From Candidatus Limnocylindria bacterium (GTDB taxonomy: Bacteria > Chloroflexota > Limnocylindria > P2-11E), in the NCBI GenBank assembly GCA_036523395.1, contig DATDEH010000072.1:72441-136440 (forward strand): a DNA stretch of 64,000 bases, read 5' to 3'. Below the pieces are notes generated by a model. The model searched no databases. It saw only the letters and a list, made by a program, of their open reading frames with translations, and was not told the origin of the DNA. This document shows, piece after piece, positions 1-64,000 of this stretch (positions are counted from its first letter, which is position 1; the number at the start of each line of letters is the position of its first letter). Both the position numbers and the translations under genes were made by a program.

Positions 1-468
1 AAGGATCGCCCAGACGACCAGCGCGCGATCGGTCACCGCGTCCGTCGTACGCCGCCGGCTGCGCGTGATGTTGACGACGACGACTGAGCTGGAGAGGGCG
101 ACGGCGAGCCCGAGCGTGACCGCGCCGAGGACGCCGGTGCCGAGCCACATGAACGCGATCGCTCCCGCGAGCGTGCCGATCGCGATCTGCAGCGGCACGG
201 CGAGCAGGATCCCGCGCGGCTCTCGACGCAGCGCCCGCAGGTCGAGCTCGATCCCGACCTCGAAGAGCAGGAGGACGACGCCGACGTCCGCCAGGACCTG
301 GATCTGATGGCGGTCGGCAACGTATCCAGGGGTGAAAGGGCCAACGAAAAGACCGACGAGGAGATAGCCGAGTACAGCCGGCAGTCCCAGCCGCCTGCTG
401 ATGGCCCCCGCGAGAGCGGCGGCAAGCAACACAACACCGATCTCGAGAACCGGGACAGCCTGGGGCAC
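1..468 (-). CDS. Kef-type (CPA2) cation:proton antiporter, N-terminal part, cut by the window edge
   Basis: Reading leftward from a GTG at 466-468 gives 156 open codons that run off the window. The protein is strongly hydrophobic and reads like the start of a CPA2 exchanger: a first helix, the segment RRLGLPAVLGYLLVGLFVGP, then LADVGVVLLLFEVGIELDL, which is the typical helix 2-3 region of Kef/NhaS-type monovalent cation:H+ antiporters in the inner membrane. Other frames of this stretch give only arginine/serine-rich shadow peptides. The start is inferred: the GTG lies directly before VPQAVPVLEIGVVLLAA and no convincing Shine-Dalgarno is visible. The C-terminal half, including any TrkA-N domain, lies outside, so the ion and regulation cannot be told. 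Confidence 0.8.
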   Translation of the reverse strand, partial: MPQAVPVLEIGVVLLAAALAGAISRRLGLPAVLGYLLVGLFVGPFTPGYVADRHQIQVLADVGVVLLLFEVGIELDLRALRREPRGILLAVPLQIAIGTLAGAIAFMWLGTGVLGAVTLGLAVALSSSVVVVNITRSRRRTTDAVTDRALVVWAIL

Positions 469-545
469 ATCCCGAGGCTACCGGGTGCCGGAACGACAGG
501 CAGCAGCGATCGGACGATCGGACGGGCGGGCGAGGTTGGACGGAG

Positions 546-645
546 CGGCACTCCTCGACGAGCGTCTGCGCCCAGCCGGCCCGACCGGAGCGCGTGCCGT
601 GGGCGGCGGGCCGGCGTAGCCAGCAGCGAGGAGAGGAGTGGCGCG
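546..645 (-). repeat. Dispersed palindromic repeat, copy A
   Basis: This is a roughly 100-bp imperfect inverted repeat in the 213-bp gap between the antiporter start and the DUF3048 gene. The arms begin CGGCACTCCTCGACGAGCG and end AGGAGAGGAGTGGCGCG, and meet around CAGCCGGCCCG / CGGGCCGGCG. Read on the minus strand, its core (CTCGCTGCTGGCTACGCCGG and CGGGCCGGCTGGGCGCAGAC) is nearly identical to copy B at 16829-17009 and similar to copy C at 30791-30985. It lies outside recognisable genes. I see nothing else in 469-681. It could be a REP- or MITE-like element or a structured RNA; no transposase is present in the window. Confidence 0.75.
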
Positions 646-681
646 ACGTCGGACTCGCCGCCGCTGCGGTCGATAGCGCGG

Positions 682-2814
682 CTAGCTCGAGGGCACGTCC
701 CAGTCAGCAGGGAGGATGTGGATCCAGGTCTGCCCTGGCGAGAGGTAGATCTTCTGGTTGTAGAAGTTCGTGAAGACGAACGCGTCCGTGTACGACGCCC
801 GCGACCACGTCCCATCCTGGCGCAGTCCGTCGCGGAAGATGCTCGCCTTACCGACGCCGGTGAGGCGCATGTCGAGGCTCGGCGCGCCGCCCGCGTCGTC
901 GATGACGTCGGTGACCCAGATGTCGGTGTTGATGATCACGACGTTCCGCGCCGCGATCGCCTGCCCGTTCATGCCGTCGATCTCGGGCCGGTAGTTCAGC
1001 GCGCTGCTCGCGCTCTGGAGGCGCGAATAGGTGTGCGACGTCGCGTCGTAGTGATAGAGGACACGCGCGTCGAGGCGATAGGGGATCAGGATGTTGCTCG
1101 CCGGGATGCTGCCGAGGAAGCCCCCGGACGTCGCGGCGTGATTCTGCGATGCGAGGAAGTCCCAACGCGGCACGTCGACCGGACCGCCGCCGCCGACCGA
1201 CGCCGTCGCTTCGCGCAGGGCCTGCGAAGAGGTGAACAGGTTGTGCGGGGCCACCTTTCCGTCGACGTTCGTGCGATAGAACGCGCTGCCCTGTCCGAGC
1301 TGCGGCGAGACGCCGACGTAGGCGCCTCGCTCGATGTCGCCGCGCACCAGACCTTCCATGAGCTGCGACGCGCCAGAGAACACGAGCGAGCCGCGGACCA
1401 TCGGCGTCGTGTACCGGTCCGAGAACCGTACGCTGCGGACCGCGCCGATCGTGTCCGGATCCTGCGAGTGGAAATATGCGGCGAGCCGCGTGATGAAGCC
1501 CTCGACAAGGAGCTCGATGACCATGTCGGCCTGACTGATCCCGTAGTGCGGGCGCGCGGTCGGCGCGTTGTCGATCTTCACCGCCAGGGGCCGGCGCAGC
1601 GGATTCGGACCGCCGGCGACAACGGGCATCCCGTCCAGCGGCCAGCACGAGACGCACGCGAGCTTCTGGACCTCATTCGGCGGCGTGATCCAGGTGTCGG
1701 GCTGGAATACAAAAGCGGACGTCCCGGTGTTGTTGAGCGCGCCGACGTGCGTGGTCCCGTCACCCAGTGCCGTTACCGTGGCCGCATCCGCCTTGCCATC
1801 CATGTTCCAGTCCCCGGCGACGAGTGCCGTGTTGCTCCACGACAGCGTCGCCGCGCTCAAGGTCGCGATGCCACCCACCTGCAGCAGAGAGAAGCGCGAG
1901 GCCGCCGACATCAGATGCACGCGACTGCTGCCGTCGGCGTAGGAGTACATGGTGAGGATGTCGGTCTTGCCGTCGCCGTCGACATCCCCGGCCGCCCACT
2001 TCGCCTTCGTCATGTCGAAGAAGCCTTCGGGCGAGATCCACATCCCGGCCCAGCCGCCGATCGGCTGGATACCGCGGGGTGAGGGATCGAAGACGTGCAC
2101 GCCGATCCGGAAGTTCGGGTACTGGTAGATCATCGCGACCTGGTCGACGCCGTCGGTGCGCGTGAAGTGTCCCGTGAGGAAGCGCGCCTTCGTCGAATCG
2201 ACCTGTCCGGGACCCGAGTCGTACGCGCCGCCGTCGCCCGCGTAGAACAGACCCGATCCGGTGGCGATCAGGTACAGGAACTTCAGCTGGAAGTTGTCGA
2301 GCTGGTAGGGAATGAGGAGTCCGGTCTTCGGCGTGCCATCCCAGACCCCCGCGAGCAAGCCCTGCGCGCGGTTCCAGTCAAAGTTCGTGTGGCGCCACCA
2401 ACCGGCGTTGCCGGTGTAAGCGAAGTTGCTGCCGGTCGAGAGCCACACGACGATGTGGACGGTGAGCCCGCCGTCGTTGTAAAGAACTGCGATGTCGGTC
2501 TTCTTGTCGGCGTTCAGGTCGACCGCGACGGGCTTCATGCGCGAGAGGTCGAAGTGGTTCGCGCCCTCGAGGAACCACTCGGTGTGGGTGAACTTGCCGT
2601 CCGCGCCGCGGTCGAGCACGACGATCCGGAGCCCGAAGTCATCGTTCGGGTCGTAGATCGAGGCGATCTCCTGCGCGCCGGTGCCGCGGAAATCGCCGAC
2701 GAGGGTGAAGCCGTTGGCGAGGGTCTGCGCCGCGGCGGTCCCGCCGCCGGGTTGCGCGGCCGGAACGATGCTCACGGAGAGCAGCAGGGTCAGGAAAAAG
2801 GTGAGGAGCCTCAC
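682..2814 (-). CDS. Secreted FG-GAP/VCBS-repeat protein with C-terminal DUF3048 (YerB-like) domain
   Basis: This 710-residue protein has an N-terminal signal peptide (MRLLTFFLTLLLSVSIVPAA, then an Ala/Gly stretch). Residues about 30-370 hold repeated FG-GAP/VCBS-type units with the calcium-loop style D-x-N/D-x-D-G-K (for example DLNADKKTDIA, DVDGDGKTDIL, DWNMDGKADAA). Residues about 400-700 match DUF3048: VKIDNAPTARPHYGISQAD, then ELLVEGFITRLAAYF and IGAVRSVR. DUF3048 proteins such as Bacillus YerB are exported and of unknown function. The beta-propeller repeats probably bind a surface ligand or cell wall. Start is GTG at 2812-2814. Fusion of the two modules in this order is unusual. No operon partner is evident. 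Confidence 0.85.
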   Translation of the reverse strand: MRLLTFFLTLLLSVSIVPAAQPGGGTAAAQTLANGFTLVGDFRGTGAQEIASIYDPNDDFGLRIVVLDRGADGKFTHTEWFLEGANHFDLSRMKPVAVDLNADKKTDIAVLYNDGGLTVHIVVWLSTGSNFAYTGNAGWWRHTNFDWNRAQGLLAGVWDGTPKTGLLIPYQLDNFQLKFLYLIATGSGLFYAGDGGAYDSGPGQVDSTKARFLTGHFTRTDGVDQVAMIYQYPNFRIGVHVFDPSPRGIQPIGGWAGMWISPEGFFDMTKAKWAAGDVDGDGKTDILTMYSYADGSSRVHLMSAASRFSLLQVGGIATLSAATLSWSNTALVAGDWNMDGKADAATVTALGDGTTHVGALNNTGTSAFVFQPDTWITPPNEVQKLACVSCWPLDGMPVVAGGPNPLRRPLAVKIDNAPTARPHYGISQADMVIELLVEGFITRLAAYFHSQDPDTIGAVRSVRFSDRYTTPMVRGSLVFSGASQLMEGLVRGDIERGAYVGVSPQLGQGSAFYRTNVDGKVAPHNLFTSSQALREATASVGGGGPVDVPRWDFLASQNHAATSGGFLGSIPASNILIPYRLDARVLYHYDATSHTYSRLQSASSALNYRPEIDGMNGQAIAARNVVIINTDIWVTDVIDDAGGAPSLDMRLTGVGKASIFRDGLRQDGTWSRASYTDAFVFTNFYNQKIYLSPGQTWIHILPADWDVPSS

Positions 2815-2880
2815 AAGCGCCAGAACGTCCGATACGACGGTTTTGTGACGGCCTGACTGTACGGCACGGCGGCCGCGCCG

Positions 2881-4389
2881 CTAGGCGAAGAGGCGCTCCT
2901 CGTACTCGACGGCACCGATCGCCTCTCGCTTCGACCGTCCCGAGAGCAGGTGCTCGGCCATGGTGATCCCCATCTCCGAGGCGATGTCCATGTCAACGTA
3001 CTTGTAGAGGCCCTGCCGGCCGCCTGTCACGAGGCCGTCGAAGCGCATGAGCTGGTCCATGAGGGTCTGCATGGCGACCTCGAAGCCGACCATGTAGACG
3101 GGGTAGCCGGTCGTCGCGCGCAGGACGACGGACTCGGCGACGTCCTCTTCGCGGCAGAAGCCCTCCGCGGCCAGCTCCTTCGCGCAGCGCCTCCCGAGCT
3201 CGTCGGCTGTTGCCGTCCAGATGGCGTCGTTGATCTCGCAGGTGATGTCGCATAGCACCACCGTCTCGCCGGGCGGGCAGATCTCCGTGCCGCCGTAATT
3301 GCGCGTCTCCGAAACCCGGTTGAAGGTCTTGTCCTGGAAGTAGACCGACTGTGCCGGGAGGACCTTCGGCTTCCGGAAGCGCAGGCCGACGATGGTGAGC
3401 GCGCGGAAGCGGAGCTTCTTCGCCGCCTCTCGTGCGGCGGGCGACACGCCATCACCGAGCAGTGCGATGAGGGAGGGGAGCGGCAGCGTGTTCACCACGC
3501 GGTCACACTCGACGCGCTCCTCCCGACCCTCGAAGTGGTACGGCGCTAGCCCGGGCTCGATGCCCGATGCGATGAGGCAGAGCTGCCCGTCCGTCGCTGT
3601 CGAGGCGACCTTCCGATAACGCACGGCGGTGACGCGGTCGCCGGCGACCTCGAGACCGGTGACGAGCGCGCGGGTCACGACGCGGTTGTCCGGCGACGCC
3701 GCGCGGATGCGGTCTGCCATCCGTCGCGAGATGAGCCCCGCGCCCTTGGGCGGGTAGTACAGCTGGACGACGAGAGGCGCGTATTCGTGCTCGCCCTCGG
3801 TGATCTTGTCGAGGCCCTTTCGGAACGAGCTCACAGCGACCTTCCACAGGTTGATCTGCGGAATGCGGTGCTGCGCGAACGACGCAGCGAGCTGCGAGGG
3901 CGGCATGCCCCAGACCTTCTGCGTGTACGGCCCGAAGAACATCCCGTAGAGGGTCTTGCCCATGCCCTGCGTGACCCAGTCCTCGGCCGAGACGATCTTC
4001 CGTGGCCGCACGCGCTTGCGAACGACTTCGACGAAGTAGTCGAAGAACGCGCGCGCCGCGAGCAGGGGCGACATGCTGCGCGCGATGTCCATCGCCTCGA
4101 GCGGGTACTTGTAGTACTTCCCGCGGAACTTGATGCGCACGTTCTTCGCTTGCGCGGGGAAGCCGTCCGACGCGATCTCTTTGAACATGTCGAGCACACG
4201 TTGATTGCGCGCGTGATACGCGTGCGGTCCGAAATCGAAGCCGGCATCGGTCGATCCGCGCAGCGTGGTCGCGAGACCGCCCAGGAAATCCTGCGCCTCA
4301 AGGAGCGTGACGCGCTCGCCGCGCTCGGCCAGCGTGAAGCCGGCGGCGAGCCCGCAGATGCCGCCGCCGAGCACGACCGTATGGCTCAG
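2881..4389 (-). CDS. FAD-dependent UDP-galactopyranose-mutase-like/amine-oxidase-fold oxidoreductase
   Basis: The protein (about 502 residues) starts with a Rossmann FAD motif, VVLGGGICGLAAGFTLAERG, followed by a glutamate about 30 residues further on (TLLEAQ). FGPHAYH and YTQKVWGMPPSQL resemble the UDP-galactopyranose mutase/protoporphyrinogen-oxidase superfamily motifs GPHxFH and YTxKxWG. It probably acts on a nucleotide sugar or lipid-linked sugar in the cytoplasm, but the substrate is unknown. There is no ATG, GTG or TTG near the Rossmann motif with good spacing. An AGGAGG sits 5 nt before CTG at 4389, so I take CTG as start; the frame stays open further upstream into the neighbouring gene. 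It lies 31 nt downstream of the LpxD-like gene on the same strand and is probably co-transcribed. Confidence 0.8.
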   Translation of the reverse strand: MSHTVVLGGGICGLAAGFTLAERGERVTLLEAQDFLGGLATTLRGSTDAGFDFGPHAYHARNQRVLDMFKEIASDGFPAQAKNVRIKFRGKYYKYPLEAMDIARSMSPLLAARAFFDYFVEVVRKRVRPRKIVSAEDWVTQGMGKTLYGMFFGPYTQKVWGMPPSQLAASFAQHRIPQINLWKVAVSSFRKGLDKITEGEHEYAPLVVQLYYPPKGAGLISRRMADRIRAASPDNRVVTRALVTGLEVAGDRVTAVRYRKVASTATDGQLCLIASGIEPGLAPYHFEGREERVECDRVVNTLPLPSLIALLGDGVSPAAREAAKKLRFRALTIVGLRFRKPKVLPAQSVYFQDKTFNRVSETRNYGGTEICPPGETVVLCDITCEINDAIWTATADELGRRCAKELAAEGFCREEDVAESVVLRATTGYPVYMVGFEVAMQTLMDQLMRFDGLVTGGRQGLYKYVDMDIASEMGITMAEHLLSGRSKREAIGAVEYEERLFA

Positions 4390-4420
4390 GGAGACCTCCT
4401 GGAGATGGTGTGGGTGCGGC

Positions 4421-5323
4421 TCAGGGTAAGCGGTAGACGCGGAGGTCGCTGGCCACGCGCTCGCCCGCCGCGACGTCCTTGGTGATGGTCGAGCCCAGCA
4501 CGATCGCGGACCGATCACCGAGGCTCACGCCGCTGGAGACCACCGCACGCGGTCCGATCCATACCTCGTCACCGAGAACGACGCTGCCCGCGAGCGTGGT
4601 ACCTGCCGCGATGAGGCAGCGCGACCCGATGCGGACGGAGTGCGCGATGTGAACGAGGTTGTCGATCTTTGTGTCGTCACCGATGCGCGTCGGCAGCCGG
4701 AACAGGCTGCGGTCGACGGTCGAGTTCGCTTGGATCTCGACCCGCGCGCCGATCTCGACGGAGCCCGCGTGCGGAACGGCGACGTTCGTCGTGCCGTAGT
4801 CCCACTCAGCGCGCGCTGCTCTTCCCTGGCGCATCGCCGGTCCCTTGAACTCGAAACCCTCGGAGCCGATCACCGCGCCCGCGCGGATGATCGTGTCCTC
4901 GCCGAGCGCGACGCGTTCGAGGATCGTTGCGTTCGGTTCGACGACGGCCCTCGCGCCGATGCGGACGTTGCGTGGCGCGACATAGGCGCGTTCGTGCACC
5001 CGCGCGCTGGGATCGATGACGCTCGCGAAGTCGTGCCAGTAGAACTCGCTCGAAGCATGAAGCCAGCGGTGCAGGCCATAGAACGCGGACTCGGGATGAT
5101 CCGCCACTGCGAGGCCGAGCGATGCGGGCACCGCATCAGCGAGCTCCGCGGTCGTGACGATCGCGGCAGCGGCGCTCGTCTTGGCGAGACGCTCGAGCGA
5201 TCGTGCGTCACCGGCGTAGACGAGCACGCGACCGTCGCGCGCGCCGAGGAGCGCGAGGTCATCGAACTCCGCGTCGCGCACCACACGAAGTGGTGCGTGC
5301 GCCGCGGCTTCGCCCAGCTTCAT
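4421..5323 (-). CDS. LpxD-like left-handed beta-helix acyltransferase
   Basis: The product is 300 residues. Residues 1-100 look like the uridine/sugar-binding N-domain of LpxD, and residues about 105-300 are hexapeptide repeats of the [LIV]-G-x-x-x-x type (VRIGARAVVEPNATI, VIGSEGFEF, DNLVHIAHSVRIG). The segment HIAHSVRIG carries the histidine used by LpxD/LpxA acyltransferases as general base. LpxD N-acylates UDP-3-O-acyl-glucosamine, but a Chloroflexota host should lack classical lipid A, so an acyl-ACP dependent acylation of another amino sugar is more likely. ACP and KAS III genes lie 2 kb away in the divergent unit. Start ATG at 5321-5323; only 29 bp separate it from the divergent deacetylase-like gene. 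Confidence 0.78.
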   Translation of the reverse strand: MKLGEAAAHAPLRVVRDAEFDDLALLGARDGRVLVYAGDARSLERLAKTSAAAAIVTTAELADAVPASLGLAVADHPESAFYGLHRWLHASSEFYWHDFASVIDPSARVHERAYVAPRNVRIGARAVVEPNATILERVALGEDTIIRAGAVIGSEGFEFKGPAMRQGRAARAEWDYGTTNVAVPHAGSVEIGARVEIQANSTVDRSLFRLPTRIGDDTKIDNLVHIAHSVRIGSRCLIAAGTTLAGSVVLGDEVWIGPRAVVSSGVSLGDRSAIVLGSTITKDVAAGERVASDLRVYRLP

Positions 5324-5352
5324 CGAGGGCACTCTACCCGTAGGATTCGCGC

Positions 5353-6147
5353 GTGTTCCAACCGCCGCCGCTCGAAGCGGTTCGCGCGTACACGCTCGAG
5401 ACCTCACCGCTCTGCTTCACGACCGACATCGAATGGTCGCCCGACTGGGCGATCCGCGAACTCTTCAAGCTCGCGGATGAGCACGGTGTACCGCTCACGC
5501 CGTTCCTCACCCATCGGTCGCCGTACCTGGCGCAGCGGTTGATGGACGACAACGCCGCTGATGTTGGGTTGCATCCGAACTTCCTGCCCGGCAGCACACA
5601 CGGCGCGACTGTCGACGAGGTCATCACTGCGACCAAGGCCCTGTGGCCGGGCGCCGTCTCGTTCCGCTCGCACTGTTTCTACGACGACACACGGATGCTC
5701 CGGAAGATGGCTGACGCCGGCTTCCGCTACGACTCGAACCTCTTCGCGTTCCTTCAGCCGATGCTCGCGCCGCTCCGCACGGTGACCGGGACGGTGCGAC
5801 TCCCCGTGTTCTGGGAGGACGACGTTCATTCGGCAAACGAGCTCTCCTGGGATGCAGCTGCGCTGCGAGCGGCGTTCGAGATGCCCGGGCTCAAGATCGT
5901 GAACGTCCATCCGCTCCGTGTAGCGCTGAACGTGCCTGACGAGGCCTTTTACGAGTCGCACAGGCGGCTCGAGTCCGCGGTCGACGTGGACCCCCGTGCT
6001 GAGGCGCATCGCGGGAAAGGCACACGGACATACCTCGAGGAACTGTTCGCGTACGCGAGCGCTGGCGCGCGCCCCCCGCTGCGGCTCTGTGACCTCTATG
6101 CACAAGCGGTCGACCGAGGCGTCGGCGCCCTCGACCGATGGGCCTAA
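5353..6147 (+). CDS. Polysaccharide-deacetylase-like protein (WbmS-like)
   Basis: This 264-residue protein opens with LCFTTDIEWSPDW, where the TDIEW segment replaces the TFDD metal motif of NodB-type deacetylases. It then shows GLHPNFLPGS and FRSHCFYDD, giving one Asp and two His that could form the metal site. These features fit the TIM-barrel-like polysaccharide deacetylase superfamily, particularly the WbmS-type proteins of O-antigen clusters. It probably removes or modifies acyl groups on a saccharide. No signal peptide is seen, so it acts in the cytoplasm. Start GTG at 5353. The gene is followed 9 bp later by KAS III, so they are likely one transcript. Catalytic activity is inferred, not shown. 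Confidence 0.7.
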   Translation: MFQPPPLEAVRAYTLETSPLCFTTDIEWSPDWAIRELFKLADEHGVPLTPFLTHRSPYLAQRLMDDNAADVGLHPNFLPGSTHGATVDEVITATKALWPGAVSFRSHCFYDDTRMLRKMADAGFRYDSNLFAFLQPMLAPLRTVTGTVRLPVFWEDDVHSANELSWDAAALRAAFEMPGLKIVNVHPLRVALNVPDEAFYESHRRLESAVDVDPRAEAHRGKGTRTYLEELFAYASAGARPPLRLCDLYAQAVDRGVGALDRWA

Positions 6148-6156
6148 ACTCCGCCC

Positions 6157-7185
6157 GTGCGCGTCGCGGCGATCCAGGCGCTCGAGCATCATCTCCCGGA
6201 GCGCCGGCTCACGAACGATGAGCTCGCGAAGCTCTACCCCGACTGGTCGGCCGAGAAGATCTTCGACAAGACCGGGATCCGTGAGCGTCGCATCGCCGCG
6301 CCCGATGAGTTCGCATCGGACCTCGGCGTGGCCGCCGCTGAGAAGCTGATCGCATCTACCGGCCTTGACCGCTCGACGGTCGATCTGCTGGTGTACTGCA
6401 CGCAGAGCCCCGACTACTTCCTTCCGACCACCGCGTGTGTGATCCAGGAGCGGCTCGGTCTGCCGATGACGACGGCCGCGTTCGATTACAACCTCGGCTG
6501 CTCAGCGTTTCCGTACGGTCTCGCGATGATCCGCGGCCTCATCGAGACGGGTAGCGCATCGACCGCGCTCCTCGTTATGGGCGAGACCTATTCGAAGTTC
6601 ATCCACCCGATGGACAAGAGTGTTCGCACGCTCTTCGGCGACGCCGGCAGCGCTGTGCTCGTCACCGCGACGGAGCGCGAGGGACCGACGCTGGGCCCAT
6701 TCCTGCTCGGCAGCGACGGCAAGGGGGCGAACAACCTCATCGTGAAGCGCGGCGGGATGCGCCAGCCCATCGGTACAGAGCCGCTCGCCGAGACCACCGA
6801 CGCCAGCGGCAACATCCGCACCGAGGCGAACCTCTATATGAACGGGCCGGCCATCCTCGAGTTCACGATCCGGCGCATCCCCGCGGTCTTCAAAGAGCTG
6901 CTCGCGCGCGCCGAAGTCACGCTGAATGACGTGCGCTGGGTGGTCATGCATCAAGCCAACGAGTACATGCTTCGCTACTTGCAGAAGAAGATCGGGATCC
7001 CCGATGAGAAGTTCGCGGTCCATCTCGCCAACTGCGGCAACACGGTCTCGTCGACGATCCCCATCGCCCTGCAGCACTTGGTCAAACAGGGCCAGGTCAA
7101 GCGCGACGACCTCATCCTCACGCTCGGCTTCGGTGTCGGCTACTCGTGGGGCGCCAATCTGATCCGCTGGAGTCCCGACGCCTGA
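6157..7185 (+). CDS. 3-oxoacyl-ACP synthase III-like ketosynthase
   Basis: A 342-residue FabH-type condensing enzyme. The catalytic triad is visible: Cys in YNLGCSAFPYGL, His in VVMHQANEYML and Asn in LANCGNTVSSTIP. FabH-type enzymes condense an acyl-CoA or similar starter with malonyl-ACP. Here the enzyme sits directly before a dedicated ACP gene, which overlaps its stop codon, and next to saccharide-modifying genes rather than fab genes. It may therefore make a special 3-oxoacyl chain for the cluster's acyltransferase. Start GTG at 6157. Alternative roles include other thiolase-fold reactions such as acyl transfer, as in CerJ-like enzymes. Confidence 0.88.
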   Translation: MRVAAIQALEHHLPERRLTNDELAKLYPDWSAEKIFDKTGIRERRIAAPDEFASDLGVAAAEKLIASTGLDRSTVDLLVYCTQSPDYFLPTTACVIQERLGLPMTTAAFDYNLGCSAFPYGLAMIRGLIETGSASTALLVMGETYSKFIHPMDKSVRTLFGDAGSAVLVTATEREGPTLGPFLLGSDGKGANNLIVKRGGMRQPIGTEPLAETTDASGNIRTEANLYMNGPAILEFTIRRIPAVFKELLARAEVTLNDVRWVVMHQANEYMLRYLQKKIGIPDEKFAVHLANCGNTVSSTIPIALQHLVKQGQVKRDDLILTLGFGVGYSWGANLIRWSPDA

Positions 7186-7406
7186 ACGAGCAGGAGTTCC
7201 TGCGAGGTCTGCGCGACCGCCTCGCTTGGCCCGATCTCGGACCGGACACAGACCTCTCAGGCGACGATCGCTGGGATTCGCTCGCGCTTGTCGACGTCGT
7301 CATGTACGTACAGGACGAGCTCGGCCAGACGCTCGCCGCTGATGACCTGCAGAAGCTGACGAAGGGCCGCGAGCTCGTTGGACTGGTGCGCGACAAGCTC
7401 GCCTAG
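7182..7406 (+). CDS. Acyl carrier protein
   Basis: This small acidic helical protein (about 74 residues) carries the phosphopantetheine attachment motif in DDRWDSLALVDVVMYVQDEL, with Ser of DSL as the modified residue. It would carry the growing or transferred acyl chain for the adjacent ketosynthase and probably for the LpxD-like acyltransferase. The start is uncertain. CTG at 7182 overlaps the upstream TGA as CTGA and has GGAG about 9 nt upstream. An in-frame GTG at 7146 would give 86 residues with a 40-bp overlap. I prefer the CTG because the residues from there match the usual ACP N-terminus. It ends convergently with sucD, overlapping by 4 bp. Confidence 0.85.
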   Translation: MNEQEFLRGLRDRLAWPDLGPDTDLSGDDRWDSLALVDVVMYVQDELGQTLAADDLQKLTKGRELVGLVRDKLA

Positions 7407-8272
7407 CTTTGAAGGGCCTTCTTCACGAGCCCCGGGATCTCGCTTGGTGCGTTCGCGACGGGAATGCCGGCGGCCTCGAACGCCTTGACCTTTGACTCCG
7501 CGGTGCCCTGATTTCCAGAGACGATCGCGCCGGCGTGACCCATGCGTTTCCCTGGCGGTGCGGAACGACCCGCGATGAACGCCACCGCCGGCTTCTTGCC
7601 GTTCGCGCGCATGTACTCGGCGGCGCTTTCCTCGGCGCTCCCGCCGATCTCGCCGACGATCACGATGACCTCCGTCGCCGGGTCCTCGTTGAGCAGGCGC
7701 ACCGCGGCGGGCGTCGGCAATCCGATGACGGGATCGCCGCCGATCCCGAGGCACGTCGACTGGCCGAGACCGGCGCGGCTGAGCAGATCGGCGATCTCAT
7801 AAGTGAGCGTGCCGCTGCGTGAGACGAACCCCACGGCTCCCGGCTTGAAGTTCTCCGCGGGCATGATCCCGATCTTGCATTCGCCGGGTGTGATCGCGCC
7901 GGGGCAGTTCGGGCCGATGAGGGTCGTCCCGGAGCGATCGAGCACCGATGCGACCTTGAGCATGTCCTGCACCGGCGTGCCCTCGGTGATCGTGATCACG
8001 AGGTCCAGCTCGGCGTCGAGCGCTTCGAGCATCGCGTCCATCGCGCCCGACGCGGGAACGAAGATGATCGAGGCGTTCGCGCCGGTGTCCAAGGTCGCGC
8101 GTGAGACCGTGTCGAAGATCGGGAAGCCCTCGCGCGTCGTGCCGCCGGCACCCGGGACGACGCCGCCGACGACCTTCGTCCCGTACTCGCGCATGCGCGT
8201 TGCATGGAACGTCCCCTCGCGGCCCATGCCCTGGACGATCACCTTGGTGTTGCGATCCAGCAGGACGCTCAC
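7403..8272 (-). CDS. sucD: Succinyl-CoA synthetase alpha subunit
   Basis: This 289-residue subunit contains the N-terminal CoA-binding Rossmann region (VIVQGMGREGTFHATRMREY), the ligase CoA motif GPNCPGAITPGECKIGIMP, and the phosphohistidine loop GKRMGHAGAIVSGNQGT with its active-site His. With SucC it interconverts succinyl-CoA and succinate with substrate-level phosphorylation in the TCA cycle, in the cytoplasm. The start GTG (8270-8272) overlaps the sucC stop as GTGA, which fixes the start and implies translational coupling. The length is normal for the family. Confidence 0.96.
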   Translation of the reverse strand: MSVLLDRNTKVIVQGMGREGTFHATRMREYGTKVVGGVVPGAGGTTREGFPIFDTVSRATLDTGANASIIFVPASGAMDAMLEALDAELDLVITITEGTPVQDMLKVASVLDRSGTTLIGPNCPGAITPGECKIGIMPAENFKPGAVGFVSRSGTLTYEIADLLSRAGLGQSTCLGIGGDPVIGLPTPAAVRLLNEDPATEVIVIVGEIGGSAEESAAEYMRANGKKPAVAFIAGRSAPPGKRMGHAGAIVSGNQGTAESKVKAFEAAGIPVANAPSEIPGLVKKALQS

Positions 8273-9444
8273 CTGTGTATCGCAGGGGGAGAATCCCCTG
8301 CAACCCCCCTCGTTTCCGCTGCTCTTCGGACGGCTTCTGTGGCGGCTTCGTCCATCGTCGTCTTCGAGACGAGCTTCGCGCCTTCGAGCAGCTTGCGACC
8401 CGCTTCGGCCTCGGTGCCCGAAAGCCGGATGACGAGCGGCACGCTCGGCGGGTGCGTCGTGATCACCGAGAGGATCCCCTTCGCCACTTCGTCGCCGCGC
8501 GTGATCCCGCCGAAGATGTTGATGAGGACGCTCTTCACCTTCGGGTTCGCGAGGACGATCTCGAGCGCCGAGCGCACGACGGATTCCTTCGCGCCACCGC
8601 CAACGTCGAGGAAGTTCGCGGCACGCCCGCCCGCCCGCTGGACCGCGTCGAGAGTCGCCATGACCAGGCCTGCGCCGTTGCCGATGATGCCGACGTCCCC
8701 GTCGAGCTGCACGAAGCTGAAGCCGAGCGCGCGGGCGCGCTCCTCGACCTCCTCGTCGGGTGAGATCTCCTTCCAGTCGCGAAGCTCGTTCTGCCGGAAG
8801 AGCGCGTTGTCGTCCATGTCGAGCTTCGCGTCGCCGGCCAGCACAGAGCCGTCCGTCTGGATGAAGAGGGGGTTGATCTCGACGAGCATCGCGTCGGTGC
8901 GCGCGTAAACGCCGTACAGCTTGATCGCGATCTCGGCGACCGCGTTCCGCTGCGCCGCTGGGACGCCGGCGTCGAAGCACAACGCGCGCGCTTGGTAGGG
9001 AAGCATTCCGACCAACGGGTCGGGCCATCCGCGTGCGATCTTCTCGGGCTCTTTCTCGGCGACCTCTTCGATGTCCATTCCTCCGACGGTCGAGAGCATC
9101 ACGACCGGGCGCCGCCGGTCGCGGTCGAGCGTGATGCCCAGGTAGAGCTCGCTCGCGATCTGCGCGCCACGCTCGACGTACACCTTGCGGACGCGCAGTC
9201 CTTTTATCTGCATGTGCAGGATCGTCGATGCGTGCTCGCGCGCCTCGGCCGGCGTCTTCGCGACCTTGATGCCGCCGGCCTTTCCGCGGCCGCCTGCGTG
9301 CACTTGCGCTTTCACGACAACGGTGCCGCCGAGGGCGCGCGCGGCCGCCTCCGCCTCCTCATGCGTCGTCGCGAGACGACCCTCGGGGATGGGGATGCCA
9401 GCGCGCGCGAGCAGCTGCTTCGCCTGGTACTCGTGGAGCTTCAC
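8269..9444 (-). CDS. sucC: Succinyl-CoA synthetase beta subunit
   Basis: A 391-residue protein beginning KLHEYQAKQLLARAGIPIPEG, the classic SucC N-terminus. It has an ATP-grasp domain (VVVKAQVHAGGRGKAGG) and a C-terminal CoA-ligase domain (INIFGGITRGDEVAKGI and VIRLSGTEAEAGRKLL). It supplies nucleotide binding for the synthetase. GTG at 9442-9444 is chosen because the family N-terminus begins there; the frame is open upstream without homology. First gene of sucCD. Only 31 bp lie between it and the divergent P-loop kinase start, so both promoters must be in or next to this gap. Confidence 0.96.
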   Translation of the reverse strand: MKLHEYQAKQLLARAGIPIPEGRLATTHEEAEAAARALGGTVVVKAQVHAGGRGKAGGIKVAKTPAEAREHASTILHMQIKGLRVRKVYVERGAQIASELYLGITLDRDRRRPVVMLSTVGGMDIEEVAEKEPEKIARGWPDPLVGMLPYQARALCFDAGVPAAQRNAVAEIAIKLYGVYARTDAMLVEINPLFIQTDGSVLAGDAKLDMDDNALFRQNELRDWKEISPDEEVEERARALGFSFVQLDGDVGIIGNGAGLVMATLDAVQRAGGRAANFLDVGGGAKESVVRSALEIVLANPKVKSVLINIFGGITRGDEVAKGILSVITTHPPSVPLVIRLSGTEAEAGRKLLEGAKLVSKTTMDEAATEAVRRAAETRGVAGDSPPAIHR

Positions 9445-9475
9445 TGAGGTCGCACCGAGGATATCGTCGCGCTCC

Positions 9476-10027
9476 GTGAGACGCGTTTCGGTCGTCGGTT
9501 CGACGGGCAGCGGCAAGACCACCTTCGCGCGTGAGCTGGCGTCGATCCTTGGCGTGCCGCACGTCGAGCTCGACGCACTCAACTGGGGACCGAACTGGAC
9601 CATGGTCGACGAGTTGCTCTTCCGTAGTCGCGTGGCTGCGGCGACGTCGCCGGACGCGTGGGTCGTCGACGGCAACTACGGAGGGCGCGGCGCACGGCGG
9701 ATCGTCTGGGGGCGTGCCGACACCGTCGTGTGGCTCGACCCGCCACTTCCGGTGATCCTCGCGCGCCTCTGGCGGCGGTCGGTCGGGCGCATCCGGTCGG
9801 GATACGTGCTCTGGGGCGGGAACCGCGAGACCTTCCGCAACACATTCCTCTCGCGCGAGTCGCTCTTCGTCTGGGCTTTGAAGACCTACCGCGGGCGCAG
9901 GCGGCTATACCTGCGAGAGCTCGCGCGGCCCGAACATGCTCACCTCCAGGTGCATCGGTTCGCGCGACCGACGGACGCGGAGCGCTGGCTTGCGACGCAA
10001 CGCCGGCTCGGCCCGCCGCGTATATAA
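9476..10027 (+). CDS. P-loop adenylate-kinase-like/FlaR-type protein
   Basis: The 183-residue product starts VRRVSVVGSTGSGKTTFAREL with a Walker A motif, and then LGVPHVELDALNWGPNW, which is typical of the family annotated as 'DNA topology modulation protein FlaR' or shikimate/adenylate-kinase-like ATPases. ADTVVWLDPPLP resembles the strand carrying the Walker B-like aspartate. The substrate is unknown; a small-molecule phosphotransferase is likely. Start GTG at 9476. It lies 6 bp before the membrane-protein gene at 10034 and probably shares its transcript. Confidence 0.8.
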   Translation: MRRVSVVGSTGSGKTTFARELASILGVPHVELDALNWGPNWTMVDELLFRSRVAAATSPDAWVVDGNYGGRGARRIVWGRADTVVWLDPPLPVILARLWRRSVGRIRSGYVLWGGNRETFRNTFLSRESLFVWALKTYRGRRRLYLRELARPEHAHLQVHRFARPTDAERWLATQRRLGPPRI

Positions 10028-10033
10028 GTATCG

Positions 10034-11065
10034 ATGGCGACCCTCACCGCGGCGCGATCGACCGCCCTCCCACGAGCCGGCGCGCTCGGGGTCAGGCTCG
10101 ACTGGCTGGTGCTCGCCGCAAGCGTGTGGCTCCTCGGCGGCTTGTACTGGGACGGCTGGGCTCACGGCTACGGCCTACCGGATTCGTTCTGGACCATCTG
10201 GCACGCCGCCTTCTATTCGGGATACGCCGCGTCGGCGACGGTGATCCTCGGGGCGATCGCGCGGGCCCGGCCGCAAGTGGCGAGCTGGCGCGCCGCGATC
10301 CCTGCCGGTTACGAAGCCGCGGTGGTCGGCGTCTTCGTGTTCGGTGTGGGCGGCGTATTCGACATGGCGTGGCACACGGTATTCGGCATCGAGCTGAGCA
10401 CCGATGCGCTGCTGAGCCCCAGTCACCTCATCCTCGGTCTCGGTATCGCGCTCATCGTCAGCGGCCCGCTGCTCGCGGCCTGGCGTCGCGGCGCCTCCGG
10501 CGGACTTGTGGCCCAGCTGCCGGCGGTCCTTTCGCTCACCGCGCTTCTGTCGCTCTTCACGTTCTTCTCACTCTTTGCCGGTCCGTACTCGACCGTGATC
10601 GGAGCTGGAGCGAAGCCGAACGAGACCACGCTGGTGCGGTCGCTACTTGGCATGTATCTGTTCAGCGCGCTCGTCGTCGGGCTCGCGCTCGTGGCACTTC
10701 GTCGAGGCACGCTTCCGATCGGCTCAATGACCGTGCTGCTCGGGCTCAACGGCGTCGCGATGATCCTCATGCGTGGTCACGCGGCGCTCGACGTTCAGGT
10801 GACGTTCGCGCTGGTCGCGATCGCAGCCGGCGCCATCGGTGACCTGCTCCTGTGGCGGCTACGGCCGTCGGATTCGCGGCCGTTCCAGCTTCACGTCTTC
10901 GCGTTCGTCCTGCCGGCCGGGTACCTTGCGATCTATCTCGCCGTGGTGGTGCTGCGCGTCGGCAGCGGCTGGACCGTGCCCGAGCACACCGGGATGGTCA
11001 CGCTGTGCGGCGTCGTTGGCCTGCTGGTCAGCTTCGTCGCCGCTCCGCGGCGAGCTATTCCGTAA
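10034..11065 (+). CDS. Polytopic membrane protein of unknown function
   Basis: This is a 343-residue protein with about nine hydrophobic segments (for example LDWLVLAASVWLLGGLYW and LILGLGIALIVSGPLLAAW). It has a conserved-looking polar motif in the membrane, DMAWHTVFGIE followed by LLSPSHLIL, with two His and acidic residues that could bind metal or heme. I do not recognise a named family. ATG start at 10034, 6 bp after the P-loop gene. It overlaps the convergent NTT-like gene by 11 bp. Confidence 0.75.
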   Translation: MATLTAARSTALPRAGALGVRLDWLVLAASVWLLGGLYWDGWAHGYGLPDSFWTIWHAAFYSGYAASATVILGAIARARPQVASWRAAIPAGYEAAVVGVFVFGVGGVFDMAWHTVFGIELSTDALLSPSHLILGLGIALIVSGPLLAAWRRGASGGLVAQLPAVLSLTALLSLFTFFSLFAGPYSTVIGAGAKPNETTLVRSLLGMYLFSALVVGLALVALRRGTLPIGSMTVLLGLNGVAMILMRGHAALDVQVTFALVAIAAGAIGDLLLWRLRPSDSRPFQLHVFAFVLPAGYLAIYLAVVVLRVGSGWTVPEHTGMVTLCGVVGLLVSFVAAPRRAIP

Positions 11066-12536
11066 CGTCCGCCGCGACCGCGAGGATCCCTTTGCGCGTC
11101 AGCGCGAGGCGCACGCCGTGTTCGACGTCGGCCGGCACGCGACCCCCAAGCGAACGCAGAACATCCTCAGGGACGGCGCCTCCCTCCGACGACAGCATGT
11201 CGGCGGCGTTGCGTCGTAGGTCCGGGTCGGGCGAGGTGAGGTTCTGCGCGATCCGACGGCCGAACAGCCGACGGGTATGCCACGCGTTGTATACGTACAC
11301 GAGCGAGAGCCCGGCGCCCGCGGCGAGCAGCGTCTGCACGTCGGAGTAGCGCAGACCGACGATGAGGGCGACCGCCGCGGCCATATTGCCGAAGGCGTTC
11401 ACGCCTCCGGACAGGAAGGCGCGCGCTCGTGGACGGATCGTGGCGGACACCTGGCTGTACACGAGCTCGCTGGCCGGACGGTGGAGCGCGGGGATCCAGA
11501 TGCGCTCGCCGAGCTGCAACGCGATACCGGTGACGAGGATCAGGCCGAAGTACGCGCCCGCGGCATACGTTCCCAGGTACCAGAGCGGAAGGAAGAACAG
11601 CACCCAGGCGATGCCGATGCGCCGGAGGAGTCCGCTGGTGATGAAGCTCTGGATCCCGAGGGCGACGAGTGAGGAGCTGGTGTAGACGGACGCATAGAGC
11701 TGGCTAAAGACGTCCTCGCGGTCGATCCCCGTGGCCTGCGCAGCCGACGACTGATCCAGACCCAGCAGGTACAGGAAGTTCGCGAACTGCATCAGGAAGT
11801 ACCAAAAGAAGACCCCGACGCCGAACGTGCGAAGCAGGTTGTCCGACGTGACGGTGCGGTAGCCGTCGACCGACTCGCGGGTCGTCGCCCGCAGGCCCTG
11901 CGGCCGCTCTTTCGCCTCGACGTGGCCGGAGCGCCCTTCGGGGAGTCCGCGATATAGCACGAGCGCGATGAAGCACACGAAGAACCCCACTGCCTGCGCG
12001 CCGATGAAATTCTCCGCGTGGATGACCGGAGCGATCGCGGCGCCGACGATGCCGCCGATGATCTTCCCCACGAGGACCGAACCCGCGAAGAAGGGAAAGA
12101 GACGACGCGACTGTTCGGAGTCGTACAGGTTGCCGGCGTAGACCCAGAAGAGGATGTAGATGGTCTCCTTGACGCCATGCGCGAACACATACGAGATCGG
12201 CTGGATGATGTTCCCGATCGAATTAAAGGAGATCGCATATTGGATCCCGACCGACGCGACGGTGACGGCCGCGACATAGAGGAGGAGCATCGTGCGGCGA
12301 CGCATGCGATCGATGAAGAAGAAGATGAGCGCGGAGACCGCGAGCATCGCGATCGGCGTGATGATGTACATCCAGGGGACGTTCTGGACGCCGTAGCGTT
12401 TCACGAAGAGGGCGTCGGCTCCGAGCTTTCCGACCCAGTCGGCACCGACCATGACCGTGAGCAGGAAGTACAGGAAGAGGGCGAGGCCCCATTCGCCGCG
12501 CCGCAGGGGCATCGCGTCCCGCAGTAGCCGTCGCAT
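11055..12536 (-). CDS. NTT/MFS-type carrier (ATP:ADP-translocase-like) with C-terminal HEAT-like tail
   Basis: A 493-residue protein with about 11-12 transmembrane helices (LALFLYFLLTVMVGADWVGK, IITPIAMLAVSALIFFF). The overall arrangement, including the segments FKRYGVQN-like VKRYGVQNVPW and HGVKETIYILFWVYAGNLYD, resembles the Npt1/Npt2 nucleotide-transporter family found in many free-living bacteria. The last 60 residues (DPDLRRNAADMLSSEGG) look like a single HEAT-type repeat, as seen in related proteins. The transported substrate is unknown. ATG start at 12534-12536. Confidence 0.72.
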   Translation of the reverse strand: MRRLLRDAMPLRRGEWGLALFLYFLLTVMVGADWVGKLGADALFVKRYGVQNVPWMYIITPIAMLAVSALIFFFIDRMRRRTMLLLYVAAVTVASVGIQYAISFNSIGNIIQPISYVFAHGVKETIYILFWVYAGNLYDSEQSRRLFPFFAGSVLVGKIIGGIVGAAIAPVIHAENFIGAQAVGFFVCFIALVLYRGLPEGRSGHVEAKERPQGLRATTRESVDGYRTVTSDNLLRTFGVGVFFWYFLMQFANFLYLLGLDQSSAAQATGIDREDVFSQLYASVYTSSSLVALGIQSFITSGLLRRIGIAWVLFFLPLWYLGTYAAGAYFGLILVTGIALQLGERIWIPALHRPASELVYSQVSATIRPRARAFLSGGVNAFGNMAAAVALIVGLRYSDVQTLLAAGAGLSLVYVYNAWHTRRLFGRRIAQNLTSPDPDLRRNAADMLSSEGGAVPEDVLRSLGGRVPADVEHGVRLALTRKGILAVAADVTE

Positions 12537-12566
12537 GACTGTCAGGCTACGCGAGTCAGGTCGGAG

Positions 12567-13559
12567 CTAGGAGGCGGCGGTCTTCGCGCGCGTGCGGCCA
12601 AGGCGACAACCCGTGTCGGCGAGATCGAGCGAGAGCCAGTCCTCGCCGACCTTCGCTTGGAACCCGTACGGCGAAGGCTTGCCCGCATCGATGGCGGCGA
12701 CGACGTCATTCGGGACCCCGACCACGACCCACGCGACGCCGGGACCTGCGTGCTCATCGGTCGGCGCGTGTCCCTTGTCGCCGGGCGCGAGCGGGATGCA
12801 GAGCCGCGTCTCGATGACGTTCTCATTGGTGTCGATGACGCGGACCGCGGCTGGTGCGAGCTCAGCGGTGCCGCCCTGGAGCTGCATCCAGTGACGATCG
12901 CCGTCGGCGTGGATGCAGAAGCGGAACGGGACCTTCGGGAGCAGACGCGGCGTCGGAAGCGGGGCCGTGACGGTCTGGGCAGCCGACACGCGCGTCGGCG
13001 CGATCGGCCGGATCGAGGGAGCAGGAGGACGGATGCCAGGAATGCTCGGCGTGATCGCCATACCCGACGGTGGCACGATCGAGCGCACCGCGGTCACGAT
13101 CTTCTCGGCCGCCTCGTGCAGCGCGTGGTGCCCGCCGAGCATGCTCGCTCCGTATGAGAGCTCGAGCGTCGCGCGGCCGACCTCGCCGAGCGGGAGCATG
13201 AATTCGATGTAGCGCGCGTACTCATCAGCCGCGCCGTCGATGTCGCCGCCACTCGCGAGCGTCGCGGCAAGACGGCGATGCGATGCGAGGTCGGTCGGAT
13301 CGATCGCGACGGCGGACCAAAGGAGTGCCATCGCGGCGACGCGGTTCCCGGCCTGGATCATCATCGCGGCGCCGTCCTTCAGCGCCTCGAGGTCGCTGCG
13401 GTTGGGTCCGCTATTGGGCGAGCCGAGCTCGACCTCCGCTACGGGGTCGGTCGCTCCACGGTTCGCAAGACGGGTGTCATCGTCCACGTCAGGAAGTGTG
13501 GTCCCGCTAAACAAGAGCAGCGCCCCCCGGTCGGGGGAAGACGACTCCCCCGCAGGCAT
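12567..13559 (-). CDS. TPR-like protein of unknown function
   Basis: Up to 330 residues. The middle (about 50-150) has alternating small and hydrophobic helices typical of TPR-like repeats (AGNRVAAMALLWSAVAIDP and RRLAATLASGGDIDGAADEY). A Pro/Ile-rich linker follows, then a beta-rich C-terminal domain of about 120 residues (FRFCIHADGDRHWMQLQGG). No signal peptide or membrane segment. The start is unsure: ATG at 13559 gives an acidic N-terminus, while an in-frame GTG about 27 codons in is also possible. It lies 2 bp downstream of DUF402, so the two may be one unit. No catalytic motif recognised. Confidence 0.65.
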   Translation of the reverse strand: MPAGESSSPDRGALLLFSGTTLPDVDDDTRLANRGATDPVAEVELGSPNSGPNRSDLEALKDGAAMMIQAGNRVAAMALLWSAVAIDPTDLASHRRLAATLASGGDIDGAADEYARYIEFMLPLGEVGRATLELSYGASMLGGHHALHEAAEKIVTAVRSIVPPSGMAITPSIPGIRPPAPSIRPIAPTRVSAAQTVTAPLPTPRLLPKVPFRFCIHADGDRHWMQLQGGTAELAPAAVRVIDTNENVIETRLCIPLAPGDKGHAPTDEHAGPGVAWVVVGVPNDVVAAIDAGKPSPYGFQAKVGEDWLSLDLADTGCRLGRTRAKTAAS

Positions 13560-13561
13560 GG

Positions 13562-14059
13562 TCAGGCCGTCAATAGGGCGCGCGTCTCTCGTTCGATCTC
13601 GGCTGTCAGCCGGCGGGGACCGGACGCGATCGCCTCGAGCGCGCGCGCGATGTGGATGCGCCGCGCCGGCTCGAGGTCGGGCGGAAGCTCCTCCTCATCG
13701 AGGATGATCGTCTCGCCCGTTGGTCGTAGGAGCACGTCGACGACGAGGTCGGTATAGGCGACGACGTCCTCATCGATGACCGTGTCGCTCGCGACGTTGC
13801 AGTAATACGCGATCGTTCGTGAGCCATCCAGCCAGTGATAGACGTTGTACGGACGGTCGATCCAGTAATGCGCGATCGTGATCTGACCCGGCCGAAGCAC
13901 GATCCCGGTGTCAGCGATGACCCACTCGCGGTCCATCGCGTACCGCAGCACCGCATGACGACCGACCTCGAGCGACAACGCCTCGCAGCGATAGTCGCTG
14001 ACCGATCCGTCGAGGCGGGTCTTCCGTTCGATCGTCGCTCTGCTCGTTTGACGCGCCAT
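13562..14059 (-). CDS. DUF402 family protein (Ntdp/FomD-like fold)
   Basis: This 165-residue protein has the DUF402 pattern: an aromatic core RPYNVYHWLDGSRTIAYYCN followed by acidic residues (DEDVVAYTDLVVDVLL and ILDEEEL) that in this fold bind divalent metal. Characterised relatives hydrolyse nucleoside di- or triphosphates or nucleotidyl esters. ATG at 14057-14059. It is divergent from the Fe-S oxidoreductase at 14085, leaving 25 bp between starts. Role in this organism unknown. Confidence 0.82.
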   Translation of the reverse strand: MARQTSRATIERKTRLDGSVSDYRCEALSLEVGRHAVLRYAMDREWVIADTGIVLRPGQITIAHYWIDRPYNVYHWLDGSRTIAYYCNVASDTVIDEDVVAYTDLVVDVLLRPTGETIILDEEELPPDLEPARRIHIARALEAIASGPRRLTAEIERETRALLTA

Positions 14060-14084
14060 GTGCCGTCGGTAGCATGAGCCACGC

Positions 14085-16076
14085 GTGAGAGAGCTGTACC
14101 AGGTGGTTGAGGTCGGGCCGTCCTGGTACCAGGACAACATCCCGTGCCAGGAAGCCTGTCCCGTGAAGACCAACTGCCGCGGCTACCTCAATCTCGCGGC
14201 TGCGGGCGAGTTCGAGAAGGCGTGGGAGCTCGCTCTCGACCCGAATCCCATGGCATCGATCTGCGGCTCGGTGTGCGCCGCGCCGTGCGAGACCGCGTGC
14301 CGGCGCAAAGAGGTCGACAAGCCGCTCTCGATCCGTTACGTGAAGAAGTTCCTGTCCGACTGGACGCACGACAACATTCGCGTCGATGGGCGCGCGTACA
14401 CACAGCCGCCACCGCCGGTCATCGGCCCGCCGCGCGGGCGCGTTGCGGTCGTCGGCGCCGGATGCGCGGGCCTCTCGGCGGCGAGCGATCTCGCGAAGCT
14501 TGGGTTCGGCGTCACGGTGCTCGACGCACTCGATCAGGCGGGCGGCACCGCACTCGCGGGCGTGCCGCCGTTCCGTCTGCCGCGCGAGGTCATCGACCGG
14601 GACATCAATGGGATCGTCAACGAGAACGTCGAGCTGCGTCTCTCGACGTACGTCGGTCGCGATGTGACGCTGCGGCAGCTGCACGATGAATACGACGCCG
14701 TGCTCGTGACCGCCGGTTGCTTCGAACCGAACTATCCGGCGGAGATCAAGAACCTCGACGCCGACGGCGTGATGGCCGGTATCGTCTTCCTCGAGCGTGC
14801 GTATCGCGGTCGGCCCGTCGAGGTGGGGAAGAACGTCGTGGTCCTCGGCGGCGGCTACACAGCGATGGACTGCGCCTCGACCTCGTGGCGGCTCGGCGCC
14901 GACAACGTATCGATCGTCTACCGCCGGGGTCGCGACGAGATGGTCGTCGACGAGGAAGAGCTCACCGAGACCGAGCGCGAGGGCATCCACTTCGTGTATC
15001 TCGCGTCGCCTGTCGAGATCCTCACAACGGAGTGGGGGCACGCGCGCGGCGTGCGCTTCGTCCGCAATAAGCTCGGCGAGCCGGACAAGAGTGGACGCCG
15101 CAGCCCTGAGCCGATCGCCGGCTCCGAGTTCGACGTTCCGTGCGAGACCGTCCTTCTTGCCCTGAGCCAGAACCCCGACACGACCTGGCTCGCCGACATC
15201 CCCGAGTTCCGCGTCAAGCGTTACCGCGACCTGAAGATCGACCCGGAGACGTATCAGACATCGGTGCCGAAGATCTTCATGGCCGGCGACTACCGCGAAG
15301 GACCGTCGACGATCATCGCGGCGGTGGCCGATGGACGGTCCGCGGCCCAGCAGGTCGCGAGATTCCTCGATCCGATCGCCTCCGCCGTGAACGTGCCCGA
15401 GTACCACGAGATCGTGACGCTGCGACGCTCGAGTACGCCAGACAACACCGGCCAGATCGCCGGCGAGGGCGAGCTCGCGCGCATCTACCACAACATGTCG
15501 GTGGACTACGACCGCATCCCCCGTCAGGAGATGCCCAAGCTCGCCAAGAAGGAACGCCGCGGCCTGTTCCTCGAAGTGAATCAGGGTTACGAGCAGGCGC
15601 AGGCGATCGCGGAGTCGGACCGCTGCCTCAAGTGCAACTTCAATATCGAGATCATCGGCGAGCTGTGCATCATCTGTGGCGGCTGCGTCGACGTCTGTCC
15701 GATGGACGTGATCCACATGGTCGACATATCGGACGTAGTCGATGACGGCGCGATCCCCGCGGTAGGCGAGGCGAAGAAGTGGGGGCAGGGTGTCGCATTC
15801 TTCCTCGATGAGACCGCCTGCATCCGCTGCGCCCTCTGCGTCATCCGCTGCCCGACCGACGCGATCACGATGAACCGCTACGGCGCGGTCATGCCCGCCG
15901 TTGGCAAGACGCTACCGAAGGAGTCCATCGACGACGAGGTCCACCTCGACCTCACGGTCGGCGGCGGAAGGGCGATCCGCCCGCTTCCTATGTACGATCC
16001 CGCCCGCGCGTCCGGATACAAGAACGCGCACAACGGCCATCCGATGACAGAACCACGGAAGGAGCACGTTCACTAG
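14085..16076 (+). CDS. Glutamate-synthase-small-subunit-like NAD(P)/FAD oxidoreductase with N- and C-terminal Fe-S domains
   Basis: 663 residues in three parts. Residues about 1-110 form a Cys-rich Fer4_20-type domain (CQEACPVKTNC, CGSVCAAPCETAC). Residues about 115-450 form a two-dinucleotide-domain flavoprotein (VAVVGAGCAGLSAASDLAKL for FAD, VVVLGGGYTAMDCAST for NAD(P)H). Residues about 500-620 carry two [4Fe-4S] motifs, CIICGGCVDVCPMDVIHM and CIRCALCVIRCPTDAITM. It heads the bc-complex operon and its stop is immediately followed by the cytochrome b start. It may pass electrons between NAD(P)H, ferredoxin and the quinone pool at the membrane. This coupling is inference; similar proteins occur beside bc complexes in other Chloroflexota. 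GTG start. Confidence 0.88.
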   Translation: MRELYQVVEVGPSWYQDNIPCQEACPVKTNCRGYLNLAAAGEFEKAWELALDPNPMASICGSVCAAPCETACRRKEVDKPLSIRYVKKFLSDWTHDNIRVDGRAYTQPPPPVIGPPRGRVAVVGAGCAGLSAASDLAKLGFGVTVLDALDQAGGTALAGVPPFRLPREVIDRDINGIVNENVELRLSTYVGRDVTLRQLHDEYDAVLVTAGCFEPNYPAEIKNLDADGVMAGIVFLERAYRGRPVEVGKNVVVLGGGYTAMDCASTSWRLGADNVSIVYRRGRDEMVVDEEELTETEREGIHFVYLASPVEILTTEWGHARGVRFVRNKLGEPDKSGRRSPEPIAGSEFDVPCETVLLALSQNPDTTWLADIPEFRVKRYRDLKIDPETYQTSVPKIFMAGDYREGPSTIIAAVADGRSAAQQVARFLDPIASAVNVPEYHEIVTLRRSSTPDNTGQIAGEGELARIYHNMSVDYDRIPRQEMPKLAKKERRGLFLEVNQGYEQAQAIAESDRCLKCNFNIEIIGELCIICGGCVDVCPMDVIHMVDISDVVDDGAIPAVGEAKKWGQGVAFFLDETACIRCALCVIRCPTDAITMNRYGAVMPAVGKTLPKESIDDEVHLDLTVGGGRAIRPLPMYDPARASGYKNAHNGHPMTEPRKEHVH

Positions 16077-16808
16077 ATGCTCGACATCCCGGTGCAGGTC
16101 TGGCAGCGCGTCAAGCAGGGCGTGCTCTGGAAGTCGCTCTTCCGCCACGGCTACCCGGACTCGCGGAAGAACCAGTCGCTCGCGGTGTTCACGAACGTGT
16201 TCCTCCACCTCCATCCGGTCAAGGTGCGGCGTCACGCGCTTGCGATCCCGTACACGTGGTGCATGGGCGGGCTCTCGTTCTTCCTGTTCCTCGTGCTCAC
16301 GCTGACCGGGACCCTGCTGATGTTCTATTACCGGCCCACGACCGAATGGGCGTACTCGGACATCAAGGACCTCGAGACGGTCGTCATCTTCGGACAGCTG
16401 CTGCGGAACATGCATCGCTGGGCGGCGCACGGCATGGTGATCACGGTCTTCCTCCACATGATCCGCGTCTTCTACACCGGGTCCTACAAACCGCCCCGTG
16501 AATTCAACTGGGTCGTCGGCACGCTGCTGTTCACCCTCACGATCCTCTTGTCATACACCGGCTATTTGTTGCCTTGGGATCAGCTGGCGCTGTGGGCCGT
16601 GACGGTGGGATACGAGATCGCCAGGGCAACCCCAGCCGTCGGCGACGAAGTGAGCTTCCTCATCTTCGGCGGCTACCAACTCGGGCCAAACGCATTGCTG
16701 CGCTTCTATGTGCTCCATGTCGTGGCGCTGCCTCTGGCAACCGGATTCCTGATCGCCATTCACTTCTGGCGCATCCGAAAAGACGGCGGGATCAGCGGCC
16801 CGCTATGA
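16077..16808 (+). CDS. qcrB: Cytochrome b6-like subunit of menaquinol:cytochrome c reductase
   Basis: 243 residues with four transmembrane helices, corresponding to the N-terminal half of cytochrome b. Heme ligands are visible in [23 protein letters not shown] (split here as NMHRWAAH and FLHM) and in [10 protein letters not shown] with [12 protein letters not shown]. Cys62 in [12 protein letters not shown] occupies the place of the b6f/Bacillus QcrB cysteine that binds the extra heme c. ATG directly after the TAG of the Fe-S flavoprotein, with GGAAGGAG upstream. Together with the subunit IV gene it forms the quinone sites in the inner membrane. The family's usual short b6 length (about 220) fits. 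Confidence 0.93.
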
Positions 16809-17017
16809 GCAGCGCCACGACGCGCCGAGCGCCACTCCTCGTGCAAGCGTTCGCGAGCTCAACGTCGCGCCGCACCTCTCGCTCGCTGCTGGCTACGCCG
16901 GCCCGCTATTCACGTAGCGCGCTCCGTTCGGGCCGGCTGGGCGCAGACGCTCGCTCGAGGAGCGCCGCGCCGTCGTCGCTCGCGACGCTTGCACTCGTCG
17001 TTGAGGCGCGACCGTGA
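16805..17017 (+). CDS. Possible 70-residue ORF spanning the palindromic repeat (doubtful)
   Basis: An ATG at 16805 overlaps the cytochrome b stop as ATGA, and the frame runs through repeat copy B to a TGA that overlaps the GTG of the subunit IV gene as GTGA. The predicted peptide is Ser/Arg/Ala-rich ([16 protein letters not shown]) and has no recognisable domain. Perfect stop/start overlaps at both ends suggest that translation through the repeat could keep the two cytochrome b genes coupled. Copy A can be read in the same frame (LLATPAR then [12 protein letters not shown]), but copy C has an extra G and loses it. The composition looks like translated repeat, so I doubt a functional protein. 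Confidence 0.25.
16829..17009 (+). repeat. Dispersed palindromic repeat, copy B, inside the bc operon
   Basis: An imperfect palindrome of about 180 bp fills the gap between the cytochrome b and subunit IV genes. The left arm starts GCGCCACTCCTCGTGCAAGC, and the right arm ends GCTTGCACTCGTCGTTGAGG. The inner arms are CTCGCTGCTGGCTACGCCGG and CCGGCTGGGCGCAGACGCTC. As RNA it would fold into a long hairpin between two co-transcribed cistrons. The core is nearly identical to copy A (546-645). It may affect mRNA processing, stability or the ratio of the two subunits; this is inference. Confidence 0.8.
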
Positions 17018-17847
17018 CCGCTCCTAGGGGTCCGCAGCCTTTCCCGGGGCAGGAGAAGCGGCTCCGGCTGCTCGCGTTCGTCCGTCAGGACTCCGTCGTG
17101 CGCGTCGACAAGCGCGTCGAGGACACCGCGATGGTCTGGCCGCACTTGCTCGTCATCGAATTCATCGCGGCGATGATCTGGTCGCTCGGCTTGTTCGTGA
17201 TCGCCGCCTTGTTCAACGCGCCATTGCAGGACCACTCAACAGTGGACTGCACCCCCAACCCCTCGAAGGCGCCGTGGTACCTGCTGAACCTCCAGGAGCT
17301 GCTCCTTCACATGGATAAGGGGCTCGCCGGCGTCGTCGTCCCGACGATCTGGCTCACGTTCATGGCGGTCATCCCGTACATCGACCGCGACCGGTCGGGT
17401 ATCGGCCATTGGTTCACCAACGAGATCGGGAAGCGCACGGCCATCTTCTCCACGGTCTTCACCGGCGTGATCGTGTCGGGGCTCATCGCGATCGATGCCG
17501 TGGTAAAGGTCGATCGTCGTGTCTTGGATCCTGCGACCGGCATCAAAACGGGTTGGCCGGGCTACGCCGAGTTCGCGAGCCAATACTTCCCGGGCGGCCG
17601 AGAGCTTATCCCGAACTACGTGATCCCGATCACTCTGATGCTCGTTCTGCCGGTCGTGCTCGTGGTGCTCTGTAAACGCCTGTTCGGTGCGGGCACGCGC
17701 GAATGGATGATCGCGATCTTCACGGGCTTCGTCGTCACGTATGTCGTGCTGACCGTCGTCGGCACCTCGTTACGCGGCCCAGGGATGGACCTGTACGCGC
17801 CGTGGGCGCTGCCGGAGACTCATCAATGCTTCGCGCCGAGTCCTTGA
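17014..17847 (+). CDS. qcrC: Cytochrome b/b6 C-terminal (subunit IV-like) protein of the bc complex
   Basis: 277 residues, three to four transmembrane helices after a 50-residue N-terminal extension. [20 protein letters not shown] corresponds to the Qo-site PEWY region, but reads APWY without the acidic residue. It forms the C-terminal half of cytochrome b and pairs with the product of 16077-16808. GTG at 17014. The Rieske gene follows 1 bp after its stop. The gene symbol follows the three-gene Qcr nomenclature and is tentative because naming differs between phyla. Confidence 0.88.
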
Positions 17848-17848
17848 C

Positions 17849-18400
17849 GTGATCCGACCGCACGATGACACGTCGATCGTGTCCGGAGGCATGTTGTCGC
17901 GCGTCAAGCGACGGCAACTTCTTCGCATCGGCTTTCTCACAGCGACGCTGCTCGCGGTCGGGGAGCTCTCGGCCGCGTTCCTGCCGTTCTTCAAGGTCAT
18001 CAAGATCGAGGGCCTGGGCGCCAAGATCCCGGCCGGCAAGAAGGCGGACATCATCGCCAAATTCCAGGCGACGAAGGACGAACCCATCCTCAACACCGAG
18101 GGTCGCTTCTTCCTTATCCACGGCCCCGGTGCGATCGCTGCCGCGTACCGCAAGTGCACGCACCTCGGCTGCACCGTGCCCTGGAACAAGACCGAGGACC
18201 AGTTCCACTGCCCATGCCATGGGTCGCTGTACGAGAAGACGACCGCGCTCGTGATCGGCGGACCGGCGCCGCGCGGCCTCGATCTTTTCCACGTTGCCGA
18301 CGTGAACGGGGCGCTGGTCGTCGACACGAACCCGCTCAACGTCCAGAAGCGACCGGACAACAAGTGGAACCCGGCGCACGTCGAGGTCCCGGACGCGTAA
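17849..18400 (+). CDS. qcrA: Rieske [2Fe-2S] protein of the bc complex
   Basis: 183 residues. The N-terminus has a twin-arginine-like [18 protein letters not shown] that also serves as the membrane anchor. The cluster motifs are CTHLGC and CPCHGS, giving two Cys and two His ligands plus the extra disulfide cysteines. The domain faces the extracytoplasmic side and moves electrons from quinol to cytochrome c. GTG start at 17849. Its TAA overlaps the next ATG as TAATG. Length is normal for a bacterial Rieske subunit. Confidence 0.95.
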
Positions 18401-19482
18401 TGGACATCAACATCATCCTGGCCGCGGCCAGCCTCCTGTTGTTCGTCGCGCTGCTCGCGTATTTCGGTTTCGTCGCGTACCACCAGCGGCAGATCGAGCC
18501 CGACGAGAAGCCCACGACCGGCGTGGAGCTGCTCCGCCAGCACTACAGCCCCGGTGACACGGTCGAACAGCCGACGCCGTACTGGGTGGCGCCGATCCCC
18601 GCCGCCCCGGACCCACTCGAGATCTCCGGCAACCTCGATCGCAAGATCATCGCGGGCGGCGTGATGCTGTTCGCCATCATCGGTCTGGTGGGCGGCTATC
18701 TGCTCCTCGAGATCATCCCCACCGGTCCTCTGTCTCTGCGCGCCGCGGCCGCGGAGAAGCAGATAGAGACCTCGATCCAGCGCGGCAAGAACCTGTACGC
18801 GAACTTTTGCTATCCATGTCACGGCAAGACGGGGCTCGGCAACGGTGAGACCGACAAGAACGGAAAGGCCCTGCCCGGCAAGCCTCTGAACGTGGCGGCC
18901 AACAAGTACGAGACGCTGAAGGACGATCCGCAAGCGCTGAAGACACGCGAGGACTTCATTCGTCTCACGATCTCCCGCGGCAAGCCGAATCCGCCGCCGA
19001 ACTATTCGATGCCCGCGTGGGCCGCGTCCGAGGGTGGCCCGTTCAATCCCGAGCAGATCAACCAGCTCCTCACGTTCATCATGCGCGGCACCGAAACCGA
19101 CTGGGCCGACATCGTCACGATCCGCGGACACCTCGAGGGCGTGACGTCGACCGATATCGAAGTGCCCGCGCCACCAGCCGTCCAGTCCGGCGCGGAGATC
19201 GCCCAGGCTTACTGCGTGTCCTGCCACAGCTTCGATGCGGGCAAGCCGAGCACCGTGCCCACGGCGCCGAATCTCGCGCACTACGGCACCGAAGGGCCGA
19301 TCAACGACCAAAACAAGGCGGCGAAGGCGTCCGGTGACGCCGACTGGCTGTTCCACTGGATCTCGAACGCGCCGAAGGTCAAGCCAGGCGTCATCATGCC
19401 GGTGTGGCTCAATACCGATGGCGGTCAGCTCGACGAGGCGACGATCCGCAAACTCGTCGAGTACCTGCAGGGTCTGAAATAG
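18400..19482 (+). CDS. Membrane-anchored diheme cytochrome c of the bc complex
   Basis: 360 residues. Two transmembrane helices (INIILAAASLLLFVALLAYF and IIAGGVMLFAIIGLVGGYLL) precede two cytochrome c domains with heme-binding motifs CYPCH (about residue 138) and CVSCH (about residue 274). Candidate distal Met ligands are in YSMPAW and VIMPVW. It is the likely electron acceptor from the Rieske protein and passes electrons to a terminal oxidase outside this window. ATG at 18400 overlaps the Rieske stop by one base. A diheme, two-helix arrangement replaces cytochrome c1 here. Confidence 0.92.
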   Translation: MDINIILAAASLLLFVALLAYFGFVAYHQRQIEPDEKPTTGVELLRQHYSPGDTVEQPTPYWVAPIPAAPDPLEISGNLDRKIIAGGVMLFAIIGLVGGYLLLEIIPTGPLSLRAAAAEKQIETSIQRGKNLYANFCYPCHGKTGLGNGETDKNGKALPGKPLNVAANKYETLKDDPQALKTREDFIRLTISRGKPNPPPNYSMPAWAASEGGPFNPEQINQLLTFIMRGTETDWADIVTIRGHLEGVTSTDIEVPAPPAVQSGAEIAQAYCVSCHSFDAGKPSTVPTAPNLAHYGTEGPINDQNKAAKASGDADWLFHWISNAPKVKPGVIMPVWLNTDGGQLDEATIRKLVEYLQGLK

Positions 19483-19483
19483 C

Positions 19484-19594
19484 GTGATCGCTCAGGTCGG
19501 CGAGTCCGGCGAGTTCTACATGGTGTTCGTCACCACGGTCATCCTGATCGCGGTGCTGTATTTCCTGCAGAAGTGGTGGACCACCTACCGGTAG
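19484..19594 (+). CDS. 36-residue single-helix membrane peptide, candidate small bc-complex subunit
   Basis: Starting one base after the cytochrome c stop, a GTG opens a 36-codon frame that ends TAG at 19592-19594. The peptide has a polar start (IAQVGESGEFY), one transmembrane helix (MVFVTTVILIAVLYFLQ) and a basic/aromatic end (KWWTTYR). Position, spacing and composition resemble the tiny one-helix subunits of b6f and other respiratory complexes (PetG/L/M/N-like by analogy only). The next gene's likely start overlaps its 3' end. I cannot name a family. Confidence 0.7.
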   Translation: MIAQVGESGEFYMVFVTTVILIAVLYFLQKWWTTYR

Positions 19595-20064
19595 GCACCG
19601 AGGCCCAGCGACCTTTGCCGCGGCATGCCACGCTCGCCCTCCTCGTCGGCCGCATCACCACGATCAAGCTCGCGTACTGGGCCGCGCTGACGCTCTTCGA
19701 GCTCGCGCTCCCACTGGACGTGCGGCCACACGACGAGCGATTCGGCTCGTCGATCGCGTTCGCCGTTCTTGCCACGTTCGTCGCGCTGCTCTGGGCGCGC
19801 CGGTCTGCTCGCGCAGTCGATCCCCGCGCGGGCGCACTGTCTCGCTCGATCCCGACGATCGCGACCACATTCGCGGCGGCGACCGTCGTGGCATCTCCAG
19901 CGAGCCTGCCACTCCTCCTCGTCGAGCGGGAGCGCTCCATCGAAGGCTGCGTCAATCTGGTGACCTGTCATCCCGAGACGCTGTGGCTCTGGGTCGCGAC
20001 GCTCGCGATCGGCCTTCTTGTCATCCCGGCTGTTTTCGCTGCATCACTGAGATCGGGCGGCTAG
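19573..20064 (+). CDS. Membrane protein of unknown function at the end of the bc operon
   Basis: About 163 residues with three to four hydrophobic segments (LLVGRITTIKLAYWAALTLF, SSIAFAVLATFVALLWA, TLWLWVATLAIGLLVIPAVF) and a cysteine pair in GCVNLVTCHPETLW. GTG codons at 19573 and 19576 both overlap the 36-residue ORF in another frame. No known family recognised. It might assist complex assembly or c-heme delivery. A hairpin at 20084-20114 follows and may end the operon. Confidence 0.55.
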   Translation: MVDHLPVGTEAQRPLPRHATLALLVGRITTIKLAYWAALTLFELALPLDVRPHDERFGSSIAFAVLATFVALLWARRSARAVDPRAGALSRSIPTIATTFAAATVVASPASLPLLLVERERSIEGCVNLVTCHPETLWLWVATLAIGLLVIPAVFAASLRSGG

Positions 20065-20083
20065 GTAGGCTGTTTACTGTCGG

Positions 20084-20114
20084 CTGCACAGCGAGCGAAG
20101 CGAGCGTTGTGCAG
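20084..20114 (+). terminator. Hairpin after the bc operon, possible terminator
   Basis: CTGCACA and TGTGCAG form a 7-bp stem around a 17-nt loop (GCGAGCGAAGCGAGCGT). There is no T-run after it, so intrinsic termination is uncertain. It lies in the 84-bp gap between the membrane protein stop and the response-regulator start. Confidence 0.35.
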
Positions 20115-20148
20115 ACACAAACAATCTCGTGTGTCATGCTGCCCGCCG

Positions 20149-20511
20149 GTGGGTACCCAGAAGCGTGTCCTTGTCGTCGATGACGATGCCAGCATCCGTG
20201 AGCTGCTCTCGACCGCGCTCGAGGACGACGGCTACGAGGTCGTGCCCGCGATCAACGGTGAAGACGCCCTCTCGGTGTGCGAGCGGTGGCGCCCAGATGT
20301 CATCGTTCTCGATCTCATGATGCCGGTGATGGACGGCTGGACCTTCGCGAAGCGCCTGCGCGAGCGCGACGAGATCCCCATCGTCGTCCTCTCGGCTGCG
20401 AACGATCTCGCGCGTCACGCCAATTCCATCAGGGCCGCCGATGTCGTCGGGAAACCCTTCGACCTCGACCAGCTCCTTCCGAAGGTCGCACGCGCGGCGG
20501 AGAGCGCCTAG
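20149..20511 (+). CDS. Single-domain response regulator (CheY-like receiver)
   Basis: 120 residues, only a receiver domain: KRVLVVDDDASIRELLS carries the acidic pair, the phosphorylated Asp is in VIVLDLMMPVMDGW, the switch Ser is in IVVLSAAND, and the Lys is in VVGKPFDLDQLL. No output domain, so it acts through a partner. GTG at 20149 is chosen because the receiver strand begins six residues later; an upstream frame opening gives non-homologous residues. The membrane cyclase begins 20 bp downstream, which makes that cyclase or a histidine kinase a likely partner. Confidence 0.9.
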   Translation: MGTQKRVLVVDDDASIRELLSTALEDDGYEVVPAINGEDALSVCERWRPDVIVLDLMMPVMDGWTFAKRLRERDEIPIVVLSAANDLARHANSIRAADVVGKPFDLDQLLPKVARAAESA

Positions 20512-20531
20512 CCCTTTCTAGACTGGCGCCC

Positions 20532-22025
20532 GTGAGACAGGTGCCCTGGCGTCCGCTGCTCCTGCTGCTTCTCGTGATCTCTCCGACGGTCGTCCTCGCG
20601 GCCTTGCTCGCGGACCCGCAGCGCAACTCACCGGTCTTCATCCCGGTCGAGCACTTCGTGATCACGACGAACGTTTCCGTCGTCGCGCTGCTCGTAGCGA
20701 TCTTCGTCGCGCGCGCCGCGCTCGGCTCGGGCCACTACCGAAGTCTTCTCATCGCGACCGGATTCCTGTGCATGGCAGGGATCTTCGCGGTCCATGGCCT
20801 CTCGACACCGGACGTGCTGCAGCGTGGAGACAAGAGGGACGACGCCGGCCTCGTCGTCGGCGTGTCGGCGCAGCTCGCCCTCTGGACCTCGGCGCTCTTC
20901 TTCGCGATCCGCTACACGCCGGCGGCGGCCTTCCTCGAGAAGCGCGTGCCACCGCGGACGCTGCTCGCGGTCGTTGCGGTCGCGGTGCTGCTCTACGCGG
21001 TCGTCGCGATCGGTTGGCCGGCGGCGTTCGGCGGCCTCGCGCGTTGGATCCTCATCGGCGGCGGCGCGTACGCCAGTTACGACCCAGCCGCCTATCCCCG
21101 CGGTGCCGCCCCCGACATCTACGGCGGCGCGGGCGTGGTCCCGTATCTGGTCTCGGGAAGCGCGATCGTCCTCTACGGCATCGCCGCGTGGTCGCAGGGC
21201 CGCGACTACCTGCGCACGCGGCTTCCGATGCAGGGCGCGCTGGCGGCGTCGTACGTGCTCCTCGCGCAGGCGCAGCCGTCGCAGTTCCTCGGCCCGGTGT
21301 GGACGCTCTCATGGTGGGAGTACCACGGCCTGATGTTCGCGGCGACCGTCATCGCGCTCGGCGCGCTGTTTCTCGAGCTCGATCGCAGGCGCGGCCTCGA
21401 GCGGTTCCTGCCGCCCACGGTCGTAGAGCGCGTCATCGGAGGCGACCCGCTGCGGCTCGAAGGCGAGCGCCAGAGGGTCACGATCCTCTTCGCGGACCTC
21501 CGCGGTTCGACGGCGCTGGCTGAGAAGCTCGCGCCAGAGCAGGTGATCGCCGTGATGAACGCCTACCTCCGCCTCATGGCGCGGTCGGTGATCGACGCCG
21601 GCGGCATCCTCGACAAGTTCACCGGCGACGGCCTGATGGCGATCTTCGGCGCGATGGGCGACCCGGCGTACGGCGCACCCGCGGCTGCCCGGGCCGCGCT
21701 CGCGATCCGCTCGAGCATCACGGCACTCAATGTCGAGCGCGGGCGGACCGGCGAGCCCGTCGTGCAGTTCGGCGTTGGTATGCACACCGGTGACGTAGTG
21801 CTGGGCGCGATCGGGATACCCGAGCGCTCGGACTACACCGCCATCGGTGATGCCGTGAACACCGCATCGCGGATGGAATCGCTCACGAAGGAGTACAAGG
21901 TGGACGCAGTGCTCTCCGGCGTCACCGCCGGATACCTCCGGGACGACGGCGTCGAAATGCGTCCGCTCGGCGAGGCTCATGTCCGCGGCAAGTCCGAGGC
22001 GGTCTCGATCTTCACGCTCGACTGA
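20532..22025 (+). CDS. Membrane class III adenylate/guanylate cyclase
   Basis: 497 residues. The first about 290 contain seven or so transmembrane helices (LLLLLLVISPTVVLAALL, VVALLVAIFVARAAL). The cyclase catalytic domain spans about 312-490: VTILFADLRGSTALAEKL with the first metal Asp, KFTGDGLMAIFG with the second, and YTAIGDAVNTASRMESL with the transition-state Asn/Arg region. It makes cAMP or cGMP at the inner face of the membrane. GTG at 20532. It follows the receiver gene by 20 bp. Its 3' end overlaps the convergent LysR gene by 14 bp. Confidence 0.92.
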   Translation: MRQVPWRPLLLLLLVISPTVVLAALLADPQRNSPVFIPVEHFVITTNVSVVALLVAIFVARAALGSGHYRSLLIATGFLCMAGIFAVHGLSTPDVLQRGDKRDDAGLVVGVSAQLALWTSALFFAIRYTPAAAFLEKRVPPRTLLAVVAVAVLLYAVVAIGWPAAFGGLARWILIGGGAYASYDPAAYPRGAAPDIYGGAGVVPYLVSGSAIVLYGIAAWSQGRDYLRTRLPMQGALAASYVLLAQAQPSQFLGPVWTLSWWEYHGLMFAATVIALGALFLELDRRRGLERFLPPTVVERVIGGDPLRLEGERQRVTILFADLRGSTALAEKLAPEQVIAVMNAYLRLMARSVIDAGGILDKFTGDGLMAIFGAMGDPAYGAPAAARAALAIRSSITALNVERGRTGEPVVQFGVGMHTGDVVLGAIGIPERSDYTAIGDAVNTASRMESLTKEYKVDAVLSGVTAGYLRDDGVEMRPLGEAHVRGKSEAVSIFTLD

Positions 22026-22989
22026 GACTCGCGGCACGGCGCGCCCGCAGAGCTGCCGCGCCGTCCAGCACCGTGAGGCCAGCGGGCGTGCGCGCGAGCC
22101 ACTCGCGAGCGGCAACGAGCGCGCGCACCGTGCTGATGAATTCCTGCGCCGCTCGGGTCAGCCGTCGGTCGCGCCGGTGCGCGAATCCGATCGTCCGCGT
22201 GAGCTCGGGCTTCGCGATACGCACCGCGCGCAACGGTCCGCCGCGCTCGACGACGAGGCTCGGCACGACGGCGACGCCCACGCCCGCCGCTGTCAGACGC
22301 AAGACGCCGTCCATCTCGCCTCCCTCGAGCGCGAACGTCGGCTCGAACCCGGCGTGGCGGCACGCCGCGACCGTCGTCGCGCGCAGGTCGTAGCCGTCGC
22401 GGAACATCACGAGGGGCACGCCGCGCAGCTCCGCGATCGACACGCTCCGCCGTTTCGCGAGCGGATGCGACTTCGGCACCGCAAGCACCAGCTCCTCGCG
22501 CAGCAGCGGCGTCGTTTCGAGGATGTCGTCGTGCATCGGGAGGATTCCCAGCGCGACGTCGAGCGCCCCGCGCTCGAGCTCGCCAACGAGATCGCGCGAG
22601 CCTGCCTCGTGCAGAACGAGCTCGATCCCCGGATAGCTCTGGTGGTACCGCGCGAGCGCCGCCGGCACGAGCGTCGTCGAAAGGCTCGGCGTCGCGCCGA
22701 CGCAGAGGCGTCCACGGCGCATTCCCGTGAGGTCGCGGACCTCGCTCTCGGCGCCCGCAACATCGGTGAGGACGCGACGCGCGAGGGGAAGCAGTGCCTC
22801 GCCTGCCGGCGTAAGCGCGACGTTCCCGCGCATGCGGTGGAAGAGTGGCGCGCCGAGCTCGTCTTCCAGGCGACGGATCTGCTTGGAGACCGAAGGCTGG
22901 GCGACTGAGAGCTCACGCGCCGCCTTCGTGAAGTGGCGCTGCTCGGCGACCGCGACGAAATACCGCAGCTGGTGCAGCTCCACCTCCAT
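22012..22989 (-). CDS. LysR-type transcriptional regulator next to sdh
   Basis: 325 residues. The N-terminal winged HTH is LHQLRYFVAVAEQRHFTKAA with AQPSVSKQIRRLEDELG. The C-terminal two-lobe effector domain follows. It is transcribed away from sdhCAB with 73 bp between starts. A perfect dyad at 22988-23002 overlaps its own ATG (22987-22989), so autorepression and control of sdh are likely. The effector is unknown; a C4 dicarboxylate would fit the neighbourhood. Confidence 0.92.
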   Translation of the reverse strand: MEVELHQLRYFVAVAEQRHFTKAARELSVAQPSVSKQIRRLEDELGAPLFHRMRGNVALTPAGEALLPLARRVLTDVAGAESEVRDLTGMRRGRLCVGATPSLSTTLVPAALARYHQSYPGIELVLHEAGSRDLVGELERGALDVALGILPMHDDILETTPLLREELVLAVPKSHPLAKRRSVSIAELRGVPLVMFRDGYDLRATTVAACRHAGFEPTFALEGGEMDGVLRLTAAGVGVAVVPSLVVERGGPLRAVRIAKPELTRTIGFAHRRDRRLTRAAQEFISTVRALVAAREWLARTPAGLTVLDGAAALRARRAASLSRA

Positions 22990-23002
22990 AGCCTACGGCT
23001 AT
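22988..23002. promoter_or_regulatory. LysR-type operator (T-N11-A dyad) between lysR and sdh
   Basis: ATAGCC-TAC-GGCTAT is a perfect inverted repeat with the LysR consensus T-N11-A (TAGCCTACGGCTA). It overlaps the regulator's start codon and lies about 60 bp before the sdhC start. The second LysR gene of this window has a dyad of the same shape at 36670-36684 (ATAG-N7-CTAT). Confidence 0.65.
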
Positions 23003-23062
23003 CGTCACCAGCACCTCGATATCCTTGTCCCCTGCGAGCCGAATGCGTAGGGTGAGCACGCG

Positions 23063-23830
23063 GTGGCGACGACGACGGCCAGTGTCCGGCAGCGTCCGCA
23101 CGAGCGTCACGATCGGTGGTGGATCGAGCCACTCACCATCGTCCTCGTTCTGGGTGGCTTCGTCGTGTACTCCCTCATCGTGAGCATCCAGAACGCGAAC
23201 TACTTCGCCGATCCATACCTGTCGCCGTTCTACTCGCCCTGCCTCACCACGGGGTGCATCCATCCGACGTTCCCGATCATCGGCGACTGGTACACGCTGT
23301 CGCCCGCGTTCCTCATCGTGGGCTCGCCTCTCGCGTTCCGCGTCACTTGCTACTACTACCGCCGCTCGTACTACCGCGCGTTCTTCTGGTCGCCACCGGC
23401 CTGCACCGTGCCGGACGCGCGCGCGAAGTACAGCGGCGAGACGCGCTTTCCTTGGGTGATCCAGAACATCCACCGGTACGCGCTGTACCTCGCGATCGTC
23501 GTGCTCGCGATCCTCTGGTGGGACGCGATCCAGGCGTTCAACTTCGACGGACACTTCGGCGTCGGCGTCGGCACGCTGATCATGGTCGCCAACGTCTTGC
23601 TCCTCAGCGGCTATACGTTCGGCTGCCATGCCGCGCGGTACCTCGTCGGCGGCTACCTCGATTCGTTCCACGGCAAGTCCCTGCGCTTCCGGCTCTGGAG
23701 CTGGGCGAATCAGCTCAACGTGCGCCACTCGCGATGGGCCTGGGTCAGCCTCTTCGGCGTCGCGCTGACCGACCTCTACATCCGGCTCGTCGCGATGGGT
23801 GTCATCACCGATCTGCGGTGGGTGTCTTAA
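23063..23830 (+). CDS. sdhC: Succinate dehydrogenase membrane anchor, actinobacterial Sdh1-type
   Basis: 255 residues with about five transmembrane helices. Conserved Cys/His-containing segments are SPCLTTGCIHPTFP, RVTCYYYRRSYYRAFFWSPP with AC next, IQNIHRYALYL, and YTFGCHAARYLVGGYLDSFH. This pattern matches the anchor of mycobacterial Sdh1-like complexes, in which a membrane-embedded Rieske-type [2Fe-2S] cluster has been described. Whether the same ligands exist here needs alignment. It anchors SdhAB and reduces menaquinone. GTG at 23063. A 77-bp gap separates it from sdhA. Confidence 0.85.
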   Translation: MATTTASVRQRPHERHDRWWIEPLTIVLVLGGFVVYSLIVSIQNANYFADPYLSPFYSPCLTTGCIHPTFPIIGDWYTLSPAFLIVGSPLAFRVTCYYYRRSYYRAFFWSPPACTVPDARAKYSGETRFPWVIQNIHRYALYLAIVVLAILWWDAIQAFNFDGHFGVGVGTLIMVANVLLLSGYTFGCHAARYLVGGYLDSFHGKSLRFRLWSWANQLNVRHSRWAWVSLFGVALTDLYIRLVAMGVITDLRWVS

Positions 23831-23881
23831 GTGAAGCGAGCGTGCTGCGAGGAGCGAGTCCGCCAGCCCCGAGCGCGTTTC

Positions 23882-23896
23882 CTCGCCGAAGGCGAG
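23882..23896 (+). other. Short hairpin in the sdhC-sdhA gap
   Basis: CTCGCC-GAA-GGCGAG forms a 6-bp stem with a 3-nt loop, 11 bp before the sdhA ATG. The rest of the 77-bp gap (23831-23907) contains GAGCGAGTCCGCCAGCC, faintly like the core of the dispersed palindrome, but too degenerate to call a copy. It may influence sdhA translation; nothing else is seen in the gap. Confidence 0.3.
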
Positions 23897-23907
23897 AGAT
23901 CGAGCTG

Positions 23908-25755
23908 ATGGCCGAGTACGAGACCCACGACTATGACGTCGTCGTCATCGGCGCGGGCGGCGCCGGTCTACGCGCGGCGATCGAGGCGAGCGCGATGGGC
24001 GTCAAGACGGCGCTCGTCTGCAAGTCGCTTCTCGGGAAAGCCCACACCGTCATGGCTGAGGGCGGGATCGCCGCGGCGATGGGCAACGTATGGAAAGAGG
24101 ACAACTGGAAAGTCCACTTCCGAGACACCATGCGTGGCGGCAAGCTGCTGAACAACTGGCGCATGGCGCAGCTCCACGCGCAGGAAGCACCTGATCGCGT
24201 TCTCGAGCTGGAGGAATGGGGCGCGCTCTTCGACCGCACGAAGGACGGCCTCATCCTGCAGCGCGACTTCGGCGGTCACAGGTACGCGCGGCTCGCGCAC
24301 GTCGGCGACCGGACCGGTCTCGAGATGATCCGTACGCTCCAGAACCACGCAGTGCACCGCGGCATCGACGTCTTCATGGAGTGCACGCTCTACCGACTCC
24401 TCACCGAGGACGGCGCCGTCTCAGGCGCGTTCGGTTATTGGCGGCAGAGCGGGAAGCTCGTGCTGTTCCGCGCGAAGGCGATCGTGCTCGCGACGGGCGG
24501 CGTCGGCAAGTCGTGGAAGATCACGTCGAACTCCTGGGAGTACACCGGTGACGGCCACGGCATGGCGCTCGACGCGGGCGCCGACCTCATCGACATGGAG
24601 ATGACGCAGTTCCACCCGACGGGGATGGTGTGGCCGACGAGCGTGCGCGGGATACTTGTGACGGAGGGCGTGCGCGGCGACGGCGGAACGCTCAAGAACA
24701 ACAAAGACGAGCGCTTCATGTTCCGCTACGTCCCCGACTTCTTCCGCGCCGAGACGGCCGACACGGAGGAAGAGGCCGACCGGTGGTTTGAGGACAAGAA
24801 GAACAACCGCCGCACGCCGGATCTGCTGCCCCGCGACGAGGTCGCGCGCGCGATCAATGCCGAGGTCAAGGCCGGACGCGGCAGCCCGCACGGCGGCGTC
24901 TTCCTCGACATCGCGTCGCGCCGCTCGTCCGACTACATCAAGCGGCGCCTCCCTTCGATGTACCACCAATTCATGGAGCTTGCGGACGTCGACATCACGA
25001 AGACGGCGATGGAGGTCGGACCGACACTCCACTACATCATGGGCGGGGTCCGAGTTGACGCGGACTCGACGCAATCGACCGTCCCGGGTCTCTTCGCCGC
25101 TGGTGAGGTCGCGGCCGGGATGCACGGCGCGAACCGCCTTGGCGGCAATTCGCTGTCGGATCTCCTGGTGTTCGGCCGGCGCGCCGGCCTGTATGCGGCC
25201 GAATACGCGAAACGTGTCGCGAAGATGCCGCGGCTCGACGTTCGCCAGGTGGACACCGCCGCGACCGGGATGCTCGCGCCACTCGAGCGGGTCGAAGGCG
25301 AGAACCCCTATGCCGTGCACGCCGATCTCACCGAGACGATGCACGAGCTCGTCGGGATCATCCGCACGCGTGCGGAGCTGGAGGAGGCGATCACACGGAT
25401 CGGCCGTCTCCGCGAGCGCGCGATGCGCGTCGGAGTCAAGGGCTCGCGCATCTACAACCCCGGCTGGCATCTTGCGCTCGACCTGCTCACGATGCTGACG
25501 GTCTCGGAAGCGGTCGCGATGGCCGCACTGATGCGGCAGGAGAGCCGCGGAGGGCACACGCGTGACGACTTCCCGAAGCCCGATCCCGAATGGGGAAAGA
25601 AGAACGTCGTCGTTCGCCGGCGTGACGGTCGGCTGGTGCTGCAGTCCGAGCCGCTGCCGGAGATGCCCGCGGAGCTGCGCCCGCTCATCGGCGAGGACAA
25701 GCCTACCGGTAAGGTCGCTCTCGAGCCGGTCGCCGCGGCGAGCGCGAAGGAATAG
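23908..25755 (+). CDS. sdhA: Succinate dehydrogenase flavoprotein subunit
   Basis: 615 residues. The FAD motif DVVVIGAGGAGLRAAIEASA is followed by KSLLGKAHTVMAEGGIAAAM with the His of the covalent-FAD region. Catalytic segments include MTQFHPTGM, VTEGVRGDGG and the Arg-containing MHGANRLGGNSLSDLLVFG. It oxidises succinate in the TCA cycle, or reduces fumarate if run in reverse. ATG at 23908. Two bases separate its TAG from sdhB. Length and order are normal for the Sdh1-type CAB arrangement. Confidence 0.96.
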   Translation: MAEYETHDYDVVVIGAGGAGLRAAIEASAMGVKTALVCKSLLGKAHTVMAEGGIAAAMGNVWKEDNWKVHFRDTMRGGKLLNNWRMAQLHAQEAPDRVLELEEWGALFDRTKDGLILQRDFGGHRYARLAHVGDRTGLEMIRTLQNHAVHRGIDVFMECTLYRLLTEDGAVSGAFGYWRQSGKLVLFRAKAIVLATGGVGKSWKITSNSWEYTGDGHGMALDAGADLIDMEMTQFHPTGMVWPTSVRGILVTEGVRGDGGTLKNNKDERFMFRYVPDFFRAETADTEEEADRWFEDKKNNRRTPDLLPRDEVARAINAEVKAGRGSPHGGVFLDIASRRSSDYIKRRLPSMYHQFMELADVDITKTAMEVGPTLHYIMGGVRVDADSTQSTVPGLFAAGEVAAGMHGANRLGGNSLSDLLVFGRRAGLYAAEYAKRVAKMPRLDVRQVDTAATGMLAPLERVEGENPYAVHADLTETMHELVGIIRTRAELEEAITRIGRLRERAMRVGVKGSRIYNPGWHLALDLLTMLTVSEAVAMAALMRQESRGGHTRDDFPKPDPEWGKKNVVVRRRDGRLVLQSEPLPEMPAELRPLIGEDKPTGKVALEPVAAASAKE

Positions 25756-25757
25756 CG

Positions 25758-26543
25758 GTGGTCGACATCCGCATGAAGATCTGGCGCGGGGATGCGACAG
25801 CGGGCGCGTTCGTTGAATACGCAGTGCCCGCTGACGAAGGCATGGTGGTCCTCGACGTCGTGCACCGCATCCAGGCGACACACGCGCCGGACCTCGCGGT
25901 GCGTTGGAACTGCAAGGCGGGAAAGTGCGGCTCGTGCAGCGCCGAGATCAACGGACATCCGAAGCTGATGTGCATGACACGGATGAACACGTTCGAGCCT
26001 GGGGAGGAGATCACCGTCTCGCCGGTGAAGACCTTTCCCGTCGTGAAGGACCTCGTCACCGACGTCTCCTTCAACTACGAGAAGGCGAAGACGATCCCCG
26101 CGTTCAAGCCGAAGCCGAAAGAAGCGGACGGAACGCGACGCATGTACCAGGAGGACATCGACCGCGTGCAGGAGTTCCACAAGTGCATCGAGTGCTTCCT
26201 GTGCCAGGACGTATGTCACGTCATCCGCGATCACGAAGAGAACAAGCCTTCGTTCTCTGGTCCTCGCTACTTCGTGCGGCTCGCGGCGCTCGAGATGCAT
26301 CCGCTCGACACCAATGACCGCATCGACCTCGCGCGAATGAAGCACGGGCTCGGCTACTGCAACATCACAAAGTGCTGCACCGACGTGTGTCCCGAGGACA
26401 TCCACATCACGGACAACGCGATCATCCCGCTGAAGGAGCGCATCGTGTCTCGGACGTACGACCCGATCGCGTGGGCGCTGCGACGCATGCGCGGCAAGCC
26501 CGCTGACTTCGGCGCAGGCGAACCGGAGCCTCCATCCGCCTGA
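25758..26543 (+). CDS. sdhB: Succinate dehydrogenase iron-sulfur subunit
   Basis: 261 residues. The three clusters are visible: [2Fe-2S] in CKAGKCGSCSAEI with a later LMC, [4Fe-4S] in CIECFLCQDVCHV, and the [3Fe-4S]/[4Fe-4S] site in CNITKCCTDVCPEDI. It carries electrons from FAD to the membrane quinone site. GTG at 25758. Its TGA overlaps a downstream CTG-started small ORF (CTGA). Confidence 0.96.
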   Translation: MVDIRMKIWRGDATAGAFVEYAVPADEGMVVLDVVHRIQATHAPDLAVRWNCKAGKCGSCSAEINGHPKLMCMTRMNTFEPGEEITVSPVKTFPVVKDLVTDVSFNYEKAKTIPAFKPKPKEADGTRRMYQEDIDRVQEFHKCIECFLCQDVCHVIRDHEENKPSFSGPRYFVRLAALEMHPLDTNDRIDLARMKHGLGYCNITKCCTDVCPEDIHITDNAIIPLKERIVSRTYDPIAWALRRMRGKPADFGAGEPEPPSA

Positions 26544-26710
26544 GCTCGCGCCTGCTGTTCCAGATCGTCGTCGGCGTGTTCATGGGTGCGACGCTGCTGT
26601 TTCTCGTCATCAGGCCGGCGGTCGACCGAGGCGGCGCGGTCGAGCTGCTTGTTATCGCCGGCATCTTCGCCGCGGTGCTGTTGACCGAACGCTGGCTTCG
26701 AACGCGCTGA
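26540..26710 (+). CDS. 56-residue two-helix membrane protein overlapping the sdhB stop, candidate accessory Sdh subunit
   Basis: CTG at 26540-26542 overlaps the sdhB TGA and opens a frame to TGA at 26708-26710. The peptide has two hydrophobic helices, RLLFQIVVGVFMGATLLFLV and LLVIAGIFAAVLLTERWL, separated by IRPAVDRGGAVE. Composition and coupling argue that it is real. Mycobacterial Sdh1 has a small extra membrane subunit in its structure, so a similar role is possible; homology was not tested. If CTG is not used, an in-frame GTG about 12 codons later would shorten the first helix. Confidence 0.6.
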   Translation: MSSRLLFQIVVGVFMGATLLFLVIRPAVDRGGAVELLVIAGIFAAVLLTERWLRTR

Positions 26711-26779
26711 TGCCCCGCTGACCCCTTTTTGCGGCACGGCCGGTGTTAGGCTCGGCCACCGAGGGGCAAAGGTATCCAA

Positions 26780-29700
26780 ATGAAGCCACTTCCGCGCGCC
26801 GCGAGGTTCCTGATCGCGGTCACCGTCCTGGTCGCCACGCCATACGTGGCGCTCGGGGTGCGCGATGCGCTCGACGGACGAGTCAGCCCCGAGTATCTCG
26901 GCCTCCTTTTCCTTTCGGCCTTCGTCCTCTCGGTACGGCCCATCCGGGTGCAGACGAACACGGAGCTGTCCGCGTCGGACGTCGCGGTGATCGCCGGCAT
27001 CGTCCTTATGCCAGCCGGCGCGGTGGCCTGTATGGCGGCGGCCGCCCGCCTCGCGAACGACCTGCTTTCGGGGAAGCGTCCGCTGCAGATCATTCGCAAC
27101 GCCGCATCGGTCGCGGTCGCCACCGGTACCGCCGCGGCGGCCTACGCGCTCTTCCGCGCCGAGCTCATAGCGATGGTGGAGCCCACCGCGGCGACGATCA
27201 TCGCGGGTGTCGTCGCGGTGCTGGTCCTCGTATTTGTCGACATCCTGCAGATCGTTCTGCTGCAGCGCGCGCTGCGGAATGTGAGCCTCGACCGCATCAC
27301 GCGGCAGTGGGTCGATCGCACCGTCCGTGCGCAGCTCCTGTGGAGTCTCGCGGCGGTCATCACCGTGCAGGTCGTGCTCATCGAGCCGTGGTTCCTCGTT
27401 CCGGGGATCCCGCTGTTCTTCTTCGGCTATCTGGACATCCGCGCGCGGTTCGCCGCGGAGCGCCGCGCCCGGCTGCTCGCGACGCTCGTGGACGTCGGCC
27501 ACTCCGTCGGCAGCTCGCTCGACCCGGTGAAGGTCTTCCGCGAGGTCTTCGAGCAGGTGCGCAAGGCGCTCGATGTTGACGCGTTCTACGTCGCGATCGC
27601 GATCCCCGAGCGGGGCACGCTCTCATTCCGCTACCTGTATGACGGCGGAGAGGAGATGGCGCCGGAAGAGAGCCCGATGGCCGGAACACTGGGCGGGCTC
27701 GCCGTCGAAGGCGACAAGCCGATCCTGCTTCGCGATGCGGAGCGCGACCGCGTGCGTCTCAAGCTCCCGCCACGAAGCCCGTGGGGAAAGGTGGTCGAGC
27801 GATCGATCATCGTCGCGCCGCTGCGCCTGCACGGAAAGCCGATCGGCGCGATCTCCGCGCAGAGCTCGCGCGCGAACGCCTACGACGAGGGCGACCTCGA
27901 GCTCCTGTCGGCGATCGCGACCGAGGCCGCGATCGCGATCGAGCGCGCCGACCTTTACGACCGCACCCTCGCGCTGTCACGCCGGCTCTTCGACCTGCAC
28001 CGCATCGGCCTCCAGCTGGCGACGCACAAGGAACTACCCGCGCTCGTTCGCGCGCTCGCCGATTCGGTGCAGGAGATGATGCAGGCGTCGGCGGTCGCCG
28101 TATACCTCGACTCCGGCGGCGACAGCCTGGAGTTCGCGGTGACGACGGGGACCGCCTCGAGCGACGTGCTCATGCTGGCGAAGAACACCCCGGTCATCGC
28201 GCAGTTCCTCGAGGCCGGCGCGCCGATGCAGATCCACGACGAGGACGACGCGCCGAAGAATGCGCGCAAGCTTCTGCGCCGCTTCGGTCACCAGAGCGTG
28301 CTGCTGCAGCCCCTCCGCCTCGCCGACAAGCTCGTCGGCGTGCTCTTCGTGACCTGGAGAGAGCACCACATCGTGTCGAGCGAGGAGAACGAGCTCATCG
28401 GCGTCCTATCCGGTTTCGGCGCCGCTGCCATCCGGAGCATCGGTCTCTACCGCGAGCTCGACGACGCCTACCTCTCGACGGTGTCGGCCCTCACCGCGAC
28501 GATCCAGGCGCGCGACCACTACCGCGAGGACCATCAGCGCCGCGTGGCGGCCGATGCGCTCGCGCTCGGCGAGCGCGTGCGCCTACGGCCCGACGAGCTG
28601 CGCGACCTCCGCTACGCGTCACTGTTCCACTCGCTCGGGAAGATCGGCGTTCCCGCGTCGATCCTCGGCAAGAACGGCCCGCTCACGCCCGAAGAGATCA
28701 CGATCGTCCGCGAGCACCCGCTGCTCGGCGCGCGCATCCTCGAGTCGATCCGCTTCCTGCGCGGCGTCGTGCCGATCGTGCGTCACGCGAACGAGCGCTG
28801 GGACGGCACCGGCTATCCCGACGGCCTCGCGGGTGAGGCGATCCCGCGCGCAGCGCGGATCCTCAACATGGTCATCGGATACCACGCGATGCTCGCCGAC
28901 CGTCCCTACCGCATCGCCCTTCGCTCGGACGTCGCGCTGGGAGAGCTGCGCCGCCTCGCCGGCGCGTGGTACGACCCGGTGATGGTCGATCAGTTCGTCT
29001 CGATGATCGAGGCACGTGGCGTGATCGAAGCCGCCGAGGAAGAAGTGGGCACGAGCCGCGAGCTCGCGATCCTTGCCGACCTCACTCCGGAGTTCCACAC
29101 GATCCTCGACCTGCAGCAGCTCCTCGACCGCATCCTCAGCATCCTGCTCAAGAGCATGCCCGGTAGCCGCCTCACGATCCTGCTGCGTGAGGATCAGAGC
29201 GACGATCTCGTCGTGCGCGCGCTCGCGGGGCTGCCGACCGGACCCGGCATGTCGCTGCGCATCCCGTCCGGCCGCGGGATCTCCGGATGGGTGCTGGAGC
29301 ATCGGCAGCCGCAACTCATCGACGACGTCCATCTCGACCCGCGCTACATCGGCGATCCCGAGATCCGTTCGGAGATCATCATTCCCCTCGTCAGCGCGGG
29401 CCGGCCGATCGGCGTCCTTGCCGTTTCCCACCGCGTGCCGCACGCGTTCTCGCAGCGAGACCTCACGCTCATGCAGGCCGTCGGCGCGCAGATCGCTGCG
29501 GCCATCGACGTCGCGGAGCTGCATGAACGGCTGAAGCGGGCGGCGAACACCGATGCGCTGACCGGTCTGCACAATTACCGGTACTTCTATGACCGTCTCG
29601 AAGAAGAGATCGCGCGCGCGGCGCGCCGCGAGAACTCGCTCGCGGTCGCGTTCTTCGACCTCGACAAGCTGAAGGCGGTGAACGACACGTACGGTCACCT

Positions 29701-30016
29701 GGCCGGCAACGAGGTCCTCCGCACACTGGGCCGCAGCATCGGTGCCCAGGTGCGCACGGAGGATGTGCCCGCACGCTATGGTGGCGACGAATTCGCGATC
29801 GTGATGCCCGATACTCCACGCGATGAGGCGGAGAAGGTCGTGACCCGTCTGATGGAGATCCTGGAGAACGCGGACGTCGAGCTGCAGGACGGCCGGCGGA
29901 TCCGGATGCCCGAGCTGTCGTGGGGCATCGCGTCGTACCCGCTCGACGGCCGCACCGCGCGGGAGCTCGTGGACAACGCCGATACGCGCGCGTACGCGAG
30001 GAAACGATCCCGCTAG
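26780..30016 (+). CDS. Membrane GAF/HD-GYP/GAF/GGDEF cyclic-di-GMP signalling protein
   Basis: 1078 residues. Residues 1-235 contain about seven transmembrane helices. GAF domains lie at about 245-390, 410-550 and 755-895. An HD-GYP domain (about 555-740) has RHANERWDGTGYPDGL at about 670, but its HD site reads LFHSLGKIG instead of HDxGK, so a metal-binding Asp is replaced by Ser. The C-terminal GGDEF domain (about 905-1075) is intact: ARYGGDEFAIVMP, with an I-site RTED at the canonical spacing. Likely an active diguanylate cyclase with weakened or lost phosphodiesterase activity, controlled by GAF ligands. ATG at 26780. Stop overlaps the following gene. Confidence 0.92.
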   Translation: MKPLPRAARFLIAVTVLVATPYVALGVRDALDGRVSPEYLGLLFLSAFVLSVRPIRVQTNTELSASDVAVIAGIVLMPAGAVACMAAAARLANDLLSGKRPLQIIRNAASVAVATGTAAAAYALFRAELIAMVEPTAATIIAGVVAVLVLVFVDILQIVLLQRALRNVSLDRITRQWVDRTVRAQLLWSLAAVITVQVVLIEPWFLVPGIPLFFFGYLDIRARFAAERRARLLATLVDVGHSVGSSLDPVKVFREVFEQVRKALDVDAFYVAIAIPERGTLSFRYLYDGGEEMAPEESPMAGTLGGLAVEGDKPILLRDAERDRVRLKLPPRSPWGKVVERSIIVAPLRLHGKPIGAISAQSSRANAYDEGDLELLSAIATEAAIAIERADLYDRTLALSRRLFDLHRIGLQLATHKELPALVRALADSVQEMMQASAVAVYLDSGGDSLEFAVTTGTASSDVLMLAKNTPVIAQFLEAGAPMQIHDEDDAPKNARKLLRRFGHQSVLLQPLRLADKLVGVLFVTWREHHIVSSEENELIGVLSGFGAAAIRSIGLYRELDDAYLSTVSALTATIQARDHYREDHQRRVAADALALGERVRLRPDELRDLRYASLFHSLGKIGVPASILGKNGPLTPEEITIVREHPLLGARILESIRFLRGVVPIVRHANERWDGTGYPDGLAGEAIPRAARILNMVIGYHAMLADRPYRIALRSDVALGELRRLAGAWYDPVMVDQFVSMIEARGVIEAAEEEVGTSRELAILADLTPEFHTILDLQQLLDRILSILLKSMPGSRLTILLREDQSDDLVVRALAGLPTGPGMSLRIPSGRGISGWVLEHRQPQLIDDVHLDPRYIGDPEIRSEIIIPLVSAGRPIGVLAVSHRVPHAFSQRDLTLMQAVGAQIAAAIDVAELHERLKRAANTDALTGLHNYRYFYDRLEEEIARAARRENSLAVAFFDLDKLKAVNDTYGHLAGNEVLRTLGRSIGAQVRTEDVPARYGGDEFAIVMPDTPRDEAEKVVTRLMEILENADVELQDGRRIRMPELSWGIASYPLDGRTARELVDNADTRAYARKRSR

Positions 30017-30780
30017 CGGAGCTCCGCGCGAAGCGCCTCTTCGACTGCAGGCTGACTCCGGACCGGAAACTGCGGACGCTCGATGACGCGCATGCGTTCC
30101 TCCAGGACCGACGCATGCTCACGCTGACACAGGACGCGGCGCTGCCCAGTCTCTTCGCGGCGACGCACGAGGAGGCCTACGACGCGACGAAGAAGGGTTT
30201 CGCCTCGTGGCCCAAGACGAAGTGGAACTGGGGCGGCGAGCTCTCCGAGCGCCCCGACGTGTTCGAGACGAAGCTGCATCGCGGGAAGACGCTGTTCCTC
30301 GCGCCGGAGGCAGCGCGCGCGGCCGACCCGCTCTGCCGCGCCGCGCTGGCCCAGGCGGAGTCCGGCGACGACGACGCGGCGCGCCTGGTGCGGCACCTTG
30401 CTGGCGCGGGGCCGAGCACGGTGGAGGATCTCAAGTCCGAGCTGGGTCTCGCGGCCGCGACGCTGCGCAAGGTGCGCGAGGGTCTCGAGCGGGACGGCGC
30501 GATCGTCGCCCGCGGGCTCGCCGTCGAGGACAGTAAGGGTGGCCATCGCCATTCGAGCGTGCTCTCGCGCTGGGATCAGGTGTGGCGCAAGCCATGGAAG
30601 ACGACGGAGGACACCGCGCTCGAGGAGCTCGTCGTCATCGGCGTCCGCGCCGCGGTGCTGACGCACGAGGATGAGGTGCGCAACTGGTTCTCCTGGCCGA
30701 TCGCTCGGCAGACGATCGCGGATCTCGTCGCGTCCGGGCGTCTCGTGCATCCGGTCAGTGGCTGGTTGTCCGCTCGCTGA
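30013..30780 (+). CDS. AlkZ-related winged-helix protein (start uncertain)
   Basis: About 255 residues. LAELRAKRLFDCRLTPDRK and LRTLDDAHAFLQDRRMLTL begin a protein resembling those annotated as AlkZ-related. A winged-helix-like segment follows at about 130-190 (STVEDLKSELGLAAATLRKV). AlkZ proteins are DNA glycosylases for interstrand crosslinks; no catalytic assignment is possible here. No ATG, GTG or TTG lies in frame before the conserved N-terminus. CTA at 30013 overlaps the previous TAG as CTAG, and an ATC at 30007 follows GAGGA. I use 30013 as a placeholder. A second AlkZ-family gene is at 60718. Confidence 0.6.
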   Translation, partial: LAELRAKRLFDCRLTPDRKLRTLDDAHAFLQDRRMLTLTQDAALPSLFAATHEEAYDATKKGFASWPKTKWNWGGELSERPDVFETKLHRGKTLFLAPEAARAADPLCRAALAQAESGDDDAARLVRHLAGAGPSTVEDLKSELGLAAATLRKVREGLERDGAIVARGLAVEDSKGGHRHSSVLSRWDQVWRKPWKTTEDTALEELVVIGVRAAVLTHEDEVRNWFSWPIARQTIADLVASGRLVHPVSGWLSAR

Positions 30781-30790
30781 CGTTCTGATC

Positions 30791-30985
30791 GCGGCGCGGC
30801 GACAGCGGCGCGGCTTCCTCTCGCTCGCGGCTGGCTACTGCGCCGTCGCGAAGCGAAATGGCAAGCAGCCGGCGAAGGCGTATGCCGAGCCGTACGCCCG
30901 CCCGCTCATCACCTCGCGTGCTGCGCACGGGCCGGCTGGGGCGCAGATGCTCGCTCGAGGACCCCGCTCCGCTGTCGCCGCGTCG
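30791..30985 (+). repeat. Dispersed palindromic repeat, copy C
   Basis: In the 376-bp gap 30781-31156, GCGGCGCGGCGACAGCGGCG and CTCTCGCTCGCGGCTGGCTA on the left pair imperfectly with GGGCCGGCTGGGGCGCAGAT, GCTCGCTCGAGGA and CCGCTCCGCTGTCGCCGCG on the right, around a loop of about 90 nt. The inner blocks match copies A and B, with an added G. The remainder of the gap (30986-31156) shows only a degenerate tract and no gene or promoter I can support. Confidence 0.65.
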
Positions 30986-31156
30986 CTCCAGGTCACCCGC
31001 ACGCTCTTACCCACCTCCTCGCCTTTGCTCGTGCGCCTGTCTCCCCGGCGAATCGCGTTCGTCTCCTCGCTGAGGAACCTTTGACTACGTTTGCTGTACG
31101 AGTTGTGACCGCGAGCGCAGACGCGCGACGGGCCTATTCGGTCGGAGAGTGCGTGC

Positions 31157-31372
31157 ATGCGCGCATCGGTCGTGGTCCGCGAGGCAACGTCATTCGTCGG
31201 TCGTCTCGTTACAGCGTTCGTCGAGCTCACGCTCGCTGCGGCGGTCATCGTGGGCGCGATCGTCGTCGGCCACGATCTGCGCGAGTGGCGCGACTGGTAT
31301 CCGATCGCCTACCACCAGTGGACCGACGTTCACCGGCAACCGGGCGAGACGACCGAGCCAGGCGGGCCGTGA
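31157..31372 (+). CDS. Small single-helix membrane protein, hypothetical
   Basis: 71 residues from ATG 31157. One transmembrane helix (FVELTLAAAVIVGAIVVGH) follows a short N-terminus, and a polar tail with DWYPIAYHQWTDVH comes after. Its stop lies one base before the convergent acnA stop. No clear Shine-Dalgarno (GGAGAGTGC is nearby). Real coding is likely from the clean hydrophobic pattern; function unknown. Confidence 0.5.
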   Translation: MRASVVVREATSFVGRLVTAFVELTLAAAVIVGAIVVGHDLREWRDWYPIAYHQWTDVHRQPGETTEPGGP

Positions 31373-31373
31373 A

Positions 31374-34079
31374 CTAGGCCGCCGCGATCCGCTCCCGAAG
31401 TACCTGCTGAAGGATCCCGCCTTGGCGCACGTACTCGACGTCGGTCGGATCGTCGACCCGCGCGAGCACCTGGAACGACGTCTTCTTCCCGTCCACTGAC
31501 GTTGCCTCGACCGTAAGCCGCGCGCGCGGCGCGAGCCCACCGAGCCCGCGGATCGTGAACGTCTCCTGACCGGTGAGCCCGAGCGACGCCATCGTCTCGC
31601 CAGGTGAGAACTCGAGCGGCAGGACGCCCATCATCACGAGGTTCGAACGGTGGATCCGTTCGAACGACTCCGCGATCGCGGCGCGCACGCCCATCAGGTT
31701 CGGTCCCTTCGCTGCCCAGTCGCGCGAGCTGCCGGAGCCGTACTCCCTGCCCGCGAACACGATGAGCGGTGTCCGCTCTTTCTGGTAGCGGACCGCCGCG
31801 TCGTAGATCGTCATCTCCTCGCCGGATGGGAAGTGGCGCGTCCACCAGCCTTCTTTGTCGGCGAGCTTGTTCCGCAGACGGATGTTCGCGAACGTGCCGC
31901 GAATGAGGACCTCGTGGTTCCCGCGCCGCGTGCCGTACTGGTTGAAGTCGACGGGCTTCACTCCCTTCGAGATCAGGTACTGCCCGGCGGGGCTCGCGGC
32001 CGGGATCGCGCCCGCCGGCGAGATGTGGTCGGTGGTGACGGAATCGCCGACGGACACGAGTACGCGTGCGCCGACGATGTCTGGGATCGTTGCCGGCGGC
32101 GTCGCCGAGGAGTTCTGGAAGAACGGCGGCTCCTGCACGTAGGTCGAGCTCGGGTCCCACCGATAGGAGAGACCGGTGGGTGAGGGCATCGTCTTCCAGA
32201 AGCGGTCGCCGTCGAAGATCTTCGCGTACTCGGTCGCGTACATCTCCTGCGTGATCGCCCTGCCAACGACCTCGTTCACCTCTTCGGGTGTCGGCCAGAG
32301 ATCCTTCAGGAAGACTGGCTCTCCGTTCTTGCCGTTGCCGATCGGCTGGTCCTGCAGGTCGATATGGATGGTGCCGGCAAGCGCGAACGCGACGACCAGC
32401 GGTGGCGACGCGAGGTAGCTCGACTTCACGAGCGGGTGGATGCGGCCCTCGAAGTTGCGGTTCCCGGACAGGATGGAGACGACGTTGAGGTCGTGATCCT
32501 TGACCTCCTGCTCGATCTCGGGCGTCGCGAGCGGACCCGTGTTCCCGATGCAAACTGTGCATCCGAAGCCCACCAGGAAGAAACCGAGCTGCTCGAGAAA
32601 TGGCGTGAGCCCCGCCGCCTCGAGATAGCGCGTCACGACGCGCGAGCCCGGCGCGAACGTCGTCTTCACGTGCGGCTTGACCGCGAGACCGCGCTCGATC
32701 GCCTTCTTCGCGAGAAGGCCGGCCGCGATCATCACCGATGGGTTCGAGGTGTTCGTGCAGCTCGTGATCGCGGCCACGACGACGGATCCGTCGCTGACCA
32801 TAAGGTCGCGCGGTTTGTCCGCAACTGCGGCGGTCGCGGCCGTCGCCGGACGCACCAACGTCGGGGCGGCGTCGTTCACGGGCTTCGGCCCTTCGGTGTG
32901 GCCAGGGACGGTGATGCCCTTCGTTGGATTGGGACTGGTGAACGAGTCCCAGATCATAGGAAGATCGACGCGGTCCTGTGGCCGCTTCGGTCCGGCCACC
33001 GACGGCTTCACCGAGCCGAGGTCGACCTCGATGAGCTCGTCGAACGCCGGTGTCGGAGCGCCGTCCGACCGGAACATGCCCTGCGCCTTCGCGTAGCGCT
33101 CGACGAGCTCGATGAGAGAAGGCGGCCGCCCGGTCTGCTCGAGATAGCGAAGTGTCTGACGATCGACCGGAAACAGCGCGCTGGTCGCGCCGTACTCAGG
33201 ACACATGTTCGCGACGGTCGCGCGCTCGGCGACCGCGAGCGACGAGAGGCCGTCGCCGGCGAACTCGATGAACTTGTTCACGACGCCCTTCTTCCGGAAG
33301 AGCTCGGTGAGAGTGAGCACCAGATCCGTCGCGGTCGTGCCGATCGGTAGCTTGCCCACGAGCTTCACGCCGACGACGACGGGCCACGGCAGGTACGTCG
33401 GCTGACCGAGCATCGCGGCCTCGGCCTCGATGCCCCCAACGCCCCATCCAAGCACTCCGAGTCCGTTGATCATCGTCGTATGCGAGTCGGCGCCGAAGAG
33501 CGTGTCCGGCATCGCGACGCCGTCGCGCACCACCACGACTTCCGCGAGACGCTCGAGGTTCACCTGATGGCAGATGCCGGCGCCCGGCGGGACGACGCGG
33601 AACGTCTTGAAGGCCTGCCCGGCCCAGCGGAGAAGCGAATAGCGCTCGCGGTTGCGCTCGTACTCACGTTCAAGGTTGCGCTCGTAGACGTCCTTCGCGC
33701 CGAAGAAGTCGGCCTGGACCGAGTGGTCGATGATCAGGTCTACGGGGATGAGCGGTTCGATCTGCGCTAGGTCTTTGCCCGCCCGCTGCATTGCCGCACG
33801 CATCGCCGCCAGATCGACCGCCGCTGGGACCCCCGTGTAGTCCTGCAGCAGGATGCGCGACGGGCGGAACGGGACAGTCGCGTCCGGTGGCGGCGCCGCT
33901 GGGTATTTGGCCAGTGCGGTCGCGTCGCGATCGGCCGCCTTGCCGTTGGCGGCCGCGCGCAGAACGCCCTCGAGGAGGATCTTCACCGTGATGGGCAGAC
34001 GCGCGACGTCGCCCGCTTGCGAGAGAGGCACGTAGCGGAGCTGCGAGTCGGGCAGCGATGCGCTCTTGAAATCGGTCAT
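31374..34079 (-). CDS. acnA: Aconitate hydratase, AcnA type
   Basis: 901 residues. The [4Fe-4S] ligands are in SCTNTSNPSVM and GFGCTVCIGNTGPLATPEIE (the second segment holds two Cys). GADSHTTMINGLGVLGWGVG and GREYGSGSSRDWAAKGP are further aconitase signatures, the latter in the C-terminal swivel domain. It isomerises citrate and isocitrate in the TCA cycle. ATG at 34077-34079 overlaps the mdh stop as ATGA. Last gene of the icd-rid-mdh-acnA operon. Length is typical. Confidence 0.97.
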   Translation of the reverse strand: MTDFKSASLPDSQLRYVPLSQAGDVARLPITVKILLEGVLRAAANGKAADRDATALAKYPAAPPPDATVPFRPSRILLQDYTGVPAAVDLAAMRAAMQRAGKDLAQIEPLIPVDLIIDHSVQADFFGAKDVYERNLEREYERNRERYSLLRWAGQAFKTFRVVPPGAGICHQVNLERLAEVVVVRDGVAMPDTLFGADSHTTMINGLGVLGWGVGGIEAEAAMLGQPTYLPWPVVVGVKLVGKLPIGTTATDLVLTLTELFRKKGVVNKFIEFAGDGLSSLAVAERATVANMCPEYGATSALFPVDRQTLRYLEQTGRPPSLIELVERYAKAQGMFRSDGAPTPAFDELIEVDLGSVKPSVAGPKRPQDRVDLPMIWDSFTSPNPTKGITVPGHTEGPKPVNDAAPTLVRPATAATAAVADKPRDLMVSDGSVVVAAITSCTNTSNPSVMIAAGLLAKKAIERGLAVKPHVKTTFAPGSRVVTRYLEAAGLTPFLEQLGFFLVGFGCTVCIGNTGPLATPEIEQEVKDHDLNVVSILSGNRNFEGRIHPLVKSSYLASPPLVVAFALAGTIHIDLQDQPIGNGKNGEPVFLKDLWPTPEEVNEVVGRAITQEMYATEYAKIFDGDRFWKTMPSPTGLSYRWDPSSTYVQEPPFFQNSSATPPATIPDIVGARVLVSVGDSVTTDHISPAGAIPAASPAGQYLISKGVKPVDFNQYGTRRGNHEVLIRGTFANIRLRNKLADKEGWWTRHFPSGEEMTIYDAAVRYQKERTPLIVFAGREYGSGSSRDWAAKGPNLMGVRAAIAESFERIHRSNLVMMGVLPLEFSPGETMASLGLTGQETFTIRGLGGLAPRARLTVEATSVDGKKTSFQVLARVDDPTDVEYVRQGGILQQVLRERIAAA

Positions 34080-35056
34080 GCGAGCAGATCCTTCACCAGA
34101 TCACGCTCCTTCACGAGCTCCGCGACGGTCGCCGCGATCTTCTCCGTCGCGAAGCGGTCGAGCTTCACGCCGCGGACGAGCTCGTATCCGCCGTCGCCCT
34201 TCGAGTGGAGCGGGAACGAGGAGACAAGACCCTCCGGTACGCCGTAGCTGCCGTCGGAGACCACCGCGGCGCTGAAGCAATCTCCGGGTGGCGTGGGCGT
34301 CACAAGGCTGCGCACGTGATCGATGAGGGCCTGCGCGGCCGAGAACGCGCTCGATGCGCCGCGCGCCGCGATCACAGCCGCGCCGCGCTGCTGCACCGCG
34401 GAGATGAAGTCGTTCTCCAGCCAGGCGCGGTCGATCGCGTCCGCCGCCGCCTTGCCGTTCACGGTGGCGTTCGTGAAGTCCGGATAGAGGGTAGCGCTGT
34501 GATTGCCCCAGATCGCGAGCTTCTTCACGTCCCTCACGCGCGCGCCGGCCTTTTTCGCGATGAGCGAGCGCGCGCGGTTCTGGTCGAGCCGCGTCATCGC
34601 GCTCCAGCGGTCGTTGGTGATGCTCCGCGCGTTGGCGCGAGCGATGAGGCAGTTCGTGTTGCAGGGATTGCCGACGACGACGACGTGCACGCCTTGTGCG
34701 GCGTGCTGCGCGATCGCCTTGCCTTCCTCCACGAAGATCGGTCCGTTCTTCCGGATGAGGTCGCCGCGCTCCATGCCCGGGCCCCGCGGAACGCTACCGA
34801 CGAGCAGGACCCAGTCCACCTCGTGATGCGTCTCGGCCCGGTCGGCGCTCGCGCTGACGCGGGAAAGCAGCGGGTACGCGCCATCCTCGAGCTCCATCAC
34901 GACGCCCTTCGCTTTGTCGATCATCTGCGGTATGTCGGAAAGACGCAGGTCGACCTCCGTCTCCGGGCCGAACATCTCGCCGGCCGCGATGCGTGGGAGC
35001 AGTGCGTAGGCGACTTGTCCGGTCGCGCCAGTGACGACGACGTTGAGCTTCTTCAT
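34076..35056 (-). CDS. mdh: Malate dehydrogenase
   Basis: 326 residues of the cytoplasmic-type MDH: NAD-binding NVVVTGATGQVAYALLPRIA, substrate region GNPCNTNCLIA, TRLDQNRA with the Asp of the catalytic relay, and WGNHSATLYPDF with the catalytic His. It oxidises malate to oxaloacetate. ATG at 35054-35056 overlaps the stop of the Rid-family gene as ATGA, so translation is coupled. Third gene in the operon. Confidence 0.96.
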   Translation of the reverse strand: MKKLNVVVTGATGQVAYALLPRIAAGEMFGPETEVDLRLSDIPQMIDKAKGVVMELEDGAYPLLSRVSASADRAETHHEVDWVLLVGSVPRGPGMERGDLIRKNGPIFVEEGKAIAQHAAQGVHVVVVGNPCNTNCLIARANARSITNDRWSAMTRLDQNRARSLIAKKAGARVRDVKKLAIWGNHSATLYPDFTNATVNGKAAADAIDRAWLENDFISAVQQRGAAVIAARGASSAFSAAQALIDHVRSLVTPTPPGDCFSAAVVSDGSYGVPEGLVSSFPLHSKGDGGYELVRGVKLDRFATEKIAATVAELVKERDLVKDLLA

Positions 35057-35499
35057 TTCTTCGGGTTCGCCTTTCCGTCCGGGAATTCGTCCGCGCCGCC
35101 GAACACGGCCTCTGCCTCGATCTCGACGAGGATCCGGGCATCGATGAAGTCGACCCGCACGATGGTCGTAGCGGGACGGATGTCGCGAAACACTTCGCCG
35201 TGGACGACCGCGACGCGGTCGATGTCATGGACGTCGTGGACGTAGATGCGCGTCATGATCACCTCTTCGAGCGATGAGCCGAGGTCCTCGAGTGCGGCCT
35301 TCATGATCTCGATCGCGCGCCGCATCTGATCGACCACGTCGTCCGAAACGACCTGGCCGTTCTCGTCGAGGCCCGCGGTACCGGCGACGCGGACGACCCG
35401 TCCGTGCCGAACGGCGCGCGAGTAGCCGAACTGGAATTCGTACTTCGTGGATGTCGAGTGCATGTAGCGGCGAGGGTTCTTTGGATCCTGGAGTGGCAT
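35053..35499 (-). CDS. Rid (YjgF/YER057c/UK114) family protein inside the TCA operon
   Basis: 148 residues with the Rid pattern: VVRVAGTAGLDENGQVV, the middle helix EIMKAALEDLGSSLEEVI, and the C-terminal strand TIVRVDFIDARILVEIEAEA with the conserved Arg. Rid proteins form trimers; RidA hydrolyses reactive enamines and imines, while other subgroups have unknown roles. The gene overlaps icd upstream (TGATG) and mdh downstream (ATGA), so its product is made together with TCA enzymes. It may protect PLP enzymes or remove an oxaloacetate-derived reactive species; this is inference. Confidence 0.88.
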   Translation of the reverse strand: MPLQDPKNPRRYMHSTSTKYEFQFGYSRAVRHGRVVRVAGTAGLDENGQVVSDDVVDQMRRAIEIMKAALEDLGSSLEEVIMTRIYVHDVHDIDRVAVVHGEVFRDIRPATTIVRVDFIDARILVEIEAEAVFGGADEFPDGKANPKK

Positions 35500-36584
35500 C
35501 AGCCCTTCATCCTCTTTATGACCGCGTCGGCGAACTCGCGCGTGCCGACCGCGGTCGGATCGTCCCGTTCGCGCTTGAGGTCGTACGTGACGTCCTTTCC
35601 CTCCGCGACGACGGCCGCGATCGCGCGCTCCAGCCTGTCGGCCGCGTCGCGCTCCGAGATGTGCTTCAGCATCAGCACGCCCGCCAGCATGAGCGCCATC
35701 GGGTTCACCTTGTTCTGGCCGGCGTACTTCGGGGCCGACCCGTGGATCGCCTCGAAGACAGCGACACCGTTCTCGCCGATGTTCGCGCCAGGAGCGACAC
35801 CAAGCCCGCCGGCGAGCCCCGCGACGAGGTCGCTCACGATGTCACCGTAGAGGTTCGGCAGCACAAGGACGTCGTAGAGGTCCGGCTTCTGGACGAGCTG
35901 CATGCACATGTTGTCGACGATGCGGTCCTCGAACTCGATGGTCGGGTAGAGCTGCGCCACCTCGCGCGCGATGCGCAGGAACAGCCCGTCCGCGAACTTC
36001 ATGATGTTCGACTTGTGCACCGCGGTCACCTTGCGGCGGCCGTTCGCCACCGCATAGTCGAACGCGAACTTCACGATGCGCGTCGAGCCCATCACGCTGA
36101 TGTACTTGATCGCGATAGCGGCGTCCTCGCGGATCTTCGTGTGCGCCTCCTTCTCGATGACGGCGCGGACCCGTGCGAGCTCCGGCGTGCCGAGGTCGAA
36201 CTCGATGCCGGCGTAGAGGTCTTCGATGTTCTCGCGCACGACGACGAGATCGATGTTGCCCATCGGAGCCTGGACCCCTGGATACGTCTTCGCTGGGCGC
36301 AGGTTGGCGTAGAGGTCGAATTCCTTGCGCAGCGCGACGTTCACCGAGCGCATCCCGGTGCCGAGCTCGGTCGTGAGCGGACCCTTGAGTCCCACCTTGT
36401 TACGGCGGATCGAGTCGAGCGCGCTCTTGGGGAACGGATCGCCGAGCCTCTGCAGCGCGGGCAGGCCGATGTCGTGGATGTCCCATTCGATCGCCACACC
36501 TGTCGCTTCGATCGCGCGGCGGGTCGCGTCGACGATCTCCGGACCCGTGCCGTCGCCTGGGATGAGGGTGATGCGATGAGTCAG
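35499..36584 (-). CDS. icd: Isocitrate dehydrogenase (isocitrate/isopropylmalate dehydrogenase family)
   Basis: 361 residues if started at CTG 36584: HRITLIPGDGTGPEI, substrate motif VVRENIEDLYAGIEF, and cofactor loop GSAPKYAGQNKVNPMAL. The Lys-Tyr of that loop matches the NADP-type determinants of E. coli Icd. The phosphorylated Ser of RENSED is Ile here, so AceK-type control is unlikely. GGGGAG lies 6 nt before the CTG. ATGs at 36641 and 36671 are in frame but would add non-family residues and place the start inside the operator. First gene of the operon. Confidence 0.9.
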   Translation of the reverse strand: MTHRITLIPGDGTGPEIVDATRRAIEATGVAIEWDIHDIGLPALQRLGDPFPKSALDSIRRNKVGLKGPLTTELGTGMRSVNVALRKEFDLYANLRPAKTYPGVQAPMGNIDLVVVRENIEDLYAGIEFDLGTPELARVRAVIEKEAHTKIREDAAIAIKYISVMGSTRIVKFAFDYAVANGRRKVTAVHKSNIMKFADGLFLRIAREVAQLYPTIEFEDRIVDNMCMQLVQKPDLYDVLVLPNLYGDIVSDLVAGLAGGLGVAPGANIGENGVAVFEAIHGSAPKYAGQNKVNPMALMLAGVLMLKHISERDAADRLERAIAAVVAEGKDVTYDLKRERDDPTAVGTREFADAVIKRMKG

Positions 36585-36638
36585 AGCGGTCTCCCCTTCG
36601 CCAGCGGCTCTTTCGGCATCGTACGCTCGGGGGCGAGC

Positions 36639-36685
36639 CATAGAACAGCCTTGTCGTGTATGTATTCCCATAGACCTGTTCTATG
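36639..36685. promoter_or_regulatory. LysR operator region between icd operon and lysR
   Basis: CATAGAACAG at 36639-36648 and CTGTTCTATG at 36676-36685 are perfect inverted repeats. Within the right part, ATAG-ACCTGTT-CTAT (36670-36684) is a second dyad with the T-N11-A LysR pattern. The arrangement of one full box and one additional half-site fits the recognition plus activation sites bound by a LysR tetramer. It lies 10 bp before the LysR GTG and about 55-100 bp before the preferred icd start. Confidence 0.7.
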
Positions 36686-36693
36686 CTGAGTGT

Positions 36694-37578
36694 GTGGAAT
36701 TGGGCCAGATCGAGGCCTTTGTCGAGGCGCAGCGGCGGGGAAGCATCACGCGAGCAGCCGCGGCTCTGGAGCTCACGCAGCCGACGCTCACTGCGCGCCT
36801 GCGGGGTCTCGAGCGCGAGCTTGGCGCGCAGCTGCTCGTCCGGGGACGGCGCGGCGTGACCCTGACGGCCACCGGCCGGCGATTCCTGCCCCGCGCACAG
36901 GCCGCGCTCGAGGCGGTGCGGCGAGGAGTGGCCGAGACGAAGGCCGCACGCGAGGGGCGCGGCGGCGTGCTCGCCCTCGGACTGGCGACCGACCTCGCCC
37001 TGTACATCGCTCCGGCGGCGCTCGCACGCTTCGCGCGCGGGCATCCCGATGTGGAGATCAGCGTCCGCAGCGGGCGCTCGCACGCGGTCGCGGAGGCCCT
37101 TCGCGCCGACGAGATCGAGATCGCCCTGGTGAGTCAGCTCATCGCGTTGCCGGAGCTTGCGTCGCGCGCGCTGTTCGATGAGGCGGTGCCGATCGTCGTC
37201 GGCCGCACACACGCCTTCGCGGCCCGTGGCCGTGTCGGCATCGAGGAGCTCGCACTCTCTGGGCTGGTCATGCGCGATCCGACCGCGTACCTCCACGCGA
37301 TCACCACGGCGTACTTCGCCACGGCCGGGACCGCGCCACGCATCCTCATGGAACTCAACAACACCGAAGCGTGCAAGCGGGTCGTTCTCGCCGGACTCGG
37401 TGCCGCGCTCCTGCCACAGATGGCGATCCACGAAGACGTTCGACGCGGCGATCTCGTCGTGCTGCGGGTCGAGGGACACCCAGCACCCAAGCGCACGATC
37501 CACCTCATGACGCGCGCGGGCGCGGAGGTCTCGCCGACGGCGAATGCGTTCCTTCGGGCCCTGCCGCGGCCGTCATGA
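36694..37578 (+). CDS. LysR-type transcriptional regulator divergent from the TCA operon
   Basis: 294 residues: N-terminal HTH LGQIEAFVEAQRRGSITRAA with LTQPTLTARLRGLEREL, then the substrate-binding-like domain (GGVLALGLATDLALYIAPAA). GTG at 36694, just after the ATAG-N7-CTAT dyad. Divergent placement and the operator suggest control of icd-rid-mdh-acnA and of itself. The ligand is unknown; citrate or 2-oxoglutarate would be logical. Confidence 0.92.
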   Translation: MELGQIEAFVEAQRRGSITRAAAALELTQPTLTARLRGLERELGAQLLVRGRRGVTLTATGRRFLPRAQAALEAVRRGVAETKAAREGRGGVLALGLATDLALYIAPAALARFARGHPDVEISVRSGRSHAVAEALRADEIEIALVSQLIALPELASRALFDEAVPIVVGRTHAFAARGRVGIEELALSGLVMRDPTAYLHAITTAYFATAGTAPRILMELNNTEACKRVVLAGLGAALLPQMAIHEDVRRGDLVVLRVEGHPAPKRTIHLMTRAGAEVSPTANAFLRALPRPS

Positions 37579-37585
37579 TGCCGTC

Positions 37586-39277
37586 ATGAGCGGGGAGGAT
37601 CGGCCTCTGCCAGCGGTGCAGCGCGCGTACTTCTATGTCGTCCTGCTCGTGGCGGTCCACATGATCGTGCTCGGCGTCGCGAATCTCCTGCGCGTCGGCG
37701 CCGAGATCGCGCTTGGCGCACCGAGCGGGGGCTTCACCGGCCTGCCCTTCGTGTTCGCGGAATTCAACCGTCCGCGCGAGCAGTACCGGGAGCAGGCGAG
37801 CCTCGCCATCGCGCTGCTGCTCGTGGCCGTGCCCGTCTGGTACCTCCACTATCGCTCCGCGGACGCGGCGGCGCGACGTTCGCTACGCGAGCGCGGTGCG
37901 GCGCTGCGCGGCGCCTATCTCCAGATCGTCGTGCTCGTCACCGCGCTTCTCGTCTTCGGTTATGGACAGCGCGTACTCCATCTGATCCTGCAGGCGGTGC
38001 TCGTGGGCGATGTCCCCCAGGTCTTCCCGCTCGAGCCGAGCTGGGAGGCGCGCACAGCCGGCGCGTTCGCGATGGTGGTCGCAGCCGCGGGGGCGCTGAT
38101 CTTCCATCTTCGTGTCGCGGCCGCGGACCGCGCGAGCGGGGCGGTCGCCGGGCGCGCGGCCGAGGTCGGCTTCTTCGTCCGCTATGCGCTCGCGGTCATC
38201 GGCCTGCTGTTCTTCGGCTTTTCGCTAGCCTCGACGCTCGCGGGCGTCTGGGAGCGCCTGCTGTTCCCGTTCCCCGATCCGGTGCTCCCGCCGGGTGTGC
38301 CAGCACTCCGGCCGCCGCGGCCCAGCCGCCAGACCTCTCTGCTCTTCGATCTAGCGAATGCGATCCCCCAGGTCGTGGCGGGTCTGGCACTCTGGCTCGC
38401 GGCCTGGCTGCCCGCGCAGCGATCGGCGCTCCGCGCTGACGGGGAGCGGACATCGGTCGCGCGGCGCCTGGCGATCTACTTCGTCATCGCGGTCTCCGCG
38501 TTCATCGTGCTGTTCGGTCTCACGACCGTCGTCGCCGCCCTCCTCGCGCGCGCGCTCGGCGAGCGCATCGCGGACGCCGACCTCGGGCGGCAGCTCGGGT
38601 CACCGATGTTCTTCGCCATCGTCTTCGCCGCCGCGTGGTGGTACCACCGTCGCGTCGTCGAGGGCGAGGCGACACGCGAGACCGAGGCCGGTCGCGCGGC
38701 CGGCGTCCGCCGCGCCTACTACTACGTCATCGCGGCGATCGGGCTGGCCATGGCCGCGATCGGTGCGGCTGGCGCGATCGGCGCGATCGGGAGTGGCTGG
38801 CTCGGTCTCACGAACCACGATGCCCGGGAGACGGCCACGTGGATCGCGCTCGTCCTGGCCGGCGGTCCCGCTTGGGCGTTCCACTGGCGCACCCAGCAGA
38901 AGCGGCTCGAAGATGACGAGCGGCGTGCGCTCCAGCGTCGCGTCTACCTCTATCTGGCGATCCTCGGCAGCGTTGCCGCGGTGCTCGTCTTCGGCTCCGC
39001 GCTGCTGTTCAACCTGCTGAAGGGCGTCCTCGCGTTCCACTTCGACCTCGCGCTCTGGCACGACCTCTGGCACTTCGGCGTCGATACGGCCGTCGGAGCG
39101 GTCGCGCTCGCGTGGCACTTCCGCCTGGTGCGGGCAGATCGCGCGGCGCTCGCGGCCGCGGGTCTCGAGGACACCTACCACGTGACGCTGCTCGTGAAGG
39201 CTGCCGATCGCGCCGCGGCGCAGGCTCGTGTCGCGGCGGCGCTACGGGGTCAGCCGGACATCACCGTTCGCGGCTAG
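37586..39277 (+). CDS. DUF5671 multi-repeat membrane protein
   Basis: 563 residues with roughly 15 transmembrane helices arranged as repeated units. Each unit begins like RAYFYVVLLVAVHMIVLGV or RRAYYYVIAAIGLAMAAIG, and later ends WYLHYR, WWYHRR or WAFHWRTQ. This W-x-H-x-R unit end is typical of DUF5671 repeats. A soluble C-terminal 30 residues follow (HVTLLVKAADRAAAQARVAA). Function unknown. ATG at 37586, 7 bp after the LysR stop, so possibly co-transcribed with it. Confidence 0.85.
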   Translation: MSGEDRPLPAVQRAYFYVVLLVAVHMIVLGVANLLRVGAEIALGAPSGGFTGLPFVFAEFNRPREQYREQASLAIALLLVAVPVWYLHYRSADAAARRSLRERGAALRGAYLQIVVLVTALLVFGYGQRVLHLILQAVLVGDVPQVFPLEPSWEARTAGAFAMVVAAAGALIFHLRVAAADRASGAVAGRAAEVGFFVRYALAVIGLLFFGFSLASTLAGVWERLLFPFPDPVLPPGVPALRPPRPSRQTSLLFDLANAIPQVVAGLALWLAAWLPAQRSALRADGERTSVARRLAIYFVIAVSAFIVLFGLTTVVAALLARALGERIADADLGRQLGSPMFFAIVFAAAWWYHRRVVEGEATRETEAGRAAGVRRAYYYVIAAIGLAMAAIGAAGAIGAIGSGWLGLTNHDARETATWIALVLAGGPAWAFHWRTQQKRLEDDERRALQRRVYLYLAILGSVAAVLVFGSALLFNLLKGVLAFHFDLALWHDLWHFGVDTAVGAVALAWHFRLVRADRAALAAAGLEDTYHVTLLVKAADRAAAQARVAAALRGQPDITVRG

Positions 39278-39291
39278 TGAGTGGCGCGCCG

Positions 39292-40215
39292 CTAGCCCGC
39301 GCTCAGCCGGTCGATCGTCACGCGAAGCTTCTCCGGCGTGACGCCAAGCTGGGTCAGCACCTGTGACCCGATCCCGTCCGGATCCGCAATGAGCGCCAGC
39401 AGCAGAAGCTGCGGCTTTACGAGGTCGGCAGAGGGCGCGGCGAGCATGATCGCCTTGCCGAGCAGCGTCCTCACCCGCGGCGTCACCGTGATCTCCGTGA
39501 CGTCGGTCTCTCTTGGTGGCACCGCCTTGAAGACCCCGGCGCGAGCCTGATCCAGCGTGACCCCGAGCTCCTGAAGCGCGCGCTGCGCCACACCGTCGGA
39601 CCGGAGGAGCGCGATCATCATGTGCTCGGTCCCGATCCAGTTGTGGCGCATCAGCCGCGCCTCCTCCTCTGCCAGCGCGAGAACCCGCTTCGATGGCCTG
39701 TCGAGAAGATCGAACGGGCCGGTCGAAGGCAGATCGCGTGGATCCGGACGTGGCGAGCCGGCGTGGCCGTGGGGCTGCCCCACCATCGTGATGACGTGCT
39801 CCCGGACCTTTTCGAGCGTCACGCCGAGCGATTCGAGCACCTTGGCACCGACGTGGCCGCCCTCGCGCACGAGACCGAGCAGGAGGTGCTCGGTGCCAAC
39901 GTGGCTGTGACCGAGCTTACGGGCTTCATCGATCGCAAGCTCGATGACCTTCTTCGTGCGTGGACTCAGGGTGATCTCGCTCGGCGTTTTCGTGGAGTCT
40001 CCGCGCCCGATGATTGATTCGACGCTTACACGTACCTTTGAAAGCTCGACGCCCATTGAGTCGAGGACGCGTGCGGCCGCGCCCTCACCCTCGCGGATCA
40101 GCCCCAGCAGGAGATGCTCCGTTCCGATGTAGTTGTGGTTGAACCGGACGGCCTCGTCCTGCGCGAGGGCGAGGACGCGCTTGGCGCGGTCGTTGAAGCG
40201 ATCGAAGGGCCCCAT
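39292..40215 (-). CDS. Clp-N-domain-only protein (ClpC N-domain repeats, no AAA+ module)
   Basis: 307 residues comprising two tandem double Clp N domains and nothing else. Repeats are recognisable as FNHNYIGTEHLLLGLIREGE, GHSHVGTEHLLLGLVREGG and RHNWIGTEHMMIALLRSDG, plus a divergent fourth (LVKPQLLLLALIADPDGIG). ClpC N-domains bind adaptors, phospho-arginine or substrates. Without an ATPase ring this could be an adaptor, decoy or ClpC1-like regulator. ATG at 40213-40215. pckA lies 21 bp upstream on the same strand. Confidence 0.88.
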   Translation of the reverse strand: MGPFDRFNDRAKRVLALAQDEAVRFNHNYIGTEHLLLGLIREGEGAAARVLDSMGVELSKVRVSVESIIGRGDSTKTPSEITLSPRTKKVIELAIDEARKLGHSHVGTEHLLLGLVREGGHVGAKVLESLGVTLEKVREHVITMVGQPHGHAGSPRPDPRDLPSTGPFDLLDRPSKRVLALAEEEARLMRHNWIGTEHMMIALLRSDGVAQRALQELGVTLDQARAGVFKAVPPRETDVTEITVTPRVRTLLGKAIMLAAPSADLVKPQLLLLALIADPDGIGSQVLTQLGVTPEKLRVTIDRLSAG

Positions 40216-40236
40216 CGCGATCGAGAGTACGGCTTG

Positions 40237-42027
40237 CTAGTTCGTCAGCTCCGCCTTCAGCGATGCGAGAAGCAATCGGCGCTGTAGTCGCAGTGCTTCC
40301 GGCACAGTGCCGCCGATCTTCTCGAACCAATCGGCATGCGCCTCGAGTTCCTTCGTCCACTCGTCAGGATCGACACGCAGCGCGGCTGCGATTGACTCGA
40401 TGCTCGCGCCGATCCCGCGCAGGTCGAGGTCGGTCGGGCGCGGCGTGTATCCGATGGGCGTCTCCATCGCGCCGGCACGACCGGCGCAGCGGTCGATGAT
40501 CCATTTCAAGACGCGCATGTTCTGGCCGTAGCCCGGCCAGAGATACTTTCCGTCATCACTCTTGCGGAACCAATTCACGAGGAAGATCTTCGGCGGCTGC
40601 TTCATGCGCCCGAACATCGACAGCCAGTGGGCGAAGTACATGCCCGCGTCGTAGCCGATGAAAGCGAGCATCGCCATCGGGTCGCGGCGGATCCGGCCGA
40701 CCGCGCCGGTGATCGCCGCCGTCGTCTCCGCACCTGCGGTCGCGCCGAGATAAACGCCGTGCGTCCAGTTGAATGACTCGACGGCGAGCGGGACCGTCGT
40801 CGAACGGCGACCGCCGAACAGGATCGCTGAGATCGGGACGCCGCGCGGGTCCTTCGCGTAGCGCGAGAGCGCCGGATTGTTGTCCATCGGCGTCGTGAAG
40901 CGGCTGTTCGGATGCGCCGCGGGCTCTTTCGCGCCACGTTTCCATGGACGTCCCCGCCAGTCGATGAGGTCGGTCTCCGGCTCATCCATGCCTTCCCACC
41001 AGACGTCTTTGTCCGGCGTGAGCGCGACGTTCGTGAAGATGCAGTCGTGCTCGAGCATGCGCATCGCGTTCGGGTTCGTGACGTAATTCGTCCCGGGCGC
41101 GACGCCGAAGAACCCGAACTCCGGGTTCACGGCATACAGGCGGCCGTCCTCGCCGACGCGCATCCACGCGATGTCATCGCCGATCGTCCGGAGCTTCCAG
41201 CCCGCGAATTCGGGCGGCGGAACGAGCATGGCGAGGTTGGTCTTGCCGGAGGCGCTCGGGAACGCGCCGGCGATGAAGTGCGTCTCTCCCTCAGGACTCT
41301 CGGCCTCGAGCAGCATCATGTGCTCCGCGAGCCACCCTTCGTGATTCGCTCGATAGCTCGCGATCCGCAGCGCCAGGCACTTCTTGCCGAGCAGCGCGTT
41401 GCCACCGTACCCGGAACCGACCGCCCAGATCGTGTTGTCCTGGGGGAAGTGCGTGATGTAGCGGCGTTCGGGGTCGCAGTCGGCGACGGAGTGGAGCCCG
41501 TGGTTGAAGTCGTCGCTCGATCCGCCGAGGCGGTCGAGCGCGACGTTTCCGATCAGCGACATGATGCGCATGTTCAGCACGACGTAGATCGAATCGGTGA
41601 GCTCGACACCGAGCATCGCGAACGGCGAATCCGGCGAGCCCATGAGGTAGGGGATCACGTACATCGTGCGGCCCTTCATCGCACCGTCGAAGATCGCGGC
41701 GAGCTTGCGGCGCGCTTCCTCTGGGTCCATCCAGTTGTTCGTCGCGCCGGCCTCTGCCTTCGTCGGCGTGCAGACGAATGTGAGCTCTTCGGTCCGCGCG
41801 ACGTCGTTTGGATTCGAGCGCGAATAGAACGAGTGCGGGCGCTTCTCGGGATTCAGTGGGATCAGGACCCCTTCGGCGACCGCCTCCGCGGTGAGGAGCT
41901 TCGCCTCCTCGTCCGAGCCGTCGCACCAATAGACGCGGTCGGGCTTGCACATGCGCGCCATCTCGTCCACCCAGGACAGGAGATGTCGGTTGGTCGTGGG
42001 GGCTGCCTTCGCGACGAGCACGCCCAT
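40237..42027 (-). CDS. pckG: Phosphoenolpyruvate carboxykinase (GTP)
   Basis: 596 residues. The kinase-1a P-loop is GAFPSASGKTNLAML; the reactive Cys normally found there (SACGKTN) is Ser here. Other family segments include NWMDPEEARRKL, RTMYVIPYLMGSP and FGGRRSTTVPLAVESFNW with the conserved Arg region. It converts oxaloacetate and GTP to PEP, feeding gluconeogenesis from the TCA enzymes encoded nearby. ATG at 42025-42027. The MFS gene ends 6 bp upstream on the same strand. Confidence 0.95.
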   Translation of the reverse strand: MGVLVAKAAPTTNRHLLSWVDEMARMCKPDRVYWCDGSDEEAKLLTAEAVAEGVLIPLNPEKRPHSFYSRSNPNDVARTEELTFVCTPTKAEAGATNNWMDPEEARRKLAAIFDGAMKGRTMYVIPYLMGSPDSPFAMLGVELTDSIYVVLNMRIMSLIGNVALDRLGGSSDDFNHGLHSVADCDPERRYITHFPQDNTIWAVGSGYGGNALLGKKCLALRIASYRANHEGWLAEHMMLLEAESPEGETHFIAGAFPSASGKTNLAMLVPPPEFAGWKLRTIGDDIAWMRVGEDGRLYAVNPEFGFFGVAPGTNYVTNPNAMRMLEHDCIFTNVALTPDKDVWWEGMDEPETDLIDWRGRPWKRGAKEPAAHPNSRFTTPMDNNPALSRYAKDPRGVPISAILFGGRRSTTVPLAVESFNWTHGVYLGATAGAETTAAITGAVGRIRRDPMAMLAFIGYDAGMYFAHWLSMFGRMKQPPKIFLVNWFRKSDDGKYLWPGYGQNMRVLKWIIDRCAGRAGAMETPIGYTPRPTDLDLRGIGASIESIAAALRVDPDEWTKELEAHADWFEKIGGTVPEALRLQRRLLLASLKAELTN

Positions 42028-42033
42028 CCGATT

Positions 42034-43173
42034 CTAGGTTGCGCCACGGGTCGACATGATGCGCGCCACGATCACCGCGACCGTCGCCGTCAGCGGCAAC
42101 GCGAGCGAGAGCTGCACGAGGAGGGGAAGCAGGGGGTCGGCGTCGTAGAGGATGCCGGAGAGCAGGCCGCCGGTGCCGAATCCCAGTGCGAACACGAGCT
42201 GGAAACCGGAGTAGCCCAGGGCCGTGCGTGCGGGTGGAAGGATCCGTTCGAGCGCTCCGGCGAGCACCGGGTTCGGCGCGGTCTGCGCGCCGAGCAGAAA
42301 GGAGCCGAGCGCGAGCGGGACCTCAGATCGACCGGAGAGCGCGATCAGGCCGGCACCGAGCGTGAGCACGGCGCCCGCACCGATCACGGCCGGCACCGGA
42401 CCGAATCGGTCGGCGATGCGGCCGTTCGCCGCCGAGAAGAGCGCGGCGCCGAGCGCGACAAGGCCGACGTATACGCCGACGCGCTCGAGCGGGACAGCGG
42501 CGATATCGCGCACGTACACCGGGAACAGCGGATTCACGACGGTCGTGATGATCGCGGCGAGCGGGGTGATCGCGAGAAGCGTCCAAAACGACCGCGGAAG
42601 AGGCGGACCGGGCACGTGCGGGATCGGCGGCGTGTGCGATAAGCGAAAGGTGAGCGCTGACGACAGCATGAACGCGAAGGTGGCGAGCGCGATCCCGCCG
42701 CGAAGCCCGACGGCGGCGCCGATGGCGCCCGCGAACGGCGCCGCGAGGATCGTGCCGAAGAAGAACGCGCCGTAGACGAAGCCCAGTTCACCCGAGAGGC
42801 GCGCGCGAGGCGTGAGCGCTGCGAGGTGCGCGCTCATGAGCGGCAGCGCCGCGCTGCCGATCCAGTACAGCGACGACCCGATGAACGCGCCGTGCCAGTC
42901 CGTGATCGGGAGGAACGCAGCGGCGCCGATCGTCGACGCGAGCCACACGCCGATGAGCATCGGTCGTCTCCCGAAACGGTCGGCCGCCAGGCCGATCGGG
43001 ATGAAGCAGGCCGCGGCCACGACGTTGCCGACGCCGAAGACGAGGCCGATGTCCGTTGGCGTCGCCCCGAGGTCTTTGAGGAACAGAGGAAAGAGCGTGC
43101 CCAGGAGACCGAACCCGATCCCCCAGAAGATCTGGGCGACCGTGAGTGTGCCGGCCTCCTTGCTGAGGCCTAG
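42034..43173 (-). CDS. MFS transporter (12 helices; start uncertain)
   Basis: About 380 residues. It reads like a major-facilitator permease from LTVAQIFWGIGFGLLGTLFP, with the loop 2-3 motif GLAADRFGRRPMLIG and a second-half equivalent GRIADRFGPVPAVIG. Substrate unknown. In the frame before the first helix there is no ATG, GTG, TTG or CTG. A CTA at 43171-43173 overlaps the TAG of the upstream M20 gene as CTAG and is used here as a nominal start. An assembly indel is an alternative. Probably an operon with the M20 amidohydrolase. Confidence 0.75.
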   Translation of the reverse strand, partial: LGLSKEAGTLTVAQIFWGIGFGLLGTLFPLFLKDLGATPTDIGLVFGVGNVVAAACFIPIGLAADRFGRRPMLIGVWLASTIGAAAFLPITDWHGAFIGSSLYWIGSAALPLMSAHLAALTPRARLSGELGFVYGAFFFGTILAAPFAGAIGAAVGLRGGIALATFAFMLSSALTFRLSHTPPIPHVPGPPLPRSFWTLLAITPLAAIITTVVNPLFPVYVRDIAAVPLERVGVYVGLVALGAALFSAANGRIADRFGPVPAVIGAGAVLTLGAGLIALSGRSEVPLALGSFLLGAQTAPNPVLAGALERILPPARTALGYSGFQLVFALGFGTGGLLSGILYDADPLLPLLVQLSLALPLTATVAVIVARIMSTRGAT

Positions 43174-44387
43174 GACGCGCGCCCCTTCACGATGCCCGCT
43201 TTGCGCCGCTCCTCGAACTCGGCGCGCGCTCGCTGCAGCACGGCGGGATCGGTGAGCACGTCGAGCGCGGTGAGCGCGAGCGCCTTCGCGGCGACGAGCG
43301 CGTTGTCGAGCGCACCCTGCGTGACGGCGAGGTCGCGGAACGCGATCGAATGGCCGGGAACGGGCTCGGTCGCGATCGCGATGTAGGGATGGATCGCTGG
43401 AAGTACCTGCATGACGTTTCCCATGTCGGTGGAGCCGACGCGCTCGTCGTCGCGCGCCTCGAACACCTGCATCCCGAGACCCTTCATGTGCTGCGCCCAG
43501 CGTTCGGCCATCGGCGTCGAGAAGACCATGTTCTCGTAGCCAGCGTTCTCGTGGACGGTCACTTTCACCGTCGTCCCCGTCGCGGTCGCCGCGCCCTCCG
43601 CGCACGCGATGAAACGCCGAAGGACCTCCTGCTGGTAGCGGCGATCCAGCGCGCGCACGCTGAAACGACCGACCGTGTGGTCCGGGATGACGTTCGCGGC
43701 GCTCCCGCCATTCGTGATGATCCCGTGGATGCGCGCGTCCGGACGGAGCTGCTGGCGCATCGCGTTCACCGCGTTGAACAGCTGGATCAGACCATCGAGC
43801 GCGTTGACACCCTGATCCGGCTGCGACGCGGCGTGCGCGGCCTTGCCGAAGTACTCGACGAGAACGCGATTCGACGCGAGCGAGTGCCGGCCCGCGAGGC
43901 TTCGGCCGGTCGTGGGGTGGATCATCATCGCGGCGTCCACGTCGTCGAAGCCCCCCGCGCGCAGCAGCGCGACCTTGCCGCCGCCGCCCTCCTCCGCCGG
44001 GGCGCCGATCGCCGCGAGGGATCCCTCGAGATCGCCGATCACCTCGCGCACCCCGACCGCCGCCGCGGTGCCGATCATGGCGATCAGGTTGTGGCCGCAG
44101 CCGTGACCGAGATCCGCGAGCGCGTCGTACTCGGCGAGGATCGCGACGCGCGGGCCGCCGTTCCTCCCCGATGCGTCGCCTCGATACGAGGTCTCGATGC
44201 CGCGGTAGCCGCGCGTCACTTTGAAGCCGTTCTTGTCGAGGAAGTCCGCGAGACGCGTCGACGCCTGGCGCTCTTCGTATGCGGTCTCGGGATTCGCGTG
44301 GATCGCACGCGAGAGCTCGAAGAGCGCGTCGTGCCGCTGATCGATCGCGTTCTGCGCGCGCTTCCGCAGCGCAGCGATATCGGGCAT
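43170..44387 (-). CDS. M20-family metallo-amidohydrolase
   Basis: 405 residues. Metal-site motifs include LAEYDALADLGHGCGHNLIA (His and Cys/His of the dinuclear site), GAPAEEGGGGKVALL with the catalytic Glu pair, and the lid domain with KAAHAASQPDQGVNALDG. The pattern fits M20D aminoacylase/aminobenzoyl-glutamate-hydrolase-like enzymes. It deacylates an N-acyl amino acid or related amide. ATG at 44385-44387. The adjacent MFS transporter may import the substrate. Confidence 0.9.
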   Translation of the reverse strand: MPDIAALRKRAQNAIDQRHDALFELSRAIHANPETAYEERQASTRLADFLDKNGFKVTRGYRGIETSYRGDASGRNGGPRVAILAEYDALADLGHGCGHNLIAMIGTAAAVGVREVIGDLEGSLAAIGAPAEEGGGGKVALLRAGGFDDVDAAMMIHPTTGRSLAGRHSLASNRVLVEYFGKAAHAASQPDQGVNALDGLIQLFNAVNAMRQQLRPDARIHGIITNGGSAANVIPDHTVGRFSVRALDRRYQQEVLRRFIACAEGAATATGTTVKVTVHENAGYENMVFSTPMAERWAQHMKGLGMQVFEARDDERVGSTDMGNVMQVLPAIHPYIAIATEPVPGHSIAFRDLAVTQGALDNALVAAKALALTALDVLTDPAVLQRARAEFEERRKAGIVKGRAS

Positions 44388-44397
44388 GCGCCCGATG

Positions 44398-45063
44398 CTA
44401 GCCAGCCGGCGTGATCGCCGCCGCCTGATGCCCGGCGATCATCGCGAGGATGACGTGGTCGAGCGCGCGGTCGGCTTCCTCGAACAGGGACGCGGCCTGG
44501 GCGGATTCGAGCGAGCGACGCCGAGCGACGTGCGCGATCTCCGCCATGAAGCGCGCGCGGAAGTAGAGGAACGCCTGCGTCGCCTCGCCCAGCGACAGCC
44601 CGGCGCGCTTCGCCTCGACCCCGTACTCGCGACCAAGCGACTCCGCCTGCGTCACGTATTGCTCCTGTCCTGCTCGCCGCGCGGTATCGAGATGGCCGAG
44701 GAGCAGATCGCTCATGCGTACGCCGCGCTCGCGGAACCAGCGGAGCGAGCCCTCGTCGAATCGCGTGTGCCAGTCCTGATCGGTGACGTCGGTGCGAACG
44801 CGCTTCCGGAACTCGGCGGCGACCTTGTCGGGCGTCTCGCCCATCGCAGTGAGCGACGGACGCTTGACCGCGCGCTGACGTGGAAGGAGGGCATCGATCG
44901 CCGAGCGAAGGAATCGTCGATGACCGCCCGGGGTGGTGAACACGTCGACCTTCCCGTTGTCTGCCCAGCGCCTCAGCGTGTCGGGATCCACGCCGAGGAT
45001 TCGACTGGCCTCGCCGAGAGTGAGCCAGTCGCCGCGCTTGCCGGAACTGGTCTGAGTAGGAAT
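44398..45063 (-). CDS. MerR-like HTH regulator with C-terminal helical (RsbRD_N-like) domain; rare start codon
   Basis: About 221 residues. The N-terminal HTH reads WLTLGEASRILGVDPDTLRR followed by TTPGGHRRFLRSAIDALL, as in MerR/excisionase domains. The C-terminal 130 residues are helical (FRERGVRMSDLLLGHLDTAR), like the N-domain of RsbR-type or PAS-less regulator proteins. A GTG in the middle of the HTH (44991) would destroy it. The full HTH requires starting at ATT 45063 or ATT 45072, since a TAG closes the frame at 45073-45075. No ATG, GTG or TTG is available. Confidence 0.7.
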   Translation of the reverse strand: MPTQTSSGKRGDWLTLGEASRILGVDPDTLRRWADNGKVDVFTTPGGHRRFLRSAIDALLPRQRAVKRPSLTAMGETPDKVAAEFRKRVRTDVTDQDWHTRFDEGSLRWFRERGVRMSDLLLGHLDTARRAGQEQYVTQAESLGREYGVEAKRAGLSLGEATQAFLYFRARFMAEIAHVARRRSLESAQAASLFEEADRALDHVILAMIAGHQAAAITPAG

Positions 45064-45434
45064 ACCGTAAATCTAGGCGAAACTCGCCCCAGCCTGCCGG
45101 TCCACCAAAGCGCGCCGGTGGCCAAGAGGGCTAGCAGAACGATCGACAGGACAGCTCCGGCAACTCGCCATCGCTTCGGCACTACGGCCCATATGACGAG
45201 GATCGATACCGCGATCCATCCAAGAGCGAAGAGCGATGCGATCGCGACCAGTTCCGTCGAGGTGGGAGGTCAAGGGCTTATGAATGCCATGCCCCATACC
45301 AAGTCCCGCTGGCGTTGGATCGGCCGCCGTGCGGCGGCAGCAAGATGCGCGAGCCTTAAAGTCATCTGGATCGTGACGGCTGCGGCGCGCGTGCTGACAA
45401 CGCCCGCCACCAGGACGAGGACGACGAGGATCAC
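44973..45434 (-). pseudogene. Possible small membrane protein gene(s), interrupted by one TGA
   Basis: The gap between the MFS gene and the HTH gene (45076-45468) holds one minus-strand frame with three hydrophobic stretches. From GTG 45434, VILVVLVLVAGVVSTRAAAV runs to a TGA at 45270-45272. The same frame then reads ELVAIASLFALGWIAVSILV and VAGAVLSIVLLALLATGALWW, continuing into the HTH gene region. It may be a decayed three-helix protein or two small ones (the second from CTG 45251 or GTG 45182). The 90-bp overlap with the HTH frame argues for caution. Confidence 0.3.
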
Positions 45435-45468
45435 GCCGATCGCCCGTCTGAGTTGACCACCACGTTGG

Positions 45469-46758
45469 TCATTCCTCGCCCGATGCTGTCACGGTCTCAT
45501 CTCGGGTCGGCGGCCTCGGGACATCGCTCGCGTCTGGCTCCCGCACCGCGTAGTCGCGGAGCGGTGTGACAGCCGCGACCGCCGCACTCGCGATCGCAAG
45601 CGCGCCCGCAACCGCGAACGCGACCGCGCTCGAGGCCACGACGACGATCGCGGAGAGGATCGCCGGCGACGCGCTGTTGGAGATGAGGACGACGGTGCGG
45701 AACGCGCCGTTCGCGCGGCCGCGCATGTTGGCCGGCACGTCGCGCTGGCGCGGGATGAACGCGTAGATGATGAACGCCTGCCAGGCGAGCTCGCGTCCTG
45801 TGAAGCAGAGCGTGATGAGTCGCCAGTCATTGGTCAAGGCACCTGCGAGCGCGGCCAGTCCTGACGCGAGGATCACGGCGATCATGCTGTGGCCCATCGG
45901 CCGATCGCGGGCGAGACGCGGCGCGAGCAGTGAGCCGAACACCGTGAACGCGCCTCCGACCGACAACGCGAGGCCGATCGTGACCTCGTCGAGGTGGTGC
46001 TCCTCGCGGAGCACGTAGAGCATGAGCGTCCGCAGTCCCACGCCGCCGAGGTTCGCGATGGACATCGCGACGAGCAGCCACCGCAGGATCTTCAGGCGCC
46101 ACACGAACGCGAAGCCGTCGCCGATCTCGTGGATGACGTTGCGCACCGTGAGGGGTGCCATCTGGGCGGCGGGGATCTCGAGGATCGGCGGCATCAGGTA
46201 GAAGAGAGCGAGGGTGGGCATGAAGGCGAGCGCGGCGATCCACATCGCGTTCACGTTCCCGATCGCCGCGATCGCGAATCCGCCGAGCGTCGGTCCGATG
46301 ATGCGGGCGCCGCGGTCGGCGCCGAGGAAGATCGCGTTGGCGTCCGTCAGCTCATGCTCTTCCACGAGCGAGGGCAAGACACTGAAGTCCGTAGTCACGC
46401 CCCAGAGGACCTCGACGGTGCCGAGGAGGAAACCGATGACATAGAGGAGCTCGACCGAGAACACACCGCCGATCGCGGACAGCGGGATCGCGACGGTCAG
46501 CGCGATCCCTGAGATGTCGCAGGCGATGAGGAGCCGGCGCTTGTCCACTCGGTCGATGAGAGCTCCGGCGGGCGCGCCGAAGATGATGTATGGGATCGAC
46601 TGGACGACGCGCAGGATCGCCGCGGCGGCGATGGAGTGGGTGAGGTCGATGACGAGGAGCGGCAGCGCCAGCCGGGCGACCTCGTCGGCGATCGAGCCGA
46701 GGCCGATGGCTGCGGTGAACAATGCGAACCATTTGTGACGGAGCGGCCCTTTGCGCAT
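45469..46758 (-). CDS. MFS transporter, enterobactin-exporter-like (MFS_3)
   Basis: 429 residues with 12 hydrophobic helices: RHKWFALFTAAIGLGSIADE, GAPAGALIDRVDKRRLLIAC (loop 2-3 motif) and a long middle loop. The RHKWFALFTA start and the D-R-x-x-K-R-R-L loop resemble the MFS_3/EntS-like exporters. Probably exports a small hydrophobic or siderophore-like compound; substrate unknown. ATG at 46756-46758. Divergent from the 62-residue protein gene. Confidence 0.85.
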   Translation of the reverse strand: MRKGPLRHKWFALFTAAIGLGSIADEVARLALPLLVIDLTHSIAAAAILRVVQSIPYIIFGAPAGALIDRVDKRRLLIACDISGIALTVAIPLSAIGGVFSVELLYVIGFLLGTVEVLWGVTTDFSVLPSLVEEHELTDANAIFLGADRGARIIGPTLGGFAIAAIGNVNAMWIAALAFMPTLALFYLMPPILEIPAAQMAPLTVRNVIHEIGDGFAFVWRLKILRWLLVAMSIANLGGVGLRTLMLYVLREEHHLDEVTIGLALSVGGAFTVFGSLLAPRLARDRPMGHSMIAVILASGLAALAGALTNDWRLITLCFTGRELAWQAFIIYAFIPRQRDVPANMRGRANGAFRTVVLISNSASPAILSAIVVVASSAVAFAVAGALAIASAAVAAVTPLRDYAVREPDASDVPRPPTRDETVTASGEE

Positions 46759-46847
46759 GGGGCGGCGAGCATAAAAGCGAGCGAGCGGCCCGGCACGGCG
46801 CTTGCGAGCGTCTTAAGCGACCTAGTTAGTTGTAGAGGAGGTTCTCC

Positions 46848-47036
46848 ATGGGTCAGGTCAATGTCAATCCCGGCGGGTCGTCGGACAGCGGCTTCGGTGC
46901 CGGCATGATCATCGGCATCATTCTGCTGATCCTCATCGTCCTCGTTCTCATCTTCTACGCCGGTCCGCAGATCTTCGGCGGCGGCACCACCCCGCGCTCG
47001 CTCATCGACTCGCTAAGCACAGCCGTTCTCGCTTAA
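46848..47036 (+). CDS. Small single-helix protein with strong ribosome binding site
   Basis: 62 residues: a polar start with MGQVNVNPGGSSDSGFGAG, one long helix (MIIGIILLILIVLVLIFYA), then a short tail. GAGGAGG lies 8 nt upstream of ATG, the strongest Shine-Dalgarno in this region, suggesting high expression. An AT-rich stretch (CTTAAGCGACCTAGTTAGTT) just before it is a plausible promoter -10 area. Family unnamed. A strong terminator follows. Confidence 0.8.
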   Translation: MGQVNVNPGGSSDSGFGAGMIIGIILLILIVLVLIFYAGPQIFGGGTTPRSLIDSLSTAVLA

Positions 47037-47048
47037 GCGCTCACGACT

Positions 47049-47079
47049 GCGCGGCGCCGGATGGCCTCCGGCGCCGCGC
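47049..47079 (+). terminator. GC-rich hairpin terminator after the 62-residue protein gene
   Basis: A perfect 13-bp stem, GCGCGGCGCCGGA / TCCGGCGCCGCGC, with loop TGGCC, begins 13 nt after the stop codon. There is no clear U-tract after it, but the stability and position suggest a transcription end or a 3' protective structure. Confidence 0.65.
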
Positions 47080-47093
47080 GTCATGCTTGACGC

Positions 47094-47492
47094 GTGAAGC
47101 GCGTCCTCTTCCTCTGCGCCCATAACTCGGCCCGATCACAGATGGCCGAGGGATTCCTGCGCTCATACGCCGGCGACCGCTTTGAGGTCCAGAGCGCAGG
47201 TACGAAGGCGACGGGGGTCCATCCGCTGGCTGTCTCGGTCATGCGCGAGCTCGGCGTCGACATCTCCCAGCAGACCAGCAAATCCGTCGATGAGGTGGGC
47301 GAAGGCTGGGACGTCGTCGTGACCGTCTGTGACTCGAGCTGCCCCGTGCCGCCACGCACCGGCCTGAAGCTTCGCTGGAAGTTGCCGGACCCGTCGGCCG
47401 CGCGCGGCACCGAAGCCGAGCGCCTCGAGGTCTTCCGCGGCGTGCGCGACGCCATCCGATCCCGCGTCCGCTTGCTCGCCGATCGCATCTGA
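47094..47492 (+). CDS. arsC: Arsenate reductase, low-molecular-weight phosphatase type
   Basis: 132 residues. VLFLCAHNSARSQMAEGFL has the C-x5-R P-loop with catalytic Cys. VVTVCDSSCPVPP contains a Cys pair that could form the thiol relay used by thioredoxin-coupled ArsC. It reduces arsenate, or acts as a protein tyrosine phosphatase. GTG at 47094. No ars operon genes are adjacent, so the specific role is uncertain. Confidence 0.85.
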   Translation: MKRVLFLCAHNSARSQMAEGFLRSYAGDRFEVQSAGTKATGVHPLAVSVMRELGVDISQQTSKSVDEVGEGWDVVVTVCDSSCPVPPRTGLKLRWKLPDPSAARGTEAERLEVFRGVRDAIRSRVRLLADRI

Positions 47493-47570
47493 CGCCGGTG
47501 GCACAGCGACTGCTCCTCCTTGATGTCGGCGTCCGCAAAGGACGACTTGGATCGCAGGAGGACTCTTCCG

Positions 47571-47732
47571 ATGCAAGACGGCGGACTTCCCCCACGTCCT
47601 GGCGAGCCAGTCCCGGGTGACGTTGGGAAGAAAGGCGGCGAACAGCCGGAGCGTCCGGAGGGGCCGACCGACGTCCCGCGTCAGAAGCCCGGCGTGGAAA
47701 AGGGTCCTATTCCCGAGACGCCGACCATCTAG
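47571..47732 (+). CDS. Small proline/glycine-rich disordered protein
   Basis: 53 residues (MQDGGLPPRPGEPVPGDVGK, ending PETPTI), highly charged and Pro-rich, without secondary structure or known motif. ATG 47571 is preceded by AGGAGG at 9 nt spacing, which decides the start. Its stop overlaps the stop of the convergent two-helix protein. Function unknown. Confidence 0.65.
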   Translation: MQDGGLPPRPGEPVPGDVGKKGGEQPERPEGPTDVPRQKPGVEKGPIPETPTI

Positions 47733-48007
47733 CTCCCATTGATCAGGCCGCCGCCCTCGAGCAGCGTCGCGAACATGACCAGGATCGCGTACCCGGCGAC
47801 GACCGATGTAACGATGAGAGCCGCGACGATCGCGAGGCTCAGAAGCGTGGTCTGCCGGGTCGCGGTCCTCGCGTCCATTTCCTTCTCGATGACGCGGTAG
47901 GCGACGCTCGCGATCTGGATCGCCGATCGCGCAACGAGGAAGACGCCGCCCGCGATCCCGACACCGATCGCGAGCCAGACCAGGATCGCGCCTTCGACGC
48001 TCGTCAG
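47729..48007 (-). CDS. Two-helix small membrane protein with CTG start
   Basis: 92 residues with two long hydrophobic helices, GAILVWLAIGVGIAGGVFLV and SLAIVAALIVTSVVAGYAIL, joined by a charged linker (YRVIEKEMDARTATRQ). No ATG, GTG or TTG lies before the first helix. CTG at 48005-48007, 4 nt after the TGA of the metalloprotease gene, is the only reasonable start. Likely co-transcribed with the HExxH gene. Family unknown. Confidence 0.7.
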   Translation of the reverse strand: MTSVEGAILVWLAIGVGIAGGVFLVARSAIQIASVAYRVIEKEMDARTATRQTTLLSLAIVAALIVTSVVAGYAILVMFATLLEGGGLINGS

Positions 48008-48011
48008 CGTC

Positions 48012-48686
48012 TCACTCGTTCCCCGCTAGCCAGCGCTGGAACTGCGCCAGGGAGAAATATTCCTCGCCCATCGGCCAGTCGGGTTCGCGCGTGAAGTCGA
48101 CGGCGAGCGCGGATCCGTCGATCAGCGGCCCGAAATGCGCGCGGATCGGCAGCGGCAGCTCCGTGGTGTCCCGAAAGTTGGTGGGTATGTCAGCGAAGTA
48201 CTCGACGGGATTCGCGTGATCGCCCTGGCGCAGGAAGGAGCCGGTGACCCAGTCGCGGTACCGCGGGAACTCCGCGAGGTGCGCCCGACTGTCGCGGACG
48301 GCGCGGCGGAGGTAGGCGAAGTTGCGGTCCTCGTCCCGCCGATACACGGGGTGGTTCCAGCAGACGAAGTGGAACAGCTCGTGGCAGGCGGACAGCTCTA
48401 CCTGGCGCAGTCCCTCGTAGGTCTCGACGCCCGCGGCGAGCTCGATCTCATTCCGGTCCGGGTAGAAACCGCCGCCGTACCGCGCGTTCGTCCGGATGAT
48501 CGGGCAGCGCCTGCCCAGCGCGCGGACCTCGTCGGGGAATCCGCGCAGGGCGCGCTCCGCCAGGACGTCCCCGGGCGTCACGTACAGGTACATCTGGCGG
48601 CGCCAGAGCGACCGTCGGAGGTCCGGTAGCCGGCTTCCGGTCAGGCGCTCGACGGCCGAAAGCACGGCGCGGCGGTATCGGATCAC
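48012..48686 (-). CDS. HExxH-containing putative zinc metallopeptidase
   Basis: 224 residues from GTG 48686. The segment VELSACHELFHFVCW holds HELFH, a HExxH zinc site, flanked by two Cys. VEYFADIPTNF about 70 residues later contains a Glu and Asp that could be the third ligand. No signal peptide or membrane helix, so probably cytoplasmic. The frame is open upstream to 48794, but the extra residues look like translated leader. Divergent from galK. Confidence 0.65.
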   Translation of the reverse strand: MIRYRRAVLSAVERLTGSRLPDLRRSLWRRQMYLYVTPGDVLAERALRGFPDEVRALGRRCPIIRTNARYGGGFYPDRNEIELAAGVETYEGLRQVELSACHELFHFVCWNHPVYRRDEDRNFAYLRRAVRDSRAHLAEFPRYRDWVTGSFLRQGDHANPVEYFADIPTNFRDTTELPLPIRAHFGPLIDGSALAVDFTREPDWPMGEEYFSLAQFQRWLAGNE

Positions 48687-48744
48687 GAGCCAAGTATCCG
48701 TGGCGCAGAACAGGAGTTGCGCCCGCCGTGTTAATAGGAGCGAC

Positions 48745-49794
48745 GTGTACCGATCCGATGCCCCTGGCCGCGTGAATCTGATCGGCGAGCACACGGACTA
48801 CAACGAGGGCCTCGTCCTCCCGACCGCGACCCCACAGCGCACAGTCGTCGAGCTGTCTCCCCGCGAGGACCAGGTCGTCCGGGTGGAGAGCGAGGGCTAC
48901 ATGCCGATCGCCTACCGGCTCGGCGACGAACGGACCTGCGGCGACTGGGGCGACTACGTCCGCGGCGTTACCTGGGTGCTCACGAAGGCCGGTCACGCCA
49001 TCCGCGGATTCGACGCCGGCATCGCCTCGCGGGTGCCTCCCGGCGCGGGTCTCTCGTCCAGCGCCGCGCTCGAGGTCGCGTTGCTGCGCGCACTCCGCGA
49101 CGCCTTCTCGCTGACGCTCGATGACATGGCCCTCGCGTACGCCGCGCACAAGGCGGAACGCGACGTCGTCGGAGCGCGCGTCGGCACGATGGACCAGCTC
49201 GCCGCGGGTCTCGCGCGCGTTGGCGAAGCGCTGCTCATCGACATGCGGAAGTCGGACATCGAACGCGTGCCGATCCCTGGCAGCGTCGAGATCGTGGTCG
49301 TCTATTCCGGGATCGCGCACGACAACGCGAAGCAGGGCGCGTACAACGAGCGGCGCGCCCAATGCGACGAGGCCGCCCGGCGCCTCGGGATCGTTTCCCT
49401 ACGCGACGCGACCCTTGGCGATGTCGAACGCCTCGCCCCGCAGAACGCGACCCTCGCGCGCCGCGTGCGGCACGTCGTGAGCGAGAACGAGCGTGTCCGC
49501 GCGTTCGTCGCAGCTCTCAGGGCCGGCGACCTCGCGCGGTGCGGTGCGATCATCGACGCGTCGCACGCGTCTCTTCGTGAGGACTTCGACGTTTCGACAG
49601 AAGAGCTCGACATCCTGGCCGACGCGCTGCGTTCGCAGCGTGGAGTGCACGGCGCGCGCCTGGTGGGCGCCGGCTTCGGAGGCTCCGTGCTGGCGCTCGC
49701 GGACGCGGGAACCGGGTCGGATGCGGCGCGCGGCGCGGCGGAGCTGTACCGGTCGCGCGCCGGCCGCACCGGACGTGTGGTGATGCCGGTCTAA
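48745..49794 (+). CDS. galK: Galactokinase
   Basis: 349 residues of the GHMP kinase family: galactokinase signature GRVNLIGEHTDYNEGLVLP, ATP motif PPGAGLSSSAALEVALL, and motif 3 GAGFGGSVLALAD. It phosphorylates galactose at C1 in the cytoplasm. GTG 48745 has AGGAG 4 nt upstream. The N-terminal residues before GRVN are short (about 8), less than E. coli GalK but as in several actinobacterial forms. No other Leloir genes adjoin it. Confidence 0.93.
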   Translation: MYRSDAPGRVNLIGEHTDYNEGLVLPTATPQRTVVELSPREDQVVRVESEGYMPIAYRLGDERTCGDWGDYVRGVTWVLTKAGHAIRGFDAGIASRVPPGAGLSSSAALEVALLRALRDAFSLTLDDMALAYAAHKAERDVVGARVGTMDQLAAGLARVGEALLIDMRKSDIERVPIPGSVEIVVVYSGIAHDNAKQGAYNERRAQCDEAARRLGIVSLRDATLGDVERLAPQNATLARRVRHVVSENERVRAFVAALRAGDLARCGAIIDASHASLREDFDVSTEELDILADALRSQRGVHGARLVGAGFGGSVLALADAGTGSDAARGAAELYRSRAGRTGRVVMPV

Positions 49795-49822
49795 CGCGCG
49801 TCCCGCGCATACTCGACCTGCC

Positions 49823-51253
49823 GTGCCCCGTCCGCCGTCCGCCGACGCGCCGCGCATCTTCACCGGCATCGCGCGCTCGTACGACCGCGCCGGCGCGCTG
49901 TTCTCCTTCGGCCAGGATCCACGCTGGCGGCACGCGCTCGTCGCATCCGTCGCCGCCGCTCCCGACGACGTCGTGCTCGATGTGGCCACCGGCACGGGAC
50001 TCGTGGCCGTCGAGCTCGCCCAGCGCTACGGCTGCAAGGTCGTCGGTCTCGATCGCAGCGCGGACATGCTCGCCGAGGCGTCGCGCCGGAACGGTCTGAT
50101 CAGTGGACTGGTGAACGCTCGCGCGGAGCGACTTCCGTTCGCCGACGCGACGTTCGACCACGTCACGTTCACGTATCTGCTGCGGTATGTCGACGATCCG
50201 GCGGCGACCGTGCGCGAGCTCTCGCGTGTGCTGAAGCCCGGCGGGCGGCTCGCGGCGCTCGAGTTCGGGGTCCCGTCCTCGCCGATCGCGTTCGGTCTGT
50301 GGCGGTTGTACACGCGGGCCGTGATGCCGATCCTTGGTTCGCTGTTCTCGCGCAAGTGGCGCGACGTGAACGCGTTCCTCGGCCCCAGCATCGAACGCTT
50401 CTACCGCGCGCATCCACAGCGCGACGTCGAACGGTACTGGCGCGACGCGGGTCTCGCCGATGTGCGTTCGCGAGCGATGAGCCTCGGCGGCGGGATCGTC
50501 ATGAGCGCGACGAAGCGGCCCGCGACGGTCGCGAGCGATGTGCGCCTCGGCGCGGCGTTCTACGCGCTCCAGCCGGGCGGCTGGCGGGATTACTGGACGC
50601 TGCTGCATCCGCCGTACACAGCGTGGCATCTGTCGTACGTGCTGCTCGGCGCGGCGCTGTCGCCCGCGCCCGATCCGCGCATCGTCCTGGGCGCCCTGCT
50701 CGCGTTCGGGCTCGCGGTCGGTGTCGCGGCGCATTCGTTCGACGAGCTCCAGGGACGTCCGCTCGGCACGCGGATCCCCGCGCGCGTGCTCGCCATACTC
50801 GGAGCGCTCGGTCTCGCAGGCGCGGCCGCGCTCGGCACCGCTGCTGCTCTGATGCTCGGTCCGATGCTCTGGTTATTCGTCCTGGCCGGCGTCGCGCTCG
50901 TCCTTCTTTACGCATTCGAAGCTCCGGTCGTCCATTCGGACGTCGGGTTCGCGCTGGCGTGGGGCGCGTTCCCGGTCCTCACGGCCGCGTACGCCACGGG
51001 CGCGCCGATGGTCCCCGCGGTCGCGGTCGCCGCGGCAGCTGCGCTCCTGAGCCTCGCGCAGCGCGTTCTGTCTACGCGCGTGCGCGCGGTCAGGCGCCGA
51101 AGCCTCTCTGTCGGAGGCGAGGTCCGCTACATCGACGGATCGCGCGAGACGCTCGACGCGCAGGGACTCATCGCGGCGCCGGAAGGCGCGCTGCGCATCC
51201 TCTGGCTCGCGGTCGTCGCGCTCGCGGTGGGTCTGCTGCTCGCGCGTTACTGA
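49823..51253 (+). CDS. MenG/UbiE-type methyltransferase fused to a multi-helix membrane domain
   Basis: 476 residues. Residues 1-235 are a class I SAM methyltransferase resembling demethylmenaquinone methyltransferase: ARSYDRAGALFSFGQDPRWR, VVLDVATGTGLVAVEL, LPFADATFDHVTFTYLLRYV and the post-motif LKPGGRLAALEFG. Residues about 245-476 contain six or seven helices and HSFDELQGRPLGTRI, reminiscent of a UbiA-like prenyltransferase but without clear Asp-rich motifs. The fusion may methylate and handle a membrane quinone or lipid. GTG at 49823. Ends at a hairpin. Confidence 0.8.
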   Translation: MPRPPSADAPRIFTGIARSYDRAGALFSFGQDPRWRHALVASVAAAPDDVVLDVATGTGLVAVELAQRYGCKVVGLDRSADMLAEASRRNGLISGLVNARAERLPFADATFDHVTFTYLLRYVDDPAATVRELSRVLKPGGRLAALEFGVPSSPIAFGLWRLYTRAVMPILGSLFSRKWRDVNAFLGPSIERFYRAHPQRDVERYWRDAGLADVRSRAMSLGGGIVMSATKRPATVASDVRLGAAFYALQPGGWRDYWTLLHPPYTAWHLSYVLLGAALSPAPDPRIVLGALLAFGLAVGVAAHSFDELQGRPLGTRIPARVLAILGALGLAGAAALGTAAALMLGPMLWLFVLAGVALVLLYAFEAPVVHSDVGFALAWGAFPVLTAAYATGAPMVPAVAVAAAAALLSLAQRVLSTRVRAVRRRSLSVGGEVRYIDGSRETLDAQGLIAAPEGALRILWLAVVALAVGLLLARY

Positions 51254-51272
51254 TGGAGCGGCGAAGCCGCTC
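51252..51272. terminator. Hairpin after the methyltransferase-membrane fusion gene
   Basis: TGGAGCGGC-GAA-GCCGCTCCA is a perfect 9-bp stem with a 3-nt loop, overlapping the stop codon region. It lies between two convergent genes and could serve both; the stretch CAGAAAGC follows. A bidirectional terminator is plausible. Confidence 0.55.
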
Positions 51273-51304
51273 CAGAAAGCCGGAGCCGAGGGCGGAGGTC
51301 ACGT

Positions 51305-52231
51305 CTAGCGGGTCAGCGACGCGATGAACCGCTCGGCGTTGCGATAGGCGATGGCCTCCGCGACGTCTGGCGGAAGCTGCGAGAGCCATCCACGGATGCC
51401 CTTCACGATCTCGGGGTACGTATCCCAGCGCTCGTTGCCCGTGAACGTGCCACCGACGGTCCATGTGTCGGTGCCGATCATGAAGCGGCCGCCGTGCCGG
51501 ATGAGCAGCTCGCGCCACCGCGGGTCGAGTGTGCCGTTCGACGCGATGTCGGTCCGCAGCGAGAGCTCGACCGACAGTTTCGGCCATGAGTCGAGCAGGG
51601 CCGCGATCTGTTGGGGCGTCGCATCGACGCCCGCGTGCGCCCACAGCACCGTTGCATCCGGAACGTAGTTCAGCAGCTCCGCGACCGCGCGCGCGTCGGC
51701 GTGCGGCTGAAGAAATAGCTTCTCGCGCTGCGCGAGCGCGAGGACGCCGCGCACGGCCGCCAGTCCCATCTGGCCGACGACGAGATGAAACTCGCCGAAG
51801 CCGCGGTGCATGCCGGGTCGGTAGATCGATTCGACGTAGGGGACGATCGACGGATCGCGCGCCCACGAGAACACGTCGGCCACGTTGCGATATGGACCCA
51901 GCATCGGAATGACACGATCGCCGAGGACGGCTTTCAGCTTGAATGTGCCCTCGTCAGGCGCGCTCGATACCAGGCCCGAGCGAACGCCGGCCGCGTCCAG
52001 GATCTTCGCGACCCTCTCCGGCGCATACGCCGACCACGCCGCCGCGCTGTAGTGGAGGTGTGCATCGAAGAGCGGCATCACCCCTGGTGTCGGTGTCGGT
52101 GACGGGGTGGGCGTTGGTGTCGGCGTCGGCGAGAGCGTTGGTGCAATGAACGTCGGTGAGGCCGTCGTCGGGGCCGTCGCCATAGGCGCGCACGCGCTCG
52201 CGAGGATGAGCGCGACCAGGAGCCGGGTCAC
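51305..52231 (-). CDS. Exported amidohydrolase-family (metal-dependent TIM-barrel) lipoprotein
   Basis: 308 residues from GTG 52231. The N-terminus TRLLVALILASACAPM is a signal with a lipobox-like end. A 35-residue Thr/Pro linker (TPTPTPTPSPTPTP) precedes the hydrolase domain. PLFDAHLHYS gives the HxH metal motif, VLWAHAGVD a further His, and MIGTDTW the late Asp of amidohydrolase-2-type TIM barrels. Likely attached outside the membrane. An upstream GTG at 52261 would overlap the divergent gene; the 52231 start leaves 19 bp. Substrate unknown. Confidence 0.8.
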   Translation of the reverse strand: MTRLLVALILASACAPMATAPTTASPTFIAPTLSPTPTPTPTPSPTPTPGVMPLFDAHLHYSAAAWSAYAPERVAKILDAAGVRSGLVSSAPDEGTFKLKAVLGDRVIPMLGPYRNVADVFSWARDPSIVPYVESIYRPGMHRGFGEFHLVVGQMGLAAVRGVLALAQREKLFLQPHADARAVAELLNYVPDATVLWAHAGVDATPQQIAALLDSWPKLSVELSLRTDIASNGTLDPRWRELLIRHGGRFMIGTDTWTVGGTFTGNERWDTYPEIVKGIRGWLSQLPPDVAEAIAYRNAERFIASLTR

Positions 52232-52250
52232 CCGGTTACCGTAACGCCCT

Positions 52251-53291
52251 GTGATCTTCACAAGCGCCCGCGTGTCAGTCGCGGAATTCGAGCGCGTCGC
52301 AGGGTGGGGGTCGAAACCCGAGGGCCTTTGCCGCGGCGAGCGGTGCGTGCCGTTCCGCTCGGTCGACGCGGCCGCCGTCGAGCTGGCTGCCGCCGCGGAA
52401 GCGCTCGCGATGCCGCTCGTTCATGACGCAGCTCACGGTCTGTGGGCGCTCGGTGCGGAGGCCGGCGGTCGTGCGCTTCGCAGCGCCGCAGCGCCCGAGC
52501 TCGAGCTGCCCGACTTCCGCGGCCGAACATTCCGCTTGTCGTCACTCCGCGGGACGAAGGCGCTTCTGGTCGCCTGGGCATCGTGGTGAGGCTGCCGTCT
52601 TGACCTGCCCGTGTGGCAGGAGCTGAGGACCGAGCTCAGGCCGCGTGGTCTCGAGATCGTCACGATCGCGCTCGATGCGCGGGGCAGCGAGACCGCGGGT
52701 CCCTGGATCGCAAAGGCGGCCCCGGAACATCCCTCGCTCATCGACGAGGGGCATGTCGTCGATGCCCTCTTCGGCGTCATCAACGTCCCGAGCGGGATCT
52801 GGATCGACGAAGAGGGCACGATCGTCCGACCGCCCGAGCCCGCGCATCCCAGCCGGCCCGCGTACCTCGATCGCGCCGTGCCGCCGGACGCAACGCCCGC
52901 AGTACGTGAGGCGATAGAGCTGACCAAGGCACTGCACGTCGAGTCAGAGCGCTATGTCGCCGCGCTTCGTGATTGGGTCCAGAAAGGTGGCGAGAGTCGG
53001 TTTGCCCTCTCGCCCGATGAGGTGATCCGGCGCAGTCGGCCTCGGCCGGTCGAGGAGGCGACGGCGGCGGCGCACTTCGCGCTGGGCCAGGCGCTGTACG
53101 CTCGAGGCGCGCAGGCCGCGGCGATCGAACACTTCCGCGAGGCGCACCGTCTGCAGCCGGCGAACTGGACCTACCGCCGCGATGCGTGGAGCCTTGCCGG
53201 CGCCGATCGCGAGGCTGTCTACGGCACCAGCTGGGTCGAAGAGGTCAAACGCGAAGGCGTCGAGAAATACTACCCACCGCTCGAGCTTTAG
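52251..53291 (+). CDS. Probable selenocysteine-containing thioredoxin-fold protein (TGA read as Sec113)
   Basis: One frame of 347 codons is interrupted only by TGA at 52587-52589. Around it the protein reads ALLVAWASW-U-GCRLDLPVWQ, the position of the first Cys of a thioredoxin/TlpA active site. Downstream, LEIVTIALDARGSE, HPSLIDEGHVVDALFGV and NVPSGIWIDEEGTIV (with cis-Pro) complete the fold. A hairpin 20 nt after the TGA fits a bacterial SECIS. Residues 1-90 are a less conserved N-domain; residues about 235-346 look TPR-like (AHFALGQALYARGAQAAAIE). It probably acts as a thiol/selenol redox enzyme. No signal peptide. GTG start at 52251. A nonsense mutation is the alternative. Confidence 0.75.
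52604..52620 (+). promoter_or_regulatory. Candidate bacterial SECIS hairpin
   Basis: CCTGCC-CGTGT-GGCAGG forms a 6-bp perfect stem with a 5-nt apical loop that has G at its second position. The loop begins 20 nt after the TGA at 52587-52589, inside the window of about 16-37 nt reported for bacterial SECIS elements. It lies in the coding sequence, as expected in bacteria. Confidence 0.6.
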
Positions 53292-53340
53292 CCGTCGTGG
53301 CCCGCCGTATGCGGGTGTGCATCGGTGACGGAGGTGTCAC

Positions 53341-53619
53341 ATGCCAAGAAGCGAAGGCGGTTCCGCAACGGACCAGCCGACAACGGATCAGCCGACCGAG
53401 ACCGAGAGGGTCATGGAACAGCGCCGCGGTGAGCGCGGCGGGCAGGACACGTCGACCAAGACATACACGGTCAAGGCCGGCGACACGCTTTCGGACATCG
53501 CGGAGTCCGAGATGGGCGATGCGAATCGGTGGCCCGAGCTCTACGCCGCGAATAAGGAAGCAGTTGGCAGCGACCCGGACATGATCCATCCCGGATTGGA
53601 GCTCAAGATCCCGGACTAA
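53341..53619 (+). CDS. LysM-domain protein
   Basis: 92 residues. The first 40 are disordered and charged. The LysM domain runs from KTYTVKAGDTLSDIAESEMG through ANRWPELYAANKEAVG to IHPGLELKIPD. LysM binds peptidoglycan or, in cytoplasmic BON/LysM proteins, other ligands; there is no signal peptide here. ATG preceded by GGAGGTG at 5 nt. Stand-alone gene with its own strong ribosome site. Confidence 0.88.
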   Translation: MPRSEGGSATDQPTTDQPTETERVMEQRRGERGGQDTSTKTYTVKAGDTLSDIAESEMGDANRWPELYAANKEAVGSDPDMIHPGLELKIPD

Positions 53620-53853
53620 GCGCTGCGGCGCTGTGGCTGCGGCGGTCGCTATCGCTACTTCTTCCGCCCGGGTTTCGGTTTGAGCGGATTGCGCTTCTTG
53701 CCGCCGCGGCCATAGCCGCCTCCCGGCGGGTTCGTCCCGCGTCCACTGCGTGATGGGCTCGCCTTTTGGCTGGCATGTCCGTCCTCCTCCGACTCAGGTC
53801 CGCCGTGGTAATGCCACGCATGGCGCCTCGGCCTTTGGCAGACTTGCGCCCTG
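53620..53853. other. 234-bp gap with possible small basic ORFs on the minus strand
   Basis: A GGAGGAGG on the minus strand precedes ATG at 53774-53776, opening a 57-codon Arg/Ala-rich frame (MPAKRRAHHAVDAG). An overlapping frame ends in a Gly/Lys-rich tail (GYGRGGKKRNPLKPKPGRKK) with slightly better third-base GC, but lacks a usual start codon. Either could be a small nucleic-acid-binding peptide. I cannot choose and assign no gene. Confidence 0.25.
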
Positions 53854-54834
53854 GTGCATGCGCCGCAGACCTCGATTGGCCCGATCGCGATCCCGCCCGC
53901 AGGCCAGCGCGTAGCCGGGCACTTCACGTTCCCCAGCGACGAGGGTCTCGCGAAGTACGAATGGCCGTACTTCGCGATCACGGGAAGGGTCTCCGGTCCG
54001 ACGGTGCTCGTCACCGCCGGGATCCACGCTGCCGAGTACACCGGGATCGAGGCCGCCATCCGCCTGGGCCGGAGCACGGCGCCGGAGCACGTCCGCGGCA
54101 TCCTGATCGTGATCCCGTTGCTGAACCGCCCCGGCTTCTACGAGCGCAGCGTGTATGTGAATCCCGAGGACGGTGACAACCTCAATCGGCTGTTCCCAGG
54201 GGACCCAAAAGGCAAATGGGGCGAGCGCTTCGCGCACCGGCTGCTGACCGAGATCGTGACGCGCTGTGAGTACGCGATCGATCTGCATGCCGGCGACCTC
54301 ATCGAAGACCTGACGCCGTTCGTCATCTACCGCGAGACCGGCGAGGTCGCTCTGGACGAGCGCATCCGGAGGATGGCCGGGGCGTACGGTGCGCGCTGGG
54401 CGGTGAAGAGCGCGCCCACCGGCGAGCGACCAGGCTCGCTGTATGCGCTCGCCGCGCTTAACGGCGTCGCGTCGATGCTCGCGGAGTCCGGCGGACGGGG
54501 ATTGCTCATCGAAGAGGATGTCGTGCGTCATGTTCGTGGCGTGACGAACATCCTGCGTGCGATCGGCGCAGTCGATGGCGCACCCGAGGCGGTCGCGCCG
54601 CCGCGTGTGGTGAACAGCTTCGACTGGCTGCGGTCGCCCGTGGAAGGCCTCTTCCACTCGCGCGTTCGGGTCGAGCAGCAAGTCGCTGCCGGGGACGTCG
54701 TAGGCGAGCTCGTCGACCTGGTGGGCGAACCGCTCGCAACAGTGAAGGCGCCGGTCAGCGGCGTCGTGCTCTTCATCGTCACCAGTCCCGCGATCAAGAA
54801 AGACGGCCTTCTTCTGGCCATCGGCGCGCTCTAG
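53854..54834 (+). CDS. Succinylglutamate desuccinylase/aspartoacylase (AstE/AspA) family hydrolase
   Basis: 326 residues. Zinc-site motifs are GIHAAEYTGIEAAIRL (His and Glu) and AIDLHAGDLIED (second His); NPEDGDNLNRLFPGD holds substrate-side residues. The C-terminal 80 residues (SRVRVEQQVAAGDVVGEL, VKAPVSGVVLF) form a barrel-sandwich-like domain typical of this M14 branch. It cleaves an N-acyl amino acid or similar amide. GTG start at 53854. No partner gene evident. Confidence 0.88.
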   Translation: MHAPQTSIGPIAIPPAGQRVAGHFTFPSDEGLAKYEWPYFAITGRVSGPTVLVTAGIHAAEYTGIEAAIRLGRSTAPEHVRGILIVIPLLNRPGFYERSVYVNPEDGDNLNRLFPGDPKGKWGERFAHRLLTEIVTRCEYAIDLHAGDLIEDLTPFVIYRETGEVALDERIRRMAGAYGARWAVKSAPTGERPGSLYALAALNGVASMLAESGGRGLLIEEDVVRHVRGVTNILRAIGAVDGAPEAVAPPRVVNSFDWLRSPVEGLFHSRVRVEQQVAAGDVVGELVDLVGEPLATVKAPVSGVVLFIVTSPAIKKDGLLLAIGAL

Positions 54835-54883
54835 AGCTCCGGACTAGCATCCCGTGTCGGTGGCGGGCCGAAGGGGGCTGAGG

Positions 54884-54916
54884 CTCGCGAATAGCTCGCG
54901 AATAGCTCGCGAATAT
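54884..54916 (+). repeat. Three tandem 11-bp repeats upstream of the BNR-repeat gene
   Basis: CTCGCGAATAG occurs at 54884-54894 and 54895-54905 and, as CTCGCGAATAT, at 54906-54916. Each unit contains the palindrome TCGCGA, and the spacing is one helical turn. The array ends 13 bp before the ATG at 54930 and overlaps the expected leader. It may be a regulator-binding array, or simple slippage. Nothing else is seen in 54835-54929 apart from GGGAGGT before the start. Confidence 0.7.
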
Positions 54917-54929
54917 GGGGAGGTCAGTC

Positions 54930-56615
54930 ATGTCCCGATCCTCCGTGCTGACTCACCCCGCCGCCCTCATCCTCGCGATCGCCCTCGTCCTTCAGGTGTC
55001 GTCCGCGGGTGCCGCGGCGACCCCGCTGTGGTCGAGCGCCGTCACTTTCACGAACGTCGTCGCCAGCACCCCGGTGTGGGGCGGTGGGTAACCCGCCAAC
55101 CCGGCGTACGTCCCTGGCAGCTGTGGGCCTCAGCCGCTCAACTCGAACCACTCCGAGTCGTGGATCGCCGTGAAGCCCGGCACCGAGGATCTTGTCGGCG
55201 CCTCGAAGTTCTTCATCTCGAAGTGGAGCACTTTCTACGACTTCCACCTCGGCTCCTACACGATCTTGAATGGCACGCCGGCCGGGAACAACCAGGTGCA
55301 GAGTTACGAATGTACGACCGTCGGTACCCAGGACATGCCGCCGTCGTGGACCATGAACACGGACCCGAACGTCGATTTCGACACGCAGGGCCGCGTTTAC
55401 CAGGTGACCCTACCGTTCAACGCGTATTGGCAGAACATGCATCCGAACGCGGCGGTCATGGTGTCTTACAGCAACGATATGGGCCGGAACTGGATCACGG
55501 GGAACGGTGGCAAGGCGCTGGAACAGTCGCCCAACTCGTCGAGCCTCCAGTACGGCCACGTCGAGGACAAACAGTGGATCGCTGTGAACCACATCGTCGG
55601 CCACCCATACCAGGACCACGTGTACGCGTTGTGGTCCGTGTTCAATGGCGCGCCGAACGGTGGGTCGGTCGACCTGCGCATCGCGATATCTCGCGATCGC
55701 GGCCTGACGTTCTCGCGCTACAGCTCGTTCCCGATGCCGTCAGTGAGCGGCCGGCAGAACCTCTACGTGCAACCCTCGATCGGCGCGAACGGCGACCTCT
55801 ACATCGCGTTCGCATCGACCGAGAAGGATAAGAAGAGCGGTCAGGTCACGCTGTGGATCGCGAAGTCGACCGACGACGGCCAGACCTTCACGTTCTCGCG
55901 CGCTGTCACCGGCGTCGGCTTGATCCCCATGTGCTGCCTCCCGAACACAACGTTCCGTGACGGTATCGTCGAGAGCTTCGCCGCGAGTGCCAACCTCGCC
56001 GGGCACCTGTACATGACGTACGAGGACTGGGACGCCGCTGCCGGTCAGTTCGACGTGAGGTTCGTGCAGTCGACCAACGGCGGCGCGACCTGGTCCGCAC
56101 CCGTCAAGGTGAACGACAACGCGGAGTCGAGCGCGCTCGGCTACACCGACCAGTTCCAGCCTCCGATCGCCGCGGGACCGAACGGCGCGGTGGCCATCGC
56201 CTTCTACGATCGTCGCGCGGCGTGCCCAAGCGACCCGAGCGTGCTCGCGGCGGACGTCGGCGAGACGAACTTCTGTATCGACGTGACGCTCCAGGCATAC
56301 AAGGACACCGGCGCAGGGGCGCAGCCGGTGCGTGCGAACACGCGCATCACCGACTTCACCTGGGATCCGATGAATCCGGGCCAGCATGTGGACGGCATCG
56401 GCCAGATGGCGTGCGCCGCGCATCGCGACCCGTGCACGGAGCGCGCGTTCATCGGCGACTACTTCGGGCTGGCGATCTCGGCCGGGAACATCTACGCGCT
56501 CTTCGTCTCGACGCATTACCCGTCGACCGTGGTCGCCGACGAAGGCGGTTGGGTCTATTACCAGCAGCAGGTGCTAGCGAAGGTCCCGCGCTCGCAGTAC
56601 GGCGCGGGTTACTAG
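54930..56615 (+). pseudogene. Secreted BNR/sialidase-like repeat protein interrupted by an in-frame TAA
   Basis: ATG 54930 (GGGAGGT 5 nt upstream) opens a signal peptide (LILAIALVLQVSSAGAAA) and mature start, then TAA at 55089-55091 interrupts. The same frame continues from PANPAYVPGSCGPQPLN for about 500 more codons: repeated BNR/Asp-box motifs (SRDRGLTFS, STDDGQTFTFS, STNGGATWSAP) and Cys-rich MCCLPNTT. Intact, it would be a 561-residue exported beta-propeller, possibly glycan-binding. An internal start (about 55170) would lose the signal peptide. The downstream frame is undamaged, so the stop is recent or a sequence error. TAA rules out Sec or Pyl. Confidence 0.8.
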
Positions 56616-56654
56616 AGCGAACGGAGGGGCTCGCTCGCGCGGGCCCCTCCGCGG

Positions 56655-56930
56655 CTATCGCGTGATCCGGACATAGGCCAGGCCCTTCGCCTCGACGAGC
56701 GTTCCGCGCGGCGTCTCGACCATGCGCAGCATCACCGCGCTGCAGCCCGGGCATCGCAGCACCACACCCGGTGCCATCGTGTAGGCCAGGAGGGTACCGA
56801 CCTCTCCCTCGCGTCCGCACGCGGCGCACTTGCTATCGGCGGCCGTCATGTCCACGCCGAAGAGCTCTTCCAGCATCCCCGCGACGGCGTTCCCGTCCAG
56901 CGTCCGCGCGTCGGTCGTCGGTCTTTCCAT
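56655..56930 (-). CDS. DUF6510 family zinc-ribbon protein
   Basis: 91 residues: helical start (LDGNAVAGMLEELFGVDMTA), then a zinc ribbon with CAACGREG and LRCPGCSAVMLRMVETP (two CxxC pairs), matching the DUF6510 pattern. These proteins are often encoded beside a sulfite-oxidase-like enzyme and a ferredoxin reductase, exactly as here. It may bind metal or help assemble the molybdoenzyme. ATG at 56928-56930; 10 bp after the reductase gene. Confidence 0.85.
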   Translation of the reverse strand: MERPTTDARTLDGNAVAGMLEELFGVDMTAADSKCAACGREGEVGTLLAYTMAPGVVLRCPGCSAVMLRMVETPRGTLVEAKGLAYVRITR

Positions 56931-56940
56931 GCGGCCTCCT

Positions 56941-57672
56941 CTATTTACCTGATGGGCCGAAGCGCTCCGTACGGATGCGCTGTGCCGGAACCCCGATGCG
57001 CACGAGACCGTTTGCGGCGGCCTCCACGAGCGGCGTCGGCCCGCAGATGAAGACGAGCGGCGCGTTGCCGAGTGGCCGGCGGACCTCGGTCAGCATCTGG
57101 TCATCGATTCGTCGTGCGTAGCCGGTCCAACCTGGGGGCTGCGATCGCGTGAGCGTGTGGATGACCTCGAGTCCGTCGCCGCGCGCGGCGACGTCGCGCA
57201 GCTCGTCGGCGTAGATGATGTCCTCGTGCGTCCGCGAGCTGTAGAGCAGGCGCGTCGGGGGGCGCGGTGCTGTCGCGGCGCGATGGCGGAGCATGGCCAT
57301 CAGCGGGACGATGCCAGACCCGCCCGCGATCAGGAGGAGCGGTCCGCCGAGCGCGGCGTTCCACACAAAGTAACCGCCGATCGGACCACGGACCTCGATC
57401 CGATCGCCGACGACCGCAACGTCATGGAGGAATGGTGAGACCTCACCATCCGTGACGCGTTCGACCGTGACCTCGATCTCGCCTTCGCGCTCGGGCCCGG
57501 ATGCGATCGAGTAGCTGCGCTGCACGCTGTACCCATCGGCGGCCGTCAGGCGTAGGTCGTAGTGCTGGCCCGGTCGATGCGGCGTCCAGTTCGGCAGGCG
57601 CAGCGTGTACGACCGAACGCGCGGCGTTTCCTCGCGGATCTTCGCGATGGTGGCGAGCTGCCAGTCGAGGAC
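56941..57672 (-). CDS. Ferredoxin-NADP+ reductase-like flavoprotein, partner of the sulfite-oxidase-like enzyme
   Basis: About 244 residues. The FAD domain reads LATIAKIREETPRVRSYTLR, PHRPGQHYDLRLT and QRSYSIASGP (RxYS flavin motif). The NAD(P) domain follows with LLLIAGGSGIVPLMAMLRH and VFICGPTPLVEAAANGL. It passes electrons between NAD(P)H and the adjacent molybdoenzyme or a ferredoxin. A GTG at 57525 would remove the FAD domain. Family N-termini begin near the placed coordinate, where the codons are GTC-CTC-GAC and no ATG, GTG, TTG or CTG is in frame, so the true start is unresolved. 10 bp after the sulfite-oxidase-like stop. Confidence 0.8.
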   Translation of the reverse strand, partial: VLDWQLATIAKIREETPRVRSYTLRLPNWTPHRPGQHYDLRLTAADGYSVQRSYSIASGPEREGEIEVTVERVTDGEVSPFLHDVAVVGDRIEVRGPIGGYFVWNAALGGPLLLIAGGSGIVPLMAMLRHRAATAPRPPTRLLYSSRTHEDIIYADELRDVAARGDGLEVIHTLTRSQPPGWTGYARRIDDQMLTEVRRPLGNAPLVFICGPTPLVEAAANGLVRIGVPAQRIRTERFGPSGK

Positions 57673-57682
57673 GCGCCGCTCG

Positions 57683-58303
57683 CTAGTCGCCGCTGTAGCG
57701 CTCCTCTTTCCACGGGTCGCCGCGGATGTGATAGCCGAGAGACTCCCAGAACCCCGGAGTCTCCTTTTCGGTGATGCGCAGGCCGCGCACCCACTTCGCG
57801 CTCTTCCAGAAGTAGAGGTGGGGAACGACGAGCCGCGCTGGACCGCCGTGCTCCGGAGCGAGTGGCGCGCCGTCGTACGCGTACGCGACGAACGCTTGGC
57901 CGTTCACGATGTCCGGCAGCCGGAGGTTCGTCGTGTAGCCGCCGTCCGAGTAGGCCGTCGCGAAGCCGCCACGCGGGTCAAGGTCGACCGACTCAAGAAG
58001 CGTGTCGATGCTCACGCCGCGCCAGCGCGTGTCCAGCTTCGTCCACTTGGTGACGCATGAGATGTCGACGGTGAAGTCCTGCGCGGGCAGCTTCTGGAAC
58101 TCCGCCCAAGTCCAAGTGACCTTCTGCTTTACGAGACCTTCGATCGCGAACGACCAGAGTCGCAGATTGGTGATCGGCGTCGGGCCCGCGGACAGGACCG
58201 GGAAGTCACGAGCGAGGTACTGGCCGGGCGGGACGCGGTTCGCCGCCGCGCCGCTCGCCCGCGGCTTGCCCTCGAAACCGCGCGTGACAAAGCGCCCCGA
58301 CAT
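57683..58303 (-). CDS. Sulfite-oxidase-like molybdopterin enzyme
   Basis: 206 residues: only the oxidoreductase molybdopterin-binding domain. TNLRLWSFAIEGLVKQKVTW and FTVDISCVTKWTKLDTRW contain the molybdenum-ligand Cys and the Arg pocket. GGPARLVVPHLYFWKSAKWV is the usual C-terminal signature. No Tat signal, so cytoplasmic, unlike MsrP/YedY. Its electron partner is likely the FNR protein encoded next. Substrate unknown. GTG or ATG at 58301-58303. 38 bp separate it from the divergent MTHFR gene. Confidence 0.9.
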   Translation of the reverse strand: MSGRFVTRGFEGKPRASGAAANRVPPGQYLARDFPVLSAGPTPITNLRLWSFAIEGLVKQKVTWTWAEFQKLPAQDFTVDISCVTKWTKLDTRWRGVSIDTLLESVDLDPRGGFATAYSDGGYTTNLRLPDIVNGQAFVAYAYDGAPLAPEHGGPARLVVPHLYFWKSAKWVRGLRITEKETPGFWESLGYHIRGDPWKEERYSGD

Positions 58304-58341
58304 TGCGCGGCGATGCTGCGCGTCTAAGTAGACTCGCGCAA

Positions 58342-59199
58342 ATGGCCCGGATCATCGACCTCCTCGCGGCCGGGCAGACGTTCTCGTTCGAATTCTTTCC
58401 ACCAAAGGATGAAGACGAGCAGCGCCTGCTCACGCGGACGATCTCTGACCTCCAGCCGCTTCGACCTTCGTTCGTTTCGGTGACCTACCGGGGCGGTCGG
58501 ATCTCGCGCGAGCGCACGACGCGTGTCGTGATCGACCTGCTGCGCACCACCGACCTGACGCCGATGCCACACCTGACCTGCGTCGCGCACCCGCGCTTCG
58601 AGCTCGGCGAGATCATCGGCGGCTTCCGGGCGGCGGGGCTCGAGAACCTGCTCGCGCTCGGCGGCGATCCGCTACCCGCCGAAGAGTCGTACAAGGAGCT
58701 GGAATACGCATCGCAATTGGTCGAGCTCGGACGGCGGCTCGGCTTTGACTCGATCGGAGTCGCGGCACACCCCGCAGGTCACCCACGCTCGCCCGATCTC
58801 AAGTCCGATCGCTTGCACCTCGCGGAGAAGATGCGCCTCGCGGACTTCGCGATCACGCAGTTCTTCTTCAAGGTGGAGGAGTACGAGCGTCTTCGGGACG
58901 AGGTCGCCGCGCTCGGTGTCACCAAGCCGATCCTCGCCGGCATCATGCCGATCACGTCGCTCGTGTCGGTCCAGCGGATGGCCCAGCTATCCGGATACGC
59001 GGTCCCCGAAGACATCGTTCGTCGGATCGAGGCCGGCGGCGACGACCGCGAAGAGATCCGTAGGCGCGGGATCGAGGTCGCCACGAAGCTCTGCCGCGAC
59101 CTGCTCGATCTCGGCGTGCCGGGTCTGCACTTCTACACGCTCAACTTCTCCAAGGCGACGCGCGAGATCTACACCAACCTCGGGTTGGTGAAAACGTAG
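58342..59199 (+). CDS. metF: 5,10-methylenetetrahydrofolate reductase
   Basis: 285 residues. FSFEFFPPKDEDEQR is the MetF N-terminal signature with the catalytic Glu. FVSVTYRGG, LLALGGDPLP (Asp of the folate/FAD site), ADFAITQFFFKVEEY and PGLHFYTLNFSKATREIY complete the barrel. It makes 5-methyl-THF for methionine synthesis. ATG at 58342. No other one-carbon genes in the window. Confidence 0.95.
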   Translation: MARIIDLLAAGQTFSFEFFPPKDEDEQRLLTRTISDLQPLRPSFVSVTYRGGRISRERTTRVVIDLLRTTDLTPMPHLTCVAHPRFELGEIIGGFRAAGLENLLALGGDPLPAEESYKELEYASQLVELGRRLGFDSIGVAAHPAGHPRSPDLKSDRLHLAEKMRLADFAITQFFFKVEEYERLRDEVAALGVTKPILAGIMPITSLVSVQRMAQLSGYAVPEDIVRRIEAGGDDREEIRRRGIEVATKLCRDLLDLGVPGLHFYTLNFSKATREIYTNLGLVKT

Positions 59200-59206
59200 G
59201 AGCCGG

Positions 59207-60049
<843 letters not shown>

Positions 60050-60066
60050 GGGGGACAATCTTCATC

Positions 60067-60588
60067 ATGCTCGAGCGCGAGCGCAAATATCGGCTCAGCA
60101 TCGATGAATCGGCCAGGTTGACCGCGTTCCTCGACCGCGCCGGGACCCTTGTGCGCTCCGAGATCCAGGACAACGTGCGATACGCCGAGCGCAACACACC
60201 AGGCAACGGCGTGGACCTCCGGCTGCGGATCGTGGCGGGTCGCCAAGAGCTGACGCTGAAAGGTCCCCGCTTGGAGCGCGGTCCGTCAAAGGTCCGGCAA
60301 GAGTGGAGTGTCGTCGTCTCCGGAGACGCCGGATCATTCCTCGAAGCTCTCGGATTTGCGAAGGTGCTGACCTATCGCAAGAGGACCTCGATCTACGCGA
60401 TCGGTGGGGCGACGGTCTCCATCGATGAGGTCGAAGGCCTCGGACTGTTCTGCGAGATCGAGGCGACCGATGACGACGTCATCGAGGCGGTCGTGCGAGA
60501 GCTCGGTCTGCATGCGAGAGCGCTCGAGCAGAGGGGATACGCGCGCTTGGTGAAGGACGCGCGGACGGCCGCTGCGCCGATCCCGTGA
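60067..60588 (+). CDS. CYTH-domain (triphosphate tunnel) protein
   Basis: 173 residues beginning MLERERKYRL, the ExExK signature of CYTH enzymes. Alternating charged strands follow (VDLRLRIVAGRQELTLKGPR, RQEWSVVVSG, YRKRTSIYAIGGATVSIDEV, GLFCEIEA), lining a tunnel for triphosphate and metal. Members are inorganic triphosphatases, thiamine triphosphatases or class IV cyclases. Next to PPK2, a tripolyphosphatase role in polyphosphate metabolism is likely. ATG start, 17 bp from ppk2. Confidence 0.92.
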   Translation: MLERERKYRLSIDESARLTAFLDRAGTLVRSEIQDNVRYAERNTPGNGVDLRLRIVAGRQELTLKGPRLERGPSKVRQEWSVVVSGDAGSFLEALGFAKVLTYRKRTSIYAIGGATVSIDEVEGLGLFCEIEATDDDVIEAVVRELGLHARALEQRGYARLVKDARTAAAPIP

Positions 60589-60666
60589 TCGCGCGCTGAC
60601 GCAGCTGGCCGCCAATAGCGGAACGTACTGGCTCGCCGCGGCGCGGCCTGGCGCCCGGCCGCACCT

Positions 60667-60687
60667 CGAACCGCTGTCGGCGGTTCG
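60667..60687. terminator. Hairpin between convergent CYTH and AlkZ-family genes
   Basis: CGAACCGC-TGTCG-GCGGTTCG, an 8-bp perfect stem with a 5-nt loop, in the 129-bp gap 60589-60717 between two convergent genes. A likely bidirectional terminator; no other feature seen in the gap. Confidence 0.5.
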
Positions 60688-60717
60688 GCGACGCGCCCAA
60701 GGTGAAGCAACGAGCCG

Positions 60718-61839
60718 CTAGACGATCTTGATCTCGGGGCGGAGGTCGCGACGTAGGATCGCCGACAGCCGATCGATCTCTGCCGCGACCATGCTTCGCG
60801 GCGGCTTGCCGGACTCTTTGAACCAGTCAACGCGCACGCGATCGCCGTCGACCTCCCACGTTCCTTTCACGCTGCCACCGGCGACGACGATCGGCGCGAT
60901 CCAACCGGCTTGCCTGCTGACAGCGGTGCGGCGCTTCGCCGGAATGATGTGGCCGTCCTCGGTGCCCGGACCAAGGACGTACTGGTCGAAACCCGGCAGT
61001 AAGCGCACCGCCATGGTCGGCTTCGACGACGCGAGCTCGTCGAGATCCTTCGCCAGCACGTATCTGCGTTCGCCGTCGACCTCGATCTCGGTGATCCGCT
61101 CGCCAAGCGCCTTGAACCAGATCCGGATCTGTCGCGCGCTGACCCTGCCGCGGCTCAGCCAGTTCCGGAAGTTGTCGATCGTCGCCGGCCCGTACGCGCC
61201 GAGATAGCCGACGATCACGATCGGCGCCGCCTCCTCTGGCTCCGGTACGCCGACCCAGCGCGAGCTCGCGGCGGTCGGGAGCACGAAGGTCACGCGCGTG
61301 CCCCGGTTCGGACCGAAGACCAGGTCTCCCTGCCACGCGAGCGGCTTCAGCAGCGTTCCCCATCCGGACCGGAGCGCATCGCCGATGTGACCCAGTCCTC
61401 GCTTCGCGACGACCGCGGCGATCAGCTCGTCTCGCGTGAGCGTCTTGCCATCGAGAGCCTCGCGGACCGCGGGGCGAAACGCATCCCAGTGCTTGGTGGT
61501 CATGCCGAAGTAGCGCTCCCAGCTGGGCAGCTCCCACGAGCGCCCCGACGCCATGAGCGAGAGAATTGCGCCGCCGTCCGCAGGCGTGAGCAAGTGCAAG
61601 GTGCCGCGCATCGCCCACGTCTTGATCAGCCGGCCTTCGCTGAGCGCGCGCGCGACCTCGCCGCGCCTTGATGACTGGCGCCGGACGCGGATGGCGAGCT
61701 CGGCCGACGATGCCACCTGCGCTTGGACACCGCAGAGCCGCCGCACGACCTCCGGCACGGACGGCTTTCCGATCGGCTCGAGGAGTTGTCGGCGCATGCG
61801 CCACGCCAGGACCTGGGGCCAGGTGAACCGTGCGGTCAT
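60718..61839 (-). CDS. AlkZ/YcaQ-family winged-helix DNA-binding protein
   Basis: 373 residues of the HTH_42 family: TWPQVLAWRMRRQLL start, VRRLCGVQAQVASSAELAIR, LIKTWAMRGTLHLLTPAD (the TWxMRGT motif), and the C-terminal PGFDQYVLGPG. QVA within VQAQVASS and related positions correspond to the QxQ catalytic motif of AlkZ glycosylases, which unhook DNA interstrand crosslinks. ATG at 61837-61839. Divergent from DUF5996 by 18 bp. Substrate not predictable. Confidence 0.9.
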   Translation of the reverse strand: MTARFTWPQVLAWRMRRQLLEPIGKPSVPEVVRRLCGVQAQVASSAELAIRVRRQSSRRGEVARALSEGRLIKTWAMRGTLHLLTPADGGAILSLMASGRSWELPSWERYFGMTTKHWDAFRPAVREALDGKTLTRDELIAAVVAKRGLGHIGDALRSGWGTLLKPLAWQGDLVFGPNRGTRVTFVLPTAASSRWVGVPEPEEAAPIVIVGYLGAYGPATIDNFRNWLSRGRVSARQIRIWFKALGERITEIEVDGERRYVLAKDLDELASSKPTMAVRLLPGFDQYVLGPGTEDGHIIPAKRRTAVSRQAGWIAPIVVAGGSVKGTWEVDGDRVRVDWFKESGKPPRSMVAAEIDRLSAILRRDLRPEIKIV

Positions 61840-61857
61840 CGCGGAGAATTGTCGGAG

Positions 61858-62814
61858 ATGGCTACGACCGAACGCGCCGTAGGACTCTGGCCTCGCCTGG
61901 TCTACGCGGATCTGAAGGACACGGTGCACGCGGTCCACATGTGGACTCAGGTCGTGGGCAAGATCCGTCTGGCCATGACGCCACTGGTGAACCACTGGTG
62001 GAACTCGACGCTCATGGTCACGCCCCGGGGCCTCACGACAACGCTCACACCCGCGGGGAACGAGGCGTTCCAGATCGACTTCGACTTCGTCGACCATGAG
62101 CTCGTCATCGTCACCAGCCGCGGGGGCCGCAAGGCGATCCCGCTGGGTCCGATGTCGATCGCGCACTTCTATCAGCAGGTCCTCGAGACGCTTGCTGCGC
62201 TGGGCGTGCCCGACCCCCGCATCATGCCCGTCCCCGTCGAGGTCGCGCCCAACGTCCCCTTCCGGGACGACATCGAGGTCCGCCCCTATGACCGCGACGT
62301 CGTGCGACGGCTCTTGACCGCCCTCATCAGCACGCAGCTCGTCTTCGACCGCTTCCGGGCGGACTTCCTCGGCAAGGCCAGTCCGGTGCAGTTCTTCTGG
62401 GGTGGGTTCGATCTCGCGAGCGCGCGATTCTCCGGTCGGCGCGGGCCCGCCTATGCGGGTGGGAGCGCGCCGAACGTGCACATCCACGTCATGCACGAGG
62501 CCTACTCACATGAGCTGATCGCCGCCGGCTTCTGGCTTGGCAGCGAGGAGCTCCCGCAGGCCGAGTTCTATTCCTACGCGATGCCGCCGCCGGCCGGTCT
62601 TGCCGATGCGACGATCCGACCTGACTCGGCGCAGTGGATCGCGGCACGCGGCGAATTCATCCTGCCGTATGACGCAGTGCGAACAGCGCCCGATCCCGCC
62701 GGAACGCTCATGAGCTTCCTTGAGAGCACGTACGACGTTTCCGCGGATCTCGGCAAGTGGGACCGGACCCTCCTCGAAGAGCGTCCACGCTGCAACTGTG
62801 TCGGCGTGCCCTGA
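61858..62814 (+). CDS. DUF5996 family protein
   Basis: 318 residues, soluble: LWPRLVYADLKDTVHAVHMW, VNHWWNSTLMVTPRGLTT, FRADFLGKASPVQFFWGGFD and SHELIAAGFWLGS match DUF5996, a family without known activity that has several conserved His, Trp and Glu. The C-terminus RPRCNCVGVP has two Cys. ATG at 61858 with CGGAG just upstream. A membrane-protein gene follows 4 bp downstream. Confidence 0.88.
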   Translation: MATTERAVGLWPRLVYADLKDTVHAVHMWTQVVGKIRLAMTPLVNHWWNSTLMVTPRGLTTTLTPAGNEAFQIDFDFVDHELVIVTSRGGRKAIPLGPMSIAHFYQQVLETLAALGVPDPRIMPVPVEVAPNVPFRDDIEVRPYDRDVVRRLLTALISTQLVFDRFRADFLGKASPVQFFWGGFDLASARFSGRRGPAYAGGSAPNVHIHVMHEAYSHELIAAGFWLGSEELPQAEFYSYAMPPPAGLADATIRPDSAQWIAARGEFILPYDAVRTAPDPAGTLMSFLESTYDVSADLGKWDRTLLEERPRCNCVGVP

Positions 62815-62818
62815 CGTC

Positions 62819-63254
62819 ATGTACCGCTGGATCGTCTTCTTGCACATCGCAAGTGTGTTGGGGCTGCTGTTGGTCCATCCCGTCACGGTCGCGTTCCATC
62901 TCAAAGAGGAGCGCAAACGACACACGCATCCGCGAGCTGCTCGAGGTCTCCGAACGCGCCAGCGTCCTTCGGTGGGTCTTCTTCGGGCCCACGCTGGTGA
63001 CCGGGGTCGTGCTCGGCTTCATGGGTTCTTTCTGGGGCAGCTTCTGGATCTGGTCGGCGCTGGTGGCCTTCGTCGCGATCGCCGTGGTGATGAACCTCTA
63101 CGGGGGCCGCACCATCGACCGCATCGCCGGCACGCGCGACGATGCGGAGATGGAGCGCCTGCTCACGCGCTTCCGCCCCGGCACCCTCGCCGTCACGGGC
63201 CCGGGCGGCCTGCTCCCGATCCTGTTCCTGATGTTGTTCAAGCCGACGCTGTAG
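62819..63254 (+). pseudogene. Four-helix membrane protein gene (DUF2269-like) with a +1 frameshift
   Basis: ATG 62819 reads MYRWIVFLHIASVLGLLLVH and then HLKEERKR. After about 62917 the natural continuation lies in the next frame: TRIRELLEVSERASVLRWVF, GVVLGFMGSFWGSFWIW and further helices to the stop at 63254. The two halves join within GCGCAAACGACACACGC, a region with short A and CA runs. The whole would be about 145 residues and resembles small DUF2269-type integral membrane proteins. It is a real frameshift mutation, a sequencing or assembly indel, or less likely a programmed shift. Confidence 0.75.
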
Positions 63255-63277
63255 GCATCCCCACGCGACGGCGCGGC

Positions 63278-63484
63278 TCAGGCTGGGGTGACTTGCTCTG
63301 CGTTTTCCTTGTTGCGCCGCGGGTCCATGGCCTTCTCGTAGGTCACCTTTTGACCCTCGGTCAGCGAGTCGAACGCGTCGCCGGCCACTTTTGAGCGATG
63401 GAAGAAGATCTCGCTCCCATCCGCCTGTGTGATGAAACCGAATCCGCGGTCGCCGACGATTCTCTTGATCGTGCCTTCTGCCAC
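63278..63484 (-). CDS. cspA: Cold-shock protein (CspA family)
   Basis: 68 residues: GTIKRIVGDRGFGFITQADG contains RNP1 (GFGFI), and SEIFFHRSKV RNP2 (IFFHRS). Acts as a single-stranded nucleic-acid chaperone. ATG at 63482-63484. Reading right to left, the region upstream (63485-63574) could hold a leader, as is usual for csp genes, but I see no clear promoter. It ends 24 bp from the convergent membrane-protein stop. Confidence 0.94.
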   Translation of the reverse strand: MAEGTIKRIVGDRGFGFITQADGSEIFFHRSKVAGDAFDSLTEGQKVTYEKAMDPRRNKENAEQVTPA

Positions 63485-63574
63485 TTACGTTCTCCGATCG
63501 ATGTGCGGTTGGTCCGGCCATCAATCTACGTTCTGACGACTTCCGAGCACAAATAGGCAGGGTAGAGTCCGCTG

Positions 63575-64000
63575 GTGGGCTTCGAGGTCAGCGGTGTGGC
63601 ATACGACCGTTTCATGGGCAAGTATTCGGCCCGGCTCGCGCCCCAACTGGCGGACTTTGCCGGGGTGCGTGCGGGGCAACAGGTGATCGACGTCGGCAGC
63701 GGGCCGGGTGCGCTCACGCGCGAGCTGGTCGATCGCCTCGGCGGAGCGAGTGTGTTCGCGGTCGATCCGTCCAAGACGTTCGTCGCGGCAATTCGCGAGC
63801 GCTTTCCTACCGTCGAGGTAAGGCTCGCCGCCGCGGAGCACCTGCCGTTCCCAGACGAGACCTTCGACGCGGCGCTCGCCCAGCTGGTCGTCCACTTCAT
63901 GTCGGATCCCGTCGCGGGGTTGCGGGAGATGGCGCGCGTGGTCCGGCACGACGGTGTCGTCGCGGCGTGCGTGTGGGACCACGCCACTGGGGGTGGGCCG
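63575..64000 (+). CDS. Class I SAM-dependent methyltransferase, cut by the window edge
   Basis: GTG at 63575 opens 142 codons to the window end. GVAYDRFMGKYSARLAPQLA leads to motif I VIDVGSGPGALTREL, acidic motif II VFAVDPSKTF, EHLPFPDETFDAALAQLVVH and REMARVVRHDGVVAACVWD, all typical of the Methyltransf_11/UbiE-like fold. Substrate cannot be inferred. The C-terminal part is missing. Confidence 0.88.
   Translation, partial: MGFEVSGVAYDRFMGKYSARLAPQLADFAGVRAGQQVIDVGSGPGALTRELVDRLGGASVFAVDPSKTFVAAIRERFPTVEVRLAAAEHLPFPDETFDAALAQLVVHFMSDPVAGLREMARVVRHDGVVAACVWDHATGGGP

Follow-up and report, generated by a model that had tools for sequence, protein, structure and literature searches.

A predicted selenoprotein of the WAxxUGC family of ResA-like redoxins in a Chloroflexota genome

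A gene on the plus strand of the 64-kb stretch of Chloroflexota DNA analyzed here (the window) almost certainly codes for a selenoprotein that belongs to the known WAxxUGC family, also described as UGC-containing TlpA (Prx-like) proteins, as judged from sequence comparison. Recoding of its single in-frame UGA as selenocysteine (Sec) at position 113 is strongly supported. An earlier note on this DNA had proposed this reading, with Sec113 forming part of a U-x-C redox motif, and the proposal is supported by three lines of evidence: homologues carry either TGA or a Cys codon at the site, the genome encodes the sel machinery, and a hairpin downstream of the TGA is conserved. The features of the gene are as follows.

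52251..53291, plus strand: predicted selenoprotein gene, WAxxUGC / UGC-containing ResA-like redoxin; one frame with TGA read as Sec, matching NF041054
52329..52331, plus strand: Cys27 of the N-terminal domain; Cys in 65 of 67 Sec homologues and 9 of 9 readable Cys homologues
52344..52346, plus strand: Cys32 of the N-terminal domain; Cys in 66 of 67 Sec homologues and 9 of 9 readable Cys homologues
52482..52850, plus strand: thioredoxin fold (AhpC-TSA / ResA-like), approximately residues 78–200, with P180 as candidate cis-Pro; from Pfam, the structural model and solved folds
52587..52589, plus strand: in-frame TGA, predicted Sec113, first catalytic position; TGA in 67 of 77 distinct homologues and a Cys codon in 10
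52593..52595, plus strand: Cys115, presumed resolving Cys of the U-G-C motif; 77 of 77 homologues
52604..52620, plus strand: putative bacterial SECIS apical hairpin, stem CCTGCC/GGCAGG and loop CGTGT; exact inverted repeat, frozen codons, compensatory stem changes
53064..53165, plus strand: TPR-like helical segment, residues 272–305; TPR_2 E=4e-5, all-helical in the model

The reading frame and its homologues

When the frame was re-read, its extent, motif (AWASW-U-GCR) and length all proved to be as the earlier note had described. The TGA at codon 113 is the sole internal stop, and it lies in the context AWASW-U-GCRLDLPVWQ, where WASW-TGA-GC corresponds to residues 109–115. With the TGA read as Sec, the product is 346 aa followed by a stop, and the closest homologues begin at the same GTG/ATG. 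A divergent, amidohydrolase-like gene with an N-terminus like a lipoprotein signal occupies 51305–52261 of the minus strand. It begins inside or beside the GTG start of the selenoprotein gene, so that the 5′ ends of the two genes overlap or nearly touch (52229–52261), and this divergent layout is retained in the genus.

Homologues were collected at several taxonomic depths. Within the class, the gene is carried by 8 of 177 genomes; wherever a carrier covers the site, this codon is TGA, with conservation of the protein extending to either side, and the full-length copies are 63–82% identical. A phylum search matched 12 of 400 genomes, each with exactly one in-frame TGA (12/12), and a scan of GTDB genomes yielded 77 loci. 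GTDB and phylum loci together, minus partial copies and duplicates, gave 77 distinct sequences from several phyla, of which 67 have TGA at the site and 10 a Cys codon, a ratio that is not a census, as the loci were sampled with peptide patterns from Sec-form sequences. At two loci outside the search pattern (L048 and L096) the residue is again Cys, and L108 carries TGA. Cys115 is invariant, and all homologues present U/C-x-C at the active site.

Sec forms occur in Chloroflexota, Thermomicrobiota, Rubrobacter, another Actinomycetota MAG, Acidobacteriota, Planctomycetota, Hydrogenedentota and Gammaproteobacteria, while Cys forms occur in Frankia, Gordonia, one Pirellulales MAG and a few others. 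The tree requires at least three changes between Sec and Cys. The Cys forms of Frankia (L049, L051–L054) and Gordonia (L059) branch within Sec lineages and have several of the hairpin pairs broken. These Actinomycetota forms have likely exchanged Sec for Cys and lost the SECIS. Some Sec-decoding relatives, such as G142 (97% complete), do not have the gene, which is thus dispensable.

Coding constraint continues past the TGA. In the region 3′ of it, the differences from the two closest relatives fall mostly at third codon positions (105 versus 26 and 16 at the other two positions in one comparison, and 92 versus 24 and 18 in the other), and this synonymous excess matches the pattern upstream. 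Such clear constraint on the downstream protein speaks against the possibility that the codon is decoded as Cys or some other residue, or is read through so inefficiently that the protein works as a 112-aa product (regulatory termination). Bacterial Sec recoding is partial even with a good selenium supply, according to PMC4513850, and this lends the idea some plausibility; a 112-aa product, though, would be without most of the thioredoxin fold and without the resolving Cys, and we consider the idea very unlikely.

Still less probable is that the TGA is a true stop, whether in a pseudogene, through an assembly error, or between two genes of 112 and 226 aa. Standard ORF calling does yield two such fragments, a split that the earlier note had correctly anticipated. 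Against a true stop stand the coding constraint on both sides of the TGA, the full-length match to the family model NF041054, the other full-length homologues with Cys at this position, and the identical TGA in 67 distinct homologues, whose retention is very hard to explain by chance, a sequencing error or a pseudogene. Every homologue read at the site has TGA or Cys there, and none terminates.

Selenocysteine machinery and the SECIS hairpin

The host genome assembly consists of 128 contigs and is ~95% complete. All four genes that the earlier note had named as the ones to look for (selA, selB, selC and selD) were found in it: selB (59.1 bits), selA (509 bits, on the same contig as selB), selD (339 bits, family assignment confirmed), and a tRNA-Sec with a UCA anticodon. 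Within the class, selB is present in 8 of 8 carriers of the gene, and in 75 of all 177 genomes (Fisher p = 8e-4, a value that is optimistic because this test, like the codon and covariation statistics below, counts related sequences as independent).

The selD gene, on the minus strand of contig C74 of this genome (locus L013, 1501–2424), carries a TGA in frame as well, at the catalytic site (TLATCAG-U-GAKLGPG), the usual SelD position. SelD is accordingly predicted from its sequence to be a second, independent selenoprotein of this genome.

A genome-wide reassignment of UGA to an ordinary sense codon, for instance Trp or Gly, would also account for an in-frame TGA in a conserved gene. It is excluded by the finding that, of the 32 clear long frames that the window contains, 12 terminate with TGA, and it is further opposed by the aligned residue elsewhere, which is Cys rather than Trp or Gly, and by the complete Sec system of the genome. 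A scan of the window for other TGA read-through frames of coding-like composition returned one weak antisense candidate, a TGA at 17309 on the minus strand with 50 open codons of such composition on either side. This candidate was rejected as probably spurious, as a plus-strand frame is called across the same position. The window also contains an ArsC-like arsenate reductase of the thioredoxin type (47094–47492), which has ordinary Cys codons and scores under the curated cut-offs.

The putative SECIS hairpin starts 15 nt past the TGA. Its arms (52604–52609 and 52615–52620) form a perfect 6-bp stem around a 5-nt loop (52610–52614), and the G at loop position 2 is nt +22. Taken by itself, the hairpin shows no excess stability, either against shuffled sequence (z = −0.10) or against synonymously recoded sequence (z = +0.09), because most of the stem is fixed by the need to encode L-P-V-W-Q. 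Even with a permissive cut-off, a scan against Rfam brought up no relevant family in the vicinity of the TGA.

Comparison among homologues decides the matter. Sec genes have a mean recoded-energy z of −0.74, Cys genes one of −0.22. The Pro codon of the hairpin is CCC in 61 of 67 Sec genes, versus a frequency of ~0.30 elsewhere in the same genes, and the Val codon is GTG in 57 of 63, versus ~0.34; 8 of 10 Cys genes have CCG for this Pro. Synonymous entropy is minimal at codons +5 to +10, which make up the hairpin; codons +1 to +4 before it and +15 to +19 beyond it show higher values. This freezing of synonymous sites is confined to the hairpin in Sec homologues and is absent in Cys homologues.

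The stem also covaries. In 34 of 35 L-type Sec genes the outermost bases, +15 and +31, form a pair, four of them with T-A replacing C-G, and pair +16/+30 includes one T-A. The gammaproteobacterial (V-type) Sec genes retain the inner four pairs and the loop, with +16/+30 mismatched, while pairs +16/+30, +17/+29 and +18/+28 are often broken in Cys genes. Despite kinship among the sequences, the SECIS and codon pattern spans phyla. The hairpin is thus significant only by comparison, through synonymous sites frozen across phyla and covariation in the outer stem. The SECIS-like element claimed earlier, with its 6-bp stem, CGTGT loop and early G, is borne out both as an exact repeat and as a structure conserved beyond coding needs. 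In the recoding event, SelB and the Sec-tRNA(UCA) would bind this hairpin, 15–31 nt past the UGA, and Sec would be inserted at position 113 instead of termination.

Family membership, domains and possible function

The protein matches NCBIfam NF041054 (WAxxUGC_long) with 524.6–527.4 bits against a cut-off of 300. The match extends over residues 2–345 (or 1–345) and profile positions 2–353/354, and the same model is matched by 24 of the 24 homologues tested. Since the protein shares both the full-length match and the WAxxUGC motif with this family of “ResA-like WAxxUGC motif-containing protein”, and no difference of substance was seen, it is a member. The literature contains two further listings. 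The Global Ocean Sampling survey of 2008 (PMC2398784) names a Prx-like (UGC-containing) selenoprotein, and a review from 2026 (PMC13188914) names a “UGC-containing TlpA disulfide reductase family protein”. A literature search on the exact family names returned the 2026 review alone, and the survey was reached through its reference list. Both listings share with the present protein the UGC motif, the thioredoxin fold (pfam00578 / cd02966) and Sec in the first position, and they are equated with NF041054 by motif and domain. The hosts differ, the survey sequence being a marine read and the present one coming from a Chloroflexota MAG. As the family is already catalogued, the protein is an additional member of a known selenoprotein family.

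Three domains can be recognized. An AlphaFold2 model built with 24 homologues (pLDDT 93.3, pTM 0.88) comprises an N-terminal alpha/beta domain carrying Cys27 and Cys32, a thioredoxin fold, and an all-helical C-terminal part. Sec113 immediately precedes helix 114–132, the first helix of the thioredoxin fold in the model. Pfam AhpC-TSA is matched with 45.9 bits, and the TPR_2 match in the helical tail falls just under the Pfam cut-off. The nearest solved folds are those of ResA (4nmu and 1su9), with which a sequence profile search concurs. ResA, TlpA and DsbE structures (PDB 4nmu, 1su9, 1jfu) share the common thioredoxin fold with 23–29% identity over ~115 columns, and with an rmsd of 1.6–2.2 for most of the best matches.

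Differences from these proteins are also apparent. Classical ResA and TlpA proteins have a C-x-x-C motif, whereas the U-G-C found here is one residue shorter, and the N-terminal Cys-pair domain and helical TPR-like tail are additions relative to ResA, TlpA and DsbE. Although AhpC-TSA is matched, the PxxxTxxC motif typical of peroxiredoxins is absent, and VAWASWUGCR is found instead. Classical ResA and TlpA are extracytoplasmic, whereas no obvious signal peptide or membrane anchor is seen here; the N-terminus, VIFTSARVSVAEFERVAGW, is without a hydrophobic segment by eye, and the protein is probably cytoplasmic.

The protein is likely to act in the cytoplasm as a selenenyl-sulfide oxidoreductase, combining its ResA-like domain with a Cys-pair domain at the N-terminus and a TPR-like helical tail. 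In a possible cycle, Sec113 would attack an oxidized substrate (a disulfide or a peroxide), Cys115 would resolve the adduct to give a Sec113–Cys115 selenenyl-sulfide, and a dithiol reductant, possibly the N-terminal Cys27/Cys32 pair, would restore the reduced state. We regard the chances of this cycle as roughly even. A bolder version, in which the protein is a self-contained three-domain selenoenzyme and Cys27/Cys32 serve as a built-in electron relay reducing the selenenyl-sulfide, is offered as a speculative and rather unlikely alternative; to our knowledge, no such relay has been described for ResA/TlpA-type enzymes. A comparison of gene neighborhoods found no operon partner conserved beyond the genus. 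The neighbors (amidohydrolase-like, LysM, AstE/AspA-like and UbiE/MenG-like) are conserved only within it, and so point to no functional partner and do not indicate the substrate.

While the existence of the WAxxUGC family is not itself new, the selenoprotein call corrects the annotation of a gene that ordinary ORF calling splits. With the ResA-like selenoprotein and SelD, selenium use by the organism extends to at least two predicted proteins. The gene also provides a clean case of a coding-region SECIS maintained by synonymous codon choice across phyla, and it highlights the conserved Cys27/Cys32 pair of the family.
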